NCBI GenBank assembly: GCA_033762255.1
Contig: JANRLT010000051.1
Location: 1 to 64,000, forward strand
Direction of reading: 5' to 3'
DNA: 64,000 nt
Source of the DNA: Pirellulales bacterium
Lineage (GTDB): Bacteria > Planctomycetota > Planctomycetia > Pirellulales > JALHPA01
In this document: piece by piece, positions 1-64,000 of the stretch
How the letters are laid out: each line of letters begins with the position of its first letter
Numbering within the stretch: the stretch's first letter is position 1
Position numbers and translations under genes: made by a program
The notes under the pieces: model-generated
Seen by the model: only the letters and a program-made list of their open reading frames with translations
What the model was told of the DNA's origin: nothing
Databases searched by the model: none

Positions 1-34
1 CAGGATCGAACTTTCCAGCAAGGAACCGGAATAA

Positions 35-1390
35 ATGGCCAGTCTAAGTAAAACCGCCAAAGCGTATCGGATCGTTTTCATTCACCCAGGCGACCGACGC
101 CGACGCGCGATCTACTTACCCCTCACCAGCAAAGCCGGGGAGTTGGATAAGTGGAAAAGCCATATCGAGCATCTTGTGGTTTGCGCCGCTGATGAATCCC
201 AGGTCCCCCATGCCGCGACGGTCCGATGGTTAGGGGGACTCAGCGATGCACAACATGGCAAGCTGGTGAAGGCGGATTTGACAGACCCGCGACAAGCAGC
301 GATCCCCCAGGCCGTGGTAACGGTGGCCGATCATGCCAAAGACTATATGCGCCGCCATTCCATTCTTGCTAAATGGAAAGATAGCACGCGCCGCCGATGG
401 CAGTTATCGGTAAATAGCCTGATTCAGTTTTTGGGGGATCGTCCCATTGAATCAATAACACCCCGCGACGCCGCCGAGTATGGCGTCTGGTTGCGATCCC
501 CTCAGTCGCGCAAGTCTAAACACGGGGAAAACGCCGCCGATACAGGACTGGCCGAAAATACCGCCAGAAAACGGATCGGGGATTGCAAGCAAATTTTCGC
601 CGACGCCGTGGAACTAGGACTGATCCCGAAAAGCCATTTTGCCAAAATGACCGGCAAGGTGAAGTCTAACCTGAACCGCTATTTTTTCGTTACCCGCGAG
701 ATGTACGAAAAGTGTTTATCCGCATGCCGCACCCAGGAATGGCGTGTCATTATCGCAATGGGACGATACGCTCCGGTGCGCGGTGCCAGTGAGTTATGCG
801 AGATGACGTGGGGGGACGTGTTCTGGGATCAGAACCGCCTGCGGATCAGAACACCTAAAACAGAACGGTATGCTGGCAAGGAGGAAAAGATTGTCCCCCT
901 CTGGCCAGAAGTCCGCCGCGAGTTGGAAGCTTATTTTGAGGAACCCGGCAAGCCAGCTAAACGTCCCCACGAAAAGATATTTGTTCAACACCTGCGGCAA
1001 GGCAAGGACACCAATTTGGCGGAACCATTCCGCGATATTGTCATTCGCGCGGGACTAACCCCCTGGCCGAACATATTTAAAAACCTAAGGGATTCACGCT
1101 GCAATGAACTCCGCCAGATATTGCCCGAAACATTAGCGGCGGCGATTAGCGGCCATGACGTCCAGACCGCGCGGGATCATTATTGGGTGTTCACGGATGC
1201 CGACCTAGCCGACGCGCTCGAGAGGCATAATGCAGAGACAAAAAAGGTAGCGCACAAGGTAGCGCACTCAGGGGGTATTTCCGACTGTCTCACAGTTTCA
1301 CAAGATGAAAATTCCCCGCATTTACTGTCATTGCCAGTCAGTGAACATCTGTTCAATGGCCGCCCGGGGACTCGAACCCCGACGCCGTGA
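35..1390 (+). CDS. Tyrosine recombinase / phage-type integrase
   Basis: 451 residues. Integrases of this family cut and rejoin DNA at attachment sites. Seen: an N-terminal arm, a core-binding helical region around residues 95-205, and a catalytic half with Arg in APVRGASEL (about 250), NLRDSRCNEL (about 350), a GH pair and the nucleophile Tyr in DHYWVF (about 390). The usual HxxR His is replaced (KNLR); I recall this as normal for planctomycete integrases. An AAGGAA ribosome site precedes the ATG. The last 11 codons and the stop lie inside the 3' end of tRNA-Leu, so the C-terminal tail (GRPGTRTPTP) is antisense tRNA sequence. This places the gene at the end of an element that lies to the left of the window. 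Confidence 0.9.
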   Translation: MASLSKTAKAYRIVFIHPGDRRRRAIYLPLTSKAGELDKWKSHIEHLVVCAADESQVPHAATVRWLGGLSDAQHGKLVKADLTDPRQAAIPQAVVTVADHAKDYMRRHSILAKWKDSTRRRWQLSVNSLIQFLGDRPIESITPRDAAEYGVWLRSPQSRKSKHGENAADTGLAENTARKRIGDCKQIFADAVELGLIPKSHFAKMTGKVKSNLNRYFFVTREMYEKCLSACRTQEWRVIIAMGRYAPVRGASELCEMTWGDVFWDQNRLRIRTPKTERYAGKEEKIVPLWPEVRRELEAYFEEPGKPAKRPHEKIFVQHLRQGKDTNLAEPFRDIVIRAGLTPWPNIFKNLRDSRCNELRQILPETLAAAISGHDVQTARDHYWVFTDADLADALERHNAETKKVAHKVAHSGGISDCLTVSQDENSPHLLSLPVSEHLFNGRPGTRTPTP

Positions 1391-1400
1391 GGCACCAGAT
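1357..1400. other. Probable attachment-site core in the tRNA-Leu 3' end
   Basis: The integrase gene ends inside the 3' part of the tRNA gene, the usual arrangement for elements that integrate at tRNA 3' ends and rebuild the gene. The exact crossover cannot be fixed because the other attachment site lies outside the window. The 3' limit of the core is therefore approximate. Confidence 0.55.
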
Positions 1401-1438
1401 CCTAAGTCTGGCGTGTCTGCCAATTTCACCAGGCGGCC
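1357..1438 (-). tRNA. tRNA-Leu (anticodon TAG)
   Basis: 82 nt on the minus strand. A perfect 7-bp acceptor stem (GGCCGCC/GGCGGCC) is followed by TG, a D-arm with AAATTGGCAGA, an anticodon stem CCAGA/TCTGG with loop CTTAGGA (anticodon TAG, reading CUA), a long class-II variable arm, T-stem CGGGG/CCCCG with TTCGAGT, and discriminator A. CCA is not encoded. The 3' half is overlapped by the end of the integrase gene, making it the likely attachment site. Confidence 0.95.
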
Positions 1439-1473
1439 GAAATGCAATTTTCACAAATAACCAATCCACACTT

Positions 1474-1502
1474 ATTATAATGCGTTTTCCCTGACTGGTA
1501 AA
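1474..1502 (-). promoter_or_regulatory. Promoter of tRNA-Leu
   Basis: On the minus strand a perfect TATAAT (1474-1479) lies 17 bp downstream of TTTACC (1497-1502, 4 of 6 matches to TTGACA). The -10 box is 35 bp upstream of the tRNA 5' end, so transcription would start about 28-30 bp before the mature end, suitable for a tRNA precursor. Confidence 0.65.
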
Positions 1503-1727
1503 CGCGGCAAATCACGTGGATTTTTGCTAATATCAGACACAGTAGCATAGCTCTTGGCACAAAATCAAACACGGAACCAAAATTCCGTTCTTGGCTGAGA
1601 AAATTTTTGGTAATTAGGTTCGCGGATAGATCGGCATAAAAAGGAAAGGTGTCACACGGATGATGGAAACTGAATTAAGCTCGCGTTACACTTGCATTTC
1701 AACAAAATTGCGTGTGAAATCAACTTT

Positions 1728-2138
1728 ATGGAAATAAATCCTTATCAAGCTCCGCATACTGTCGATATGCCGAGGATGACAGAAGATACTAGCGGTTCAC
1801 AGAAAGAATTGCGACGCATCGCGGGCTTTTAAACGGGTGCCTTGGTTTGTATCTTAATTTATTTGGGGGCAATCGTACTAGGTTTATTTGTATCAGAGGA
1901 AATAGAGCGTCCCGTCAATCTCGCCGCTGGTATCGCTGGCTTGGTCTGCATCGTGTTTGTGTTTCGATTGGCGATGAAAATCTATGGCACCGGCATCGGA
2001 ATATTATTAGGAATATTGTTTTTGATCCCAGTGTTGGGATGAGTTGTACTGATTATTATTTTCCGTAAAGCAACCATTTTGCTTAAGTCTAACGGAATCA
2101 AAGTCGGTTTCCTGGGGGCATATCCCGAGCAAACATAA
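1728..2138 (+). pseudogene. Broken paralogue of the NPYxAP membrane protein
   Basis: One reading frame runs from ATG 1728 (MEINPYQAP) to TAA 2136 but is broken by in-frame TAA (1830-1832) and TGA (2040-2042). Read through, it gives 136 codons that align end to end with the intact 134-residue protein at 3581-3985: NPYQAP vs NPYEAP, FRLAMKIYG vs FMLAIKIYG, LIPVLG vs LIPIFG, and SNGIKVGFLGA vs KNGIKVGLLGA. Length is conserved and no frameshift is needed, so decay is by point mutation and probably recent. The two copies flank the VCBS-type gene. Confidence 0.8.
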
Positions 2139-2215
2139 ACCAAAAAATGAAATCATGCTTAACCATGACCATCCAGCATCCACGCCGCTTGTTTCCGCCG
2201 ATACCAGCGGCGGCT

Positions 2216-3469
2216 TTATTTGCCAGCGGCGTCTTTGTTAGCCCCTGCCTCGTTCCAGTAAATCCGCACATTCTTGGTCGCGCGGCCGCAGGCGACAATG
2301 TCCACCCGCCCATCGCCGTTTAGGTCCGCCGCGGCGGCATCCTCGACCGCCACGCCCCCCGGATCGACAATCTGCCGCCGCCACGCCGTACCACCGGGTT
2401 GTTGGGGGTCGGGGGTTGGATCATAAATGCGGATTCCGCTGCGAAATTGCTCGCTTTGCTGATCACGCACGCCGATGACCAGTTCCTCGGCCGGGTCGTC
2501 GTCCAGGTTGGCACACCAAACGGCGTGCCCCCAGAGGAGTTGTTCGTCAATGACATTTCGCTGCCACAATTCGCCCGCCTTTGATGGTGGCGTATACACC
2601 ACCACCTGAAAGCCGTGCCACGGCTCAATGGTGGCGATGTAATTGCTCTCGTTGTTCAATCTGCCCAGCTTTACCTCGCTGGCTCCCTTATTGGGCGTGG
2701 TGTCTTGATTGCCAGCACCCAACTTTTCCACTTGCCAAGAACCACTGGCTGTAGGCGTTAGTTGATGCACGCCCTCAAAGCTAACGAGCAGCATTTCCAG
2801 TTTACCATCGCGATTGACATCGCAGGGCCACAAATTATGCGTGACATGCAGCGTTTCGTTGATGACTTCCGGCACCCAGGGATCTTTGCCGGGATTGGCG
2901 GGGATCTTGTAGCGGAGAATTCGGACGCCGGACTCGGCAAAGTGGGGCTTGGTGGTTCCGCGTCCGAGTAGCGGCGCGCAGTATAACTCGGGCTGTCCAT
3001 CGTTATCAAAATCGGCAAAACGCATTCGATGCATGGTCGGTTCGCTACCGATGGAAAGGACGTCCCAGGGATCGTCGAGTGTTTTGCCCCGCCGCAGCCA
3101 CTGCAGGGTGCCGCCGGTGGAAGTGTCCGCCGGTCGCCAAGCCGCCCCCAGGGCAAAGTCCAACTGCCCGTCGGCATCGATATCCGCCGGAGCGATGCAT
3201 ACATTATCCCGCTCGGTTTGCCCCGCCGCGATAATCGTGCGGCGCTTCCAAGTGGGATTTTCGTACCAAACAACGCGATCGGCATCTACCACGACAATGT
3301 CGGTTTGGGCGTCGGCATTGACATCGCACAGGGAAACGGCATAGCCGATGGTAAGCTGGGTTTCGATTTCCTGGGTGCGCCACGGACTGGCTGGTTCCGC
3401 GGCAAAAAGGGGGATTGCGGGGATGCAAAATAAAATTGCTCGACTAAGCTGGTTTAGGCGTGTCATCAT
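2216..3469 (-). CDS. Secreted FG-GAP/VCBS-repeat protein
   Basis: About 417 residues from MMTRLNQL; the reading frame is open 17 codons further upstream, but a signal peptide (hydrophobic RAILFCIPAIPLFA, then AEP) fits this start. The mature part has repeated blade-like motifs of Ca-binding type: DVNADAQTDIVVVD, DIDADGQLDFALG, DFDNDGQPELYCAP, DVNRDGKLEMLLV, DLNGDGRVDIVACG. These are typical of seven-blade beta-propeller FG-GAP repeats in extracellular planctomycete proteins. The substrate is unknown. It is flanked by the dead and live NPYxAP genes on the other strand, so it is a separate unit. Confidence 0.8.
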   Translation of the reverse strand: MMTRLNQLSRAILFCIPAIPLFAAEPASPWRTQEIETQLTIGYAVSLCDVNADAQTDIVVVDADRVVWYENPTWKRRTIIAAGQTERDNVCIAPADIDADGQLDFALGAAWRPADTSTGGTLQWLRRGKTLDDPWDVLSIGSEPTMHRMRFADFDNDGQPELYCAPLLGRGTTKPHFAESGVRILRYKIPANPGKDPWVPEVINETLHVTHNLWPCDVNRDGKLEMLLVSFEGVHQLTPTASGSWQVEKLGAGNQDTTPNKGASEVKLGRLNNESNYIATIEPWHGFQVVVYTPPSKAGELWQRNVIDEQLLWGHAVWCANLDDDPAEELVIGVRDQQSEQFRSGIRIYDPTPDPQQPGGTAWRRQIVDPGGVAVEDAAAADLNGDGRVDIVACGRATKNVRIYWNEAGANKDAAGK

Positions 3470-3580
3470 GTTTTCTGTAAAAGTAAAATCCATATTGTTT
3501 CGAGTAGAATTAAGGTACAATGTTTTTTCTAACTATGGCAACTGATTTCTAGAATAATCTCAATTCATTTAGGTTATAAA

Positions 3581-3985
3581 ATGCAGTCCAATCCCTATGA
3601 AGCTCCTCAAGTAATCGAAACCGCAACCTTGGAGGATGCGGGAAATGCCACCGCAGCGGACCTGCCAAGAATTATCTCCTCGCAAAAAGGTCTGCTGTTT
3701 TGCATTCTGTTCCAGTTGATTTTGATGGTCGCCACATTTTTATTACCCCCGCAATTAGGCATTTTTACCAGCCTAGCCTCGATCATCATCAGCATCATCG
3801 GCGCGGTCTTTGTCTTTATGCTCGCCATCAAAATCTATGGCCAAGGGACCGGCATTCTTATGGGTATTCTTACGTTGATCCCCATCTTTGGCCTGATCGT
3901 GCTCTTGTTTGTGAATCAAAAGGCCACTTCAATCTTGCAAAAAAATGGCATTAAAGTTGGATTGTTAGGCGCCAAATCAAATTAG
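3581..3985 (+). CDS. Small NPYxAP-type membrane protein
   Basis: 134 residues. The N-terminus reads MQSNPYEAPQ, a motif I associate with many planctomycete membrane proteins. Then come two hydrophobic segments (about 38-58 and 64-88), a short polar turn (MLAIKIYGQGTG), a third hydrophobic stretch (about 92-112) and a basic tail. No catalytic motif is visible and the function is unknown. The broken copy at 1728-2138 is its paralogue, arisen by duplication or left from a tandem pair. Confidence 0.75.
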   Translation: MQSNPYEAPQVIETATLEDAGNATAADLPRIISSQKGLLFCILFQLILMVATFLLPPQLGIFTSLASIIISIIGAVFVFMLAIKIYGQGTGILMGILTLIPIFGLIVLLFVNQKATSILQKNGIKVGLLGAKSN

Positions 3986-4021
3986 CACCTAAGGCTCTTT
4001 TACTTTCCATTCCTCTTAACC

Positions 4022-4636
4022 ATGCGAATCCTCGGCATTCTGGGCGGCGTCGCCAGCGGCAAAAGTTTTGTCGCCCGGACGCTCGTGGGCTGGGGGGGGG
4101 TATGGCTCAATGCCGACCAGGCCGGGCACCAGGTCCTGCGGCAACCCGACATTCGCGACCAATTGGTTGCCCGTTGGGGAAAATCCATCATCGATGAAAC
4201 GGGCGAAATTTCCCGTTCCGCCGTGGCCGCTATCGTTTTTGGCGACACGCCCACCGCCCCCCAGGAACTCAAGTGGCTGGAAAGCGTCAGCCATCCCCGT
4301 ATTCGGCAATTGTTAGAATCTCAATTGTCGGAGTTACGCCGCCAAAATGTCCCGTTGGCGATTTTAGACGCGCCGGTCATGTTAAAAAGCGGCTGGGACG
4401 CCTTATGCGATTTTATCCTTTTTGTGGATTGCCCCCGCGAAATCCGCTTGCAACGGGCACTTACCCGCCCTGGCTGGACAGAGGCCCAATTTGCCGCGCG
4501 GGAGGCCGCCCAGGAGCCTCTGGAGGTAAAAAAATCCCGGGCGGATTTTTCCCTAGATAATTCCGGGACCGCCGAATATACTGAACAGCAGTTGAGAAAG
4601 CTGTGGACCGACTGGACAGGCTTTGCTCCTCTTTGA
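4022..4636 (+). CDS. coaE: Dephospho-CoA kinase
   Basis: 204 residues, the usual size. It phosphorylates the 3'-OH of dephospho-CoA with ATP, the last step of CoA synthesis. Seen: P-loop GGVASGKS at residues 8-15, the NADQAGH substrate segment near 36, LDAPVMLKSGWD near 115 (family LxxPLLxExG), and a lid region RALTRPGWTEAQFAAR near 150. The preceding step, coaD, lies at 31233-31736 in the same window but not in the same operon. Confidence 0.92.
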   Translation: MRILGILGGVASGKSFVARTLVGWGGVWLNADQAGHQVLRQPDIRDQLVARWGKSIIDETGEISRSAVAAIVFGDTPTAPQELKWLESVSHPRIRQLLESQLSELRRQNVPLAILDAPVMLKSGWDALCDFILFVDCPREIRLQRALTRPGWTEAQFAAREAAQEPLEVKKSRADFSLDNSGTAEYTEQQLRKLWTDWTGFAPL

Positions 4637-5027
4637 TCGCCGCCAGCCCAGTTTCCGGGTGCCCGCCGGCGAAACCTGTCCAGTAACCCGCGGTTTGATC
4701 AATTGTGCCACAGGATGTTTGGCCTCCCGCCTGAGACATTTTTCCCCGGATGGGAAACTCCATTCCCCCTGCGCGTTCGCGAATCGGCTAGCTGGCCGTC
4801 AGCTAAGTTGGCCGATCCCCAAATGATTGGGCATTCACCGATGCAGCTTGCGCTTTTCCATTTTTGGGATTGTGCACAATTTTTGCACGTCTGGATTGGT
4901 TGTTTTTGCCAGCTGGCAGTCCTCGCATGTTACAACGACCCGACCAAGTGACCGGCGCTTGGCATTTTTTACCAATTTTTTTCAATTAATTCGTGGATTG
5001 CCGCAACTCCTGTGGGGAGTTTTCTTT
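4637..5027. other. Gene-free leader upstream of rho
   Basis: 391 bp between coaE and rho. The rho frame happens to stay open back to 4827, but that stretch does not look like protein. No clear promoter, riboswitch or terminator was found. A long leader before rho is compatible with rho autoregulation, known in other bacteria, but nothing here proves it. Confidence 0.5.
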
Positions 5028-6794
5028 ATGCCTGAATCACGCAGTTCCAAATCTCGTAAGCCAGCGGCGGAATCAGCAAATGTGGCGGCGAAGTCGGTAG
5101 CTCCCCCGTTGGATCCGCCTGGCTCCGCCAGCACGCCCGCAGGTACGACGCCCACGCCGCATATTTCGTTAGCTACCACCGTTGATCCCGGCGAGTCCCC
5201 CGCGGCCAGAACCACCCCCCCTGGATCCGCATCCCGACCGGGAGGTGGAGCAAAGTTTGAGTCTCCGCTGCGGGCCCACCTCAATAAAGAAACAAGCCAA
5301 ACTCCGGAAGCTGCGACTGGTAAAAAAGGAGATAGCGAAAAAGTTGTTGCTCGAACCGCCAGCCATCCGGGCGAAAAAAACGACAAAACGGATAAAAGCC
5401 AAAAAGATAAGCAGCGCGAGCGCCAACGCGAACAAGAACCGCTTTCCCTGGCGGAGGAAATTGCGGAACAACTGGACCGCACCGGGGTTTTGCCGGGTGA
5501 TGAATTAGCGGAATTGGCCAAGCAACACCCCGGCTCCAACCTGGGCGAATTGCAGCGGATGTCCATGCCCGAACTGATGGAAGAGGCCCGGCGCGCGGAA
5601 TTGGCCGACATTACCGGCGTCAAAAAGCAGGATTTGATTTTTCAACTGCTAAAACACCGGGTCAAAATGAATGGCCTGATGTATGGCGAGGGAACGCTAG
5701 AGATTTTGCCGGACGGGTTTGGCTTTTTGCGCAGCCCCGACTACCACTACATCAGTTGCCCGGACGATATTTATATTTCCCCCAGCCAAATTCGCCGCTT
5801 TGGACTAAAAACCGGCACCACGGTGACGGGCCAAATTCGCCCGCCCAAGGAAAACGAGCGCTATTTTGCCATGTTGCGGGTGGAATCCATCAATTACCGG
5901 GACCCGACAGAGGTTCATAGCAAAATCGGATTTGATGATCTGACGCCGTTGCACCCGGATTTGCGAATTCGGTTGGAAACCACCCAAAATGAGCTAGAGA
6001 CGCGGGTAATTGACCTGATCGTGCCGATCGGCTTTGGCCAGCGGGGGTTGATTGTCAGTCCGCCGCGCGCGGGCAAGACGATCCTACTGCAAAAAATGGC
6101 CAAGGCGGTCCTGGCCAATTATCCCGACAGCTTCGTGATTATGCTGTTGATTGACGAACGCCCCGAGGAAGTGACCGACATGGAGCGCGAGATCAAGGGG
6201 CGAAATTGCGAAGTAATCAGCTCCACCTTTGACGAGCCAGCCGCGCGGCATATCCAAGTCAGCGAAATGGTGCTGGAAAAGGCCAAACGCCTGGTCGAAT
6301 ATGGCCATCAGGTGGTGATCTTTTTGGATTCGATCACGCGGCTAGCGCGGGCGTGGAATTCCGAAATTCCCAGTTCCGGCAAGCTCCTGAGCGGCGGTGT
6401 CGATGCCAACGCCCTGCAAGCCCCCAAAAAGTTTTTTGGCTCCGCCCGCAAGGTGGAGGAAGGGGGCTCGTTGACAATTATCGGCACGGCCCTGGTCGAG
6501 ACGGGCAGCATGATGGATACGGTGATTTTTGAAGAGTTTAAGGGGACGGGCAACCAAGAAATTGTCTTGGACCGCAAAATGGCGGATAAACGGATTTGGC
6601 CGGCGATCGATATCAACCGCAGTGGCACGCGCCGCGAAGAACGGTTGCTGGATCCTGACGAATACCGCCGGATTTGCGTGTTGCGGCGGGTGCTGCACGA
6701 CATGAATCCGCCCGACGCCATGGAAATGCTGACCACCCGCATGGCCAAGACCAAAACCAACGCCGAGTTTCTGATGAGCATGAAATCGTCATAA
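5028..6794 (+). CDS. rho: Transcription termination factor Rho
   Basis: 588 residues from ATG 5028, preceded by GGGGAG at 9 bp. Rho is a hexameric RNA-dependent ATPase that ends transcripts. Residues 1-140 are a low-complexity Pro/Ala/Lys-rich extension. Then come a Rho_N helical region ([14 protein letters not shown] to about 210), the RNA-binding cold-shock-like domain ([14 protein letters not shown], about 221), and the ATPase with Walker A SPPRAGKT (about 343) and Walker [14 protein letters not shown] (about 428). The N-terminal insertion makes it longer than the 419 residues of E. coli Rho; such extensions are common in high-GC phyla. Confidence 0.96.
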
Positions 6795-6858
6795 CTCCCC
6801 GCTGGGGGCTCTCACCAAGTTCTTTCGTTCAACAATTACATCTTCTCCGCGCCTAACC

Positions 6859-7401
6859 ATGCCCTCTAAAACAAACTCTAAACAAAAACAACCCCGGGTT
6901 TTCTTGCCAAAAATAGAAGGTCGTAATAACTTTATTGGCGTGGTCGTATCTAAATACAACGAAGCGGTCACGTCCAAATTGCTCGCGGGAACATTGGAAA
7001 CTTTGCAGGCCCATCATGTCGACCCGGAAAACATCGATGTCGTCTGGGTGCCCGGGGCGTTTGAATTGCCGCTTATGGCGTCGCGAATGCTGCAAGCGGA
7101 GGAATACAACGCGCTCATTTGTCTGGGAGCTGTCATCCGGGGCGAAACCACGCATGATCAGCATATAAATCGCGCGGTCAGTATCGCTTTGATGAACGCC
7201 GGCCTGTTAAATTCCCGACCGGTGGCCTTTGGACTGTTGACGTGCGACACCTTGGAGCAAGCGCTGAATCGCGCGGGGGGAAGTCATGGCAACAAAGGGG
7301 CCGAATGCGCGCTATCCGCGCTGCAAATGATTTCCTTACTGGATGAATTCCCGTTGCCAGATATGCCCGATATTTTTAACAGCATGGATGACGAGGTGTA
7401 A
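6859..7401 (+). CDS. ribH: 6,7-dimethyl-8-ribityllumazine synthase
   Basis: 180 residues. It condenses the ribityl-aminopyrimidine with dihydroxybutanone phosphate in the penultimate step of riboflavin synthesis, usually as a 60-mer or pentamer. Seen: VVVSKYNEAVTSKLL near 30, GAFELP near 65, GAVIRGETTH with the conserved catalytic His near 100, and the GNKGAECALSALQM helix near 145. The first 20 residues are a Lys/Gln-rich extension. It lies 64 bp after rho and 152 bp before nusB. Confidence 0.95.
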   Translation: MPSKTNSKQKQPRVFLPKIEGRNNFIGVVVSKYNEAVTSKLLAGTLETLQAHHVDPENIDVVWVPGAFELPLMASRMLQAEEYNALICLGAVIRGETTHDQHINRAVSIALMNAGLLNSRPVAFGLLTCDTLEQALNRAGGSHGNKGAECALSALQMISLLDEFPLPDMPDIFNSMDDEV

Positions 7402-7553
7402 CCTTGCCGGTTTCCCGCCGGTGGTCAAATTTTGCCGGATTTCGCCCCCTCCGCAGCGACACATTATTCTAAAATTCATCGGCATGTAGTTTTGACGCGG
7501 GATGATTTTTCCCGCGACTCGCCAAATCAGCGCGCATCCTGTAAAATTTTTAT

Positions 7554-7994
7554 ATGGCACGCCGTACCCGAGCACGTGAAGTCGCTTTGCAGGTCCTATT
7601 TCAGGACGATTTGAATCCCGGTCATAACCCCGCGGAGGCGGACGCCTTTTTGGTTCGCCGCCTGCGCGAGGAAGAACTGGTGGAGTTCGCCCGCGCGCTC
7701 ATTTCGGGCGTGCGCCGCAATCGGCAGGAACTCGACGATATGCTGGGCAAGACCGCGGATAACTGGACCGTCAACCGCATGGCGGTGACCGACCGTAACG
7801 TCCTGCGGCTCGGCGCGTACGAAATTCTTTTTTATGGCACGCCCGACCGGGTCGCCATCAATGAGGCGGTCGATCTTGCCAAACGTTTTGGCTCCAGCCA
7901 TTCCGGACCTTTTGTGAATGGCATCTTAGATCGTTTTTTGGCTGGTCACCGCAAGGACGACACCCCGGATGGTCCGGCCTCCCCCGCCGGTTAA
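7554..7994 (+). CDS. nusB: Transcription antitermination protein NusB
   Basis: 146 residues, all-helical. NusB with NusE binds boxA in rRNA leaders. Seen: N-terminal ARRTRAREVALQVLFQ, the family signature LRLGAYEILF, and VAINEAVDLAKRFG followed by FVNGILDRF. The neighbours are ribH upstream (the common ribH-nusB pairing) and ftsY, which begins 37 bp after the stop. Confidence 0.95.
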   Translation: MARRTRAREVALQVLFQDDLNPGHNPAEADAFLVRRLREEELVEFARALISGVRRNRQELDDMLGKTADNWTVNRMAVTDRNVLRLGAYEILFYGTPDRVAINEAVDLAKRFGSSHSGPFVNGILDRFLAGHRKDDTPDGPASPAG

Positions 7995-8031
7995 CTTTTT
8001 TCACTTTTGCAATATCAGCTTATCGCCCGCT

Positions 8032-9114
8032 ATGGGACTATTTGATTTATTTAAGAAAGCGCCCGCCTCTCCCCCGTCCCCGACGGTCGATGCGCCACGG
8101 GCCGCGGACTTGCCCGCCGAGGCGGATTCCCCCTTGGCCGGTTCCCGGGAACAACCCGCCAGTGAAACGCCCCCCACCAAAAAATCCTGGCTGGCGCGCA
8201 TCCGCGACAGTTTGCACAAAACGTCGCAAATACTCAACACCGACATCCGCGACCTATTTAAAGCCCAGGGGCAGCTCCTGGATGATGAATTTTTAGATAA
8301 GTTACGCGCGATCCTGATCAAAACCGACATGGGCCCCGCCGCGGCCAATAAAATTTGCGAGCGGGTGCAACGCGATTTTCGCGCTCGCGTCCTGACCATG
8401 CGGGACCTTTTAGCCAGTGTGGAGGCGGAACTGCTGGAACTGCTCGCCCAAGAGGGGGGCGAACTACGCCGCAATCCGGCTGGGCCGACGATAATTATGG
8501 TGGCGGGGGTGAATGGCTCGGGAAAGACCACCTCCATTGCCAAACTTACCCGGATGTTTCGGCAGCGGGGGGAACGCGTCATTCTGGGGGCGGGGGACAC
8601 CTTTCGCGCGGCGGCGGTCCAGCAACTGACCATCTGGGCGGAACGCCTGGGGGCAGAGATTGTCACCGCGGGGCAGGGGGCCGACCCAGCCAGCGTCGCC
8701 CACCGGGCGGTGGACACCGCCATCACGGGAAATTATGACGTCTGCATCGTTGACACCGCCGGACGGCTGCAAACTCAGCAAAATCTGATGGACGAATTGG
8801 GGAAAATCCACCGCGTCATCGGCAAACGGCTCCCCGATGCCCCGCACGAGGTGCTGTTGGTATTGGATGGGACTAGCGGTCAAAACGCAATCAGCCAGGC
8901 ACGGGGCTTTACCGCGGCGGTCAATTGCACGGGAATTGTGCTAAGTAAAATTGATGGCACGGCCAAAGGGGGCGTGGTGATCCCCATCCGACAGCAGTTT
9001 GGCCTGCCGGTCAAATTCGTGGGGGTGGGGGAACAAGCGGACGATCTGATTCCCTTTTCGCCGCAAACCTTTGTCCAGGCACTCTTTAGCGGCTTGACCG
9101 AGGAATTGGGCTAA
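8032..9114 (+). CDS. ftsY: Signal recognition particle receptor FtsY
   Basis: 360 residues from MGLFDLFKK; an upstream in-frame ATG at 7969 overlaps nusB and is unlikely. FtsY docks SRP-ribosome complexes at the membrane. Seen: a Pro/Ala-rich acidic A-region of about 55 residues, the N-domain, then the GTPase G-domain with GVNGSGKTT (about 158), GDTFRAAAVQQL, DTAGRLQ (about 240), SKIDGTAKGG (about 305) and GVGEQADDL. The short A-domain is typical outside the enterobacteria. Confidence 0.95.
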   Translation: MGLFDLFKKAPASPPSPTVDAPRAADLPAEADSPLAGSREQPASETPPTKKSWLARIRDSLHKTSQILNTDIRDLFKAQGQLLDDEFLDKLRAILIKTDMGPAAANKICERVQRDFRARVLTMRDLLASVEAELLELLAQEGGELRRNPAGPTIIMVAGVNGSGKTTSIAKLTRMFRQRGERVILGAGDTFRAAAVQQLTIWAERLGAEIVTAGQGADPASVAHRAVDTAITGNYDVCIVDTAGRLQTQQNLMDELGKIHRVIGKRLPDAPHEVLLVLDGTSGQNAISQARGFTAAVNCTGIVLSKIDGTAKGGVVIPIRQQFGLPVKFVGVGEQADDLIPFSPQTFVQALFSGLTEELG

Positions 9115-9633
9115 TTCTCTTGCCATATTTTGCACATCAGCAGCAGAAGCGTTATGTTAATGCTCATTCTAACTAAAGGTTTAACAAAGCAAGTCTGCTA
9201 GCAGGGTTGTTGGTATTTTGATCATCAGCCGCTCAATGAGTCGGCGGTAATTCTTTTCTAACCGGCATAAATTACCATAATGCCCTCCCCCGGGGACCAG
9301 TTCATGGCGCTCCCTTGGGTGCAAATAAATCAATGTTGGCCAATCGGCAGAGATTACCTAATCGGTAAAGTCGACTGGGGAGGCTCTGGTCAGGATCAGA
9401 ACAGCCGTCAAGGTTTCGCAAAAATAGCCGAAAGCTGTGCCATGATTGCACAAAGTAGCTGATTTCTCTGAAATTGCGTTTGTAACGGGGACGATACGAT
9501 TTTCAGCATCATAGCCCGGTAGAAAAATTGGCGGCTGGAGCTCGGATGCACCTGCCAAACAGGTATCCACCTGATGCGTGTGTATGGAACACACGGTAAT
9601 TTCCCGTTTCCTCAATGGACTGGAGTCACGGAC
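9115..9633. other. Intergenic region upstream of the porin gene
   Basis: 519 bp between ftsY and the porin start. It presumably holds the porin promoter and leader, but I could not pick out a convincing -35/-10 pair. Only the GGAG-type ribosome site just before ATG 9634 is clear. The small open frames here lack protein-like composition. Confidence 0.4.
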
Positions 9634-11220
9634 ATGAAGGTTTCTAAGTGGGCGATGTTGATCGCCTTGGCCGGCGGCATGTCGGCCGCGACAGCAATGG
9701 CTCAATACGGTCAACGTCAACCGCGCGTTGCACAGACCGGCATTGAGTACGGAAGTTATTATCAAGCGTCGGCGCAAATGCCGGCCGGTTCCCCCAGCGA
9801 CATGGCTCCGGCCACAGCGCCGATGGAAGCCGCTCCCCCCGCGGCGGAAGCCGCTCCCGTCGCCAGTTATGCGGGCGGCTGCACCGATGGCACCTGCACC
9901 AGTGCCTGCCCCACCGACCCCGGTTGCGCCGCCAACTGTACCAACGGCGCTTGTGACCCCGGTTGCGGCGCTGACGCCGCCTGTGGTTGCGACAGTGGCT
10001 GCGGGACCGGCTGTGAAGAATGCAAGCTGGAATGTGAGGATCGCGATGATCCCTGGCGTTTATTCGGACATTGCAACGAATCCAATTGCCACGATCTGAA
10101 CTTCCGCGGTTGGGTGGCAGCCGGTTACTTCGGCAACTTTGACAACCCCGCCAGCAACTGGAACGGGCCGGTCACGTTTGGTGATCGGGACGAACCGTTG
10201 CTCAACCAATTGTATTTTATCGCCGAAAAGCAGACTGTGGCCAATACCGAAGCCGGTGATATCGGCTGGGGTGGTCGGATTGACCTGCTGTATGGTTCGG
10301 ACTACCGCTTTAATATCTCCCGTGGCTTGTCCGCCCGCGATAACTTTACGGCCAAGTGGGACACCAATCGTTTTTACGGTTTGGATCTGCCTCAGTTGTA
10401 CGCGGAAGTGGGTAACAAGAAGTTGAACGCGAAACTCGGTCGCTTTTATACGATCATCGGGTATCAAGTGGTGACCGCCCCGGACAACTTCTTTTACTCG
10501 ATTCCCTATACCTTCCAATACGGCGAGCCGTTTACCCACACCGGCGCTTTGGTGACTTACAATGCCAACGATCAATTGGCATTGTTTGGCGGGATCACCA
10601 ACGGCTGGGATAACTTTGATAATGTCGTAGGCTATCAGTCCGTGTTGTATGGTGCCACCTTTACCGCCAGCGACGGAAACAGCAAATTGGCCGTTGCGGG
10701 ACATTATGGCAAGGATTCGACCACGTTTGGTATCCCCGAACCGACGGACGATCGCCATATCATGAGCATCGTGTACAGCCGCACGCTGACTGACCGCCTG
10801 AGTTATGTGTTTCAAAGCGACAACGGCTATCAAGAAAACGTCAACAACTCCGGCGAACGGGGCGAATGGTACGGCATCAATCAGTACTTGTTCTACAAGA
10901 TCAACTGCAGCTGGACCGCCGGTATTCGGGCCGAATGGTTCCGTGATGATGATGGCACCCGTGTGGCCGCTGTCGGCGATTATCCGGCCCTGGGCTTTAG
11001 CACCAACCCCGCCAGTACTGGTGGTTGGGCGGGGAACTTCTATGATGTGGCCCTGGGCGCCAACTGGAAGCCTTACAATTTCCCGAATCTGACGGTACGT
11101 CCGGAAATTCGCTATGATTGGTATGACGGGCCAGTCAATGCAGGCGGTACAAATCCTTATGACGACGGTGCCAGCGATAACCAATGGTTAATCGGTGGGG
11201 ACGTCATCTACGTGTACTAA
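9634..11220 (+). CDS. Outer-membrane beta-barrel porin with Cys-rich neck
   Basis: 528 residues from MKVSKWAM. A signal peptide ends near AMAQ (about 24). A Pro/Ala-rich linker follows, then residues 81-152 carry 15 Cys in CxxxC-like spacing (GTCTSACPTDPGC, GCDSGCGTGCEEC). From about 155 to the end it has the aromatic, alternating pattern of a beta-barrel, ending in an aromatic-rich strand (GGDVIYVY). The barrel resembles the planctomycete porin-2/OmpL-like family (BBP2). Role inferred: diffusion channel in the outer membrane. It is monocistronic, with a strong terminator 60 bp after the stop. Confidence 0.8.
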   Translation: MKVSKWAMLIALAGGMSAATAMAQYGQRQPRVAQTGIEYGSYYQASAQMPAGSPSDMAPATAPMEAAPPAAEAAPVASYAGGCTDGTCTSACPTDPGCAANCTNGACDPGCGADAACGCDSGCGTGCEECKLECEDRDDPWRLFGHCNESNCHDLNFRGWVAAGYFGNFDNPASNWNGPVTFGDRDEPLLNQLYFIAEKQTVANTEAGDIGWGGRIDLLYGSDYRFNISRGLSARDNFTAKWDTNRFYGLDLPQLYAEVGNKKLNAKLGRFYTIIGYQVVTAPDNFFYSIPYTFQYGEPFTHTGALVTYNANDQLALFGGITNGWDNFDNVVGYQSVLYGATFTASDGNSKLAVAGHYGKDSTTFGIPEPTDDRHIMSIVYSRTLTDRLSYVFQSDNGYQENVNNSGERGEWYGINQYLFYKINCSWTAGIRAEWFRDDDGTRVAAVGDYPALGFSTNPASTGGWAGNFYDVALGANWKPYNFPNLTVRPEIRYDWYDGPVNAGGTNPYDDGASDNQWLIGGDVIYVY

Positions 11221-11280
11221 CCCACCCACGCTCCGCAAAACGGGGCGGAGCAAGGCCAGTTAGTCAGGTGGATACAAACG

Positions 11281-11317
11281 CACGGCCCGCGGAACACTCC
11301 GCGGGCCGTGTTTTTTT
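11281..11317 (+). terminator. Rho-independent terminator of the porin gene
   Basis: A perfect 13-bp stem (CACGGCCCGCGGA / TCCGCGGGCCGTG) with loop ACAC is followed at once by seven T. It lies 60 bp after the porin stop codon. Confidence 0.95.
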
Positions 11318-11333
11318 GTTCTCTGTGTATATT

Positions 11334-11355
11334 AGCCCGCAGCGTCAGCAAGGGA
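11334..11355 (+). repeat. Dispersed 22-bp repeat, single copy
   Basis: Begins AGCCCGCAGCG and ends CAGCAAGGGA. It is the same family as the cluster at 14825-14971. It lies between the porin terminator and the end of polA and encodes nothing. Confidence 0.7.
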
Positions 11356-11408
11356 GAATGGGCATCCCATCTTACCCCCGGTTCCCTGACTCCTGATCCC
11401 CGCCCCCC

Positions 11409-14400
11409 TCATTCGCACTCCGCCCAGGTGCGCCCCGCCTTTAAATCGACTTTTAACGGCACTTTTAGCTGCATGACGCCAGTCATCTCTTGTTCGATCA
11501 GTTCGCTTATCGCGTCGATTTCCGTTGGTGGAGCTTCAAATACCAGTTCATCGTGAATTTGCAAGAGCATTTTGGTTTGCCAGTTTTCCGACGATAAACG
11601 CCGATGGATCGCCAGCATCGCCAACTTAATCAGGTCCGCCGCCGATCCCTGAATGACCGTGTTGATGGCGGTCCGTTCTGGCAGGCTCTTTTGCCGCTGG
11701 GACGCGCTGGGGGGTAGGGCCGCATGGGCCGGATTGGGGGGCTTGACCCCGGTAATTGCACGTCTACGGCCCAGGATCGTGCCAACATAACCCTGGCGCG
11801 CGCAGTCCGCCAGCACTTGTTCCATAAACGCCGCCACCCCCGGATACCCGCGAAAGTACGCGTCGATAAACTCCGCCGCGGCGGTTTGCTCGATCCCCAG
11901 GGCTTTTGCCAGGCCGAAGGGACTTTGACCATAAATAATCCCAAAGTTGACCGCTTTGGCCACGCGGCGCTGGGCGCTGGTCACCTGGTCCAGCGGCACA
12001 TGAAAAACCTGGCTGGCCACGCGGGCGTGAATGTCCTCGTCGTTTTGGAACGCCTGGCACATCGTTTCGTCGCCGGAATAATGCGCCAGCACGCGCAGTT
12101 CGATTTGCGAATAATCCGCGGCAACTAACCGCCAGTCGGGGTTCCCCGGCAAAAACGCCGCGCGAATTTCCCGGCCGCTTTCAGTCCGAATGGGGATATT
12201 TTGCAAATTGGGATCGCTACTGCTGAGCCGCCCCGTCGCCGCGACCGCCTGGTGAAAACTGGCGTGCACCCGCCCAGTGGCCGGATGAATCAGTTCCGGT
12301 AATGCGTCAATATAGGTGTTTTTTAGCTTGGAAATTTGGCGATACTCAATAATCTTGGCCGGCAGCGGATGTTGCAGGGCCAGTTCCTCTAGCACCTCCA
12401 CATCGGTGCTGGGACCGGTCTTGGTCCGCTTTAGCACAGGCAGTTTTTGTTCGGTAAACAAAACTTCCTGCAATTGCTTGGGGGAGGCGATATTGAACGA
12501 GCGCCCTGCCAAAGCGTGAATCTCGGCCTCCAACCGCTCAAGCACAATCTCATATTTGCCGCTGAGATCGCGCAACTGCGCGGCGTCCACCCGTATTCCC
12601 TGATACTCTAGATCCGCCAGGACGTCGATCAACGGCACTTCGACGCGTTGATTTAGATCCGTTAGCTGCCGCTGGGCCAGCTTGGCGGTAAGCAGCGGTT
12701 CCAACCGGAGGGGAATATCCGCGTCCTCCGCCGCATAATGCGTTATCTGCTCCACCGGTACTTCATCCATCCGCTTTTGCGCTTTACCCGTCCCGATCAA
12801 TTCGGCGATGGTGGTTGTTTTGTGATTTAAATAGCGGCTGGCTAGCTCGTCCAAATTATGATTACGCTCCCCCGCATCCAATAAATAGCTGGCCACCATC
12901 GTGTCAAATACGACTCCCCGCGTTTCCACGCCCGCCGAACGCAGCACAATCAGGTCGTATTTGAGATTTTGGCCGATTTTGCCAATAGCGGGGTTTTCGA
13001 GTATGGGTCGCAACACGTCCAAGACCAGTTGCAAATCCAGGCATTGGTCTCTTTCCGGGGCGCGAATAGGTATGTAATACGCCTCGCCCTGTTGCCAGGC
13101 GCACGAAATACCCACAATTTCCGCCCAACGCGGGTGAATATGGGTTGTTTCGGTATCGAGCGAAAATTGCGCCACTTGGCCTAATTCCGCCGCAAGCCAT
13201 GCCAATTTTTCGGGCGTATCAATTGTTTGATACGTCGCCTCTAATTTAACAGGCGCTTGCCGGAGTTGCTCGCCGCGCATTTTATTGGTCAAGGCGTGAA
13301 AGCCTAATTCGGCAAATAACTCTTGCGCGGATTGGGGGCAAAAACCGCGACATGCCGCGGCCGCCCAGGGAATTTCAATATTGACATCGGTTTCCAAGCG
13401 GACCAGTTGGCGGGCAAGCACGGTTTGATCCCGCGCTGCCAGCAGATTTTGCTTGCGCTTTTCGCCAGTGAGCGCGTGGGCGTTGGCAAAAATATTTTCC
13501 AGCGTGCCATACTTTTGCAATAGTTCCGTGGCTATTTTTGGGCCAATGAGGGGAACGCCGGGAATATTATCCACCGCGTCGCCGACCAAAACTTGGTAGT
13601 CAATGACCTGCCCGGGCGCGACCCCCCATTCGGTCAAGAGCATGGCGGCGTCAAAGTATTGATTTTTACGCATGCTATACAGCCGAACTCGGTCCGTGAT
13701 GAGCTGGCGGTAATCCTTATCCGCCGTGACCAGCACGCATTCGCCACCCGCCGCTTCCACCCGCCGCGCTAGCGTAGCCAAAAGGTCATCCGCCTCGTAA
13801 CCGGCCAACTCCAAGATGGGAATCTCCAACGTTTCCAGCACGCGGCGGATCATGGCGATCTGGGGGATCAAATCCGGCGGCATGTCCGAGCGATTTTGCT
13901 TATACGGGGCGTAAAGCTCATGGCGAAACGTCGGCCCGTCCAGGTCATAAGCACAAAACAGATAATCGGGACGCTTTTGTTCCAAAATGGCAAACAAATC
14001 GCGGGTAAAACCAAACACGGCGTTGACCGGCAGACCCTGGGGGCTGGTCATTTCTGGAACGGCGTGAAACACCTGAAAAATCAGCGACATCGAATCAATC
14101 CCCCAAACAGTTTTTCCCCGCAGATCGGGAAAGCCCTCCCGGGAAACTTTTTCCAGCGCATCCGCTGGCGTCCCTAGTTCACTCGCAACCAGGAGCTGAC
14201 CCGTAGCCTGCTCAAGCACATCGCCGGGGGGGGTGGGATTGGGGACAAATTGCGGAAATTGTTGCGCGGCGAGAGGACTGGCAATATTTTGTTCAACTAT
14301 TTCCTGGATCAACGTATCATGAGGGACAGGCATACGTGCTTGGCTGACCGGCGGCGACATCGCCATGGGCACGGCAGGTTCAACGGATTGTTTTGCTTGA

Positions 14401-14465
14401 TCCGCCTCCGGCTCATCCCAACCGGGTAACGTCGGTTCTTGGACGGTGCGCCGTTGTTTGGCCAT
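11409..14465 (-). CDS. polA: DNA polymerase I
   Basis: 1018 residues from MAKQRRTVQEP; the frame is open 39 codons further upstream without protein character. Three domains: 5'-3' exonuclease (GIDSMSLIFQVFHA from about 121), 3'-5' exonuclease with all metal ligands (DTET about 435, NLKYD, YAAEDAD) and so probably proofreading, and polymerase with motif A (ADYSQIELR, about 780), motif B (RRVAKAVNFGIIYG, about 833) and motif C (IHDELVFEAP, about 968). An extra N-terminal tail of about 115 Pro/Gln-rich residues precedes the exonuclease and is absent from classical PolA. Role: repair and Okazaki-fragment processing. Confidence 0.96.
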   Translation of the reverse strand: MAKQRRTVQEPTLPGWDEPEADQAKQSVEPAVPMAMSPPVSQARMPVPHDTLIQEIVEQNIASPLAAQQFPQFVPNPTPPGDVLEQATGQLLVASELGTPADALEKVSREGFPDLRGKTVWGIDSMSLIFQVFHAVPEMTSPQGLPVNAVFGFTRDLFAILEQKRPDYLFCAYDLDGPTFRHELYAPYKQNRSDMPPDLIPQIAMIRRVLETLEIPILELAGYEADDLLATLARRVEAAGGECVLVTADKDYRQLITDRVRLYSMRKNQYFDAAMLLTEWGVAPGQVIDYQVLVGDAVDNIPGVPLIGPKIATELLQKYGTLENIFANAHALTGEKRKQNLLAARDQTVLARQLVRLETDVNIEIPWAAAACRGFCPQSAQELFAELGFHALTNKMRGEQLRQAPVKLEATYQTIDTPEKLAWLAAELGQVAQFSLDTETTHIHPRWAEIVGISCAWQQGEAYYIPIRAPERDQCLDLQLVLDVLRPILENPAIGKIGQNLKYDLIVLRSAGVETRGVVFDTMVASYLLDAGERNHNLDELASRYLNHKTTTIAELIGTGKAQKRMDEVPVEQITHYAAEDADIPLRLEPLLTAKLAQRQLTDLNQRVEVPLIDVLADLEYQGIRVDAAQLRDLSGKYEIVLERLEAEIHALAGRSFNIASPKQLQEVLFTEQKLPVLKRTKTGPSTDVEVLEELALQHPLPAKIIEYRQISKLKNTYIDALPELIHPATGRVHASFHQAVAATGRLSSSDPNLQNIPIRTESGREIRAAFLPGNPDWRLVAADYSQIELRVLAHYSGDETMCQAFQNDEDIHARVASQVFHVPLDQVTSAQRRVAKAVNFGIIYGQSPFGLAKALGIEQTAAAEFIDAYFRGYPGVAAFMEQVLADCARQGYVGTILGRRRAITGVKPPNPAHAALPPSASQRQKSLPERTAINTVIQGSAADLIKLAMLAIHRRLSSENWQTKMLLQIHDELVFEAPPTEIDAISELIEQEMTGVMQLKVPLKVDLKAGRTWAECE

Positions 14466-14585
14466 AAGTTCTACTTGCCAGAAAGTTTGTAAAGAAAATC
14501 CGAATCCCAGGCATTTTAACGGGTGACACGCCAGTTGTCCCGTCCCCGGCACAAAGCCTCCAAGGCAAGGGTTATTGGTCAAGGG

Positions 14586-14650
14586 GCGGCGGCACCGCCG
14601 CAGCCAGAATGACTAAGAGGAATGCAGCCAGAATGGCTAAGAGAAATGAA
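14586..14650. repeat. GC hairpin and 24-bp tandem duplication upstream of polA
   Basis: A 7-bp stem GCGGCGG/CCGCCGC with a 2-nt loop (14586-14601) is followed by two 24-bp tandem units (14603-14626 and 14627-14650) that differ at a few positions. Both lie in the leader side of polA. No function is evident. Confidence 0.6.
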
Positions 14651-14728
14651 GCCCTGAATCATTGAAAGGGATTCGCGGCCGCGGGTAATTATTCGTAGCT
14701 AATTTAGCGTTAAACGCCAAAAAAACAG

Positions 14729-14802
14729 TGCGCACACCAAGATTCGAACTTGGGACCTCCACCTTATCAGGGTGGCGCTCTAACCAACTGAGCTATGTGC
14801 GC
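14729..14802 (-). tRNA. tRNA-Ile (anticodon GAT)
   Basis: 74 nt on the minus strand. Acceptor GCGCACA/TGTGCGC, D-arm GCTC-AGTTGGTTA-GAGC, anticodon stem CCACC/GGTGG with loop CTGATAA (GAT), T-arm CCAAG-TTCGAAT-CTTGG, discriminator A, no encoded CCA. It is a lone gene, not in an rRNA spacer. Confidence 0.95.
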
Positions 14803-14824
14803 GAAAAGCTTATGTTATTTCGAT

Positions 14825-14971
14825 AGCCCGAAGCGTAAGGGAGGGAAAGGGTTATAATCGTGTACCTACACCGAAGCGTAAGCGAGGAATATGAAAACCT
14901 GACTGTCCCTTGCTAACACGGCGGGCTGACTGTCCCTTGCTAACGCTGCGGGCTAAAAAACGCTGCGGGCT
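14825..14971. repeat. Cluster of dispersed 22-bp repeats
   Basis: Copies at 14825-14846 and 14868-14889 (plus orientation, core CCGAAGCGTAAG), 14906-14927 and 14933-14954 (reverse orientation, TCCCTTGCTAAC then CGGGCT), and an 11-bp fragment at 14961-14971. The two reverse copies sit in a 27-bp tandem arrangement. The single copy at 11334 belongs to the same family. Non-coding. Confidence 0.75.
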
Positions 14972-15097
14972 GAATCTAACTCCAAACCCCTATTTTCAAT
15001 TCTAGCCCTTAAATGTCAAGTGGCCCGGCACTGCCCCGCCACCGTTATTGACATGGGAATACCCTGCGGGGTTCGGCCGTTCTGGATGAATTAAGTG

Positions 15098-16309
15098 TTA
15101 TTTATCGGCGGGGGCCAGCGTGGGTTCTTCTAGCAGCTTTTGTAATCCCGAGGAAAAATATTCCACCACCCGGGGGGATTGTGCGGATTGCGCGGAGGAA
15201 GCGGAAGAGTTTTCCAGAGATGGGGACGAATGATCAGGAGTTGGCTGGCCTGTTGCCGGACCTACCAGCAACACCGCCTCGGTGCCGGGGTATTTACTAA
15301 GAAGCGGTAGGCCACGCTCGGGCCCCAGGACCGAGATGGCCGTGGCCAGACTATCAGCCGTAACACAATCGCGGGCTATCACCGTGGTCGCGCTCCATCG
15401 AGTGCAGCCCAGGCCTGTGGCGGGATCGACAATATGCGAGTAGCGCGTGCCGTCAATGGTAATACTTTGAAAGGCGTCGCCCGAGGTGGTAATTGCCCCG
15501 TGGGCCAGGCGCACGTAACGATTGGCCGGCGCCTCGGGATCCAGGGGTGTCAACCCAATCCGCCAACCGGTTTGGCCTGGTGGCGGCCCGGAACAACCGA
15601 TATCGCCGCTAGCGTCGATCATGGCCCGCTCGATCCCGAGTTTTTTTAACTCCGCGAGCGCTTGATCGATCGTGTAACCGACGGCAATTCCCCCTAAATC
15701 CAAACGCAGGTCTCCCCGCAAAAAGGTTACCGCCTCTTGCCGGGGATCGAGCAACAGTTTTTTATAGCCCAACGCCGCCTTCGCCTGTTCCAAGACTTCC
15801 GGGGCCGGTAGAGCGCGCGTACGTTTGCTTTTACGCCAAAGTTGCGTCAAGGGGCCGATGGTTACATCAAACGCTCCCTCGGTTTGACGAGACAATTGCT
15901 GGCCGAGGGTTATGATGCGAAATAAATCCGCACTGACAGAAACCGCCGTCCCGGGTTGCGCATTGGCTGTCTTGCAGAGCCGCATGAGTTCGCTGTCTGG
16001 CAAATAATCGCTAAATACCTGGTTCAGCCGTGCAAATGTGCCAAACACCGCCGCAAAGCCCGCCTGCGCCTCATCCGCTGATGGGGCATAGAGGACCACG
16101 CGCACGGACATGCCCATGTGCCGCTCGGTCGCGGTAAAGCGTTGTAGCTCGGCTCCCCTGGCATGGTTTGGGGCTGGCCCAGGCGTTCCCCCCGCACTGA
16201 GCACTAGTAATAACGCCAGCCATGCAAATTGAGAAACAACCCGCGGCAAAAGCATGGCAATAGTTCCCCATCGACCGCGGGGGATGGAGTTTACAAAGTT
16301 GCCAGTCAT
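15098..16309 (-). CDS. apbE: FAD:protein FMN transferase (ApbE family)
   Basis: 403 residues. ApbE enzymes attach FMN to Thr of target flavoproteins such as RnfG/NqrC, outside the inner membrane. Seen: an N-terminal hydrophobic export segment (about 19-42), EGAFDVTIGPLTQLW near 145, LDLGGIAVGYTIDQA near 205, DASGDIGC near 240, TTSGDAFQ near 280, and the metal/FAD motif HIVDPATG near 297. The C-terminal 40 residues are Ser/Pro-rich. The ATG abuts the dxs stop with no gap, so translation is coupled. Confidence 0.9.
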   Translation of the reverse strand: MTGNFVNSIPRGRWGTIAMLLPRVVSQFAWLALLLVLSAGGTPGPAPNHARGAELQRFTATERHMGMSVRVVLYAPSADEAQAGFAAVFGTFARLNQVFSDYLPDSELMRLCKTANAQPGTAVSVSADLFRIITLGQQLSRQTEGAFDVTIGPLTQLWRKSKRTRALPAPEVLEQAKAALGYKKLLLDPRQEAVTFLRGDLRLDLGGIAVGYTIDQALAELKKLGIERAMIDASGDIGCSGPPPGQTGWRIGLTPLDPEAPANRYVRLAHGAITTSGDAFQSITIDGTRYSHIVDPATGLGCTRWSATTVIARDCVTADSLATAISVLGPERGLPLLSKYPGTEAVLLVGPATGQPTPDHSSPSLENSSASSAQSAQSPRVVEYFSSGLQKLLEEPTLAPADK

Positions 16310-18235
16310 CTAAGAGACCTGCCGCTGGACAGAGCTTTCCCGCGGTTGCACGCCGGCGCGGCTGGCGGCGTCCAGGCAGGTTTGCACGATGCCGTCCACG
16401 TCCAGCTTTAGCTCGGCCAATAATTCCGCCCGCTCGCCATGTTCGATAAAGCGGTCGGGGATTCCCAGACGGGTCAGATGGGCTGCGTTGATTCCCGCGT
16501 CCGCGGCCGCCTCCAACACCGCGCTGCCAAATCCGGTCATGAGGGTCCCTTCTTCCACGGTCACCACAAAGTCGGCGCTGGTCAGCGCCCGCAAGATCGC
16601 ATCCGTGTCCAGGGGTTTAATAAAACGGGCGTTAATGACACCCACGTCGTAACCCGCCTCGCGCAGGATTTCCGCCGCTCGCAGGCAATCCGGCAACAAC
16701 GTCCCGCAAGCGATCAGCATGCCGTCCGCGCCCCAGGAAAATACCTCGCTGCGGCCGTATTCAATGGGATCGCGCTCTTGTTTGACCTCCACCGCGTTGG
16801 CCTTGGGATAGCGCAGACTGCACGGCCCGCCGTGGGACAACGCCCAGGAAAGCATTTCCCTTAGGTCGCGGCTGTCGCCGGGAGCCATGACAGTCAAATT
16901 GGGAAAGAGCCGCATGTACCCGATATCAAAGCAGCCATGATGCGTCGGACCGTCCGGCCCGGTCAAACCCGCCCGGTCGAGCATAAATGTCACCGGCAAA
17001 TCCTGCAGGGCGACCTCTTGAAAGATCTGATCGTAACTGCGCTGCAGGAATGTGCTGTAAATATCCACAATCGGACGGAGTCCTGTCTTGGCCTGGCCGG
17101 CGGCAAAGGCCACGGCGTGGGACTCGCAAATGCCCGTATCAAAAAAGCGGGTGGGGAATTTCTCGCGCACGGCCTCCAGTTTATTCCCCTGGCACATCGC
17201 GGCGGTCATCACCGTCACCCGCGGATCATGCTCGAGCGCGGCATGGATCGCCTGGCTGGCAATGTCGGTATAGGCCTGGCTAGAGCTCTTTTTTAAGGGG
17301 ATGACTTCGGCGTTATCCCCGCAACGAAACGGAGCGGGCGTGTGATAATACACCGGGTCGCGCTCGGCGGGTTCAAAGCCGTGCCCCTTGTTCGTTACCA
17401 CATGCAGAACGACCGGACCATCAACCTTGCGGACCATTTTTAGGTATTTGCCCAGTTGCGCCAAATTATGCCCGTCGATCGGGCCAATGTAGCGCAGGCC
17501 CATCTCTTCAAACAGCATCCCCATGTGCAAGCCTTGCTTGAGGGATTCCTTCATCTGCCAGAGGAGTTGTTCCGCTTGATCCCCGACCAGGGGAACTTTC
17601 TTTAACAGGTTGCTGACTTCATGCTTAAAATTATTATACAGATCGTTAGTCCGCAGGCGGTCCAGATATTCGGCCAATCCCCCCACGCGATTGCAAATGG
17701 ACATCTTATTATCGTTCAGCACCACCAGCAGCTTGGACTTTAGCCCCCCCGCATTGTTGAGAGCCTCAAACACGATCCCCGAAGGCAACGCCCCGTCTCC
17801 AATCACCGCCACGCTATGGCGGTCATCCTGGCCTAATAACTCGTCACCCGACCGCAGGCCCAGCGCCGTGGAGACGCTGCAACCGGCATGTCCGGTCATA
17901 AACAGGTCATAGGGGCTTTCTGCGGGGTTGGGGTAACCCATAAGCCCCCCTTTGGTCCGGATGGTGTCGAATTGCTGGTAACGCCCGGTAATTAACTTAT
18001 GGGGGTAAATTTGGTGGCCCGTATCCCAGATCAGCCTGTCATGGGAAAAATCAAATTCCCGGTGCAAGGCCAGGCATAACTCCACGACACCCAGGTTGGA
18101 CGCAAAGTGCGCGGTCCGGTGTGCCAGCAGTTCGCACAAGGCCAACCGCATTTCAGTGGCTAGCTGTTCAAGCTGCGACAGGGAAAGACGGGTTAGGTCC
18201 CGCGGCGATTGGATGGTGCTTAATAAGTTATCCAT
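16310..18235 (-). CDS. dxs: 1-deoxy-D-xylulose-5-phosphate synthase
   Basis: 641 residues. A thiamine-diphosphate enzyme joining pyruvate and glyceraldehyde-3-phosphate, first step of the MEP isoprenoid route. Seen: SNLGVVELCLALH near 48, GHAGCSVSTALG near 115, the ThDP GDG motif in VIGDGALPSG near 146 with ND..K, the transketolase middle part with HDRAGLTGPDGPTHHG-like sequence (DRAGLTGPDG, about 422), and a C-terminal domain. The start overlaps the ispA stop by one base (TGATG), and the two supply precursor and prenyl chains in one operon. Confidence 0.96.
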   Translation of the reverse strand: MDNLLSTIQSPRDLTRLSLSQLEQLATEMRLALCELLAHRTAHFASNLGVVELCLALHREFDFSHDRLIWDTGHQIYPHKLITGRYQQFDTIRTKGGLMGYPNPAESPYDLFMTGHAGCSVSTALGLRSGDELLGQDDRHSVAVIGDGALPSGIVFEALNNAGGLKSKLLVVLNDNKMSICNRVGGLAEYLDRLRTNDLYNNFKHEVSNLLKKVPLVGDQAEQLLWQMKESLKQGLHMGMLFEEMGLRYIGPIDGHNLAQLGKYLKMVRKVDGPVVLHVVTNKGHGFEPAERDPVYYHTPAPFRCGDNAEVIPLKKSSSQAYTDIASQAIHAALEHDPRVTVMTAAMCQGNKLEAVREKFPTRFFDTGICESHAVAFAAGQAKTGLRPIVDIYSTFLQRSYDQIFQEVALQDLPVTFMLDRAGLTGPDGPTHHGCFDIGYMRLFPNLTVMAPGDSRDLREMLSWALSHGGPCSLRYPKANAVEVKQERDPIEYGRSEVFSWGADGMLIACGTLLPDCLRAAEILREAGYDVGVINARFIKPLDTDAILRALTSADFVVTVEEGTLMTGFGSAVLEAAADAGINAAHLTRLGIPDRFIEHGERAELLAELKLDVDGIVQTCLDAASRAGVQPRESSVQRQVS

Positions 18236-19167
18236 CAGTGATTCCTTTCCACAACATAGCGGGCCAGGGCTTCCAGCTTTTCGCCCGCGTTACCAAACGG
18301 TGCCAATGCCGCAATCGCTTCATCCACTAATTGATTAGCCATGAGTTGACTTTCCGCAATGCCACACAAAGTAGGGTATGTCATTTTACCCAAATTGTGA
18401 TCTTTACCAACTCTTTTGCCTGTAGCCACTTCGCTCCCCTGCACATCGAGCAAGTCATCCGCGATCTGAAATGCCAATCCAATCTTTTGACCGTAAATAT
18501 CCAAGGCTGCCAACTGTTCCCGCCCCGCAAAGGCGATCATTCCACCCAATTTGAGGGAAACTCGGATCATCGCGCCGGTTTTGCGGCTGTGGATCGACTC
18601 CAATTGCTCTACGGACGCCGGAGGGAGCGGATCAGTTAAAAATCGACCCTCCGCCGCTAAATCGCTGGCTTGCCCCCCCACCATGCCCACCGGGCCAGCC
18701 GCCTTGGCCAATTCCGTACAAGCGGTGGCGGCCAACGTTGGCGGATGGAGGCGGGTTAACTGCTCAAAGGCCAGCGTGAGCAATCCATCACCTGCCAAAA
18801 TGGCAGTCGCCTCGTCAAATGCTCTGTGACAGGTGGGCTGTCCCCGCCGCAAGTCGTCATTATCCATCGCTGGCAAATCGTCGTGGATCAGCGAGTACGT
18901 ATGGATCATCTCTACCGCACAAGCGGCTGGAAGCCCATTTACCCAATCCTCACAACCGCAAGCCTCGGCCCCCCATAACAATAGCGTGGGCCGGAGACGC
19001 TTGCCTGGAGCCAAAAGCGAATATCGCATCGCCGCCGCCAAGCGTTCGGGGCATCCCGGGGTAAATTGCAAGGCCGCCAACAACGCCGCGTCGATCACTT
19101 CCCGGGTGGCCAACAGGGATTCGCTCAAACCGTGGGTGGCAAGTTGCGGCATGGGCGAGAAATTCAT
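18235..19167 (-). CDS. ispA: Polyprenyl (farnesyl) diphosphate synthase
   Basis: 310 residues. It elongates isopentenyl diphosphate to C15 chains. First Asp motif HDDLPAMDNDD near 95 has the bacterial type-II FPPS form (DDxxxxD), followed by LRRGQPTCH; second motif QIADDLLD near 235. GGQASDL near 175 and a Lys-Thr-Gly segment (SRKTGA) are also present. It lies between xseB and dxs, the widespread xseB-ispA-dxs arrangement. Exact chain length is inferred from the first motif only. Confidence 0.93.
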   Translation of the reverse strand: MNFSPMPQLATHGLSESLLATREVIDAALLAALQFTPGCPERLAAAMRYSLLAPGKRLRPTLLLWGAEACGCEDWVNGLPAACAVEMIHTYSLIHDDLPAMDNDDLRRGQPTCHRAFDEATAILAGDGLLTLAFEQLTRLHPPTLAATACTELAKAAGPVGMVGGQASDLAAEGRFLTDPLPPASVEQLESIHSRKTGAMIRVSLKLGGMIAFAGREQLAALDIYGQKIGLAFQIADDLLDVQGSEVATGKRVGKDHNLGKMTYPTLCGIAESQLMANQLVDEAIAALAPFGNAGEKLEALARYVVERNH

Positions 19168-19245
19168 CCTAAAGAAACGAATCGCTGATTCACGACGGTT
19201 GTTGGCCTAACAGATTTTCCACAATCTGCGGTGACGCATTTTATT

Positions 19246-19740
19246 CTAAAAAAGGTTACCTGTGTCGTCTATTCCTGGTTTGGAAAATGAATCATCTTCC
19301 CAGGGGGCCAAATTGTTAATCTTTGCAGATTTGGTGGGCGGGGTAACTTGGAGTGGAGATTCAGGTTGTTGCATAGGGGTTGCGGAAGCGGCTTTTTTAG
19401 AGCTAGTAGCGGGGCCAGGCCGTTTTTTTGCGGATACTGGTTCGGGGGAATGCGAATTTTCGGATGTGGGGGCCGCAAATGTCGCTGTATCCGCAAATGG
19501 TTGCGTGAGGGGTTGTCCCCCGGCATCCAAACCTGTCAAAAGTTCAATTTTACGTTCCGCCCCGGCAAGCAAATTTTGGCATTTTTTTAAAAGCGATACG
19601 CCTTCTTCATAGAGGCCCAGGGATTCATTCAGCCCTAATCGCTGGTCTTCCAGCCGCATGGCAATTTCGTCCAGGCGGGTAAGCGCTTGTTCAAAGCTAA
19701 GATCGGAGGGGGCAGGGGGGGAATCGTCGGGCACAGACAT
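19246..19740 (-). CDS. xseB: Exodeoxyribonuclease VII small subunit with long tail
   Basis: 164 residues from MSVPDDSPP; an alternative start at 19842 would overlap xseA by 62 bp and add unlikely sequence. Residues 14-70 match the family (SFEQALTRLDEIAMRLED, LGLNESLGLYEEGVSLLKKC). The remaining 90 or so residues are a Pro/Ser/Lys-rich tail absent from the usual 75-85 residue XseB. It partners XseA to degrade single-stranded DNA. Confidence 0.88.
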   Translation of the reverse strand: MSVPDDSPPAPSDLSFEQALTRLDEIAMRLEDQRLGLNESLGLYEEGVSLLKKCQNLLAGAERKIELLTGLDAGGQPLTQPFADTATFAAPTSENSHSPEPVSAKKRPGPATSSKKAASATPMQQPESPLQVTPPTKSAKINNLAPWEDDSFSKPGIDDTGNLF

Positions 19741-19780
19741 GGCCAAGGTCGAGAAGCGTGATTGTTGTGGAATATGGCGT

Positions 19781-21040
19781 TCAGACCGTGCGTGAGGGGT
19801 TCTCTGGCAGAATCTGGGTAACCGTGCTGGAAATTTCTCCATTGGCCAGCCGGGTTATGATTTCCATGCCCAGCCTAACCTCGCTGGCCGCGGAGAGCAA
19901 CATGCCATCCTCCCCCCGGCGTGTCAGACTATACCCCCGCCCTAAAACCCGCAATGGGCTGAGGGCTTCTAACTGGACCGCTCGACTGGCTAATAAGGTT
20001 GTGTGATTGGTCATGATCTGTCGAATTTGGCGGGTCGCGGCGGTTTGCCACTGGTCGAGCTGTTGCGACCATTGCCAAATTCGTTCATAAGGTCGGCGAA
20101 AGGGGAGCCGATTTGCCAGCTGGTCCAGCCGCCGTCGGGCTTGCTCGGCCCGCCAAGCCAGGCTTGCTTGATAGCGAGTTCCCAGTTTGGCTAACTGCTG
20201 ACGCAATTCAGCCAGGGAGGGAACAACCCGTTCCGCCGCTTCACTGGGGGTCAAGGCCCGCACATCCGCCACCAAGTCCGCCAGGGTGACGTCAATCTCG
20301 TGTCCCACGGCGGAAACAACGGGGCAGGGGACCGCGGCCATGGCCCGAACGACTTCCTCCGCATTGAACGCCTGCAGGTCCTCGCTGCTACCTCCCCCGC
20401 GGGCCACGACCAACACATCCAGCGGAGGCAAGAGAGCACTAGCCCGGCGAATGGCCGCCGCAATTTCGCGCGGTGCTTCTTCACCTTGGACACGCGCGGG
20501 CAAGATGAGCACATCGGCCAGGCGCCAACGACGGCGGAGCACTTCCAAAAAATCCTTGACCACCGCTCCCGTGGGACTGGTGACAATCCCGATGCGGCGG
20601 GGAAACGAGGGGAGTTCACGCTTGCGCGCGGGATCAAACAGCCCCTCGCGGGCAAGCTTTTCCTTGAGCCGTCGCAGGGCCAATTCCGCCGTGCCAACGC
20701 CGCGCGGGTGAAGTTCCTCTATCACTAACTGATACGTTCCGCGCGGGATGTAAAGGTCTAAATACCCCCGGGCGATGACCGCCAGGCCATCCTCCGGCTG
20801 AAACTTGAGTTTGGCCGCGGTACTACGCCAAATGACCGCCTTCATCTGGGCCGAGTCGTCCTTTAACGACAAGTACCAATGTCCCGAACCTGCGGCGCTG
20901 CAATTGGTCAATTCGCCGCTGACCCAGACCTCGGGGAAGGTGGTTTCGACCACTTCCTTTAGCAGGGTGGTCAGGGCCGAGACAGTCAGGACGGGCGTGG
21001 GGGACATGGGCGTATTAGACAATTCAAAATACTCAATCAC
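19781..21040 (-). CDS. xseA: Exodeoxyribonuclease VII large subunit
   Basis: 419 residues (a second Met at 21007, MSPTPVLTVSAL, is equally possible). The N-terminal OB-fold has VWVSGELTNCSAAGSGHWYLSLKD-type sequence (about 38-60). The nuclease domain has PRRIGIVTSPTGAVVKD (about 150), VVARGGGSSEDLQAFN (about 215) and SAVGHEIDVTLADLVADVRA (about 245), with the catalytic Asp/His set. A helical C-terminus binds the small subunit. It is first gene of the run xseA-xseB-ispA-dxs-apbE. Confidence 0.95.
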   Translation of the reverse strand: MIEYFELSNTPMSPTPVLTVSALTTLLKEVVETTFPEVWVSGELTNCSAAGSGHWYLSLKDDSAQMKAVIWRSTAAKLKFQPEDGLAVIARGYLDLYIPRGTYQLVIEELHPRGVGTAELALRRLKEKLAREGLFDPARKRELPSFPRRIGIVTSPTGAVVKDFLEVLRRRWRLADVLILPARVQGEEAPREIAAAIRRASALLPPLDVLVVARGGGSSEDLQAFNAEEVVRAMAAVPCPVVSAVGHEIDVTLADLVADVRALTPSEAAERVVPSLAELRQQLAKLGTRYQASLAWRAEQARRRLDQLANRLPFRRPYERIWQWSQQLDQWQTAATRQIRQIMTNHTTLLASRAVQLEALSPLRVLGRGYSLTRRGEDGMLLSAASEVRLGMEIITRLANGEISSTVTQILPENPSRTV

Positions 21041-21309
21041 AGAGGAGCGGAGGAGCAGACCGAGCGGAACGGAGTAGATTGGAACTCAAAATCGGATAAG
21101 AATAGAACACAGATCACATTGATTAGACAGATTTTACACAAGTCAGTAAACGCGGTCCAAAGGCATTTGATTCTTTGCGGGCCAAAGACTCGGCCTATCC
21201 CAGACAAGGGCAAGCGCAGTGTCGTCCTTGGTAATAGGGGCAATACGATATAAAGGGCCTACTGCCTGATGCATCGACTTGCAAGCTAGCGCCCGCGCCA
21301 AGATTAAAG

Positions 21310-21918
21310 TTATGTAGCAAAATTTTTGCCAATTTCCAACAGTTTTTCCAATAAATCAGCCACGCCCAATTCGGGAGCCCATTTTCGCAGATAAGTCTGA
21401 TCTAATTCTGAATAACGCGACTTTGCGATTGCCAACAAGTCGCCCCATTGCCGATCGGAAGTTTCATCCGTTAATCGAAACCAACCCAACTTAAGAAGTA
21501 TGACGTCTTCGGCAGTGGCCACTCGAACCTGTAGCGGTTGCGCGACGCCTAACGGTTGTTCAATAGCGCGCTCGAAGGCGATTAAATCAAAATCGCGGCG
21601 ATGACTTATAAAGCAATCGACCTTGAATGCCGTTTCAAAATGGATCAAATTGAAGCTGGATTGTTCCCGCAAAGCCGCTTCGATGGCCGACTCACTCAGA
21701 TAATGCGAATTTTGCAGGGATATTACTAGCTTTTCAACCTGTGACCGGTCTAATTCCACCGACAGATCAACATCCACCGTCGTGCGGGATAATCCATAGT
21801 AACTAGCCGCCACCGAGCCACCAATAAAGTAGCGAATTTGTAATCGATGGAAAGTTTCGATTACCGGCTCAAGTGCCTGCCGAATGATGTTTTGTTCGTT
21901 CATGCGCACGCTCTTCAT
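21310..21918 (-). CDS. Nucleotidyltransferase-fold protein
   Basis: About 202 residues from MKSVRMNEQ (start 21903 or 21969 also possible). Seen: RYFIGGSVAASYYGLSRTT followed by VDVDLSV, the GG-[SG]...DxD pattern of minimal nucleotidyltransferases (AbiEii/MNT-like), then FKVDCFI, which could supply the third acidic residue. The gene overlaps the 3' end of the small gene upstream, so the two are one unit. A toxin or small-molecule modifying role is possible; the substrate is unknown. Confidence 0.65.
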   Translation of the reverse strand: MKSVRMNEQNIIRQALEPVIETFHRLQIRYFIGGSVAASYYGLSRTTVDVDLSVELDRSQVEKLVISLQNSHYLSESAIEAALREQSSFNLIHFETAFKVDCFISHRRDFDLIAFERAIEQPLGVAQPLQVRVATAEDVILLKLGWFRLTDETSDRQWGDLLAIAKSRYSELDQTYLRKWAPELGVADLLEKLLEIGKNFAT

Positions 21919-22153
21919 CCGCAATTTTGAATTGTCTTGCCATCTCCGCTCCATAATTGCGGCTAACAAAGCGATAGTTTACCTCTTGTGGTGATAGATG
22001 GGGATACTGCCGGGATATCGCTTGCTTGCCAATTCCAATGATTTCATCCGTCAGCCGCGCCATCAGCTCAAAACGCTCTTGGGGCGACTTTTTGCGGATC
22101 AGCTCGATCTGCACGCGCTCGGCCTCGGGACTGGTGTCGGATAAAAGGCGCAT
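21869..22153 (-). CDS. Small conserved helical partner of the nucleotidyltransferase
   Basis: 94 residues from MRLLSDTSPEAERVQ; a TTG two codons earlier is less likely. It has a charged helical N-terminus (ERVQIELIRKKSPQERFELM) and a middle HLSPQEVNYRFVSRNYG. I recall similar short proteins beside nucleotidyltransferase genes in planctomycetes, but the function is not known to me. Its 3' end overlaps the next gene by about 50 bp, suggesting translational coupling. Confidence 0.6.
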   Translation of the reverse strand: MRLLSDTSPEAERVQIELIRKKSPQERFELMARLTDEIIGIGKQAISRQYPHLSPQEVNYRFVSRNYGAEMARQFKIADEERAHERTKHHSAGT

Positions 22154-22195
22154 CGGCAAACTCCCTCGTGGGCGGGTGGTGACGGCGAATCCGCC

Positions 22196-22378
22196 TTACT
22201 TCTTGGCGGATTTCTTGGCCGCTTTATTTTTGGAACTGGCCGCTTTTTTCATCGCGGGTTTGGCTTTTTTGCCCGCGCTCACCGCCGCGGGGGAACTCTT
22301 GGAACCGCTTTTTTTGCCAAAGGCTTTTTCCCAACCGCTGGCAAACTTTTCATTGCTGCCGACACGCACTATTGACAC
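22196..22378 (-). CDS. Small basic Lys/Ala-rich protein
   Basis: 60 residues from GTG 22378, preceded by a good TGAGGTG ribosome site at 7 bp, which supports translation. The N-terminal 25 residues (VRVGSNEKFASGWEKAFG) look like a conserved head; the rest is Lys/Ala/Ser-rich (KKAASSKNKAAKKSAKK), like histone-H1-type tails. Nucleic-acid binding is a guess from charge only. Confidence 0.6.
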   Translation of the reverse strand: MSIVRVGSNEKFASGWEKAFGKKSGSKSSPAAVSAGKKAKPAMKKAASSKNKAAKKSAKK

Positions 22379-22467
22379 GAACGCACCTCAAAAAAAGGAA
22401 CAAAATTAGTTGCTGTCCGACCCTACCTTCAACACTAACGATTTTCGGTCGGTTCGACAATCGAAAT

Positions 22468-23385
22468 TTACTTCCAGGGAAAATTCCCCCCCGTCAATCG
22501 CTCAAACGCCTGGATATACTTTTCCCGGGTTTGTGCCACCACCCCCGCGGGCAACGGCGGCGGGGGGGAGTTCTTGTCCCATCCGCTCGATTCCAGCCAA
22601 TCCCGCACATACTGCTTATCATAGGAAGCCTGGGCGTGGCCCGGCTGGTAGTCATCCCGTGGCCAAAACCGCGAGCTATCCGGCGTCAATATTTCATCAA
22701 TTAAAATGATTCCCCCATCCGGCAGGCGTCCCCACTCGAATTTGGTGTCGGCAATGATGATTCCCCGTTCCCGGGCGATCGCCGCCCCCCAGTGGTACAG
22801 GGCCAGGCTGCGTCGCCGTAATTCTTCCGCCGTTTCCTGGCCGATCAGGTCAACCATGCGTGAAAAGGCAATGTTTTCATCGTGGGCCCCCCCGCCACTT
22901 TCGCCGGTGGGACTATTCACTTTGGTCGCGGGGGTAAAGATCGGCTCGGGCAGCATGGCCCCTTCCACCAGCCCCGGCGGCAGCGCGACCCCGCACACGC
23001 TGCGATTGGCACGGTATTCTTTCCAGCCCGAACCGGCCAGATAACCCCGCACCACACATTCTATCGGGATCACGTCTGTTTTTTTAGCTAATAAAGCCCG
23101 TCCCGCCAAAGGGCGAGGATCCACCGTGGCTGGCAGGCCAAAATCCGCCGGATCGGTGCTAAGCACATGATGAGCCTCCGCCGACTGCGCAAACCACCAC
23201 GCGCTCAGGCTATTGAGCACGCGTCCCTTATCGGGAATTCCCCCTGGTAAGATCCAGTCAAAAGCACTGATCCGATCGGTGCTCACCAGGAGCAGGCGAT
23301 CCCCCAGGTCAAAGACATCCCGCACTTTGCCATGGCGCACGGGGAGACCGGGCAATTCAGCTTTTAAAAAGGGTTCTGCTGTCAT
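22468..23385 (-). CDS. purC: Phosphoribosylaminoimidazole-succinocarboxamide synthase
   Basis: 305 residues, the longer form of SAICAR synthase. It ligates Asp to CAIR with ATP in purine synthesis. Seen: GKVRDVFDLGDRLLLVSTDRISAFD near 20-43, PIECVVRGYLAGSGWKEY near 105, FTPATKVNSPTGES near 150, and IIADTKFEWG near 210 with ILIDEILTPDSSRFW. No shared operon partner: galE is divergent and the small basic gene follows after 89 bp. Confidence 0.95.
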   Translation of the reverse strand: MTAEPFLKAELPGLPVRHGKVRDVFDLGDRLLLVSTDRISAFDWILPGGIPDKGRVLNSLSAWWFAQSAEAHHVLSTDPADFGLPATVDPRPLAGRALLAKKTDVIPIECVVRGYLAGSGWKEYRANRSVCGVALPPGLVEGAMLPEPIFTPATKVNSPTGESGGGAHDENIAFSRMVDLIGQETAEELRRRSLALYHWGAAIARERGIIIADTKFEWGRLPDGGIILIDEILTPDSSRFWPRDDYQPGHAQASYDKQYVRDWLESSGWDKNSPPPPLPAGVVAQTREKYIQAFERLTGGNFPWK

Positions 23386-23610
23386 GGAGGGGCTATATGA
23401 AAAAATGTGGTCCAGAGGATAAATTTACCCCGGGAGAGCGTGAATTTGGTTGTTTTAACGGACTGACGCTTGCCCGGCAACGCCGTGGAATTACGATACA
23501 GCATATTACCAGGTTAGCTCCCCTCTGTTTGGCCTGATAATTGCTATACTTAGCCATCATCTTTTTTACAGCACGACCTAAAACCCCGACTTTACAAAAA
23601 AAGGCAAAAC

Positions 23611-24597
23611 ATGCTGGTATTGGTCACCGGAGGCGCGGGATATATTGGCAGCGTGGCCGTGGCGGAACTTATTACCAGTGGCTATGACGTGGCCGTGCTG
23701 GACAATCTTTCCCTAGGCCACCGCCAAGCGGTCCATCCGCAGGCAAAAATCTTTGAGCTGGATTTAGCCGATAAGGCCCAGTTATCCGAAACACTCTCAA
23801 AATTGCGGCCGGAGGCCATTTTACACTTTGCCAGCCGCAGCCAGGTGGGCCAGTCGATGCAGCAACCGTTTTTGTATTTGCATCATAACGTCAGCGAGGG
23901 GCTCAATTTGCTAGAGGCGGCCGTTACGGCGGGTGTGCACCGCTTTATCCTGTCTTCCACGGCCAATCTGTACGATCAACCGCAAAAAATCCCCATTGAT
24001 GAGACCGAGGCCCTTATTCCCGGCAGCCCCTATGGCGAGGCCAAGCACTACCTCGAAAGAGCCCTCTTTTGGCTGAATAAAACCCACGGGTTAAAATTCG
24101 CCGTCCTTCGCTACTTTAATGCCGCCGGGGCCACCACCACCCTGGGTGAAGACCACCGACCCGAAACGCATTTGATTCCCTTGGTGCTACAGGTCGCGCT
24201 GGGTCAGCGTTCAAAAATCACAATTTTTGGCGATCAGTATCCCACGCGCGACGGAACCTGTGTCCGGGATTACATTCATGTGACCGACCTGGCGCAGGCC
24301 CATATTTTGGCCCTGCAGGCGCTTGATACCCGGACTGAGCCCGGTTTGTTCTATAACCTGGGAAATGGCAGCGGCTACACCGTGCGCGAAGTCATCGACA
24401 CGGCCACACGTATCACCGGTCATTCGATCGCACAGGAGATAGGCCCCGCGCGCGCGGGGGATGTGGCGGCGTTAGTGGCCAGTAGCGAAAAAATCCGCCA
24501 CGAACTGGGCTGGCAGCCTCGGTACCCGGATTTGGAATCCATCGTGGCGACCGCCTGGGACTGGCATCGTCGGCATCCACGGGGGTATGGGGAATGA
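23611..24597 (+). CDS. galE: UDP-glucose 4-epimerase
   Basis: 328 residues, short-chain dehydrogenase fold. Interconverts UDP-glucose and UDP-galactose with bound NAD. Seen: [10 protein letters not shown] at 5-14, DNLSLGH near 32, catalytic Ser/Thr in [11 protein letters not shown] near 115, YGEAK (YxxxK) near 146, YFNAAGA near 172, and [18 protein letters not shown] near 215. Likely supplies galactose for surface polysaccharide. Confidence 0.93.
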
Positions 24598-24659
24598 AGA
24601 CTGGGATCGCCAACCTCGTTACACTTACTATCTATTTTCCTGTTTCCAGTTTCAAAGCC

Positions 24660-24887
24660 ATGCGAATTCCAGGAGCGCGAATTAAGCGAACACGCCTTGT
24701 GCAGACCGCAAAGTACGTGGTCGCGGTCGAGGTCGAGCAAGTGATCCCGCTCGATGATCCGAGCGAACCGTGTTATGAATCGGAAACAGTTGATTTCCTA
24801 CGTGAAATCCAGGAACATGCCGAGCGGGAAGACGTGGCCTGGTTGACCAACAAGGGGAAGCTATACGCGGCGGTGGAAGCAGCCTAA
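24660..24887 (+). CDS. Short conserved hypothetical protein
   Basis: 75 residues from MRIPGARIKRT; the frame also opens at 24594, overlapping galE. The central YVVAVEVEQVIPLDDPSEPC and VDFLREIQEHAER, then DVAWLTNKGKLYAAVE, look like a real small alpha/beta protein and are familiar from other bacterial genomes without an assigned role. It may ride on the galE transcript (62 bp gap). Confidence 0.55.
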   Translation: MRIPGARIKRTRLVQTAKYVVAVEVEQVIPLDDPSEPCYESETVDFLREIQEHAEREDVAWLTNKGKLYAAVEAA

Positions 24888-24927
24888 GAAATCCTAGTTT
24901 GAGCAAGTTCTGTATGTTACAAACGGT

Positions 24928-25160
24928 ATGAAAATCACCATTTCCCTACCGGATGAACTATTTAGAGCAGCCGAGCAATTCGCCCTGGCACGCGGACTCT
25001 CCCGTAGCGAGCTATATGCTGCCGCAATCCACGATTATCACTATCGCAATCGAGAGAGGGGGTGACGAACGCCTTGAATGCGGTCTATGCCGCGGCGGAA
25101 AGCCGGTTGGAATTTGTTTTTATCTACAGCCTAGCCGCTGTTATATTTCGCGATGAGTGA
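24928..25160 (+). pseudogene. Frameshifted ribbon-helix-helix antitoxin
   Basis: ATG 24928 opens a 45-codon frame, MKITISLPDELFRAAEQF then ARGLSRSELYAAAIHDY, a typical RHH antitoxin head, and stops at TGA 25063. Removing one AG from the GAGAGAGG run at about 25054-25059 restores the family continuation NREGVTNALNAVYAAAE and SRLE, ending at TGA 25158. Beyond that the sequence no longer resembles an antitoxin, and no MazF-like toxin follows. It is read as a relic broken by dinucleotide slippage. Confidence 0.7.
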
Positions 25161-25212
25161 GCAACTGGGAAGTCTCTCATCGCGGTTAGCAATTCGCTGG
25201 AATAGTAACCAG

Positions 25213-25253
25213 AAATCATAAAAATAGCCCCAAGAGTTTGCACTTTGGGGCTA
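25213..25253 (-). terminator. Terminator of the LEA-like lipoprotein gene
   Basis: A 9-bp stem TAGCCCCAA/TTGGGGCTA (25225-25253) is followed on the minus strand by ATTTTTATGATTT. It lies 57 bp after the lipoprotein stop. Confidence 0.8.
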
Positions 25254-25310
25254 AACATTTTTGCATGCTGAATCATTAGGTCAGGCCTAATAAAACTCAG
25301 GCGACTTTCT

Positions 25311-25664
25311 TTACTTGCCGGTCGCGGCGTCCACGGCACCAGCGGCGGCGTCCTTAGCGGCGTCGGCAGCACCAGCGGCGGCATCCTTGGCAGCGTCCGC
25401 GGCACCAGCGGCGGCATCACCCACCTGCTTAGCAGCGTCGGTGGCGGCTTCTGTAGCAGCCTCGCCAACTTTCTTGGCAGCGTCGGCAGCGGCATCGCCT
25501 ACGGCTTCACCAGCCTTTTTGGCAGCGTCAGCAGTTGCATTGGCGGCTTCATCCATTTTCTTTTTGGCTTCGTCCGCCTTTTGCTTCGCGGCGTCACCGC
25601 AACCGGTCAGCGTCAAGGTGCCGCACAAGGCAAAAATCACCAACAAAAATGACAAATTCTTCAT
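25311..25664 (-). CDS. Ala-rich LEA-like lipoprotein
   Basis: 117 residues from MKNLSFLLVIF, with AAGGA 8-9 bp upstream. The signal peptide ends in lipobox LTGC (Cys about 22). The mature part is almost only Ala, Asp, Lys, Glu and Gly, and falls into 11-residue periods such as ADAAKKAGEAV and ADAAKDAAAGA (the last repeated exactly). This 11-mer amphipathic helix pattern resembles LEA group 3 and apolipoprotein-like proteins. A stress or membrane-surface role is inference. It has its own terminator, and three dyad repeats lie 116-172 bp upstream. Confidence 0.8.
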   Translation of the reverse strand: MKNLSFLLVIFALCGTLTLTGCGDAAKQKADEAKKKMDEAANATADAAKKAGEAVGDAAADAAKKVGEAATEAATDAAKQVGDAAAGAADAAKDAAAGAADAAKDAAAGAVDAATGK

Positions 25665-25779
25665 GAGAGAAATCCTTAAAAAAAAGAACACTGCTAGGTG
25701 TGGGGGCAATTGCGCGAGCAGTTGCATCGCAATCGCTGCTGTTGACAGCTAAGATTAGCTGCTGGCAAACCATACGGGA

Positions 25780-25836
25780 TTGCCAGAGGCAACAAGTAAT
25801 ATTGCCGGAGGCAACAAATAATATTGCCGGTGGGAA
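25780..25836. promoter_or_regulatory. Three tandem 13-bp dyads at 22-bp spacing
   Basis: TTGCC-N3-GGCAA occurs at 25780-25792 (spacer AGA), 25802-25814 (GGA) and, with one mismatch (GGGAA), 25824-25836 (GGT). Start-to-start spacing is exactly 22 bp, about two helical turns, with the AT-rich segments CAAGTAAT and CAAATAAT between. The array lies upstream of the LEA-like lipoprotein and behind the terminator of the gene before it, a good place for an operator. The binding protein is unknown. Confidence 0.6.
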
Positions 25837-25887
25837 GGAATCATTGCAAACAAACGCCATGGCGGGATTCTTTTTGCCAATGCGGGG

Positions 25888-25937
25888 CAAAAAAGAAAGA
25901 GCGTCCCAACCCCTGCGGGATGGCCGGAACGCTCTTT
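25888..25937 (-). terminator. Terminator of the 48-residue lipoprotein gene
   Basis: A 9-bp stem AAAGAGCGT/ACGCTCTTT (25896-25904 with 25929-25937) with a 24-nt loop is followed on the minus strand by CTTTTTTG. It starts 44 bp after the stop at 25981. Confidence 0.75.
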
Positions 25938-25980
25938 GGTTCAACATGTTTCATTCAGGCAGGCAAAAACCTGCCGGAAA

Positions 25981-26127
25981 CTACATCTTGGGGGTTTCAG
26001 CGGGCTTATCGGTGGTACCAGCAGCTGGGGTATCAGCGGGCTTTGGATCAGCCTTCTTGGTTTCGCCACAGCCGATCATCGAGACGGTCATCGCGGCCAT
26101 TACCATCAAAGCAAAAAACTTCTTCAT
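25981..26127 (-). CDS. Very small lipoprotein (48 residues)
   Basis: Reads MKKFFALMVMAAMTVSM then lipobox MIGC (Cys 20) and a short Lys/Pro/Thr-rich mature part (ETKKADPKPADTPAAG) ending KPAETPKM. AAGGA lies 9-10 bp before the ATG, the same leader layout as the LEA-like lipoprotein downstream. A terminator follows. With signal peptide, lipobox, ribosome site and terminator in place it is convincing despite its size. Function unknown. Confidence 0.75.
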   Translation of the reverse strand: MKKFFALMVMAAMTVSMIGCGETKKADPKPADTPAAGTTDKPAETPKM

Positions 26128-26634
26128 GGAAAACATCCTTATAAGGGTCACCTAACTCTATGAAGATGCCAAATAGCACCTTCGCCACCCCGCCGAAACA
26201 CTCGGCGGGAAATAAAATCCAAGCAAGCACTAAATTGAAGCAAGCACAGTTTGCCAAGCCTGCCAACCCGTCAATTGACACGATTTGTCGCGAATTTACA
26301 GCCACACATTTACAATTGTCCAAATGGGCAGCAAAATAAATGCTCTGCTTTGTTACACTTGTTAGAGCCACTGAAGCTGGCGTTTATTCCCGGTCATTCC
26401 AAAAATTTCTTTGGATTTCTGGAAAAAATTTTTCAGACCGACTTTTTTCACGGTAAAATGCGGTCGAGGGCAAGAAATTTTCTATCCCCGCGAAGAACTT
26501 TCCGAAGAATCTCATTTTCCCGTTAGTCTCCTTCGTCGTCGCCTGAAGATTCTTGGAATTAATTTGCTAACCCAATCCTCATTTTGGGAATATTAGAGCC
26601 AAATTTGGCTCTCAAGAGTAGAGTGTGGCACTGT
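26128..26634. other. Intergenic region between divergent lipoprotein and sigma genes
   Basis: 507 bp, AT-richer than its neighbours. It must hold promoters for both directions, but no box pair is clear enough to call. No RNA gene or repeat was seen. Confidence 0.4.
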
Positions 26635-27249
26635 ATGGATCAGGATTGCCCATCGTTGACGCTGGCGGAGTTGGTGCGGGCGCACACCGATTCGTTGTAC
26701 CGCTATGCCTATCGGCTGTGCGGTTCCGCCACCGATGCCGAGGATCTGGTCCAGCAGGCATTTATGCTCGCCCAACAAAATTTTCACCAACTTCGCGGGG
26801 CCGATACAGCGCGGGCGTGGTTATTTGCGTTGGTACGCAGCGCCTTTGGGCGTTATTTGCGACAAACACGGCAAGCCCCCGTAACGCAGACTTTGCAAAG
26901 TTTGGACCAGACAGAGTTAAACCTGCCCGCTCGGGTGCCCCCGGATGATCTGGACCCCGCGATCCTGGACCAGGCCTTACAGCGGTTACCTCCTGAATAC
27001 CGACAGATTTTGGTTGGGTTTTACTTTGAAGAATGTTCGTACAAGGAACTGGCCGCGCGGTTAGAGATTCCCGTGGGGACTGTAATGAGTCGGCTTTCAC
27101 GGGCCAAAGTTTGGCTGCGTGAACAACTCACGACCGAGGATGCCCCCCCCGTTCCCCTATCCGCTCCCGCAACCTTGCCTTCCAAGCCACGAGCTAATTT
27201 TACGACCGAGCCTCCCCGCCGCGGTAAGAAATTTCAAAAGTCCGAATAA
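26635..27249 (+). CDS. ECF-type RNA polymerase sigma factor
   Basis: 204 residues from MDQDCPSLTL. Region 2: LVRAHTDSLYRYAYRLCG, DAEDLVQQAFMLAQQNF, ARAWLFALVRSAFGRYLR (about 10-85). Region 4: LDQALQRLPPEYRQILVG, CSYKELAARLEIPVGTVMS with SRLSRAKVWLREQL (about 115-170). The last 35 residues are a basic Pro-rich tail. The next gene (26 bp on) looks like its membrane-bound anti-sigma partner. Target promoters are unknown. Confidence 0.88.
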   Translation: MDQDCPSLTLAELVRAHTDSLYRYAYRLCGSATDAEDLVQQAFMLAQQNFHQLRGADTARAWLFALVRSAFGRYLRQTRQAPVTQTLQSLDQTELNLPARVPPDDLDPAILDQALQRLPPEYRQILVGFYFEECSYKELAARLEIPVGTVMSRLSRAKVWLREQLTTEDAPPVPLSAPATLPSKPRANFTTEPPRRGKKFQKSE

Positions 27250-27275
27250 CCCCATTTTTCGCATGTAATCTTCCT

Positions 27276-28184
27276 GTGTCCCCCCTTAGCCCCGAACAAC
27301 TCGAACTGTTGCTCAGTTGCCGCGCTGCGACACTGCGGGATGGGGCATTGCGCAATGCAACCCTGGGCGATGGGGCATTGCGGGGGGCTGAGCCAGTCGA
27401 TCAGCCAACGGATGTGACGGAACAGGCGGAACTCTTACAAATCCGTGATATTTTAAGCGCGGATCCCGCATTATCTCCGGGGTTAGCGCACCTCGCCGCG
27501 TGGGAGGAGCGATTGGCTACCGCTGTGGTTGGAGCTCCCTTCGTCGCGGGCCCCGTACCATCCGATTTGTCCGAGCGCATCCTCGCCCGCTTAGCTCAGA
27601 CAGCGCCTGTTACCTCCGTTGATAGCTTAAATGATGTTCCCACCAATCCTTTGGGGGAGCCATCACAGTTTTCGCGCCGACGGTTTTCGCGTCAACAGTA
27701 TTCTCGCCGCATGTGGCTAGGCTGGTTAACCGCGGCCAGTGCCGCGGCGGTCGGGGCGGTTTATTTTAGCTGGCCCAAGCGCCCCCGGTTGACTGTCGAG
27801 GATTTGGCGGGGGCGGTGACGTGGCTCTCTGACGAGATTTCCGATAAGGCGTGGCAGACCGCCCGTCTACCCACCGCTCAGTTTCCCCTTCCCCGGACGT
27901 TGCGATATCAGCCCCGGGCGTGGCAGGATGTCAGTTCGACCCTTCGCTTTCCGGCGGTGGCGTACGATTTTACCCCGGTTGGCCAGGCTCCAGCCGCGCT
28001 GTTTGTCATCCGCCAAACCATTTCCGATGTCGGCACGCGAGTTCCTAATCAGCCGCAGCACAGCACGCAGGGAGTCAGCGTTGCCTATTGGCAAGAGCAG
28101 GAACACTTATTTGTCTTTGTGGCGGCAGGGCCCGCCTTGCGTTACCAGCAATTCTTTAGCCCTGCTCGGGAAATCGTGGCCTAA
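27276..28184 (+). CDS. Probable anti-sigma factor, single-pass membrane protein
   Basis: 302 residues from GTG. A cytoplasmic N-terminal half of about 145 residues is followed by one transmembrane segment (WLGWLTAASAAAVGAVYF, about 148-165) and an extracytoplasmic domain ending near FVFVAAGPALRYQQFF. Topology and position right after an ECF sigma gene support an anti-sigma role; there is no clear zinc HxxxCxxC motif, so this is inference. The N-terminus carries a 10-residue tandem duplication (ATLRDGALRN, ATLGDGALRG) from a 30-bp DNA duplication at 27339-27382. Confidence 0.6.
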   Translation: MSPLSPEQLELLLSCRAATLRDGALRNATLGDGALRGAEPVDQPTDVTEQAELLQIRDILSADPALSPGLAHLAAWEERLATAVVGAPFVAGPVPSDLSERILARLAQTAPVTSVDSLNDVPTNPLGEPSQFSRRRFSRQQYSRRMWLGWLTAASAAAVGAVYFSWPKRPRLTVEDLAGAVTWLSDEISDKAWQTARLPTAQFPLPRTLRYQPRAWQDVSSTLRFPAVAYDFTPVGQAPAALFVIRQTISDVGTRVPNQPQHSTQGVSVAYWQEQEHLFVFVAAGPALRYQQFFSPAREIVA

Positions 28185-28346
28185 TCGCCGCGTCAACTTT
28201 TCCGCCTGTTCGTGCTTGTTAAGCCCGGAAAATACGGCATACCATTTGCTGCATGTTCACTGGCACTCTCTGTCGTGCGCGATTTTTTGCCAAAAACACG
28301 CTTGAAATATTTTTGCGTATTTCATTCCTTCGTGAAGGTTTGTGCC

Positions 28347-28817
28347 ATGCCCAACGCATTGCTGATTTACTTGCAAGATCATCTGGCTGGGTCAGAATTT
28401 GCCGTCAGTCTATTGAGCGATCTGGCCAAGCAAACTTCTCATCAACGCTTGGCTGAGTTTTCCCAGACGCTACTGACGGAAATAGAAAGCGACCGGATTG
28501 TCTTGCAAAACTTGATCGAAGAACAACAAGGTTCGACGAATACATTAAAAAACACCCTGGCCTGGTTTACACAAAAACTAGGTCAATTCAAACTGAATCT
28601 GGATGAAACCCATGGGCAATTCGAGGCCCTGGAACTGCTCTCGTTGGGGATTACCGGCAAATTGGCCTTGTGGACCGCGCTCGAAAAAGTCCCCGGCATG
28701 ATCACGCACCTGCATCCGACACATTTGATGAACTTGCAGTCGCGGGCAAGGGATCAATTTACCCAGGTAGAACAGTTTCGCCTGCAGTTAGCGGTGGCGG
28801 CGCTCAACGAAAGTTAA
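28347..28817 (+). CDS. Hypothetical helical protein
   Basis: 156 residues from MPNALLIYLQDHLAG, with GAAGG upstream. Entirely helical by composition: DHLAGSEFAVSLLSDLAKQT, LTEIESDRIVLQNLIEEQQ, then FEALELLSLGITGKLALWTALE. The pattern resembles small ferritin-like or DUF892-like four-helix proteins, with no firm metal motif seen. It lies 162 bp after the anti-sigma-like gene and might belong to its regulon. Confidence 0.6.
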   Translation: MPNALLIYLQDHLAGSEFAVSLLSDLAKQTSHQRLAEFSQTLLTEIESDRIVLQNLIEEQQGSTNTLKNTLAWFTQKLGQFKLNLDETHGQFEALELLSLGITGKLALWTALEKVPGMITHLHPTHLMNLQSRARDQFTQVEQFRLQLAVAALNES

Positions 28818-28986
28818 CGGCAGTCGCGAATGAGCCGGGCCATTGGCCCTGCCATTTGTCATTTTCCCTTTACCGAGGAGCGGATGGGGAATCTAAGGCA
28901 ACGAGGTAGCGTCATCCGTAAACAAACCATTCATACTGGGTGCCATCACAAATCGCTAGCCGCGCTACGTTTAGCTAGAAAGCGTA

Positions 28987-31161
28987 TTACTTCTCCACTG
29001 GCTCTAGGCCCACTTGCAATTGCGCGACGCCATCAATTTCAAAATGTTCCACCCGAACCGTGTGCTCTCCGTTTTCCAGCGTGATTTCTTGATCATGGGC
29101 GGTTGGGACATGCCATGTCCAATCGTCAATCACCAGTTTTTCATCCACCCAAACGCGGATGCCGTCATCCGATACGGTTTTGAGGAGGTAAGTTCCTGCG
29201 GGGAGGTCGATCTTGGTCGTGGCGACGGTGCCAAAGCGGTCACCGGGAAGATTAGGCCCCAGCGTCCCGGCCCCCCAGGAGTAATTCACGCGATCGATTT
29301 GCTGTTCCGATATCGGTTTGCCAGCAATCAACGCTCTCCAGGCGGGCAGATCATGCCGCGGGTCGGCAGTCCACTGGAAAAACTTGACATCCCAGGTCGT
29401 CCAGACCAGCGTGCCGACGGCGGTCAACTCTTGACCATTAATGTCAATCGTGACCGTAAAGGGATGCACGCCTGGTTCTGTCGCCTGGACGGTCAGCTTA
29501 CCGGGAACTGTCCCCTGGGTGGCCGAGAGCCGGACTTGGCCCGTGTGGCTTTTCACGGCAAATTCGCCGGTTGTACCCAATAGTTGCAAATCCAAGGTCG
29601 CGCTGCCGACGCCATTAGTGGGAAAAATCATCGGTCGCATGTGATCATACGGCCCCCATTCGGTCATCAAAATTTTGTCCCGTCCGCGCAACTTTGCCCT
29701 AGCTCCCACGGGGCGGGTCTCGCCCAGGGGCTCGGCGGCGATTTTAATTTGCGGGACTTCCGGAGGTTCCTCCACTTTAGACTGATCTCCCGCGTCGATT
29801 TCCCGTTTGACGTTTTTAAAGGTATTGTGGCCAACGCCGGTCCGGGTTTCTCCCCGCAGTTGAATCGCCAGGTCATCCCCGTCAAACGAATTATGGGCGA
29901 TCACATTTCCGGTGCTGGCGGGTTGGTTGGCCTGGCCCCACGGTTTTTTGAGAAAGTCGGGATTGGCCGGTCCCCACAGGTGGACGCCGGCTTTATTTTT
30001 TTCAAAGCGATTGCGGACGATAAGATTATTTTTACCGGAATCGATATTCACCCCGCCCCGTTCCAGTCCGTAACCAAACTCGCCATTGCCATGAAAATCA
30101 TTGGCCGCGATGTAAGAGTCCTGGCTGTATCCCCCCCACAGGCCGCAGATCGCGTTCTCCACCACGCGGTTCCCCACATATTGATTTCCAAAACTGAACG
30201 TCATTTCGATGCCGTGCGCGCTGGCATAGGAAAAGTCGTTATTCATGATCAAATTGTCATTGCAACCACGACGCTTAAAGTCAAAATCCGGTGGCACGGG
30301 GGTCTCACCCAGGGCTTCCTTGCCGGCAAAGCCAAACAATCCGTCGCCGCCGTGCGTGGCGGAATTCTCGATAATGATATTGCGGTTGTTTTGCTCAAAG
30401 AGCAATATTCCCGCCGAATCCTGGCCGCGATTATAAATGCCGTGGCTGTAACCACGTATGCAAAAGTCAAGCGAGTTGCGGGAGATGAGATTGTCGTTGC
30501 ATTTCCACATTGCCAGTCCCCAGCCGGATAAAAACGAACAATCATTGTCGTAAATTTTTGAATTGCTGACGTTAACCAGCACGATACCGTTTTGGCCATG
30601 CCGGGCCGTTACCCGCCGAATGACGGCTCGATCACAGTCCCGCAAATACACTCCCGCGCCAAAGTCGCGCAGCCAGCGGTCGTCGGGATTATCATGGGCA
30701 AACAGCCAATCCCCCCCATCCTCGGCCGCGGGGGTAGAGCGCAGCCGCTGTTGCCAGTTTCCCCCGACATCCAGGTTTTCCAGTGTGAGACCGGGACAGT
30801 TTATCGCCACAACGGCGGCCTTGTAGCCATGAATTTTGGCATTGCGCAGGGTGATGTTTTTTCCTCGCAGGATGACGCCATGCCCTTGATACTCATTCGG
30901 TGGCGTATTTCCCGTGGCCCCGTTTAACGTGGCCCCTTGAAAGTCAACCACCAAATCATCCCCGACGATTTGTATCGCTCCATGTCCTGACGCGTCGGCA
31001 AGGGTGTACTCTCCCGGCGCAATCTGGGCAGAAGATTTGATGAGCTGGCCATTCCCTGAAAGCGTGACATCCGCGGCGCGGGCCAGATCGCCCATAAGCC
31101 CACAACCAATAATCCCGCAAACCAGCGCATAACTCGCAATGAGTATTCGGCAATTTGTCAT
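28987..31161 (-). CDS. Secreted beta-helix protein with C-terminal PA14 domain
   Basis: About 724 residues from MTNCRILIASYAL; signal peptide to ARAAD. Residues about 90-470 are a right-handed parallel beta-helix (PbH1/NosD type): repeats such as NGIVLVNVSNSKIYDNDCSF, NLISRNSLDF, NLIMNNDFSYASAHGIEM, NLIVRNRFEKNKAGVHLWG. A middle linker region follows. The last 135 residues are PA14-like, with LPAGTYLLKTVSDDGIRVWV and DEKLVIDDW. Such proteins act on or bind polysaccharides outside the cell; no catalytic set can be named. Confidence 0.8.
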   Translation of the reverse strand: MTNCRILIASYALVCGIIGCGLMGDLARAADVTLSGNGQLIKSSAQIAPGEYTLADASGHGAIQIVGDDLVVDFQGATLNGATGNTPPNEYQGHGVILRGKNITLRNAKIHGYKAAVVAINCPGLTLENLDVGGNWQQRLRSTPAAEDGGDWLFAHDNPDDRWLRDFGAGVYLRDCDRAVIRRVTARHGQNGIVLVNVSNSKIYDNDCSFLSGWGLAMWKCNDNLISRNSLDFCIRGYSHGIYNRGQDSAGILLFEQNNRNIIIENSATHGGDGLFGFAGKEALGETPVPPDFDFKRRGCNDNLIMNNDFSYASAHGIEMTFSFGNQYVGNRVVENAICGLWGGYSQDSYIAANDFHGNGEFGYGLERGGVNIDSGKNNLIVRNRFEKNKAGVHLWGPANPDFLKKPWGQANQPASTGNVIAHNSFDGDDLAIQLRGETRTGVGHNTFKNVKREIDAGDQSKVEEPPEVPQIKIAAEPLGETRPVGARAKLRGRDKILMTEWGPYDHMRPMIFPTNGVGSATLDLQLLGTTGEFAVKSHTGQVRLSATQGTVPGKLTVQATEPGVHPFTVTIDINGQELTAVGTLVWTTWDVKFFQWTADPRHDLPAWRALIAGKPISEQQIDRVNYSWGAGTLGPNLPGDRFGTVATTKIDLPAGTYLLKTVSDDGIRVWVDEKLVIDDWTWHVPTAHDQEITLENGEHTVRVEHFEIDGVAQLQVGLEPVEK

Positions 31162-31232
31162 CGCTGTAACTCGCGTGAAGGGAAGAAACATTTAGAAACC
31201 TAATGCACACGAAAGAGGGTAAGAAACGCCGC

Positions 31233-31736
31233 TTATCCCGTACGGGGAAATTTTTGCCGTAGATCGGCAATGATGGCCCGGGGGACAAACTGGCACAACT
31301 CGGCGTCATCCGCCAGCGGCGTGATTTGCTTTAATAGCGAGCTACTGATATGCGAAAATTCATCGTCGGCCATCAGAAAGATCGTTTCGATGCCGGCGTC
31401 GAGCTTGCGATTCGCCAGTGTCATGGTGAATTCGCTTTCGATATCAGTCAACGAGCGAATCCCCCGCAGCATGACCCGCGCGCCGACTTCGCGGATAAAT
31501 TTAACCGTCAAACCGGTATAGGATCGCACACTGACATTTACCAGGTGGGGAATCGCCTTTTGCACCAATTCCAGCCGTTCCTCCGGAGTAAACAACGACT
31601 GCTTTTCAATATTGACGCCAATCCCCACAATCAGTTGATCCACCAGCTTGCTAGCCCGTTCAATAATATTTAAATGGCCCAGAGTAATGGGGTCAAACGA
31701 GCCCGTATAAACAGCCAGACGGGGAGAATTGGACAT
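31233..31736 (-). CDS. coaD: Phosphopantetheine adenylyltransferase
   Basis: 167 residues, usual length. Transfers AMP from ATP to 4'-phosphopantetheine, the step before coaE. Seen: GSFDPITLGHLNII (HxGH-type nucleotidyl motif, about 12-25), RGIRSLTDIESEF near 92, and the C-terminal ISSSLLKQI signature near 130. Lone gene, with the repeat-rich region upstream. Confidence 0.94.
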   Translation of the reverse strand: MSNSPRLAVYTGSFDPITLGHLNIIERASKLVDQLIVGIGVNIEKQSLFTPEERLELVQKAIPHLVNVSVRSYTGLTVKFIREVGARVMLRGIRSLTDIESEFTMTLANRKLDAGIETIFLMADDEFSHISSSLLKQITPLADDAELCQFVPRAIIADLRQKFPRTG

Positions 31737-31887
31737 AACGGCTAAAAAAATAGATAAAGGAGATAAAATTGTGGCGAATCGAAATTATCGCCTGCCCCAG
31801 GCGATGCCGCAACTCAGCCTACCGCTGTTTTTATACCGCGTAAAGCCACTTAACCTTGTAGTCCGGAACTGTGGTGGGAAATTCCAA

Positions 31888-31980
31888 AATTCTGGCTAAT
31901 TGTGCTATAGGAAGCAGTCTCGGAATTCTGGCGAAACCCGCTACATGCTATTCCAGAATTCTAGCGAATTCCGCTACTCT
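31888..31980. repeat. Three degenerate tandem copies of an AATTCTGGC repeat
   Basis: Copies begin AATTCTGGC at 31888 and 31924, and AATTCTAGC at 31957 (spacing 36 and 33 bp). On the minus strand they read roughly GTAGCGGAATTCGCCAG. Non-coding, between coaD and the aminotransferase. It resembles short interspersed repeats I associate with planctomycetes; not CRISPR, since units are diverged and uneven. Confidence 0.6.
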
Positions 31981-31986
31981 ATTTTA

Positions 31987-33153
31987 TCACCCTTGCCGCC
32001 GTGCAAATTCCAGCCCGGAAAGCAGCTTCTCCAGATCCGACTCGTCATTATAGGCATGGGGACTAGCGCGCAGCTTTCCTGCGCGGGTGCTAAGCGCCAC
32101 GCCCGCTGACAGACACGCCGCGCGGACCTGCATTGGATCGCAGCTAGGAATTTCAAAGCTGACAATCCCCGAAGCGTGCTCCCGCTGTTCCCTGACAGAA
32201 CAAATCACCGCACCGCTTTGACGCAACCGTTCCACCAACTCGTCCGTATAGTCCAGCACTCGCTGGGCTATGTTGTCAATTCCGATTTCCAACAGCAGTT
32301 CCACGCTGGCCCCCAAGCCCAAGAAGCCCGCCATGTTCAGCGAGCCTCCCTCATATCGCGCCGCTGTGGGGAGCCACTCGGGATTGATGCGCGTAAAGTC
32401 GTTCCCCTGGACCACGCTATTCCACCCCACGCCGATGGGCCGCAATTGATCCAACAAATTGTCCGACAGATAGCAATAACCCGCTCCTTCCGGACCCAAT
32501 AGCCATTTGTGGCCATCCGCGGCGAGCGCATCAACCGGAATCTGCGCCACATCCAGCGGAAAGACCCCCAACCCCTGGATCGCATCCAAAAACACGAGCG
32601 CCCCGCGCACATGGATTTGCTCTACCGCTGCCGCCACATCGGTCCGCCAGCCATGTGCGTAACCCACCCAACTCAGACTGACAAGTCTGGTTTTGGAATC
32701 CACAGCCGCCAGTAACTTCGCTAAATCCAACGTGCCGGGTGGCATTTCGACCCGGCGGGTTTCGACGCCTCGAGCCGTCAGGTTGAGAAACGCGTACTGG
32801 TTGGATGGAAACTCATCTGCGGGAAAAACCACATTGTCACCCGCTCGCCAATCCAACCCTTCGGCCACTAAGCTAATCCCCCAGGTCGTGTTGGGGACTA
32901 GGGTCACATTTTGCGGTTTTGCCCCGATTAGCCGAGCCCCGGCGGCACGGCAACGCTCCACGCTAGCTTTCCATTGGGGCCAAACGGTGTCTCCCGCCGC
33001 CGCAGCCTCCCCCAGCCATTTTTTCACGGCGTGCAAACCCGGCCCCGACAACGGCCCCACCGCCGCATGGTCAAAATAGGCCCAATTGTCGCAAATGGGC
33101 ATATTTTTACGAAAATCGCGGTAAATCTGACTCGTGTTGGTGAATGGAAACAT
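31987..33153 (-). CDS. Class-V aminotransferase / cysteine-desulfurase-like protein
   Basis: 388 residues from MFPFTNTSQ, chosen for the strong GAGGA at 8 bp; the frame is open 20 codons further up. PLP fold type I: FDHAAVGPLS near 28, VTLVPNTTWGISLVA near 85, DAIQGLGVFPLD near 195, and the PLP Lys in ADGHKWLLGPEG near 218. Closest in style to SufS/CsdA-like and kynureninase-like members. No Cys-loop for desulfuration is evident, so the substrate is open. Lone gene. Confidence 0.82.
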   Translation of the reverse strand: MFPFTNTSQIYRDFRKNMPICDNWAYFDHAAVGPLSGPGLHAVKKWLGEAAAAGDTVWPQWKASVERCRAAGARLIGAKPQNVTLVPNTTWGISLVAEGLDWRAGDNVVFPADEFPSNQYAFLNLTARGVETRRVEMPPGTLDLAKLLAAVDSKTRLVSLSWVGYAHGWRTDVAAAVEQIHVRGALVFLDAIQGLGVFPLDVAQIPVDALAADGHKWLLGPEGAGYCYLSDNLLDQLRPIGVGWNSVVQGNDFTRINPEWLPTAARYEGGSLNMAGFLGLGASVELLLEIGIDNIAQRVLDYTDELVERLRQSGAVICSVREQREHASGIVSFEIPSCDPMQVRAACLSAGVALSTRAGKLRASPHAYNDESDLEKLLSGLEFARRQG

Positions 33154-33474
33154 ATTTATTCCTCTTTTGGTTGGTGATTTGCAGGGTTGGCTCATCCTGA
33201 TTGATCCATACACCCCAAAACCACAAATTAACCGTCGTCCCGCTCATTTCGCCGGAAATCATTCACCTTACAGCACTTACGCAAAAAAAACTCCAACTTC
33301 TACCGCGTCAAGCCTTGACGGTTGTGCCGCTGTTAAGCATGATGCCAATTCTTCATGGGAGCTAATTTCAGCGAAAAAAGCCCTCTTCCAGGTTATTGGT
33401 AGCAGGTTTTCCCATTTAAGCTATATTAAATAGCTTTACGCGCGTACTAACGGGACAATTTTGGGAAGCAGTGC

Positions 33475-33657
33475 ATGGCCAAGGGGTTCGCTATTTTTGG
33501 AATGCTGGTCGCAGGGCTTTTCCTGGTCATTTTTACCATGGATTTAGCCGCGGGCATCCCCTTTGGCGGTGAAAGCACACTCACCGACTCTTTTTTTATC
33601 GTGGCTAGCCTAGCCCTAGGCTATATGGGCTGGCTAAGTTATCGCGAACAAAGTTAA
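33475..33657 (+). CDS. Small two-helix membrane protein
   Basis: 60 residues: two hydrophobic segments (FAIFGMLVAGLFLVIFTMDL and FFIVASLALGYMGWLSY) separated by a loop GIPFGGESTLTD, ending in REQS. Composition and clean start after AGCAGTGC suggest a real small inner-membrane protein. Function unknown. The pseudo-M14 gene starts 30 bp later, so they may be co-transcribed. Confidence 0.6.
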   Translation: MAKGFAIFGMLVAGLFLVIFTMDLAAGIPFGGESTLTDSFFIVASLALGYMGWLSYREQS

Positions 33658-33687
33658 CAACTGGCAATTATCGCTTGCCTAAACTTC

Positions 33688-35748
33688 ATGAACAACGCAA
33701 GCAACCCAAAGCGCGCAGTTTCTGCAACCACTCCATACCTTCGCTTTTATAGTCTACTCATTCTTTGCTGGATAACAGCCAGCATGGCTGACTCCCTTCT
33801 GGCTAGGGCTGATCAATCCGCAGACAGCGCCCAGCAATTTACCTTGGCGGGCTATCTGACTCCGGATGAATTTGACGCCGCCGTGGCGGAACTGGCAAAA
33901 AGCCCCGGTGTCAAAGTTACCTCTCTGGCCAAAACCGCAACCGGACGCGATGTCTGGCTCTTTACCCTGGGCGAAGAAGACCCCGCCCACAAGCCCGCCA
34001 TTTTGATCGTGGGCAGTGCCGAACCCGCGGACCTGGCGGGAGGCGAACTGGCCCTGCGCATGGTGCGTGGGTGGGCGGCTGGGCTTCCTCAGGCTACCGA
34101 TGCGGCAACTGCCTCACCCGCATTGGATGAGCCAAAAAAAGAACCGGCCCAGAAAACGCATGACGCCAAACAGCTTGATCCCGCACAAAAAGCCACCCCG
34201 GCAAACGACCTGTTACAGCGGGTGACGATCTATTGCATCCCGCGCCCATCGCCGGACGCCACGGCCAAATTTTGGAATCAACCGCTACAACCTCCACAAG
34301 GGAATAGCCGCGTTACCGATGATGACCGCGATGGCCAAACCGGCGAGGACCCCGCCAATGACCTCAATGGCGACGGCCTGATCACACAAATGCGCGTCAG
34401 CGACCCGGCGGGCAAGTATGCCGTCCACCCGGACGACCCACGCGTGCTGATCGAAATCAAACCGCAAGACAACGAACGTGGAGCTTATACGCTTTATACC
34501 GAGGGACGCGACGACGATCAGGACGAAAGTTTTAACGAGGACGGCAGCGCTGGCGTGGCCTTTTCCCGCAACTTCACGCACAAATATCCCTTCTTTCAAA
34601 TAGCCGCCGGTCCCCATCAAGTCAGCGAGCCCGAAACGCGGGCGATTGCCGACTTTTGCTTTGACCATCAAAACATCACCGCGATTTACAGTTTTTCCAG
34701 TCAGGAAAATCTGTTTCATCCCTGGAAGCCCGGTGATGATCCGGGGAAAATCAAAACCCGCATTGCCGCCGCCGACGCCCCCTTGGTGGAACATCTGGCC
34801 GAAAAGTACCGCCAGTTGCATGGCGGAAAAAATCCCCCGCCCGCCGCCAACGGCGCTGGGTCCTTTGCCGATTGGGCCTACTTTCATTATGGTCGCTGGT
34901 CGTTTGCGCCCCGCGCCTGGTGGATTCCTCCCCAAGAAAAACCGACAGCCAAACCGGCGGAAAAAGCCGCCGCGCCCGAAGCCAAAGCGGCGGAACAACC
35001 CAGCCCACAACAGTCCGGCACAGAAAAGCCCCCGACCGAGCAACCCCCGGCGGAATCAACTGCTTCCCCGCCAGAGACCCCGCCGGCACAACAAACAACC
35101 GATCCCGAGCAACCTTCCGTAAAATCAGATAAGGCAGCCGCGACCGCATCAACACCCACTAACCCGAACAAAACTCCTCTGCAACCCGGAGATCGCGGAG
35201 CCGACCAGCTCAACGCCCTGCGCTGGCTGGAGCATCACCAACGCGTGGGTTTTGTTCCCTGGACCAAAATCGACCATCCCGACTTTCCAGGCCAGACGGT
35301 CGAAATCGGGGGCTTTCATCCCTTGGTGATGACCACCCCCCCCAGCGCGGAACTAGACGCCCTAGCCGCCCAGCATCGCCAATTTATCGAGGAACTGGCC
35401 CAGGCGCTTCCCCGTTTGCGGATCGACTCCGCCGTCGCCGAACCACTGGGCGGGGGAATTTTTCGTATCCAGGTCAAGCTGCTGAATACCGGATATCTGC
35501 CCACGATGAGTGCGATGGGCGAAACGACCGATCAGGTGCCGCCACTTACGTTTGCCTGGCAGGATGTGCCGGCGGAGACGCTATGGCTGCAGGGGACGGG
35601 GCGCGGATTTGTGGAACGACTGACCGGGACCAACGGCCAGACCAAGCTGGAATGGCTGATTCGGGTACCCAAGCTCCCCGCCAGCCCGCGTTTGCGGATC
35701 GGCTCACCCGCCACCGGCTGGGTGGAGCAGAGCCTGGACCTGAAATAG
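33688..35748 (+). CDS. M14-like protein lacking zinc ligands
   Basis: 686 residues with a signal peptide (LLILCWITASMADSLLARA). It is built like the M14 carboxypeptidase at 45576-47402, sharing the Ca-binding insert (DDDRDGQTGEDPANDLNGDG, then ITQMRVSDP; DDDQDESFNEDGS). Where that enzyme has HANE this one has GSAEPADLAGGE (about 108), and where it has SYHNTGG this has YSFSSQENLF (about 334), so the zinc site is lost. A Pro/Gln/Ala-rich insertion of about 85 residues lies near 415-500. Probably a secreted pseudoenzyme or binding protein. Confidence 0.75.
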   Translation: MNNASNPKRAVSATTPYLRFYSLLILCWITASMADSLLARADQSADSAQQFTLAGYLTPDEFDAAVAELAKSPGVKVTSLAKTATGRDVWLFTLGEEDPAHKPAILIVGSAEPADLAGGELALRMVRGWAAGLPQATDAATASPALDEPKKEPAQKTHDAKQLDPAQKATPANDLLQRVTIYCIPRPSPDATAKFWNQPLQPPQGNSRVTDDDRDGQTGEDPANDLNGDGLITQMRVSDPAGKYAVHPDDPRVLIEIKPQDNERGAYTLYTEGRDDDQDESFNEDGSAGVAFSRNFTHKYPFFQIAAGPHQVSEPETRAIADFCFDHQNITAIYSFSSQENLFHPWKPGDDPGKIKTRIAAADAPLVEHLAEKYRQLHGGKNPPPAANGAGSFADWAYFHYGRWSFAPRAWWIPPQEKPTAKPAEKAAAPEAKAAEQPSPQQSGTEKPPTEQPPAESTASPPETPPAQQTTDPEQPSVKSDKAAATASTPTNPNKTPLQPGDRGADQLNALRWLEHHQRVGFVPWTKIDHPDFPGQTVEIGGFHPLVMTTPPSAELDALAAQHRQFIEELAQALPRLRIDSAVAEPLGGGIFRIQVKLLNTGYLPTMSAMGETTDQVPPLTFAWQDVPAETLWLQGTGRGFVERLTGTNGQTKLEWLIRVPKLPASPRLRIGSPATGWVEQSLDLK

Positions 35749-36606
35749 GTGTCTGTTGAGGTTTTTGGTTGCTGGATTTTGGTATTTGGTTGCTGGTTTA
35801 TGGTATTTGTTTAGCCGCGACGCGCAGCGGAGCGCGGTTCCTCGTAGCGGCGAGTTCTACTCGCCATTCAGGCCGTAGCGGCGACGTTCCGTCGCCGTTC
35901 TAGTATTTGGTTGCTGGTTTATGGTTTCTTTGCTTTTCTGCCGCGAAGCGGTTGCAGCACATAGCCCCGGGTTGGAGCGCAGCGACTACCCGGGGGGAAT
36001 GGAAAAACTACCCCTTGTCTCGTTTAGCCGCGACGCGCAGCGGAGCGCGGTATTTGAAATTTGTTTAGCCGCGCAGCGGCGTCAGAAATTTAGCCGGGGA
36101 TGCAAACCCCCGGATCGCTAGTCGTGTTTGATTGCAAAGCCGCGCAGCGGCGAAGGACAACTGCGGGTAGCCCAGGTGATTCGCAAGGGTACCCAAGGAA
36201 CTTGTTCCTTGGCCGCGCAGCGGCAAGAAGCATTTCTTCAAATATTTCCATTATATCCATGTGGGCTTCTTGTGCTACGCACACTGGAACAAGTTCCAGT
36301 GCAAGCCGTCGATTGGCGGTAATTCCGCAAAAAATAAGAAAAGCTCCCCGTGCCACACCCTTTCCGAACCGATTCTCTGTTTGGGGATGTTTCTAACTCC
36401 TGATTCAGTCAGTACTTGTATAGTTCGAGTCTGATTTGGTGGCTAATGCCGAAGCCGACGGGTTACAAAACTGCACAGGCGGATTAACAGCGATGACCCT
36501 TAGGCGGCTAGCGAGGAAAATTGCGTATCGGGTTGCGTGTGCGGTGGTATGTTTGCAAATTCTTCATGATCTGGCAGCGAATAACAGCGTTCCCACCTCG
36601 TCAGTC
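35749..36606. repeat. Gene-free nest of short dispersed repeats
   Basis: 858 bp without a credible gene. Direct repeats: 22 bp starting TATTTGGTTGCTGG at 35783-35804 and 35904-35925; 29 bp starting GTTTAGCCGCGACGCGC at 35809-35837 and 36022-36050; AGCCGCGCAGCGGC near 36064, 36139 and (GGCCGCGC) 36211. Hairpins: CCCCGGGT/ACCCGGGG at 35965-35995, GGCGAG..CTCGCC near 35859 and GGCGAC..GTCGCC near 35879. It separates the pseudo-M14 gene from the RHS-tip cluster. Confidence 0.75.
36282..36301. repeat. CACTGG hairpin repeat, copy 1
   Basis: CACTGGAAC-AA-GTTCCAGTG, a perfect 9-bp stem with a 2-nt loop. Same family as 38418-38436 and 38535-38553. Confidence 0.75.
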
Positions 36607-37005
36607 TTACGATTTGTCAGATTCGATTGCGTCATTTTGGGGTTGCACTATTTTTGGCACAGGGCGGCCAAAGCGTAAGCATTCGTAGAGTCTGCGATAG
36701 CGACCCTCCATTTCGCACTGCCTGCGAGCAAGAAGTTCTTTGTCGTTAAAATCAGCCACAAATGCCGTTGCATCCGGCCGAAAATTGGCTGGAACAATAT
36801 CCCGTTCGAAATGATTTATCAATAAAGTGACAAGTCTGTAATCCATGTTTCTAACGCAGCATTCGTATACGCTTGGATCCTCCAAAAGGATTCTCTCTAC
36901 TACATTCGGGCAGAGCTCATCGTCGGTGAGCAATTCCCTTAAGTAAGCAGTGAAAAACTTGGCGATTTGCTTTTCTAACTGATCAGCTTGTGACGCACCA
37001 GACAT
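36607..37005 (-). CDS. Putative immunity protein of the C39-like toxin
   Basis: 132 residues: helical, acidic, with VVERILLEDPSVYECCVRNM, LVTLLINHFERDIVP and CEMEGRYRRLYECLRFG. No family recognised. It follows the detached toxin gene by 37 bp on the same strand, the usual place for a cognate immunity gene in RHS-type loci. The assignment rests on position only. Confidence 0.55.
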   Translation of the reverse strand: MSGASQADQLEKQIAKFFTAYLRELLTDDELCPNVVERILLEDPSVYECCVRNMDYRLVTLLINHFERDIVPANFRPDATAFVADFNDKELLARRQCEMEGRYRRLYECLRFGRPVPKIVQPQNDAIESDKS

Positions 37006-37042
37006 GAGACAAATCCTTGTGGTATGGCCATGAACATTAGGT

Positions 37043-37951
37043 TTAATAGGGCCTGACGTTGATGATAGTGTTGGAGCCAGCCATTCTCGTATGAAAGGAA
37101 GTTTCCAGTTGGTTGTAGGTTCCCCGTGCGGAATCTGTGACGTTTACCCAGGTTTTTCGGGTGCTTATCTCGGAGAATGCTGTATTAACATTTACCCAAT
37201 GGTTTCCATCAACATGCGCTATCACGGACCCCATGGTTTGGGCCTTGTAGAAATCATCCAAGCTTGGGCGAAGCGACACCGCAAACGCCGCATCGGTAGA
37301 ATTGTTGATAAGTGTGGTCAGCTCACTGCGATTCAAGCCACCTGAACGCATACTGTTTCGCAAAGCTAACGGAACTGTAAGCGTATGCGGCACATTCAAG
37401 TCTTTCATCGCATTACTTGCGCAATAAAGCCCGCAAGTCCCATCAAGTTTTTGCAGTCTCGACGGAACGAAATCCTTTACGTCATGTAGACCAGTAATCC
37501 CTGGTGCAACTCGTGCGCCGCCCACAACGGAGCGCGATCCGGCAATCTCTTTGAACGGCCCGGCGAGCGTCGTCGCGGTCTCATCCACCTTCCCTGCCGC
37601 CCGGAAGCTTGCCGTGTTCCCCCCCAGGCCAAAAAGGCCAGCGATCATCTGCACGCTGTTTTGCAGCGAGAATCCATCATTAGTATACGCGTCATAACCG
37701 CCTCGGCCAACACCAACCACGTTCCCCAACGTGTCAAAATAGTTCGCTCCCTTTGCCACGTAAGCTAACTTTGACCCCTGCGCGACGCCGGTCAGCGCCG
37801 CCAGGCCCAGTTCCGTCGAAACCCTGGCCAACCCCTCGGAAAACGCATAACCCGCTTCCAGGTCGGCTTTATCGACCGGAAGCAACCGGCCCCCCTCCAC
37901 AAAACCCAGCGTGGCCGTTGAGACCAGGGCTTGGAATCCGCCATTTACCAC
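37043..37951 (-). CDS. Detached RHS-type toxin with C39-like Cys protease signature
   Basis: 302 residues from GTG 37951; the frame is open to about 37990 (TGYSLTGGKA precedes), so the N-terminus is arbitrary. Residues 1-160 look like a Gly/Ala-rich pre-toxin segment (NGGFQALVSTATLGFVEGG). The C-terminal 140 have Q-x5-C in LQKLDGTCGLYCASNAM (about 170), His in IAHVDGNHWVNV (about 245) and Asp in WVNVTDSARG (about 265), the Gln-Cys-His-Asp order of papain-like/C39 peptidases. No RHS core precedes it, so it is an orphan cassette. Target unknown. Confidence 0.6.
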   Translation of the reverse strand: MVNGGFQALVSTATLGFVEGGRLLPVDKADLEAGYAFSEGLARVSTELGLAALTGVAQGSKLAYVAKGANYFDTLGNVVGVGRGGYDAYTNDGFSLQNSVQMIAGLFGLGGNTASFRAAGKVDETATTLAGPFKEIAGSRSVVGGARVAPGITGLHDVKDFVPSRLQKLDGTCGLYCASNAMKDLNVPHTLTVPLALRNSMRSGGLNRSELTTLINNSTDAAFAVSLRPSLDDFYKAQTMGSVIAHVDGNHWVNVNTAFSEISTRKTWVNVTDSARGTYNQLETSFHTRMAGSNTIINVRPY

Positions 37952-38007
37952 GGCCTTACCGCCGGTTAATGAATAGCCTGTCCTACTTGCTCATTCTGCA
38001 CAAAATT

Positions 38008-38199
38008 TCATCTCCGCTCAGGTCGAATTACATCAAAGCTTGGCATGATGGTCTCGAATATATGGCCACATTTCTTGCAGCGGTACCGAGGTACATTTCC
38101 AAGTTCCGGAACAAGTCCTAAGAATTCGTACTCATTTGATTTATGATCCTCGTTGCATTCCGCGCAGAAAATGATGGTTGACTCAAAATTGTTTGTCAT
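38008..38199 (-). CDS. Small zinc-ribbon protein in the toxin cluster
   Basis: 63 residues from MTNNFESTII. Two Cys pairs, FCAECNEDH and YRCKKCGHIF, form a likely zinc ribbon; the C-terminus is ETIMPSFDVIRPERR. It lies just upstream of the detached toxin frame (stop at 38008). It may be an immunity protein left from another cassette or an unrelated small gene; nothing in the sequence decides. Confidence 0.5.
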   Translation of the reverse strand: MTNNFESTIIFCAECNEDHKSNEYEFLGLVPELGNVPRYRCKKCGHIFETIMPSFDVIRPERR

Positions 38200-38417
38200 C
38201 GAAGTCCTCCTCCAAGGTTGGGTGCCCAAGTAGTTGGTGGCACTGGAATGTGTGAATAGTTTTATTAACGTGTGCCCAAATCTCTTTATCGGCGGGGTGG
38301 CACTGACGAACTACCCTCTTTCTTATTCTAGCTTTGCCCAGTTCTTGCTGACAGCCATTTCCGTGCACCTCCAGGAACAACCAAACAACTTGGCCATTTT
38401 GTGAAGCCGTCGTGTGC

Positions 38418-38436
38418 CACTGGTGGAACACCAGTG
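38418..38436. repeat. CACTGG hairpin repeat, copy 2
   Basis: CACTGGTG-GAA-CACCAGTG, an 8-bp perfect stem. The inner pairs differ from the other copies but stay complementary. Confidence 0.75.
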
Positions 38437-38534
38437 CCGAGACGGGAACTTGATGATTCGAAACGGCTGGCACTTCGGAAAAAGTCGTGAGTAAGAATTC
38501 CTAAGCTATTGGGGATCGCACACCCTGTGGCAAG

Positions 38535-38553
38535 CACTGGCAAAATGCCAGTG
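38535..38553. repeat. CACTGG hairpin repeat, copy 3
   Basis: CACTGGCA-AAA-TGCCAGTG, an 8-bp perfect stem, 98 bp from the end of copy 2. The inner pairs are again changed on both sides. Confidence 0.75.
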
Positions 38554-38977
38554 GCACCCAACGTTACTTCATCATGGATAAGTCTGGTGCAAGGAAATGG
38601 AACCAGCAAGAGTAAGGCTAAAGCTTGCTGAAAAAGTTCACTTCAACGGTGCCACCCCGCCGATTCACGAAGGGATGTGTCGGGTGCCGCCGCACGGCAA
38701 AGATCGTCGGCAATCAACCCGCAATAACAGAACGCCCGTTTGCCGCTCCGCTTAACAGACACGAAACTCACGCACTTCCGCAGCCACGCCACGCTCCGAC
38801 CAATCACAAAAACACTGTCCGTCCACTGTCCCGCCACACCACGGCAGGTTGCCAAAAAATGAACTTTAAGGCAACTCCGGGGCGCTCGTTGTCTTCCCAT
38901 AAATCAAACAGCAAAAAATATCCAACCGCTCCCTTGACACCAGACACTCTTTCAGGGATGGGCTACCCCGCTACCCG

Positions 38978-39208
38978 CTACCCCGCTGGTATGTTCGACA
39001 GAATAGGAGTACCTTCAGAATGAAGACGAATCTTAATAGATTCGGCCAATACATCGTCTTCGATTATTAAACCACACGCAGTTTTTTTGTCGTAAATAAC
39101 GCATGTTGCAACATCCGTAGAATCATCGTTACCGGTCTGGATAAGCACATATCGACCGGTTTTGTCGATGAATAGATACTCGTAATCTTCAAACTTTTCT
39201 CTTTGCAT
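38978..39208 (-). CDS. Putative immunity protein of the RHS tip
   Basis: 76 residues, acidic: MQREKFEDYEYLFIDKTG, YVLIQTGNDDSTDVATCVI, GLIIEDDVLAESIKIRLH. Its ATG shares one base with the RHS stop (TAATG), so it is translationally coupled to the toxin. This tight linkage and small acidic character are typical of immunity proteins. No family recognised. Confidence 0.6.
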   Translation of the reverse strand: MQREKFEDYEYLFIDKTGRYVLIQTGNDDSTDVATCVIYDKKTACGLIIEDDVLAESIKIRLHSEGTPILSNIPAG

Positions 39209-40680
39209 TATGGCGACACCCGATTAATTGAACTGCTAAATTTGAATGGATCACCATCGAGTGGAACTACTGTAGAGTATCTCTGCGGATTTCCATTTTT
39301 CTGCATTAATTGCAACCACAGCATATCGTCCTTGCTTGCATGCTGAGCGTAACCAGCAGGGTGAGTATGCGAAATCCACCGATAGTTGCCATTTGCTGGG
39401 AACCATACTTTTGCATGATCTCCCGAGAAGAGAAGATAGCGTCCTCCTCCACCATTTCTACCAGCACCTGTTTCGTAGATTAGCGCGAACTCTCTTCCGT
39501 GCGCCAATTGCAATCCTTCCATTTCAGTATTGGTAAGTCTTCGGCCTACCTGCATACCAGTACGCCCCGGTAAAGCTGCAGCATCAACTACAACATCTCC
39601 AGTCGCAGATGACCATACTTTTAACGAACCGCCTCCCAAATTCCCGAGGCCACCAGTTGCTCTTGCTCCTCCAGCTGGAGAAGTTACCCCACCTCCTGGC
39701 AGAGCCGCTTTGACCGGGCTAGCAATACTCATGGCCGTCGTGACGAGTTCCACAGTCCCGACGACACCTTGCAGTATTCTACCCGACGTTGAGAGTTTTG
39801 TGAACTGAAAATTCTCGTTGGCATCCATCTGGTAGGTGCTGCCGGAGTACGCCCCATTCCAGATTTTCCCCAGGCCCACCTGATTTCCCACGGCGTTACC
39901 CGTGGCGCCGTAGAAAGCCTCTTCCCTGGAGTGCCCATTGCGAACGAGTTCCTCATACATGACCCCAGCTTCCCGTGTAGTGTGGGCAGCGCTTTTAAGC
40001 GAATTCCCAACACTCGCAACTATGCTACTCGGCGTGGGTTGTTCCATGCCAAAATGGGAACTCACGGCAAACGCGGGATTCACTGTCCGCATGTAATTCG
40101 ACGAAACCGTGTCCGCGATGCCGAACAGAGGGTTGTTCGAGAATTGCTTGACGTTATCGCCAACGGAATTCAAAAAGTTGGAAGTACTGTGCGTTAATCG
40201 CCACGTATTGTAATCAAAACTGGCGTTTGCATGATCGACACGAATTTTTTCCAGCCATACTTCACGTTCTTGCTGGGCACGATAGGTGCGCAATTCCGCT
40301 TGTAGCTTCGTCTCTGGTGGATTCAGGAAATCGTTGAGTCTGCTATTTTGAAAATCTTGATAACTGACCCAGCGGTGAACGGAACTGTAAGCATCGTTCC
40401 CCACCAAATTGTTGACCAAGGAATTGAGTGCATTGGGATTTCCGCGCGGAGCATAACTATCCCCTTCCAAGGCAAACTGAAATGCCAAGTTGCCGGCGCT
40501 TCCGCCCCCCAGGCGCTGCGTCGCCAGGCCGCTCGGGTCAATCGCGTTGACCGGGTTGTTCCCCGCGTAGCGGTACAGGTTGGTATCCGCCAGCGCGGGG
40601 TCCTCACCCAGGAACCGGCCCGTCCGCGGGTCATAATACCGGGCCCGGTGGTGCTGCAGGCCCGTCTCGATGTCGAACAC
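39208..40680 (-). CDS. 5'-truncated RHS protein with JAMM-like C-terminal domain
   Basis: 490 residues from GTG 40680. The same frame continues upstream in RHS style (QHRYLRGPLVDQ, LGDHENSIRDIVDSLTRA) to a TAG at 40984-40986, with no earlier RHS repeats, so the long YD-repeat shell is missing. RHS core: ETGLQHHRARYYDPRTGRF, LYRYAGNNPVNAIDPSGL. A variable pre-toxin region of about 270 residues follows. The end has Glu in GREFALIYETG and ISHTHPAGYAQHASKDDM, matching the ExnHxHP..S..D JAMM metallopeptidase pattern with one extra residue between the second His and Ser. Base composition becomes AT-richer beyond the core. Confidence 0.7.
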   Translation of the reverse strand: MFDIETGLQHHRARYYDPRTGRFLGEDPALADTNLYRYAGNNPVNAIDPSGLATQRLGGGSAGNLAFQFALEGDSYAPRGNPNALNSLVNNLVGNDAYSSVHRWVSYQDFQNSRLNDFLNPPETKLQAELRTYRAQQEREVWLEKIRVDHANASFDYNTWRLTHSTSNFLNSVGDNVKQFSNNPLFGIADTVSSNYMRTVNPAFAVSSHFGMEQPTPSSIVASVGNSLKSAAHTTREAGVMYEELVRNGHSREEAFYGATGNAVGNQVGLGKIWNGAYSGSTYQMDANENFQFTKLSTSGRILQGVVGTVELVTTAMSIASPVKAALPGGGVTSPAGGARATGGLGNLGGGSLKVWSSATGDVVVDAAALPGRTGMQVGRRLTNTEMEGLQLAHGREFALIYETGAGRNGGGGRYLLFSGDHAKVWFPANGNYRWISHTHPAGYAQHASKDDMLWLQLMQKNGNPQRYSTVVPLDGDPFKFSSSINRVSP

Positions 40681-40989
40681 CGCCCCCGTGAACGCGAACA
40701 GCGTGTCGTGGGCGGGGTCGGAACTGCTTTCCGCCGCCAGCCGCCCAAAGGAGTCGTAGCGTTTGTGGTTGAGGAGGGCGCGGGTCAGGCTGTCAACGAT
40801 GTCGCGGATCGAGTTTTCATGATCGCCGAGCGTCCAGCGGAATTTTCCGCCGGTGCCCCCCGAAAAATCCTCATCGGCGAGGATTTGATCGACGAGCGGG
40901 CCGCGGAGGTAGCGGTGTTGGATGGCGGAAAGATTTGAAAAACGCTTCCCGCCGCTCCGTGGCCCAGGAACAAGTTTCTGCAGCTACTT

Positions 40990-41007
40990 GTCGGATCGAG
41001 ATCCGAC
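40990..41007. repeat. Palindromic dispersed repeat at the RHS truncation point
   Basis: GTCGGATC-GA-GATCCGAC, a perfect 8-bp stem with 2-nt loop, flanked by TTGTAGG-like sequence on the minus strand. It lies directly next to the TAG where the RHS frame ends. Confidence 0.65.
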
Positions 41008-41181
41008 CTACAAACGCGAATTTTTAGAAGATTTCCCGCCCCAACCCTTGACAGTGTACCTTTGTTTAGTTATGGTGGAAAAACTGCACAGATAGTGGGC
41101 AAGGTGATTTTCGATTTGGTATGCTGGGGTTTTAGGGTTCTAGGGTTTTGGCAAATCTGTGTTCCTTTACCGTAGCCGCGT

Positions 41182-44100
41182 ATGCATCGGCAAATGATAA
41201 AATTTTGTGATAATGCCCCTTGGCGGACTGCTTTTAATCGGCAGGCGGGCAATACTTTGTTCAGGAATGGCAGGCAGTGTACGGGTTTAGTAATGGTTGG
41301 AATTTTGTTGCTATCCCTAGCGGGGTGCAGTTGCTCGCCGGACCCCGCCACGTTGGCCGCGGAAGAGGCCAAGCAAAAAGAAGAGGAAGCCCGCCGTCAA
41401 AATAAAATTCCCCCGTTTGATCCGGTGCAACTGGACATTCTGCCGCAGGTGGCCGACCAATCCCAGAGGGAACAACAAAAGCGTTCCAATAAGGGGAAGG
41501 ACTCTTTACCGGCGCGCGACGCGCCGGATGGAATCTCGAGCGACGTGGAGTTGCTCTTTGGCCCAATGGCCCCGCTGCGAAATTACGTAAAGCCGCGGCA
41601 TTGGTCCGCCGTGCAGGAACGCCGCAAAGCCAACGATGAGGACGTACCCGCCGGCGAATTGCGGGCGAGTGTCCAAACCAGCGACGGGGACGCGGTCCCT
41701 TTATTGGATGTGCCGTACAGCGTGACCGCGGCCCGGCCCGTCAGCCTGGCCAAGGGAAAAGAAAAGTTTTTGGATTATTTGTTGTTCACGCCCCCCCAAA
41801 GCAACCAATTCTTACGGACCGAACTGCTAAGTTCGGTGGGGGGGCCTACCGCCAGCGAGGAAGTCCTTTCGTTGAGCAGCCTGCCGCAGCAAACTTATCT
41901 CATGTTGCTGCTGAGCACCGACCGTTCTAAATATCATTATTGGGCCGACTTAGACACGATCCGCGCGCCGGCGACCAGCGAATTGCGGTACAACTACAAA
42001 TTTTCCGCCCCCGCCGTATCAAAATCCGTGCCAGTCCCGCGCCAGGTGCAAGCCTGGACAACAACCGGGGTCTTGGTCTGGGATAATATTGATCCGGCCT
42101 TGTGGAATGTGGAACAGCAAACCGCGCTAATCGATTGGCTGCACTGGGGAGGCGTCCTGGTTATCAATGGGCCAAGCGCGCTGGATAAACTTTCGGGGAG
42201 TTTTTTGGATGCCACGCCGCGGGAGTCCTACTTACCGCTCATACAGCATAAGGCGGCTCAATTAACGGCGGAGCAATTGGCGGAACTAAATGATTACTGG
42301 TCGCGACGGGACGATCCCGCGGGCCAATTTGGCATCAGCACCCCTCCCGCGCGGGAAACCACCCAGCTTAAACCGCTGATCATGGTCAAACCCTGGAGCA
42401 TCGTGGATGGACAGCTGGCCGCCGAGAGCGCGTACATTCCCAATACCGCCGAAATGATCGCGGCCCGCCGAGTGGGCCGGGGGCGGGTGGTGGTAACCAA
42501 GTTTTCCTTAACCCAGCCGGAACTGCGTAATTGGCCGGGGTTTGATGGTTTTTTAAATAGTGCGCTGTTGGGGCGCGGACCGCGCGCTTTTTACGAAATA
42601 CCCGGGGAACAATTTAGCAATCAGGCGTATGCGGTGGCCGCCGCCCGGCATGACGGTTTTTTGGCAAATGCGTATCGCAATTCCAAGTTGCGGTTTTTAA
42701 GTCGAGACTGGACCGAGCGCGGCTTTCCCGAAATTGGCCTGCCCGCCGGAGTGGGCAGTCTGGCGGAAGCCCGGACGGCGGTCGTCACCGCGAGAAAAAT
42801 CGCATCCACAGCGCCAAAGGAACGCCCCTCGGAAAATACCGAGTCAACACCCACGGTCGTACCGCGAACCGCCGCGGATATGTCGGAATTGGTGGAAGAA
42901 GTCATCGAGGAAAACACCACGGCGCGGGGAGCCGCGGAGGACCATTCGGAACTGGCGATCCTACCGCCGCTCACGACCCCCTTGGTGGAGGAAAATTCCG
43001 CGGACGCCTTAATCAACGCCGTCCCCGCCACCACGCCCGGCAATTTTGCGCCTATTCCGGCGCGACCGCCGGGCTGGAGCGGTCCGTGGCCCCCTCCGGG
43101 CCTCCTGCAACAACCCCAAACATCCGGCGCGGCGGCACTCTCGCCCGAGCAATTTGATGATTCTCGCAATCCCCTGCAACCCGCCCCCGCCAGTTGGAAT
43201 GACTATTCGATTGTATCGAATGTTGCGCGTCGGGCTTTGGGCGAAGCGGCGGGTATAAAAATACCTGGTTTACAGTTTGTCGTTGGGACACTGCTGGTTT
43301 ATTTGGCCATTTTAGTGTTTGTAAATTACGGCATCTTCCGGGTGCTGGGGCGGGTTGAGTACGCCTGGCTGGCGGCGCCGCTGATAGCCATTGGCGGCTC
43401 GGTGGCGGTGATCCGGCTGGCGCAGTTGGATATTGGCTTTGTCCGTTCCCAAACCGAAGTCGCAATCCTGGAATGCCATGCAAATTACCCCCGCGCGCAT
43501 TTGACACGTTACACCGCCTTATATTCCTCTTTGACCACTAGCTATGAATTGACGTTGGCGGAAAGCTCCGCGGTGTCATTGCCGTTTCCCACCCGACCGG
43601 CGAACACGGGCAATCCGTCCAACAACCGTGCCGCCACGCCTGTCGATTTTTGGCAGCGGGACAAAGAACACTCGCTAAATGGTTTTTTAGTTAGCTCCAA
43701 CAGCATGTCGATGGCCCACAGCGAACAAATGCTGGACCTGGGAGGGGTGATCGAGTATGAACCCCGCGCGGAGAATCGTTGGGCGGTGCGCAATAAAACC
43801 ACGCAAATTCTCAAGGACGCGGCGATTGTCATGCGGCGGGAGGATGGCGTGTTGGCGGGTGGTTGGATTGGGGAGTTACGCGCGGGGGAAGGCACCACCG
43901 TGGATCTGGCTCCGCTGGAACCATCTAGCCTAAATTTGCCCCTCTTTTCCGGCTGGCAAAAGCATTATTTGAATGGAGCTGACAACCCTGATCCCGCAAC
44001 CACGACGCGGATAACATCACTGTCGAGTGGAGAAGCGGTAAAACCGCCGCGCCGCGACAAATTGCAGGAAGCCGCTGCCAGTGGCAATAACCCACCACCT

Positions 44101-44400
44101 TCTCCGGTTAAATCGTCCACGGCCACGGGGCCTATCGTCCCCATACAAGAACTCTTGGGGGTGGTTAGTTCACCCGCAACAATTTCTTGCAATGAGGCAC
44201 GGCTGGTATGCCTGATTCCCCAGCAAGTGGGGGGAATGTCGATCACTCCCGCCACGGCGAATAGCGAACATTCTATCACGCTCATGGTGGTGCATTTACA
44301 AACAGGCACATTATGGAACCACCTGCGCGATTATAATACTCGGCAGGACGTTATGCGTCCGGCGTTAAGATCGCTTTTGGACGTTCAACTTAGTGATTAG
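41182..44400 (+). CDS. Large membrane protein upstream of an ABC ATPase
   Basis: 1072 residues. The N-terminus has a basic stretch and a hydrophobic segment ending in lipobox-like LAGC (about 48); a start at 41293 is also possible. Then charged linkers; a soluble region with GVLVWDNIDPALWN and WLHWGGVLVINGPSAL (about 290-340) reminiscent of GATase-like domains beside ABC systems; an acidic Pro-rich part (about 530-670); and two transmembrane segments (VGTLLVYLAILVFVNYGIF and AWLAAPLIAIGGSVAVIRL, about 698-745) before a long C-terminal soluble domain. Family not recognised. The ABC ATPase starts 7 bp after its stop, so they likely work together. Confidence 0.65.
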   Translation: MHRQMIKFCDNAPWRTAFNRQAGNTLFRNGRQCTGLVMVGILLLSLAGCSCSPDPATLAAEEAKQKEEEARRQNKIPPFDPVQLDILPQVADQSQREQQKRSNKGKDSLPARDAPDGISSDVELLFGPMAPLRNYVKPRHWSAVQERRKANDEDVPAGELRASVQTSDGDAVPLLDVPYSVTAARPVSLAKGKEKFLDYLLFTPPQSNQFLRTELLSSVGGPTASEEVLSLSSLPQQTYLMLLLSTDRSKYHYWADLDTIRAPATSELRYNYKFSAPAVSKSVPVPRQVQAWTTTGVLVWDNIDPALWNVEQQTALIDWLHWGGVLVINGPSALDKLSGSFLDATPRESYLPLIQHKAAQLTAEQLAELNDYWSRRDDPAGQFGISTPPARETTQLKPLIMVKPWSIVDGQLAAESAYIPNTAEMIAARRVGRGRVVVTKFSLTQPELRNWPGFDGFLNSALLGRGPRAFYEIPGEQFSNQAYAVAAARHDGFLANAYRNSKLRFLSRDWTERGFPEIGLPAGVGSLAEARTAVVTARKIASTAPKERPSENTESTPTVVPRTAADMSELVEEVIEENTTARGAAEDHSELAILPPLTTPLVEENSADALINAVPATTPGNFAPIPARPPGWSGPWPPPGLLQQPQTSGAAALSPEQFDDSRNPLQPAPASWNDYSIVSNVARRALGEAAGIKIPGLQFVVGTLLVYLAILVFVNYGIFRVLGRVEYAWLAAPLIAIGGSVAVIRLAQLDIGFVRSQTEVAILECHANYPRAHLTRYTALYSSLTTSYELTLAESSAVSLPFPTRPANTGNPSNNRAATPVDFWQRDKEHSLNGFLVSSNSMSMAHSEQMLDLGGVIEYEPRAENRWAVRNKTTQILKDAAIVMRREDGVLAGGWIGELRAGEGTTVDLAPLEPSSLNLPLFSGWQKHYLNGADNPDPATTTRITSLSSGEAVKPPRRDKLQEAAASGNNPPPSPVKSSTATGPIVPIQELLGVVSSPATISCNEARLVCLIPQQVGGMSITPATANSEHSITLMVVHLQTGTLWNHLRDYNTRQDVMRPALRSLLDVQLSD

Positions 44401-44407
44401 GCGGTGT

Positions 44408-45511
44408 ATGCCAGAACACAACTTGCCCACAACCAACGCCCTCCCCGTTGCGGAACTCGCCAGCGGCGCGCCTGTCCCCGGTTTTCCGGCGGATGCCCGT
44501 CGTCCCGCCGGTGCTTCAGCGGCCAATGCCGCAACCTTGCCAACGGGGGCTACCAGCGGCCAGGCGACTCCCGCGCAGCCGATGATTAAAATCACCAATT
44601 TCTCCAAACATTACGGGGAATTTGTCGCGGTTCAAAATATGAATATGACCATTGCCAAAGGGGAATTGTTTGGCTTTATTGGTCCCAATGGCGCGGGAAA
44701 AAGCACGACCATTCGCTTTTTGGCGACTCTCTTGCGCGCGACCACCGGCGAGGGATTCGTAAATGGGATCAGCGTCACCCAGGATCCGTTGGGGGTCAGG
44801 CGGTGTGTGGGCTACATGCCGGATAACTTTGGCGTGTATGATGGGATGAAGGTTTGGGAGTTTCTTGATTTTTTCGCGGTGGCTTATCAAATTCCCCGCG
44901 CGCGGCGCAAGCAGGTCATCGGCGATGTTTTGGAACTTTTGGACTTGACCCATAAGCGGGATGACTATGTTAACGGCCTGTCGCGGGGGATGAAGCAGCG
45001 CCTGTGCGTGGCAAAAACCCTGGTGCATGATCCACCGCTGCTTATTTTGGACGAACCCAGCAGCGGCCTGGACCCGCGCGCCCGGATGGAATTTAAGGCG
45101 CTGTTAAAGGAACTGCGCCGCATGGGCAAGACAATCCTGATTAGCAGCCACATCCTCAGTGAATTGGCCGACACCTGCACATCCATCGGCATTGTCGAGC
45201 GCGGGCAGTTGCTCTTGCAGGGACCGATAGAAGAGGTTTATCGCCGGATACGCCGCAATCGCGTGATAGAAATCAAACTGCACGAAGACGCGCTGCAGGT
45301 GGCGCTGAATGTTTTGCGGAATCATCCGGCAATTCGCAATGTGGAGGCGGCCCGCGACCGAATCACCGTGGAACTAGAGGGGGGGGATGAAACCGTCGCC
45401 GCCCTGCATGATCAGTTGGTCCTGCATCGCGTGCGGATCCGCAGTTTTTATGATAAGGACCCAACCCTGGAAGATGTCTTTATGCTGGTGACAAAAGGCT
45501 TAGTGGCCTAG
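44408..45511 (+). CDS. ABC transporter ATP-binding protein
   Basis: 367 residues from ATG 44408; an in-frame GTG at 44393 overlaps the previous stop. After an Ala/Pro-rich head of about 55 residues: Walker A GPNGAGKST (about 95), Q-loop YMPDNFGVYDGM, signature LSRGMKQRL (about 196), Walker B LLILDEPSSGLDP (about 215) and H-loop ISSHILSEL. The C-terminal 90 residues resemble the regulatory part of Nod/CcmA-type export ATPases. No permease is encoded next to it; the upstream 1072-residue protein is the only linked membrane component. Confidence 0.88.
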   Translation: MPEHNLPTTNALPVAELASGAPVPGFPADARRPAGASAANAATLPTGATSGQATPAQPMIKITNFSKHYGEFVAVQNMNMTIAKGELFGFIGPNGAGKSTTIRFLATLLRATTGEGFVNGISVTQDPLGVRRCVGYMPDNFGVYDGMKVWEFLDFFAVAYQIPRARRKQVIGDVLELLDLTHKRDDYVNGLSRGMKQRLCVAKTLVHDPPLLILDEPSSGLDPRARMEFKALLKELRRMGKTILISSHILSELADTCTSIGIVERGQLLLQGPIEEVYRRIRRNRVIEIKLHEDALQVALNVLRNHPAIRNVEAARDRITVELEGGDETVAALHDQLVLHRVRIRSFYDKDPTLEDVFMLVTKGLVA

Positions 45512-45575
45512 AAAAATCGCGAATGTCTGCGGCAGCAGGGCATCAGCGGTCGGGGCAATCGTTATTTCAGGTTGG

Positions 45576-47402
45576 TTATTGCACTTTGACAGTTTTTTCC
45601 GCCACGCCCCCTTTGACGCTTTGGACCCGCACGTTGCCCGGTCCTGATCCCTGGATAATCCACTTGATATACCGCGCGCCTTTCCCCGGTAAATTGGGCA
45701 GGCGGACTTCGCGCGGGTTTTTGCGGGTGGTTCGCGGCTTTTCAAAAAAAGGCTCTTCGCTCCATTGGCTAGCCAGAACCGTCAGGTTGTCGCCGGATAA
45801 CGTTACTTTATCCGGCGGATTAATGTTATGCTTAACGTCCACCGCCGCATGCGTGGGAATGAGCTTTTCATTGATGATGACTGCTGTGACTTCATACAGC
45901 GGTTGATCCGTTTTTTCCGCGGTCAGTGCTTTACTAACGGCGGATTGAATGGCGACCCGGGGCATTTGGTCGGCATGATACAGCGTAAACGCCATATTCC
46001 GGTGGCATTCTTCCTCTAACAAAAAGGAGGGAGGCTGCCGCACCCAATTCTTTTTCATCCCGCCCACTTCGATCTGGCCGTATTTGGGATGCGTCACGGT
46101 TTGCCATTTGACCAGGCCATCACCCAGCAGCAGATCTCGATTAAACTGGTGCAGCAGTTCCGGCCGCGCAAATGGTTCCCCGCCGACTTCCTTTCGCTGA
46201 AAATTAAACGGCGTGAATAACTCATTGGTAAATGTAAACACACCGTTCATTTGATGCAGCCAATCGACCGAGCCGCCGTATACTTCGTACAGATCTTCGG
46301 CAATATTAATATAGCGGTAGCCGGGGAGCATGCTTTCTCCCCGCTTGCCCAACTGGTCATAGACGGCCAGGTCCGCAGCCTCATAGCGGTCATCCCGCGC
46401 GCCCGGCCCGCGCAGGATCATGCCGCCGGTATTATGATAGCTTTGCGCTCCGGCTATGTGCGGATGACGCATGATAAACTCCGCCACCACACGGTTTTCC
46501 GGCAGGGAAAAAGGGTAGCGGTGCGCGCCGTTTTGCACATGCCGCGGCTGCCAGTTCCACGCCCAATCGCGGTTGGGATCATACCTGCCGTCGCCATCCT
46601 CATTGACCCGGCCGTCGCCATCGTCGTCGTAACCTTCCTCGCCCAACAGCGTGTATTCGCCGGGTTCATCTAGTTTTGCGGGGATTAGCAGGTCGGGAAA
46701 ATCGGGATGGGGTTTTTGATTGCCATTGGGATCCCGGCGGCGCATCTGGGTAATGTGGCCATCGCCGTTTAAATCATTGGGAGGGTCCTCGTTAAATTTT
46801 CCGTCCTGGTCGTCATCCACCGGCACCTGGCCGGTGCGGGGAGTATGCGTGGTATTGGCCCGATAAAAATGCGCATCGCGCGAGTCGGGACTTAGCATGG
46901 GGCAAATATAAAAAACGCGCTCATTGACTAAGCTGGTGACGCGCTCATTGCGACCATAACTTTCAAGCAGATACCATGCGGTATACAGGGTAACTTCGGT
47001 GGCCTGGATTTCATTGGCATGAATCCCGCCATCGATCCAAAACGCAGCTTTTTCCTCGAGGGAGCCCGTCCCGGGATTGGCGATGGTCAATACCCACATT
47101 TCGCGTTTGTCAGTGGACTTTCCCAAACTGGACAAGGTGGCCAACCGCGGGTGGGCGGCGGCCAGCGCCTGCAAGATGCGGGTGGAGGCATCGTAGTCGT
47201 GATAGATATTCCAGCGTACGTCCACGCGGGGATCCGCTGGCGCGCCCGTTGGTTGATACACCGCCCGCGGTGACCCGACAGCGGTGGCGGCCGCGGAATT
47301 GGCTGATCCTACCGGGGCAGATGGCGGAGCCGCCACGTCGGCGGCTTGGGCCAGATTAGACACCAAAACCAGGGCCATAACAAACAGTGGTTGCTTTATC
47401 AT
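45576..47402 (-). CDS. M14-family zinc carboxypeptidase, secreted
   Basis: 608 residues with a signal peptide ending AQAADV. M14 peptidases cleave C-terminal residues with one Zn. The HxxE ligands are present (GGIHANEIQATE, about 126), as is the third ligand His in AQSYHNTGGMILRGPG (about 321). Between them are EF-hand-like inserts (VDDDQDGKFNEDPPNDLNGD, EGYDDDGDGRVNEDGDGRYD), probably Ca-binding. The C-terminal domain (from about 500) is beta-rich. It is paralogous to 33688-35748, which lacks the ligands. It converges on the ABC gene. Confidence 0.85.
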   Translation of the reverse strand: MIKQPLFVMALVLVSNLAQAADVAAPPSAPVGSANSAAATAVGSPRAVYQPTGAPADPRVDVRWNIYHDYDASTRILQALAAAHPRLATLSSLGKSTDKREMWVLTIANPGTGSLEEKAAFWIDGGIHANEIQATEVTLYTAWYLLESYGRNERVTSLVNERVFYICPMLSPDSRDAHFYRANTTHTPRTGQVPVDDDQDGKFNEDPPNDLNGDGHITQMRRRDPNGNQKPHPDFPDLLIPAKLDEPGEYTLLGEEGYDDDGDGRVNEDGDGRYDPNRDWAWNWQPRHVQNGAHRYPFSLPENRVVAEFIMRHPHIAGAQSYHNTGGMILRGPGARDDRYEAADLAVYDQLGKRGESMLPGYRYINIAEDLYEVYGGSVDWLHQMNGVFTFTNELFTPFNFQRKEVGGEPFARPELLHQFNRDLLLGDGLVKWQTVTHPKYGQIEVGGMKKNWVRQPPSFLLEEECHRNMAFTLYHADQMPRVAIQSAVSKALTAEKTDQPLYEVTAVIINEKLIPTHAAVDVKHNINPPDKVTLSGDNLTVLASQWSEEPFFEKPRTTRKNPREVRLPNLPGKGARYIKWIIQGSGPGNVRVQSVKGGVAEKTVKVQ

Positions 47403-47567
47403 TCATCCATCCCCAAAAGTTGCACATCCAGGGCGGACGAGCGGCCGCCGCATAAAAATGATCCACCGCCCGTTAACCAAACCACCAGACGGTCAGTTGC
47501 ATTTTAGCAACAATGCCGCGCCGATAACCATTGCGAGCGGCCCATCCTTGGCATTTTCCAGAAAATA

Positions 47568-48782
47568 TTACACGGCCTCCGCGTATTCCAACTGATTTTC
47601 CAGCGTTTCCTGGGTAGCCAGGTAGGGTGTGACATCTTGATCATCGGCCATGGCCACATGCAAGTCGGGATGCAGGGCCAGGTCCAGCTCTTCGTTTGCC
47701 GGATTTTCAAACGGCTGCCCATAAGGATCGATCAATCCTTGAATCTTGGGTCGGGTGGGATGCTGGGGATTAAAATCGATCACCGCCCCCTCGATGCCGT
47801 TATTTAATTTAACCAAGCTCCCCACGGGAAACGGGGGAATGATTTCAAAAAATGCTTTTTCGATGCGCGGGTCAAAGAAACCCTGGCACCAGGTTTTCAT
47901 TTCGTGCAGAACGCGGACCGAAGGCTTTGCGGCGGAATAGACGCGTTTTGCCGTCGCCGCGTCGTAGACGTCGACAATGGTGGTGATGCGGCTAAAAATG
48001 GGAATTTGCTTGGCCACCAGCGGCGGCAACTCCTGGCCATTGGTGGGATCCACGCGCACGGGATAACCTTTGCCATTAAACCGCTGATGGTGGTTTAGCA
48101 CGATCTGCGCCGCGCTGGCGGGGACTTGGCCCTTGACCATTTCATATCCGTAAATGGTGTGCATCTCCATGATGCGCATTTCTTCTTCCGTAAGGCGGGA
48201 AGGCTTGTTCAAGATTTCCGCCGGTATGCGCATTTTTCCCACATCATGCAAAATACAGCCCAACCCCAACAACTGGATATCCTTGGCTTCGCGCGCAGTT
48301 TTGAAACTGCGTTCCTCGATGAGATATTTTTCTAATTTTAAACCCAGCAGCAGCGCCAGATAACACACATTGGTGGAATGGGACATCAAATAATTATCAT
48401 AAGATTCCAGCTTTTGCAGCAACACATTGCCGCAGGGATTTTGCTTCAGATACTGAAACAAATCGCCAATCGACGTGGTAAATTTATTGTAATCCAGCTC
48501 AAAGGCCGCTCCGCCTAGCATTTGCTCAAAGTTACGGCGCACATGCTGATAAACCTCGCGCTGATGCTCGCCCAGCCCCTCATCGATCAGGCCTTCCAAA
48601 AATTCCAAATCCCGAAACCGCACCCACACATCGGTGATGCCCAAATCGCGCAGCCGCGGAATCAGATCCGCCGGAACTTCTCGATCGCGCTGCACTAGGT
48701 ACATGCGGGGATCCCCCGGCGCGGCAATAGCTCGAGCCAGGATCATGCCGGGTTGCAGTTTATGTAAAGGGACGCGCAGCAT
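47568..48782 (-). CDS. HD-GYP domain protein (cyclic-di-GMP phosphodiesterase type)
   Basis: 404 residues. An N-terminal region of about 150 residues starts LRVPLHKLQPGMILARAIAA, a common head of such proteins. HD-GYP core: ILHDVGKMRIPAEILNKPS (about 180-200), MEMHTIYGYEMVKG, LNHHQRFNGKGYP (the GYP motif, about 240), and RITTIVDVYDAAT. The last 100 residues (SLVKLNNGIEGAVIDFNPQHP) form a PilZ-neighbour-like beta tail. It likely hydrolyses c-di-GMP; single gene. Confidence 0.9.
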   Translation of the reverse strand: MLRVPLHKLQPGMILARAIAAPGDPRMYLVQRDREVPADLIPRLRDLGITDVWVRFRDLEFLEGLIDEGLGEHQREVYQHVRRNFEQMLGGAAFELDYNKFTTSIGDLFQYLKQNPCGNVLLQKLESYDNYLMSHSTNVCYLALLLGLKLEKYLIEERSFKTAREAKDIQLLGLGCILHDVGKMRIPAEILNKPSRLTEEEMRIMEMHTIYGYEMVKGQVPASAAQIVLNHHQRFNGKGYPVRVDPTNGQELPPLVAKQIPIFSRITTIVDVYDAATAKRVYSAAKPSVRVLHEMKTWCQGFFDPRIEKAFFEIIPPFPVGSLVKLNNGIEGAVIDFNPQHPTRPKIQGLIDPYGQPFENPANEELDLALHPDLHVAMADDQDVTPYLATQETLENQLEYAEAV

Positions 48783-49161
48783 GTTAATAAATAATGCAGG
48801 CCAAATTCACGCCGATCTTCTCGCCAACTCCCGTCCAGCAAGCAATTAGCCCCGTAGTAAAAAGTAGCTTAAAGTTCCCGGACACCACCTTTTTCTTCGC
48901 AATTTACCCAAAATCTCCTCTATGGAGGGGTATCCCGCTCATGCCTGGAGTTTTGGACTATTAAAAATTCCTGTGACGAAATAATCGAAAATGGCAACAA
49001 AATTAACACAAAGTCGACTTTCAGAAGCGCCGATTTCGTGCTTAGATGGAAAAGTTGGCAAAATCCCGCAAGCAGCACCCTTTTTTCCCCAATAATTTCA
49101 TCCCCATCCAGAAATCCTTTGGGCAAGGATGTTTCCCCATAGAAAACTCCACGTGGCATCC
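48783..49161. other. Intergenic region between divergent genes
   Basis: 379 bp upstream of both the HD-GYP gene (minus) and the membrane protein gene (plus). AT-rich. No clear promoter boxes, RNA gene or repeat recognised. Confidence 0.4.
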
Positions 49162-50187
49162 ATGAGCAACCGCGGTGCAAAGAGAACATTGCTTCCCGAC
49201 TGGACGATTTTGTTCGGTTTGGGTGGGTTATGCGCTTTGTCCGTGATATTATTTTGGCCCTATGTCGCTTGGCAAAATGCCGTCAGCCATACTCCCCCAT
49301 CCGCGGGTAGCCAGCCGGAGCAGGCCAGGCCGTCGCCACCGACCCCCGTCGTCCCCTCTGCGCTCCAGTTAGCCGGGCCACACCTTACCTGGGCCGAGCA
49401 TGCCGCCGAACAGCGACTGCAAGCGCAGCTTGAACGGATTGATCAGTTTTTTCGCCAGTCAAAAAACCACACGCCCGCGTTTGCGCGGGACGCGCTCAGC
49501 TTTAGCAGCAAATGGCGGCTGATCCTCGATTATGTCCCGGGCACGCGCGGCGACCGGCACGTGGAGTACATCCGCGAGCGGTTCAATGAACATATCTTTA
49601 GCCCGGAAGAGTTGGAAACCTTGCTCAAACAAACCATACAGGCCTACGTCCAACAATTGGATAGCCTGGATAATGAGGTGCTGGTGCGGGTGCGGGTGGA
49701 CACCGCTGACTTTTCAACCACTTATCAACTGGCAACCTGGGATGAACGCCAGTTGCGGGCCGAGTATGCCGCCGCTGTCGAGAAGGTCATCCACGCCAGC
49801 CAGGCCGATTTTGCCAATACGGCCGCGGGCGAAGTTGTCTCCTTGATCGCTGGCGAGGTGCTCACGCAGGTCGCCGTCCGGCTGGGCATTTCCGCGGGCA
49901 TTTTAGGGACCGGGGCAGCTGCTTCACCGTATACCCTGGGGATTGGGCTGGTGGTGGGCGTTATCATAGATCAAATTGTCTGGTGGGTGTATGATTGGAC
50001 AGCCGACCCCAAGGGCGAATTGGCGCACGAACTCAATCGCAAGCTGGATGAGATTCGCCTGTTGATTATCGGCACGGAGGAGAGTCCCGCGTTAAAATCA
50101 CGGCTGACCAAATACGCCAGTCAACGGGCCAATTTACGACGCGCGGCCTTATTATCACTCCTCCAGGCCAATCACCCACAACCTTAG
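49162..50187 (+). CDS. Hypothetical membrane protein, first of a pair
   Basis: 341 residues from MSNRGAKRTLL. A transmembrane helix at about 15-37 (ILFGLGGLCALSVILFWPYV), a Pro-rich linker, a helical middle (AAEQRLQAQLERIDQFFRQS; EYIRERFNEHIFSPEELETLLKQ), and a Gly/Ala-rich hydrophobic segment near 255-285 (LGIGLVVGVIIDQIVWWVYDW). A charged helical tail follows. No family recognised. The next gene starts 92 bp later on the same strand and is also helical. Confidence 0.65.
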   Translation: MSNRGAKRTLLPDWTILFGLGGLCALSVILFWPYVAWQNAVSHTPPSAGSQPEQARPSPPTPVVPSALQLAGPHLTWAEHAAEQRLQAQLERIDQFFRQSKNHTPAFARDALSFSSKWRLILDYVPGTRGDRHVEYIRERFNEHIFSPEELETLLKQTIQAYVQQLDSLDNEVLVRVRVDTADFSTTYQLATWDERQLRAEYAAAVEKVIHASQADFANTAAGEVVSLIAGEVLTQVAVRLGISAGILGTGAAASPYTLGIGLVVGVIIDQIVWWVYDWTADPKGELAHELNRKLDEIRLLIIGTEESPALKSRLTKYASQRANLRRAALLSLLQANHPQP

Positions 50188-50279
50188 CCTTATAATAATA
50201 ATGCCCGGAGGATGAAGCTGGGATCATCCATTTTTGCACGCAATACTGACCACCATTTTTTCAGACGAGCATTTTTACC

Positions 50280-51182
50280 ATGACCTATCATTCGCGCTTC
50301 CGCCGGTTATGGGCGCTTGCCTGGTGTTGCGGGTTGCTATGTTTTGCGACCACCGCCGGTCTGGCCAATCCCGTCAGCAAACTCGTTAGCGAGACGATGG
50401 AATATCTGGGCAAGAATTTTGCCCGCGAAGTGGCTGAGCAAGGGACCGAAACCGTGGCCAAGCGACTAGAAACGCTCTCCGCGCGGCATGGCGAGGCAGT
50501 AGTCACCGCCGCCACTCGCCGTGTCGGCCCGCGCGCGCTGCGCATTGCCGAGGAGGCCGGCGAAAATGCCCTTCCCGCGTTGACCACGCTTTCAAAATAT
50601 GGCGACAACGCCCTGGCTGTCGTGACCGATTCGACCCAACTCCGATTGGTGGCCAATCTAGGTGATAACGCCGCAGCGGCCTTGGTGAAGCATGGCAACG
50701 CCGCCACGCCGGTAATATCAAAATTTGGCGGCGAAGCCGCCGAGGCGCTGGCCAAACTTTCCAGCCAAGAAGGCCGCCAACTGGCCATCATGGCCAGCGA
50801 AGGGACCCTGGCTATCATTCCCCAATCTCCGGCGGTGCTGCGCGTCATTGGCAAATATGGCGATCGGGCGATGAACTTTGTCTGGCGCAACAAACTAACA
50901 CTGGCAAGTGTGGCGGCGTGCGCGGCATTTGTCAGCAATCCCGAACCTTTCCTGGACGGGGCCAAGGACCTGTCCGTGGTGGTGGCGGAAAACGCGATCA
51001 AGCCCCTGGCCCAGGTGCCCGCTGAATTGGCCAAAGAAGCCGGCAAGTCCACGGAATGGACGATTGTGATCGTGACGGGGTTGGTCCTGTTTACCGGGTA
51101 TGGTGCCTGGCGTTATTGGTTGCGGCAAGTGGTGGAGGACAATAAAATGCGTTACCAATCACCCGAAAGGGGCAAGCATTAG
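50280..51182 (+). CDS. Hypothetical exported helical-repeat protein, second of a pair
   Basis: 300 residues. Signal peptide (LAWCCGLLCFATTAGLA). Residues about 65-190 form loose repeats of 17-20 residues with Gly-Asp/Glu-x-Ala-x-x-x-Leu (KYGDNALAVV, NLGDNAAAALVKHGNAA, KFGGEAAEALAKL). Two C-terminal hydrophobic segments (LASVAACAAFVS; WTIVIVTGLVLFTGYGAW) and a short basic tail. Function unknown. The stop overlaps the metF stop on the other strand by 4 bp. Confidence 0.65.
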   Translation: MTYHSRFRRLWALAWCCGLLCFATTAGLANPVSKLVSETMEYLGKNFAREVAEQGTETVAKRLETLSARHGEAVVTAATRRVGPRALRIAEEAGENALPALTTLSKYGDNALAVVTDSTQLRLVANLGDNAAAALVKHGNAATPVISKFGGEAAEALAKLSSQEGRQLAIMASEGTLAIIPQSPAVLRVIGKYGDRAMNFVWRNKLTLASVAACAAFVSNPEPFLDGAKDLSVVVAENAIKPLAQVPAELAKEAGKSTEWTIVIVTGLVLFTGYGAWRYWLRQVVEDNKMRYQSPERGKH

Positions 51183-52054
51183 CTTGATTGTATCCCCGCG
51201 CTCTCCAGTACCCGCATGGTCGCCGCGGATTTATTTAGCACATAAAAATGGATGCCCGGCACGCCCGCGGCCACCAGTTCCCGCACTTGCCGCGTGGCAA
51301 ACTCCACGCCAATTTCAAACTGCGCCGCTTCATCCATTCCGGCGGCGGATAACGCGGCGGCAAATTCCTCTGGCAATCGCGCCTTGCACAAACTGGCAAT
51401 TCGCTGAATCTGCGCAAAATTGGTCACGGGCAAAATGCCCGGGACGATGGGCACGGTCACGCCCAACTTACGAACCTGCTCCACATAGCCAAAGTAGTCC
51501 GCGTTATCATAAAACAACTGGGTGATGACGATTTCCCCCCCCAGCGCGACCTTGTTTGACAAATTTTGCAGATCGTCGGCCGCGCTGGTGGCTTCTTGGT
51601 GAATTTCTGGATATCCAGCCACCGCGATGCCAAAACGTGGAAATTCGGTATGAATCAGATTGACCAACTCGCTGGCCCAGCACAGCCCGCCGTCTACTGC
51701 GGTAAAGCGGGTTTCCCCCTTGGGCGGATCGCCGCGTAGGGCGACAATATTAGAAATGCCGCGTGAGCCAGCCTCCGACAGGTAGGCCCGCAATTCGGCC
51801 ACGGTGTTACCAACGCAGGTCAGGTGGGAGGCCACCGGCAGGCCATAACGGCGATGGACCGTCTGGCAAATATCCAACGTTTTTTCACGGGTGCTCCCCC
51901 CCGCGCCATACGTGCAAGTGACAAAGCTGGGCCGAAAGCGCATCAGTTCGTCCAGGCTGCGGTACATGGACTCTTCTCCCGCCGCCGTTTTGGGGGGAAA
52001 GAGTTCAAAAGACAAGCCAAATTTACCGGGACCGTACGCCTCGCTCAATCGCAT
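51179..52054 (-). CDS. metF: 5,10-methylenetetrahydrofolate reductase
   Basis: 291 residues, normal for bacterial MetF. Reduces methylene-THF to methyl-THF with FAD for methionine synthesis. Seen: SFELFPPKT (catalytic Glu) near 15, VTCTYGAGGSTREKT near 45, SHLTCVGNT near 76, IVALRGDPPKGE near 103, ITQLFYDNADYFGYV near 157, and VPIVPGILPVTNFAQI near 180. No SAM-type riboswitch was recognised upstream. Confidence 0.95.
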   Translation of the reverse strand: MRLSEAYGPGKFGLSFELFPPKTAAGEESMYRSLDELMRFRPSFVTCTYGAGGSTREKTLDICQTVHRRYGLPVASHLTCVGNTVAELRAYLSEAGSRGISNIVALRGDPPKGETRFTAVDGGLCWASELVNLIHTEFPRFGIAVAGYPEIHQEATSAADDLQNLSNKVALGGEIVITQLFYDNADYFGYVEQVRKLGVTVPIVPGILPVTNFAQIQRIASLCKARLPEEFAAALSAAGMDEAAQFEIGVEFATRQVRELVAAGVPGIHFYVLNKSAATMRVLESAGIQSS

Positions 52055-52299
52055 AAACCGCTCCGCTGATGCCGTGAAGTCTGTTCACCGTATCATACGC
52101 GGTGGCCCGATTTTCGCAAAGGTGGCGCGAAAAAGCCTAAAATCGCAGCAATGTACCAAGCTAGTGCTCTGCCAAAGATTCGTTTGTGGATGATCCATAG
52201 GCAGCTACCCCACGGTCGGATTAGGAGCGGAAAAAACCGTGGGCTAGCGCCCAGCGGCTGATCTGCCTAACTCGAATCATTAACTTTGACACAGCACTC

Positions 52300-52330
52300 G
52301 CCCACGGTTTATGCAATTCAAACCGTGGGC
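52300..52330. repeat. Long hairpin between metF and the CBS gene
   Basis: An 11-bp perfect stem GCCCACGGTTT/AAACCGTGGGC with a 9-nt loop. A related half, ACCGTGGGCTAGCGCCC, lies near 52239. There is no T-run, so it is read as a dispersed repeat that could also terminate the CBS transcript. Confidence 0.65.
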
Positions 52331-52394
52331 GTGCATCCTACTGCTAATCAACGTAGAGCGAGGGATGTGCGGACTGGCATACGGCCATTTCACC

Positions 52395-52829
52395 CTATCC
52401 GTGGATATACGACTTGAGGTAGTGGTTTTCCAAGGTCAGTTCTTCGCACTGATTTTTAACCAGATCGCCGATCGAGATCATCCCCACAAGTTCGGTCCCC
52501 TCCACCACGGGTAAGTGCCGGACCCGATGCGCGGTCATCAGATGCATGGCTTCTTCAACGGTGTCATTGAGTCCGCCAGCGATTACATCGCGCGTCATGC
52601 AGTCCGCCACTTCCAACAGATGTAGCGGCGTATGCATATGAGCCAGGGCGCGCAGGATATCCCGCTCGGTGATAATCCCCTGCATCCGCGATGGCCAGGC
52701 GGGGTCCACCACGACCAGGGAGCCTATGTTATGCTGCACCAACTGCTTGACCACGTCATCCAGGCTGGCATTGGCCCGGATCGAATGCACGGCGTGCCCC
52801 TTGTTCGCTAAAATATGACGCAACTGCAT
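52395..52829 (-). CDS. Tandem CBS-domain protein
   Basis: 144 residues from MQLRHILANKG, chosen for GGAG at 9 bp; the frame is open 27 codons further. Two CBS motifs: residues about 12-65 (LDDVVKQLVQHNIGSLVVVD, GIITERDIL) and about 80-130 (TVEEAMHLMTAHRVRHLPVV, LVGMISIGDLV). CBS pairs bind adenosine nucleotides; alone they often act as regulators of other enzymes. No partner domain is attached and no operon partner is near. Confidence 0.88.
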   Translation of the reverse strand: MQLRHILANKGHAVHSIRANASLDDVVKQLVQHNIGSLVVVDPAWPSRMQGIITERDILRALAHMHTPLHLLEVADCMTRDVIAGGLNDTVEEAMHLMTAHRVRHLPVVEGTELVGMISIGDLVKNQCEELTLENHYLKSYIHG

Positions 52830-53242
52830 GGCAACAATCTCCGCAAAGAAAAGAACACCAATCACTAGAAAAGAGTAATTACGCGCTTTGACGGCTATAT
52901 CCACCAACAACCCCAGCCCGGGATGAGGTCAAATATTGGGCGCACAATCCCGTCACACACGGTTATTAATGCGCCTTCACAAGCGCGATCTTTGCCGTCA
53001 ACCCGCGGATGCCTCTTATCCGTTGCCGATTGACTTGCTAAACCGGTTGGCAATTTGCAACCATTGCTGCCAGCTCAAAAGAAGTTATCTCTATCTTAGA
53101 AAGATCGCTGGTCTAAAATCAAACATATTTGGAGAAAAATTTAGCGGTTCCGCCTTGTGAAAGAATTCACAATGCAAATCATTCTCAATCCTCTCTTCAC
53201 ACACTTATTGGCAATCAATTGCCATGACGAGCAACCCGCCAC
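52830..53242. other. Intergenic region between CBS and DUF1080 genes
   Basis: 413 bp. It holds the CBS gene leader at one end. No terminator, repeat or RNA gene was recognised in the rest. Confidence 0.4.
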
Positions 53243-54532
53243 TCATTTATCAACCGCTTGCCGTGGTAGCATCTCGGCAACCTTTAGCTCGCGGAACAAA
53301 ATGTCCGTGGTGGGATCATGGCCCTGCAGGGAAAACGTCCCCGCGGCGGTCCGCAGTCCTTTGCGGGGATTGTCGTCAGGTTTGCGGGTGTCGGTCCAAT
53401 CGCTGACCTGGCGACCATTCACCCAGGCGGCCATGTGCGGACCATGGGCGACAAGGGTAACCGCCGTCCATTCGCGGTCGTTGCTATTGACCAGTCGGGC
53501 ATTTTGGCGGCGATAAAAGCCCCCCGTACCGCAATCGACCGGCTGCGTGCGATCACCGTTTTTATAGCCGTTTTGAATTTGACATTCGTAGCCTTGGGTA
53601 AATTCGCCCGGGATCTGGCGAAAAAAGACCCCGCTATTCAACTGGTCCCCATTGGTCTGGACCTGCCATTGCAAAACAAAATCGCCATACTTACCCGTGC
53701 TTTCCAGCATGCCGGGGCCGTTCTTGACTTGCAGTTCGCCCATAGATGTCACGCTGTACTCGCTGGCTTTACCGGGAAAGAGGGTCCAGCCGGTCAGATC
53801 CCGGCCGTTAAAGATCGGTTCTGTCCCCAGGGGGAAAAGCTTGAGGTTGCGAAAGGCAATCGGTCCGGTGTTTGCCTGAAGGGCAATCGCCCCCCGACCG
53901 AGTGGCCGGGGATCGGTATAGTCCAGCACCTGCTGGCCATCCAGTTTGACCGTGCAGCGCCCTTTGTCAAAGGTCACCTCAAAGCGATGCCACTGGTCAT
54001 CGGTGGCGGGTCCGTGGGGGGAATGGCTGAGGTCGCTTTTTTGCCGTTGAACCAGGCTGCCGGTGGGAAAAGGGCTAACCTCCGGCGCTGCAATGTTTAG
54101 CTCATAGCAGTCCACGGCGGGACTGGTCGGTTTGGCCACGGTGCGCAAAAAAATGCCGCTATTGGTGGTTTCGGCCGCGCGAAATTCCGCGGAAAGCTGA
54201 AAATCGCCATAGTCGGTGGTCGTCACTAAAAAGCCGGGCTGCGCGCCGGAACTGCGGATTTCACCAGCGACGACTTCCCACTTGGCGTCGCCGCTGGCGT
54301 ACCATCCATAAGGAAGCGGCTGGTCGGGACCGGCGGACTCGCCATCAAAGAGCAAAATCCAGCCCGCTTGGATTTCAGCGGGGGAGAGTTGATTTTGCAG
54401 CCCGGCGGGTTGTTGCCTGGCGATGGCGCCGTTAAGCCAAAAGAGTAAGGTACCTAGTAAGGCGAGAAAGGTAATCGCGATGCATTTTTCACTTGGAGTG
54501 GCGGCGCGATTGGATGTTTGGCGTTGTGGCAT
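53243..54532 (-). CDS. Secreted protein with two DUF1080 (3-keto-disaccharide hydrolase) domains
   Basis: 429 residues from MPQRQTSNRA; a much longer open frame upstream (to 54859) lacks protein character and would cross the divergent gene. A membrane/signal segment at about 17-35 (IAITFLALLGTLLFWLNGA). First domain from about 55: AGWILLFDGE, FQLSAEFRAAETTNSGIFLR. Second from about 225: EPIFNGRDLTGWTLFPG, DFVLQWQVQTNGDQLNSGVF. These jelly-roll domains are abundant in planctomycetes and act on or bind oligosaccharides. The divergent neighbour is a GH38-like protein. Confidence 0.85.
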   Translation of the reverse strand: MPQRQTSNRAATPSEKCIAITFLALLGTLLFWLNGAIARQQPAGLQNQLSPAEIQAGWILLFDGESAGPDQPLPYGWYASGDAKWEVVAGEIRSSGAQPGFLVTTTDYGDFQLSAEFRAAETTNSGIFLRTVAKPTSPAVDCYELNIAAPEVSPFPTGSLVQRQKSDLSHSPHGPATDDQWHRFEVTFDKGRCTVKLDGQQVLDYTDPRPLGRGAIALQANTGPIAFRNLKLFPLGTEPIFNGRDLTGWTLFPGKASEYSVTSMGELQVKNGPGMLESTGKYGDFVLQWQVQTNGDQLNSGVFFRQIPGEFTQGYECQIQNGYKNGDRTQPVDCGTGGFYRRQNARLVNSNDREWTAVTLVAHGPHMAAWVNGRQVSDWTDTRKPDDNPRKGLRTAAGTFSLQGHDPTTDILFRELKVAEMLPRQAVDK

Positions 54533-54665
54533 TGTGATAAAAAATAATTGTTCGGTGTTTTCTTGGTTAACCCACATGTCATTAACAATTGTTGATATGA
54601 TACAAAAATGATTTAGATTTTGCCATTCGTTGCGGAATTTTCCGGCATATTGTTTCTTTAATCGC

Positions 54666-57644
54666 ATGCGCTTCACTGAACTTGTCATTCTGCTCCCTTG
54701 CCACAGCCTCGAAGATTTTCCGTTGTACCATACGGGCGATGACGCCAGCGGACTCCTGGCCGCGTGGTCGGCCCTCTGGCATCCGGTTCTCTTAGCGCAA
54801 GCACAAAAACTCCCCACTTGGGCCCGCTGTGATGACCCGCCCCAGGATACTACGGGCAAGCTCTTGCTCTTGCCTGGAACCTTTGGATGTGACCTGCCCA
54901 GTGATTATGCCGCGCAAGTGGCGGAGCAGGGGGGCGTGCTGATCATCGGGGGGCCGGATCGCACTGAAATCCTGAACCAGATTTTTAAGTATAACCTTGC
55001 CACCGGGCAAGACAGGGAGGAAGCAACAATCCCGCCGGAGCAGTTTGCCCTGGTGGATGACTTTTTTGCCCTGGCATTGGGTTACCTCTGGACCGAGTTG
55101 CTGACCCGGCGGATGCGCTACATGAGCCTGGTCGAGGAGGCCCGCTTTGGAGAATTAGCAAGTTTGGCCGCGCGGGTTAGCGCCCTGGGAGATGCGGACC
55201 AGACGCGCACCCATTTGCAGGGGGCCTTTGATCTGCTACTGCAGGCCCGTAGTCATTTTTATCCGGTGGATACCTATTGGCTGAATATCCTCTTGGTCAA
55301 TCCACAATTTGCGGGAGCAAGCCTGCGTCGGGAACTAGCCACGGAACGCCCACAAAACATCCTGTTGTCGGCCAAGTCTCTGGCAGAAATTGCCGCCGCG
55401 GAGCCGGAAACGCTGGAACTTATTCGGGCGGGTTTGGCGGCGGAACGACTAACCGTGATCGGCGGAGACAATGACGGAGCGGAATGGCCCATTCACAACG
55501 CCGAAGCGATTCTCGCGGATTTGCGCGCGGGAGGAATGGTATGGAAGAAGTTGCTCGACCAAGAGCCACGCCACTTTGGCCGCCAGCGGCATGGTCTGAC
55601 GCCTATTTTACCAGGCATTTTGCAAAGCTTAGGTTATCAGTCGGCTTGGCATATCACCTTTGACGAGGGGCGGTTTCCAGAATCGCAAAAAACCAAAACC
55701 AGTTGGGAAGGTTGGGGGACCAAGGGGATCGAAGCGATTGGCCGGTTGCCGCTGCACGCGGGAGAGTCCGCGGCGCTGCTGAACCTGCCGGAAAAACTAG
55801 GGGCAACGATGGACCATGACCATGTGGCGGTGATGGTGTTTGTCCATTGGCCGGGGCATGGCAGCCCGTTCTTTCATGATCTCTTGCGGATTCACGACTA
55901 TGCGCCGGTGTTGGGACGATTTTGCACATTTGAACAATTCTTTAACGACAGCGTCGGCACCGGCGACTACAGCTACTTCCAGGCCGATCAGTACCGCGCA
56001 CCGTATTTGACGCAAACGAGTGCGCCTTACGCAACCAATCCCATTCTCGCTCGCCAATCCGCGTTTCAACAACGACTAGCCAATCAGCAGCAAATGATTC
56101 TGCGCGGCTTGGCCGGAGCGCTTTGCCAGCGTGACTGCCGCACGATCACCGGGGAGCAGATTTTGCCTTTATTAGCCACGGGACTGGGGGGAACAAACTG
56201 CGCGGTAGATAACCAACAGCAACTCCAAAATCCTGTACCCCTGGGTGTATTGCTGGTCAATCCCACATCGGCCTCCGCGCGAGTAAGACTGGTATGGCCA
56301 GCCGCCTGGGGAGACTTGCCACTGATCAATGGCATGGTCAAAGCCGCGATCCCGCTCGCCGCCAATGATCCAACTTCTATGAGTCCCGGCCAAACCTCCT
56401 CAATTAGCGGTGAGTTGATTGTGGAAATTCCCGCGCTCGGTTTTTCTTGGGTAGGCAAGGCAAACTCAAAAACTCCAGGAGGCCAAAAATCAGCCAAAAG
56501 CGTGCTAGGTAGCTTATTTCCAGGTCGAACGACCAAACTTGCCTCTCCAATTGCCACCCAATGGCAACTGGTAAACGAATTGGTCGAAGTGACAATCAGC
56601 CCCCAAACCGGCGGAATCGTGGGCGTGCGCGATTTAAAACACCGGGGAAATCGGCTGTCGCAACAACTGGCGTGGCGGCTCCCAGACAGTACCAACGGCC
56701 AGTCGTGGGAAGACGAGCCGACCTATGCCACGATGCGGGCCACTCAGCTAGAAATCCAGCACAATACCGGAGTGCTGGGACAAATTGTCAGCCGGGGTGA
56801 TTTGGTCGATGCGGGGGGAGAGGTCTATGCCCGCTTTGAACAGCAAACCAGCCTGGCGGCGGGGAGCCGGGTGGTGGAACTAACAATCAAAGTTTGGCCG
56901 TTAAAACCCTTGCAGCCTGATCCGTGGCAATCCTATCTGGCCTGTCGCTGGGCGTGGCCGCACGAGACCCAAGAGCTGTGGCGCAGCGTGCATGAGGCCG
57001 CGCAACTGACTACGGCCAAACGGATCGAAGCGGCAGACTTTGTGGAGATCCGCGATGAAAAGGTCCGCACCACGATTTTGACGGGGGGCTTGGCCTTTCA
57101 CTTACGTACGGAATACCGCAAATTCGACACGCTTTTAGCGGTTTCGCGCGAGGAACCTCCCGCTAACCAACAACCTTGGGTTTGGCGGTTGGGGATTGGA
57201 CTGGATTTGCCGAATTGTGCGGCCGTTGCCAGGCAGTTTGCGTTGGGGGCTATATGCCATCAACTCAACTCATCCGCTACAAATGACGTACCAGTATCAT
57301 TGAATAGTAGGGTTTTGCCCGGTTCTGGCTGGCCGAGCGTCAATTGCGACTGGCCCGGAGACCGGCCCACAACCGGCTGGCTAGTGCATGTGGATGTGCG
57401 GGATGTCCTGGTAACGGCCATTGAATCTTTACTGCAGGAAGACCGTGTGTGCGGCCTGCGGCTACGCTTGCAAGAAACCGCGGGGTTAGCCGGGCCAGTC
57501 CACGTGCAACTGTTTCATCCCATCAGCTCGGCCCAGCGCATTCAATTTAGCGGGGAAGCCCAAGAGATTTTGACTATTGAAAATAATCGCGTGCGCGTTG
57601 ATCTGGAAGCATACGATTGGGCCGAGATTGCCCTGTGGTGGTAA
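54666..57644 (+). CDS. Large GH38-like (alpha-mannosidase-type) protein
   Basis: 992 residues from MRFTELVILLPC, no signal peptide. The middle has glycosidase-like segments (FGRQRHGLTPILPGILQSLG, ITFDEGRFPESQ, about 310-345; HVAVMVFVHWPGHGSPFFHD, about 385), and the region from about 634 resembles the GH38 C-terminal beta-sandwich start (LVEVTISPQTGGIVGVRDL). Catalytic acids cannot be assigned with certainty. Its divergence from a DUF1080 gene (133 bp apart) suggests shared carbohydrate metabolism. Alternative: another GH38/57-like clan. Confidence 0.55.
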   Translation: MRFTELVILLPCHSLEDFPLYHTGDDASGLLAAWSALWHPVLLAQAQKLPTWARCDDPPQDTTGKLLLLPGTFGCDLPSDYAAQVAEQGGVLIIGGPDRTEILNQIFKYNLATGQDREEATIPPEQFALVDDFFALALGYLWTELLTRRMRYMSLVEEARFGELASLAARVSALGDADQTRTHLQGAFDLLLQARSHFYPVDTYWLNILLVNPQFAGASLRRELATERPQNILLSAKSLAEIAAAEPETLELIRAGLAAERLTVIGGDNDGAEWPIHNAEAILADLRAGGMVWKKLLDQEPRHFGRQRHGLTPILPGILQSLGYQSAWHITFDEGRFPESQKTKTSWEGWGTKGIEAIGRLPLHAGESAALLNLPEKLGATMDHDHVAVMVFVHWPGHGSPFFHDLLRIHDYAPVLGRFCTFEQFFNDSVGTGDYSYFQADQYRAPYLTQTSAPYATNPILARQSAFQQRLANQQQMILRGLAGALCQRDCRTITGEQILPLLATGLGGTNCAVDNQQQLQNPVPLGVLLVNPTSASARVRLVWPAAWGDLPLINGMVKAAIPLAANDPTSMSPGQTSSISGELIVEIPALGFSWVGKANSKTPGGQKSAKSVLGSLFPGRTTKLASPIATQWQLVNELVEVTISPQTGGIVGVRDLKHRGNRLSQQLAWRLPDSTNGQSWEDEPTYATMRATQLEIQHNTGVLGQIVSRGDLVDAGGEVYARFEQQTSLAAGSRVVELTIKVWPLKPLQPDPWQSYLACRWAWPHETQELWRSVHEAAQLTTAKRIEAADFVEIRDEKVRTTILTGGLAFHLRTEYRKFDTLLAVSREEPPANQQPWVWRLGIGLDLPNCAAVARQFALGAICHQLNSSATNDVPVSLNSRVLPGSGWPSVNCDWPGDRPTTGWLVHVDVRDVLVTAIESLLQEDRVCGLRLRLQETAGLAGPVHVQLFHPISSAQRIQFSGEAQEILTIENNRVRVDLEAYDWAEIALWW

Positions 57645-57835
57645 GTCCGAAACATTGCAGATCCGGGATTGCAAGAATAGTTCCTGGCGAGACTTGGGGA
57701 TTTTTATAAAATTCACTAAAAAACACCAGCATGTCCGTTTTCAAAATGATTATCTTACCCTAATATGTTTAGCTATCGCGGTGTAAAAAAAGCACCCGGA
57801 TACCGACGCACACTCTTTTCTTGGGGGAGGATCGC

Positions 57836-59533
57836 ATGTTGCCCGCATCCAAATTTGGGACAATTATTCTATTGGCCGCATGTGCGGCTGGAGGTTGGTT
57901 AGCCGCGCAAGTCCCCTCTTCTATTGGTTCCCTGGCCACGCCTCGTCAATTGCCGGCTGCCGAACCGGTCCCCGCCGCCATTAACACTGATGTTGCCATA
58001 CAATTGGCTCGGCGAAATCAACAGGTCACCGCCAATCTGCAAGCCAGCGGGAAAAAGCCGAACATCCTGGTGATTTGGGGGGATGATATTGGCACTTGGA
58101 ATATCAGCCATAACAACCGGGGAATGATGGGATTTCAAACGCCCAACATTGATCGGATTGCCCGGGAGGGGATTTCCTTTACGGACTATTACGGCCAACA
58201 AAGCTGCACCGCCGGCCGCGCGGCGTTTTTGGCGGGTAATGTGCCGGTGCGCACCGGCATGACAAAAGTAGGTTTACCTGGCGCAAAGGAAGGCTGGCAA
58301 AAGACGGATTGCACAATTGCCACGGTCATGAAAAGCCTGGGTTACTCAACGGGTCAATTTGGCAAAAACCACCAAGGCGACCGGGATGAACACCTCCCCA
58401 CGATGCATGGTTTTGATGAATTTCTGGGAAATCTGTATCACTTGAACGCCGAAGAAGAACCAGAAAACGAGGATTATCCACGGGCCCCCGAATTTCGCAA
58501 ACGCTTTGGCCCGCGGGGAGTTCTCAAAACCAAGGCCGATGGACGGGGAGGCCAAACCATTGAAGACACTGGTCCCCTGACCAAAAAACGGATGGAAACG
58601 ATTGATGAAGAAACCGTGGCCGCCGCCCAGGACTTTATCAAGCGGCAAAACGCCGCGGGCAAGCCCTTCTTTTGCTGGTGGAATGGCACGCGGATGCATT
58701 TTCGCACCCATGTAAAGGCCGAAAATCGCGGACTATCCGGTCCCAGCGGCAATGAGTATCACGACGGCATGGTGGAACACGATGGACACGTGGGGCAATT
58801 GCTAAAATTGCTGGATGACCTGGGGATTGCTAATGACACGATAGTGTATTATTCCACTGACAACGGGCCGCACTACAACACCTGGCCCGACGCGGGAACA
58901 ACCCCCTTTCGCAGCGAAAAGAACTCCAACTGGGAAGGGGCTTATCGCGTTCCGGCGTTTATTCGCTGGCCGGGACAGTTTCCGGCGGGAGTGACGCTGA
59001 ACGGGATTGTTTCCCACGAGGACTGGCTGCCGACATTTGCCGCCGCCGCGGGATCAACCAATATCGCCGAACAACTTCGTTCCGGAGTGGAATTGAACGG
59101 GCGCAAGTATCGCAATTACATTGACGGCGTGAATCAGTTGGAATATTTACGGGGAAAAACACAGGAATCACCCCGCAAGGATTTTATTTACGTCAATGAC
59201 GACGGTCAGATCGTGGCTATCCGCTATAGCGACTGGAAAGTCGTATTTCTCGAAAACCGCGGCCAGGCCTTTGGCGTTTGGCGCGAGCCCTTTACCGAAC
59301 TGCGCGTCCCTCTCTTGTTTAATTTGCGTCGCGACCCCTTTGAAAAGGCCCAGCATAACTCCAATACCTACAACGATTGGTTTTTAGATCGGCCATTTAT
59401 CGTGGTTCCAATTCAGGGGATCGCCGCGAAATTTTTGCAAACGATGAAGGACTATCCACCCAGCCAAACCCCGGGTTCGTTCAATCTGGAAAAAATTCAA
59501 AAACAGATTGAAGCGGGAGCGAGCGGAAAGTAA
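57836..59533 (+). CDS. Sulfatase (arylsulfatase type)
   Basis: 565 residues from ATG 57836 behind GGGGGAGG. N-terminal signal/anchor (ILLAACAAGGWLAAQV). Sulfatase fold: KPNILVIWGDDIGTWN (metal Asp pair, about 77), the formylglycine site SCTAGRAAFLAG with C-x-A-x-R (about 123), FGKNHQGDRDE near 175, MHFRTHVKAENRG near 290, and YYSTDNGPHYNTW near 340. Cleaves sulfate esters once Cys becomes formylglycine. The modifying enzyme is encoded 72 bp downstream. Confidence 0.92.
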   Translation: MLPASKFGTIILLAACAAGGWLAAQVPSSIGSLATPRQLPAAEPVPAAINTDVAIQLARRNQQVTANLQASGKKPNILVIWGDDIGTWNISHNNRGMMGFQTPNIDRIAREGISFTDYYGQQSCTAGRAAFLAGNVPVRTGMTKVGLPGAKEGWQKTDCTIATVMKSLGYSTGQFGKNHQGDRDEHLPTMHGFDEFLGNLYHLNAEEEPENEDYPRAPEFRKRFGPRGVLKTKADGRGGQTIEDTGPLTKKRMETIDEETVAAAQDFIKRQNAAGKPFFCWWNGTRMHFRTHVKAENRGLSGPSGNEYHDGMVEHDGHVGQLLKLLDDLGIANDTIVYYSTDNGPHYNTWPDAGTTPFRSEKNSNWEGAYRVPAFIRWPGQFPAGVTLNGIVSHEDWLPTFAAAAGSTNIAEQLRSGVELNGRKYRNYIDGVNQLEYLRGKTQESPRKDFIYVNDDGQIVAIRYSDWKVVFLENRGQAFGVWREPFTELRVPLLFNLRRDPFEKAQHNSNTYNDWFLDRPFIVVPIQGIAAKFLQTMKDYPPSQTPGSFNLEKIQKQIEAGASGK

Positions 59534-59605
59534 TCCGTTCGTCTCCGGTCAATTCAATTAGCGTCGGGACAATAGTTTATCACCTCCCACAATCTCCCAA
59601 TTGTT

Positions 59606-60667
59606 ATGCCCAAAACCCCAACCACGACTGCCCAGGCGACGGCTGCTTGGCTTTCTCCGTGGATTTGGGGCGGGGGACTAGTGGTCTTTGGTCTGAGCTA
59701 TGTTATTACGCAGTGGCTGCAACATGCCACGCTTACACGGGGCATGGTGTTGATCCCTGGTGGTGAATTCATCATGGGATCCACCATTCAGGGAAACGAG
59801 CAGCCCGAACACAAGGTCGCCGTCCGCGGCTTTTATCTGGACGAACATGAAGTCACCAACGCCGAGTTCGCCAAATTTGTGGCGGCGACCGGCTATGTGA
59901 CCGTCGCCGAAAAAGCGCCCGACTGGGAGGAAATGAAAAAAACGCTCCCGCCGGGGACACCCGAGCCAGACAAAAGCGTTATGGTTCCTGGTTCATTGGT
60001 CTTTTCCCCGCCGACTGGCCCCGTTCCGCTGGAGGATGTCCGAAATTGGTGGCGGTGGCAACCGGGCGCGAATTGGCGGCACCCTACCGGACCAAATAGC
60101 AACCTCGATGGGTTGGACCAGCACCCCGTCGTCCATGTCGCCTGGCCGGATGCCGCAGCCTATGCGGCCTGGGCGGGAAAGCGGCTCCCAACCGAGGCGG
60201 AGTGGGAGTACGCCGCCCGGGGGGGACTGGCACAAAAGCGATTTACGTGGGGGGATGAAGAGCCGACCGACCAAACCGCCAATCGGGGCAATATCTGGCA
60301 AGGGGACTTTCCCCACAAAAACACCAAAATTGACGGCTATGACCGAACCGCCCCGGTCAAGAGTTATCCCCCCAACGGTTACGGTTTGTATGATATGGGG
60401 GGGAACGTCTGGGAATGGTGCGGAGACTGGTACCGGGCGGATGCCTACCTTTTACGCGCCGGTGGCGGGGTGATTGACAATCCCACCGGGCCTGTGGATT
60501 TTTGGGATCCGGCGGAACCGCAAGTCCCCAAACGGGTCATGCGGGGCGGGTCTTTTTTGTGCCATGTTATCTACTGCGAAAGTTATCGCCCCGCCGCGCG
60601 CCGCGGCACCGATATCAATACTAGCATGTCGCACGTGGGCTTTCGCTGCGCGCGGGACGCGCCGTAA
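59606..60667 (+). CDS. Formylglycine-generating enzyme, membrane-anchored
   Basis: 353 residues. One N-terminal transmembrane helix (WIWGGGLVVFGLSYVITQWL, about 18-38), then the SUMF1/FGE domain: MVLIPGGEFIMGS (about 48), FYLDEHEVTNAEFAKFV, HPVVHVAWPDAAAYAAWAGK, RLPTEAEWEYAARGG, NGYGLYDMGGNVWEW. The two active Cys of true FGE are present in GSFLCHVIYCESYRPAAR (about 317 and 322), unlike many FGE-fold proteins. It therefore probably activates the sulfatase encoded just upstream, with which it forms an operon. Confidence 0.9.
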   Translation: MPKTPTTTAQATAAWLSPWIWGGGLVVFGLSYVITQWLQHATLTRGMVLIPGGEFIMGSTIQGNEQPEHKVAVRGFYLDEHEVTNAEFAKFVAATGYVTVAEKAPDWEEMKKTLPPGTPEPDKSVMVPGSLVFSPPTGPVPLEDVRNWWRWQPGANWRHPTGPNSNLDGLDQHPVVHVAWPDAAAYAAWAGKRLPTEAEWEYAARGGLAQKRFTWGDEEPTDQTANRGNIWQGDFPHKNTKIDGYDRTAPVKSYPPNGYGLYDMGGNVWEWCGDWYRADAYLLRAGGGVIDNPTGPVDFWDPAEPQVPKRVMRGGSFLCHVIYCESYRPAARRGTDINTSMSHVGFRCARDAP

Positions 60668-60990
60668 ACGGCCTCGTGGGGAAGGTGCCCGCCACTCTCA
60701 ATGTTGATCGGGACAATAGTCGGGAGACTCTTTGTTTAAATGCGTGCGCGGCGACCTGCGTGGGGCGGGATACGATAAATACCGCTTTAAACACGCCGAT
60801 ACATTCCCCCCCCGGATAATGGATACAGTCGGGATTTGCGAATAAGCTCTCATTTTTTGACACAATTTTCCTGGCAACACAAAAATAACTTGTATTTGGC
60901 CGGGCGAATAGCTTTAACTAAAGGAAGTGTCGCCCCGGGGGAGCGAACATTTATTTTTAACGCAAATTCCACACACGGGAGATTCAAGCC
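60668..60990. other. Intergenic region before the surface protein gene
   Basis: 323 bp. A GGGAGA-type ribosome site lies just before ATG 60991. No terminator for the FGE gene and no clear promoter boxes were identified. Confidence 0.4.
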
Positions 60991-62439
60991 ATGCTATTCC
61001 CTAAGGCCTCACGCGCGCTTTCAAACCATTCGTCACCTCAGGGAAAAATGTACTACCGTGGAAAAAGCTATTCCCGCTTGAAAAATCGGGGTTATGAATC
61101 ATTGGAAACTCGGCTATGCCTGGCGGTGGACTTTGATTTTCGCGATGGCGTTTTGACGTTGACCGGGGACGATGACGTCAACATGATCAAATTGGTTCAA
61201 AGCGCCGATCTGCAAATTACGGCAACCGCTGATGGCGTGACCAGCACATTTAACGACGTGCAATCCGTGGTGGTTAATTCAGGGGAGGGAAACGATCATA
61301 TCCATTCGAGCAAGCCTAAAGATATCGTCGTTGTGGGTTCCAAAATTAAGATCAACGCCGGCGCGGGGGATGATCATGTCGTGCTGACGGACGCTAATGA
61401 AGAACGAAGGGCGTTCCTAGCGCGTCCCGTTCTTTTAAATTCCACAATCGCGGCGGAGATTGACCTGGGGTCCGGACGGGATTCACTTAAAGTCGATCTG
61501 CGCAAACATGACACGCTGGAACTGGATTTAGTTTCGACCGACGGTGGAGAAACTGTGGCGATAATTTTGCTGGTCCCTGCGGTGCAAAAAATCCGCGAGT
61601 CCGCCGCAAGGATGAATATTAACATTGACGCGGGGGGGAACCTGCTAACGATTAACACCCGCGGCATGGATCAAGTCAATTTGTCCTTAAATCGCGTTGC
61701 GCCGGCTGATCTGACCGCCGCCCCCGTGCCACGGCAATTAACGGATACCATCGCCATTCGCGGCGAGCATCTTCCCGGGACGCTCGGTGACGCCCGCGCG
61801 CCGATCGCCGGATCTTATACGCTCAACAGCACCTTAAAAGAATCACCCGGCTCCGTCGTCATTCATGACCTGTGGCGAATTGCCACCCAAGGATTTGGCA
61901 AAAACTCGCTATCGGTCTCCGGTGGTTCCGGTCGCGATACGGTAAGCGTGGGCGTGAATCACCCTGATTTTATATGGTTTCCCCGCCGCGTGTCGCAATC
62001 CCTGGAAATGAATTTCAATTTGGGAGCGGGTGACGACCTTTTGCAAGTCTCCACGGAAGACGTCGCGAAAGTCGACGCCAAACTTAGCTTGGGCGAGGGG
62101 AACGACACGGCTATCATCCGTCATCGCGCATTTGCCATTGTGGATCGGACACAAATGCAAGTCTTTGCCGAATTAGGTTCGGGAGCGGATTCGTTCTTGC
62201 TAGATACCTATGGCTATCATGATATTCAAACGAGCCTGGATTCCGGACCAACGGGTGACGGAGCGGATAAAATTCTTGCCAGGCATCTAGCGCGCCGCCC
62301 ACGGCCAGTCAGGTATCTTCGCAACAGCCTGGACGAAGGGGCGGATAGCGCGCTGGCAATTGTTTCCAAGTCGTATAAGACCGAACAAACCGTCACCGGC
62401 AACCAAGTGCGACAAACCACCATCATTCAGGAAATCTAA
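60991..62439 (+). CDS. RTX-like surface protein with LExRxLLA-type N-terminus
   Basis: 482 residues. Near residue 36 it reads GYESLETRLCLAVDF, the planctomycete N-terminal LExRxLLA motif thought to mark cell-surface or exported proteins. The rest is beta-rich with scattered RTX-like Gly-Asp turns: NSGEGNDHI, NAGAGDDHV, GSGRDSLKV, GGSGRDTVSV, GAGDDLLQV, GEGNDTAII, GSGADSFLL. These suggest Ca-stabilised beta-roll structure. Residues 191-210 (IILLVPAVQKIRESAARMN) match the DUF1559 pilin-like signature, which is out of place here. Single gene. Confidence 0.7.
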   Translation: MLFPKASRALSNHSSPQGKMYYRGKSYSRLKNRGYESLETRLCLAVDFDFRDGVLTLTGDDDVNMIKLVQSADLQITATADGVTSTFNDVQSVVVNSGEGNDHIHSSKPKDIVVVGSKIKINAGAGDDHVVLTDANEERRAFLARPVLLNSTIAAEIDLGSGRDSLKVDLRKHDTLELDLVSTDGGETVAIILLVPAVQKIRESAARMNINIDAGGNLLTINTRGMDQVNLSLNRVAPADLTAAPVPRQLTDTIAIRGEHLPGTLGDARAPIAGSYTLNSTLKESPGSVVIHDLWRIATQGFGKNSLSVSGGSGRDTVSVGVNHPDFIWFPRRVSQSLEMNFNLGAGDDLLQVSTEDVAKVDAKLSLGEGNDTAIIRHRAFAIVDRTQMQVFAELGSGADSFLLDTYGYHDIQTSLDSGPTGDGADKILARHLARRPRPVRYLRNSLDEGADSALAIVSKSYKTEQTVTGNQVRQTTIIQEI

Positions 62440-62478
62440 GTCTTTCCTGGTTTTATAACAAAGAATGGATTTCCATCC

Positions 62479-62509
62479 TCAACGGCCAATTACCTGTGTT
62501 GGCCGTTGA
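62479..62509. terminator. Hairpin between convergent gene ends
   Basis: An 11-bp perfect stem TCAACGGCCAA/TTGGCCGTTGA with a 9-nt loop, 40 bp after the surface-protein stop and about 95 bp after the DUF1269 stop on the other strand. No T-run on either side, so termination is only suggested by position. Confidence 0.45.
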
Positions 62510-62604
62510 CCTTGACAACAATAAACAAACAATAGTGCCAACTCGGGCTGGAAGGATAACTTGCCGGCTATAATCCTCCGCGCTGATCGCAGTGATTACA
62601 TTTC

Positions 62605-63093
62605 CTATGCCTGGCTAAATGCCGCGCGCAGCTTTTCTTCTTGTTCGTGCGACAGGTTCGTTGCGATCAATTCCAGCGGCACCTCCTTAAAGGCTTCCGC
62701 CACACGGTCCACCACTGCGCCCGTGGACATCAGAAACAACGCCGAGGTCCCCTCGGTCACTTGCTCGCGGATTTTCTTGATAAATGTGTCGTCGATGCCA
62801 TAATCTTGAAAGGCCCCGCCCAACGCGCCCATCGCCGCGCCAATGGTCAAACCAAAAAGGGGATTCATAAAAATTAAGCCAAACAGCATTCCCCAGAACA
62901 TCCCCCCCATCGCCCCCGCCGCCATCAGATTGACCAGTTGCTTGGTGCTGGGGGCTTTTTGGCCAGCTGGCCAAGCCACGATCGCCGCGTCCTGCACGGT
63001 AATCAAATGCTGGGATTGTAGATCTTGAATTTTTGCCAAGGCCTCTTGGGCTCCCGTGGCGGTGGGAAATTTCATAACGGATACGGTGGCCAT
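62605..63093 (-). CDS. DUF1269-family membrane protein
   Basis: 162 residues. N-terminal MATVSVMKFPTATGAQEALA and VQDAAIVAWPAGQKAP are the family head; a Gly-zipper hydrophobic hairpin at about 54-92 (GAMGGMFWGMLFGLIFMNP, GLTIGAAMGALGGAFQDYG) follows, then a helical tail with EGTSALFLMSTGAVVDRV. Function in the literature is unclear (membrane stress or channel-like roles have been proposed). Divergent from the SMP-30 gene. Confidence 0.85.
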   Translation of the reverse strand: MATVSVMKFPTATGAQEALAKIQDLQSQHLITVQDAAIVAWPAGQKAPSTKQLVNLMAAGAMGGMFWGMLFGLIFMNPLFGLTIGAAMGALGGAFQDYGIDDTFIKKIREQVTEGTSALFLMSTGAVVDRVAEAFKEVPLELIATNLSHEQEEKLRAAFSQA

Positions 63094-63295
63094 GGCAAAA
63101 ACTCCGGTAAGGGGGGAAACTAGGTAAAGCTTTGTGTATTTTGGTTGACGAACAAACGTCCGTTATTTTACCGTAGTATAGCGCGCAATGCACGCTTGCC
63201 TAGATTTGCATTCTGTTATTTCCCCCGGTACATTAGCCCTTTGTTAGGATTGTCCAACCACCACCTGTCTCTTTGTCCAACTCTGGGGGTTTGCC

Positions 63296-64000
63296 ATGCA
63301 GATTCGCATTTTGCCGCTGGGTTGCGGTTCCCGAGCCGCCGTCTTGTTGATTGCCGTTGGTCTGACCGTTTATGGCGGCATACGCTGGGTGCTTGGTGAG
63401 GAGAAAGCGCACGCGTCAAAAACCGCCGCCAGCGCGGTTAATCCTCCGGAGACCTTTGGCAAAATTGAACGCGTCGATCCCGCGCTGGATAAAATTTTGC
63501 CCGCCGACGCTAAGTTGCAAAAGTTAGCCACCGGCTTTGATTGGTCCGAAGGACCGGTCTGGCTCCCCGCCAAGAAAACACTGCTCTTTTCGGATATCCC
63601 GCCCAATAACATCCTGATGTGGGACCCCGCTGGCAAGAAGCTAACGGTCTTTTTGCATCCCGCCAGCGATATCGGTTCTGTCAAACGGGGTGGAGAACCA
63701 GGCACCAATGGACTGCTTTTGGATAAGGAAGGGCGCCTGGTCACATGCGAGCATGGGCGGCGGTGCGTATCCCGTTTGGAAGCGGACGGCAAGCGAACCG
63801 TTTTAGCCGACAAATATAACGGCAAACGGCTGAACAGCCCGAATGACGCGGCGTATCACTCCAACGGCGATTTGTACTTTACCGATCCCCCGTATGGCAT
63901 GGAAAAGGGCTGGGACGATCCCGCCCGCGAGCTGGATTTTTGTGGGGTTTACCGCCTCTCTCCCGACGGCAAAGTGACGCTTCTGACCAAGGAACTGAGC
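63296..64000 (+). CDS. SMP-30/gluconolactonase-like protein, 3' end outside window
   Basis: First 235 codons, open to the window edge. A signal/anchor segment (RAAVLLIAVGLTVYGGI) is followed by a linker and the beta-propeller: FDWSEGPVWLP (metal Glu, about 96), LFSDIPPNNILMWD, GGEPGTNGLLLDKEGRLVTC, CEHGRRCVSRL, and RLNSPNDAAYHSNGDLYFTD (metal Asn, about 190). Family members hydrolyse sugar lactones with a divalent metal. Secretion suggests periplasmic sugar breakdown, in line with the sulfatase and DUF1080 genes nearby. Confidence 0.88.
   Translation, partial: MQIRILPLGCGSRAAVLLIAVGLTVYGGIRWVLGEEKAHASKTAASAVNPPETFGKIERVDPALDKILPADAKLQKLATGFDWSEGPVWLPAKKTLLFSDIPPNNILMWDPAGKKLTVFLHPASDIGSVKRGGEPGTNGLLLDKEGRLVTCEHGRRCVSRLEADGKRTVLADKYNGKRLNSPNDAAYHSNGDLYFTDPPYGMEKGWDDPARELDFCGVYRLSPDGKVTLLTKELS

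Follow-up and report, generated by a model that had tools for sequence, protein, structure and literature searches.

C39-like papain-fold domains are known as tips of polymorphic toxins with RHS carriers, where they have been described as Tox-PLC39 (Tox-PL-C39; Zhang et al. 2012, PMC3482391). In the Cpe1/Cpi1 system (EvpQ/TsaP group), a papain-like cysteine protease toxin has GyrB and ParE as its targets and cuts them at a double glycine (PMC12136450). Toxin tips also occur in orphan cdiA-CT/cdiI and rhs-CT/rhsI modules, which have been reported from E. coli, Dickeya and Salmonella (PMC3150448, PMC3967940), and in the documented Salmonella case recombination took place via 522 bp at 95% identity (PMC3967940). 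Here we have analysed a window of 64,000 nt, the whole stretch of planctomycete DNA presented above, and we estimate at about 0.8 the probability that it holds an orphan, that is, a displaced and 5′-truncated, RHS C-terminal toxin/immunity module whose tip is a divergent C39-type papain-fold cysteine peptidase. The toxin part of the cassette consists of the following features:

37043-37951, minus strand: toxin ORF of 302 codons with an annotated GTG start at 37951.
37043-37990, minus strand: whole open frame of the orphan cassette, 315 codons, no RHS core, annotated GTG without a well-spaced Shine-Dalgarno.
37502-37981, minus strand: 5′-truncated RHS pre-toxin linker, delimited by linker homology, an in-frame stop and GC content.
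37046-37501, minus strand: C39-like (papain-fold) toxin domain, residues 151-302, identified by hhalign with controls, catalytic columns, and a model with fold search.
37453-37451 (Gln167), 37435-37433 (Cys173), 37201-37199 (His251) and 37135-37133 (Asp273), minus strand: predicted catalytic residues.

The ORF at 37951-37043(-) has two parts, a pre-toxin linker (residues 1 to ~120) followed by the C39-like domain (residues 151-302). An in-frame stop at 37993-37991 bounds the open frame of the cassette on its 5′ side, and linker homology, which begins at LTGGKAVVN, extends beyond the annotated GTG to ~37978. Since the homology runs past the GTG and almost reaches the in-frame stop, we regard the cassette as a 5′-truncated orphan. 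The annotated GTG lies inside the linker, and as no usably spaced Shine-Dalgarno precedes it, it probably does not serve as a real start. The toxin fragment is therefore devoid of translation start signals and also of an export signal, a usual, if not universal, trait of orphan Rhs-CT/RhsI modules, and because of this the tip probably stays silent in this genome and is not produced as such, while the candidate immunity gene downstream can be translated. GC content falls from 60.6% in the linker to 48.2% in the tip and 45.9% in the downstream 132-aa ORF.

A search of 296 genomes of the same order matched the ORF to places in ten other genomes, with E values from 7.7e-19 to 3e-5. In every case the matched part was the N-terminal part (residues 1-153 at most), and the linker showed 34-45% identity to RHS-type proteins from other genomes of the order. 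The match at L015 resembles a different frame and may be spurious. The tips that follow these related linkers differ from one another, including a DddA-like deaminase (L011, Pfam E 1.5e-17), a Tox-SHH nuclease (L014, Pfam 6.1e-15), a REase-like tip with a sub-threshold match to Tox-REase-2 (L007, 6.6e-5), a tip that looks Hint-like by eye (L013) and others with no Pfam match. As the N-terminal part matches RHS linkers and the homology continues upstream of the GTG, the ORF is the displaced C-terminal piece of an RHS-type protein. The preliminary description of this locus had spoken of a toxin that follows a pre-toxin segment and carries no RHS core, and both statements hold, the segment being a linker of RHS type. 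Separately, two loci (L008 and L016) present adjoining RHS fragments that have the same linker and differ in their tips, along with repeated downstream genes of 170 aa, an arrangement that is an orphan array in a related genome.

Gln167-x5-Cys173, His251 (in GNHWVNV) and Asp273 (in VTDSARG) occur in the ORF in this order, and when the domain was added to 29 C39 sequences all four residues fell in the C39 catalytic columns. Their catalytic role is a prediction from one sequence without close homologs, aligned to C39 columns. Comparison by hhalign of the single domain sequence with a first C39 profile, made of 29 domains that match PF03412 and come from genomes of the same class, gave a collinear alignment of 119 columns with a score of 33.3 (P 2.3e-5, probability 76%). 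None of the 586 controls reached this score: the maximum was 23.3 among 400 shuffles and 22.7 among 186 protein segments of the same genome. The reversed domain sequence scored 15.4 and other RHS tips 12.5-14.6 (11.5-14.6 when other tips, linker and immunity candidate are taken together), and a transglutaminase profile gave 9.7 against the domain; for NlpC/P60 only two members were found, too few for a control profile. True C39 domains kept out of the profile scored 86-229, and for this reason we consider the domain a distant C39 relative. With 58 C39 domains, the score rose to 47.0 (P 5.6e-8, 95% probability, C39 alignments spanning 119-120 columns in all), as against at most 20.0 in 100 shuffles; the extra members of this set were found via a profile that included the query, and each is a C39 domain by an independent profile. 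Masking the four catalytic residues lowered the C39 score to 13, which implies that the motifs account for much of the signal. In hmmsearch the domain reached E 3.6e-5, as calculated for a single target. As for family models, C39_2 (PF13529) sets gave no significant match with the domain, and a comparison of the domain with Pfam gave no match even at E 10, the gathering cut-offs of PF03412 and PF13529 not being reached, so that we do not file the domain under either family. The whole ORF likewise matched no Pfam or NCBIfam model significantly at permissive thresholds, and its PHROG matches were at chance level. Overall, the relation of the domain to C39-type papain-like peptidases is statistically supported at the level of sequence and of superfamily. 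The Gln-Cys-His-Asp signature in papain-like/C39 order, first noticed in the sequence alone, is thus confirmed beyond chance by the profile comparison with C39 that had been proposed along with it.

Structure prediction, also proposed at that time, gave a more qualified answer. From the single sequence, AlphaFold2 (AF2) produced an uninformative model (pLDDT 31), and a fold search with it was useless. A three-sequence alignment, in which the partners of the domain were two C39 domains from viral contigs, yielded a low-confidence model (pLDDT 48.6, pTM 0.49), whose support is partly circular because the alignment held these two C39 sequences. In this model a helix begins at the Cys and is followed by strands bearing the His and the Asp. 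With the same low confidence and partial circularity, the model aligned to ComA (VIA-align) with Z 10.6 and 3.3 Å over 124 residues, and its top Foldseek matches were PCAT1, Cpe1 (9l5u) and the C. rodentium CdiA-CT (8ssk); against protease toxins this low-confidence model gave Z 8.8 for Cpe1 (9l5u) and Z 8.4 for the C. rodentium CdiA-CT (8ssm). The structural check is supportive, within the limits of such a model.

Close homologs of residues 151-302 were not found in IMG/VR scans, in two GTDB scans, in plasmids or in phages, and scans of 84,980 species revealed, at their sensitivity, no relative of the toxin domain. Among 392 genomes of the phylum, three weak matches to the toxin were taken as chance, and inspection of two of them revealed no related gene. 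The alignments behind the degenerate scans included hand-made relaxed variants of the domain, solely for widening the search patterns; these variants are not biological sequences and were kept out of every comparison and structure job. Other C39 domains of the order (profile A9) had no RHS-tip look in the loci inspected, as judged by a motif pattern and by frames that resembled ABC exporters or short proteins.

The surroundings of the toxin ORF contain a candidate immunity gene, a further small ORF and two repeats:

36607-37005, minus strand: candidate immunity gene for a 132-aa protein, with an AAGGA Shine-Dalgarno 8 nt ahead of the ATG and the last ~20 codons in repeat B.
38008-38199, minus strand: 63-aa zinc-ribbon-like ORF (CxxC..CxxC) immediately upstream of the cassette, ending ~17 bases before its frame.
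38290-38662: repeat A, a 373-bp MITE-like element with 14-bp inverted ends CGGCGGGGTGGCAC and about ten copies at 75-84%.
36160-36667: repeat B, an interspersed intergenic repeat occurring in pieces, with many genome copies.

The small gene that the preliminary description placed right behind the toxin corresponds to the 132-aa ORF, which starts 37 nt downstream of the toxin ORF. Its position and its Shine-Dalgarno make it plausible that this is the immunity gene. The 132-aa protein had no homologs in our searches, weak partial matches being confined to longer frames, and the codon-bias score of its frame was no better than those of other frames. Because repeat B supplies the last ~20 codons, the gene may have lost its original end. 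On the other side of the cassette, the 63-aa zinc-ribbon-like ORF is possibly a leftover (immunity gene) of another module. Repeat A lies upstream of the cassette and repeat B downstream. Several copies of repeat A measure 369-373 bp, with no obvious target duplication, and one copy adjoins a repeat B remnant or lies within it (L037 7606-7977); throughout the genome, copies of repeat B are often located just past the point where a small ORF ends. We considered whether both repeats form a cassette array and rejected it, as both are interspersed genome-wide and mostly lie away from RHS loci. At 36067-36113(-) there is also a sub-threshold Rfam match to Acido-Lenti-1 RNA (31.9 bits, gathering 37).

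A second RHS locus lies further upstream of the cassette:

39208-40983, minus strand: second RHS fragment of 591 codons, in which only the end of the core is left, followed by a different linker and a JAB/JAMM-like tip (HTHP...SKDD).
38978-39208, minus strand: 76-aa ORF after this fragment, in TAATG overlap with the RHS stop.

The JAB/JAMM-like tip of this fragment has no Pfam match, and the fragment with its 76-aa ORF is a second orphan-like toxin module. The preliminary description regarded the C39-like tip as a spare kept for recombination with the neighbouring RHS gene, much as orphan Rhs tips in Salmonella behave (PMC3967940). The genome offers little for such an exchange. The neighbouring fragment is itself 5′-truncated, its linker is unrelated to that of the cassette, and the longest identical stretch between the two is 15 bp. 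Five further RHS core matches are found on other contigs of the genome, but a matching linker is absent elsewhere: in a protein search of this 96.6%-complete genome no other place matched the ORF, and a DNA search found only very short, chance-level matches within the cassette frame, the longest being 29 bp at 86%. The necessary homology is thus lacking, the idea of a tip waiting to recombine finds no support, and we give it almost no credence. Orphan modules usually lie downstream of a full main rhs gene, and how much sequence they share with that gene varies in the literature. Since the RHS gene of the window is a 591-codon fragment and shares no more than 15 bp with the cassette, we have named the locus an orphan cassette and do not assign it to a main rhs locus as a module.

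According to the orphan module reading, a full RHS protein would carry the tip into a competitor, where Cys173, His251 and Asp273 of the tip would form the triad that cleaves a target protein and Gln167 would be the oxyanion residue, and the 132-aa downstream protein would act as the immunity protein. Cleavage would most likely proceed as by Cpe1, which acts on GyrB and ParE at a double glycine. Against a C39-type fold one could object that no family model matched at any threshold and that the single-sequence AF2 model was uninformative; that the Gln-Cys-His-Asp pattern is a coincidence on some other fold is nevertheless very improbable, in view of a collinear alignment of 119-120 columns with P values of 2.3e-5 to 5.6e-8 and a score that 0 of 586 controls reach. 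If the fold is accepted, the domain might instead be a releasing peptidase that auto-processes a longer RHS protein, the real toxin having been lost downstream, given that papain-like peptidases can play that role in polymorphic toxins (PMC3482391) and that C39 enzymes normally cut double glycines in export. We find this unlikely: the domain stands at the extreme C-terminus and is directly followed by a stop and a small Shine-Dalgarno-bearing gene, which is the layout of a tip, and the drop in GC content falls at the linker/tip border. A decaying remnant, with tip and immunity gene non-functional and free of selection, has more in its favour, and its origin would be compatible with the orphan module that we propose. 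The carrier RHS and the start signals are absent, MITE-like and other repeats flank the cassette on both sides, repeat sequence forms the end of the immunity ORF, and the codon-bias score of that ORF does not stand out; on the other hand, 315 codons are still open with all predicted catalytic residues in place, and orphan modules elsewhere remain functional (PMC3150448). We judge decay to be a serious reading, somewhat short of probable. More tentatively still, and with evident doubt, the tip could found a distinct and very rare branch among the antibacterial protease toxins of the C39 type, having an immunity fold and perhaps also a target of its own and being preserved in a silent cassette flanked by repeats.

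Returning to the orphan module, its tip shares with the C39 domains of the exporters ComA, PCAT1 and LahT (PF03412) the Gln-x5-Cys spacing, the I-A-H-x-x-G-x-H-x-V strand, D-x-A-x-G, an F...G near the end of the domain and the fold of the low-confidence model, but it is not fused to an ABC transporter, lies below Pfam detection and has ~20% identity to them. Like orphan modules (PMC3150448, PMC3967940), the cassette has a displaced C-terminal fragment that lacks start and export signals and, behind it, a candidate immunity gene with a Shine-Dalgarno; it differs from them in that no full-length carrier lies next to it and no RHS gene in the genome has enough homology with it for recombination. 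With Tox-PLC39 it has in common a C39-like C-terminal tip of predicted papain fold, the C, H, D signature and an RHS context; that group is listed from Bacteroidetes, Chloroflexi and Firmicutes (PMC3482391), while the present case is a planctomycete orphan without a carrier or a detectable close relative. Cpe1 (PDB 9l5u; Song et al. 2025, PMC12136450) has a C39-like fold related to ComA/LahT and a Cys-His-Asp triad, and downstream immunity genes in its set encode 79-239 aa, compared with 132 aa for our candidate. It differs in that 9l5u is not matched by the sequence of the domain on its own, only by a profile also holding two C39 domains (6.7e-5), and in that the phyla reported for the Cpe1 group do not include Planctomycetota (PMC12136450). 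Such tips can be missed entirely by standard family models, the relation having been found only by directed profile comparison. The cassette would extend the C39-like protease toxins represented by Cpe1, a small group that was characterised recently, towards a planctomycete RHS setting, and it raises a question that can be tested, namely whether GyrB or ParE is cut at a double glycine. C39-like tips on polymorphic toxins are already known and the Cpe1 group has been characterised biochemically; beside them this cassette is an otherwise ordinary orphan of unusually isolated sequence, and the best-supported reading is that its tip works like the Tox-PLC39 and Cpe1 toxins.
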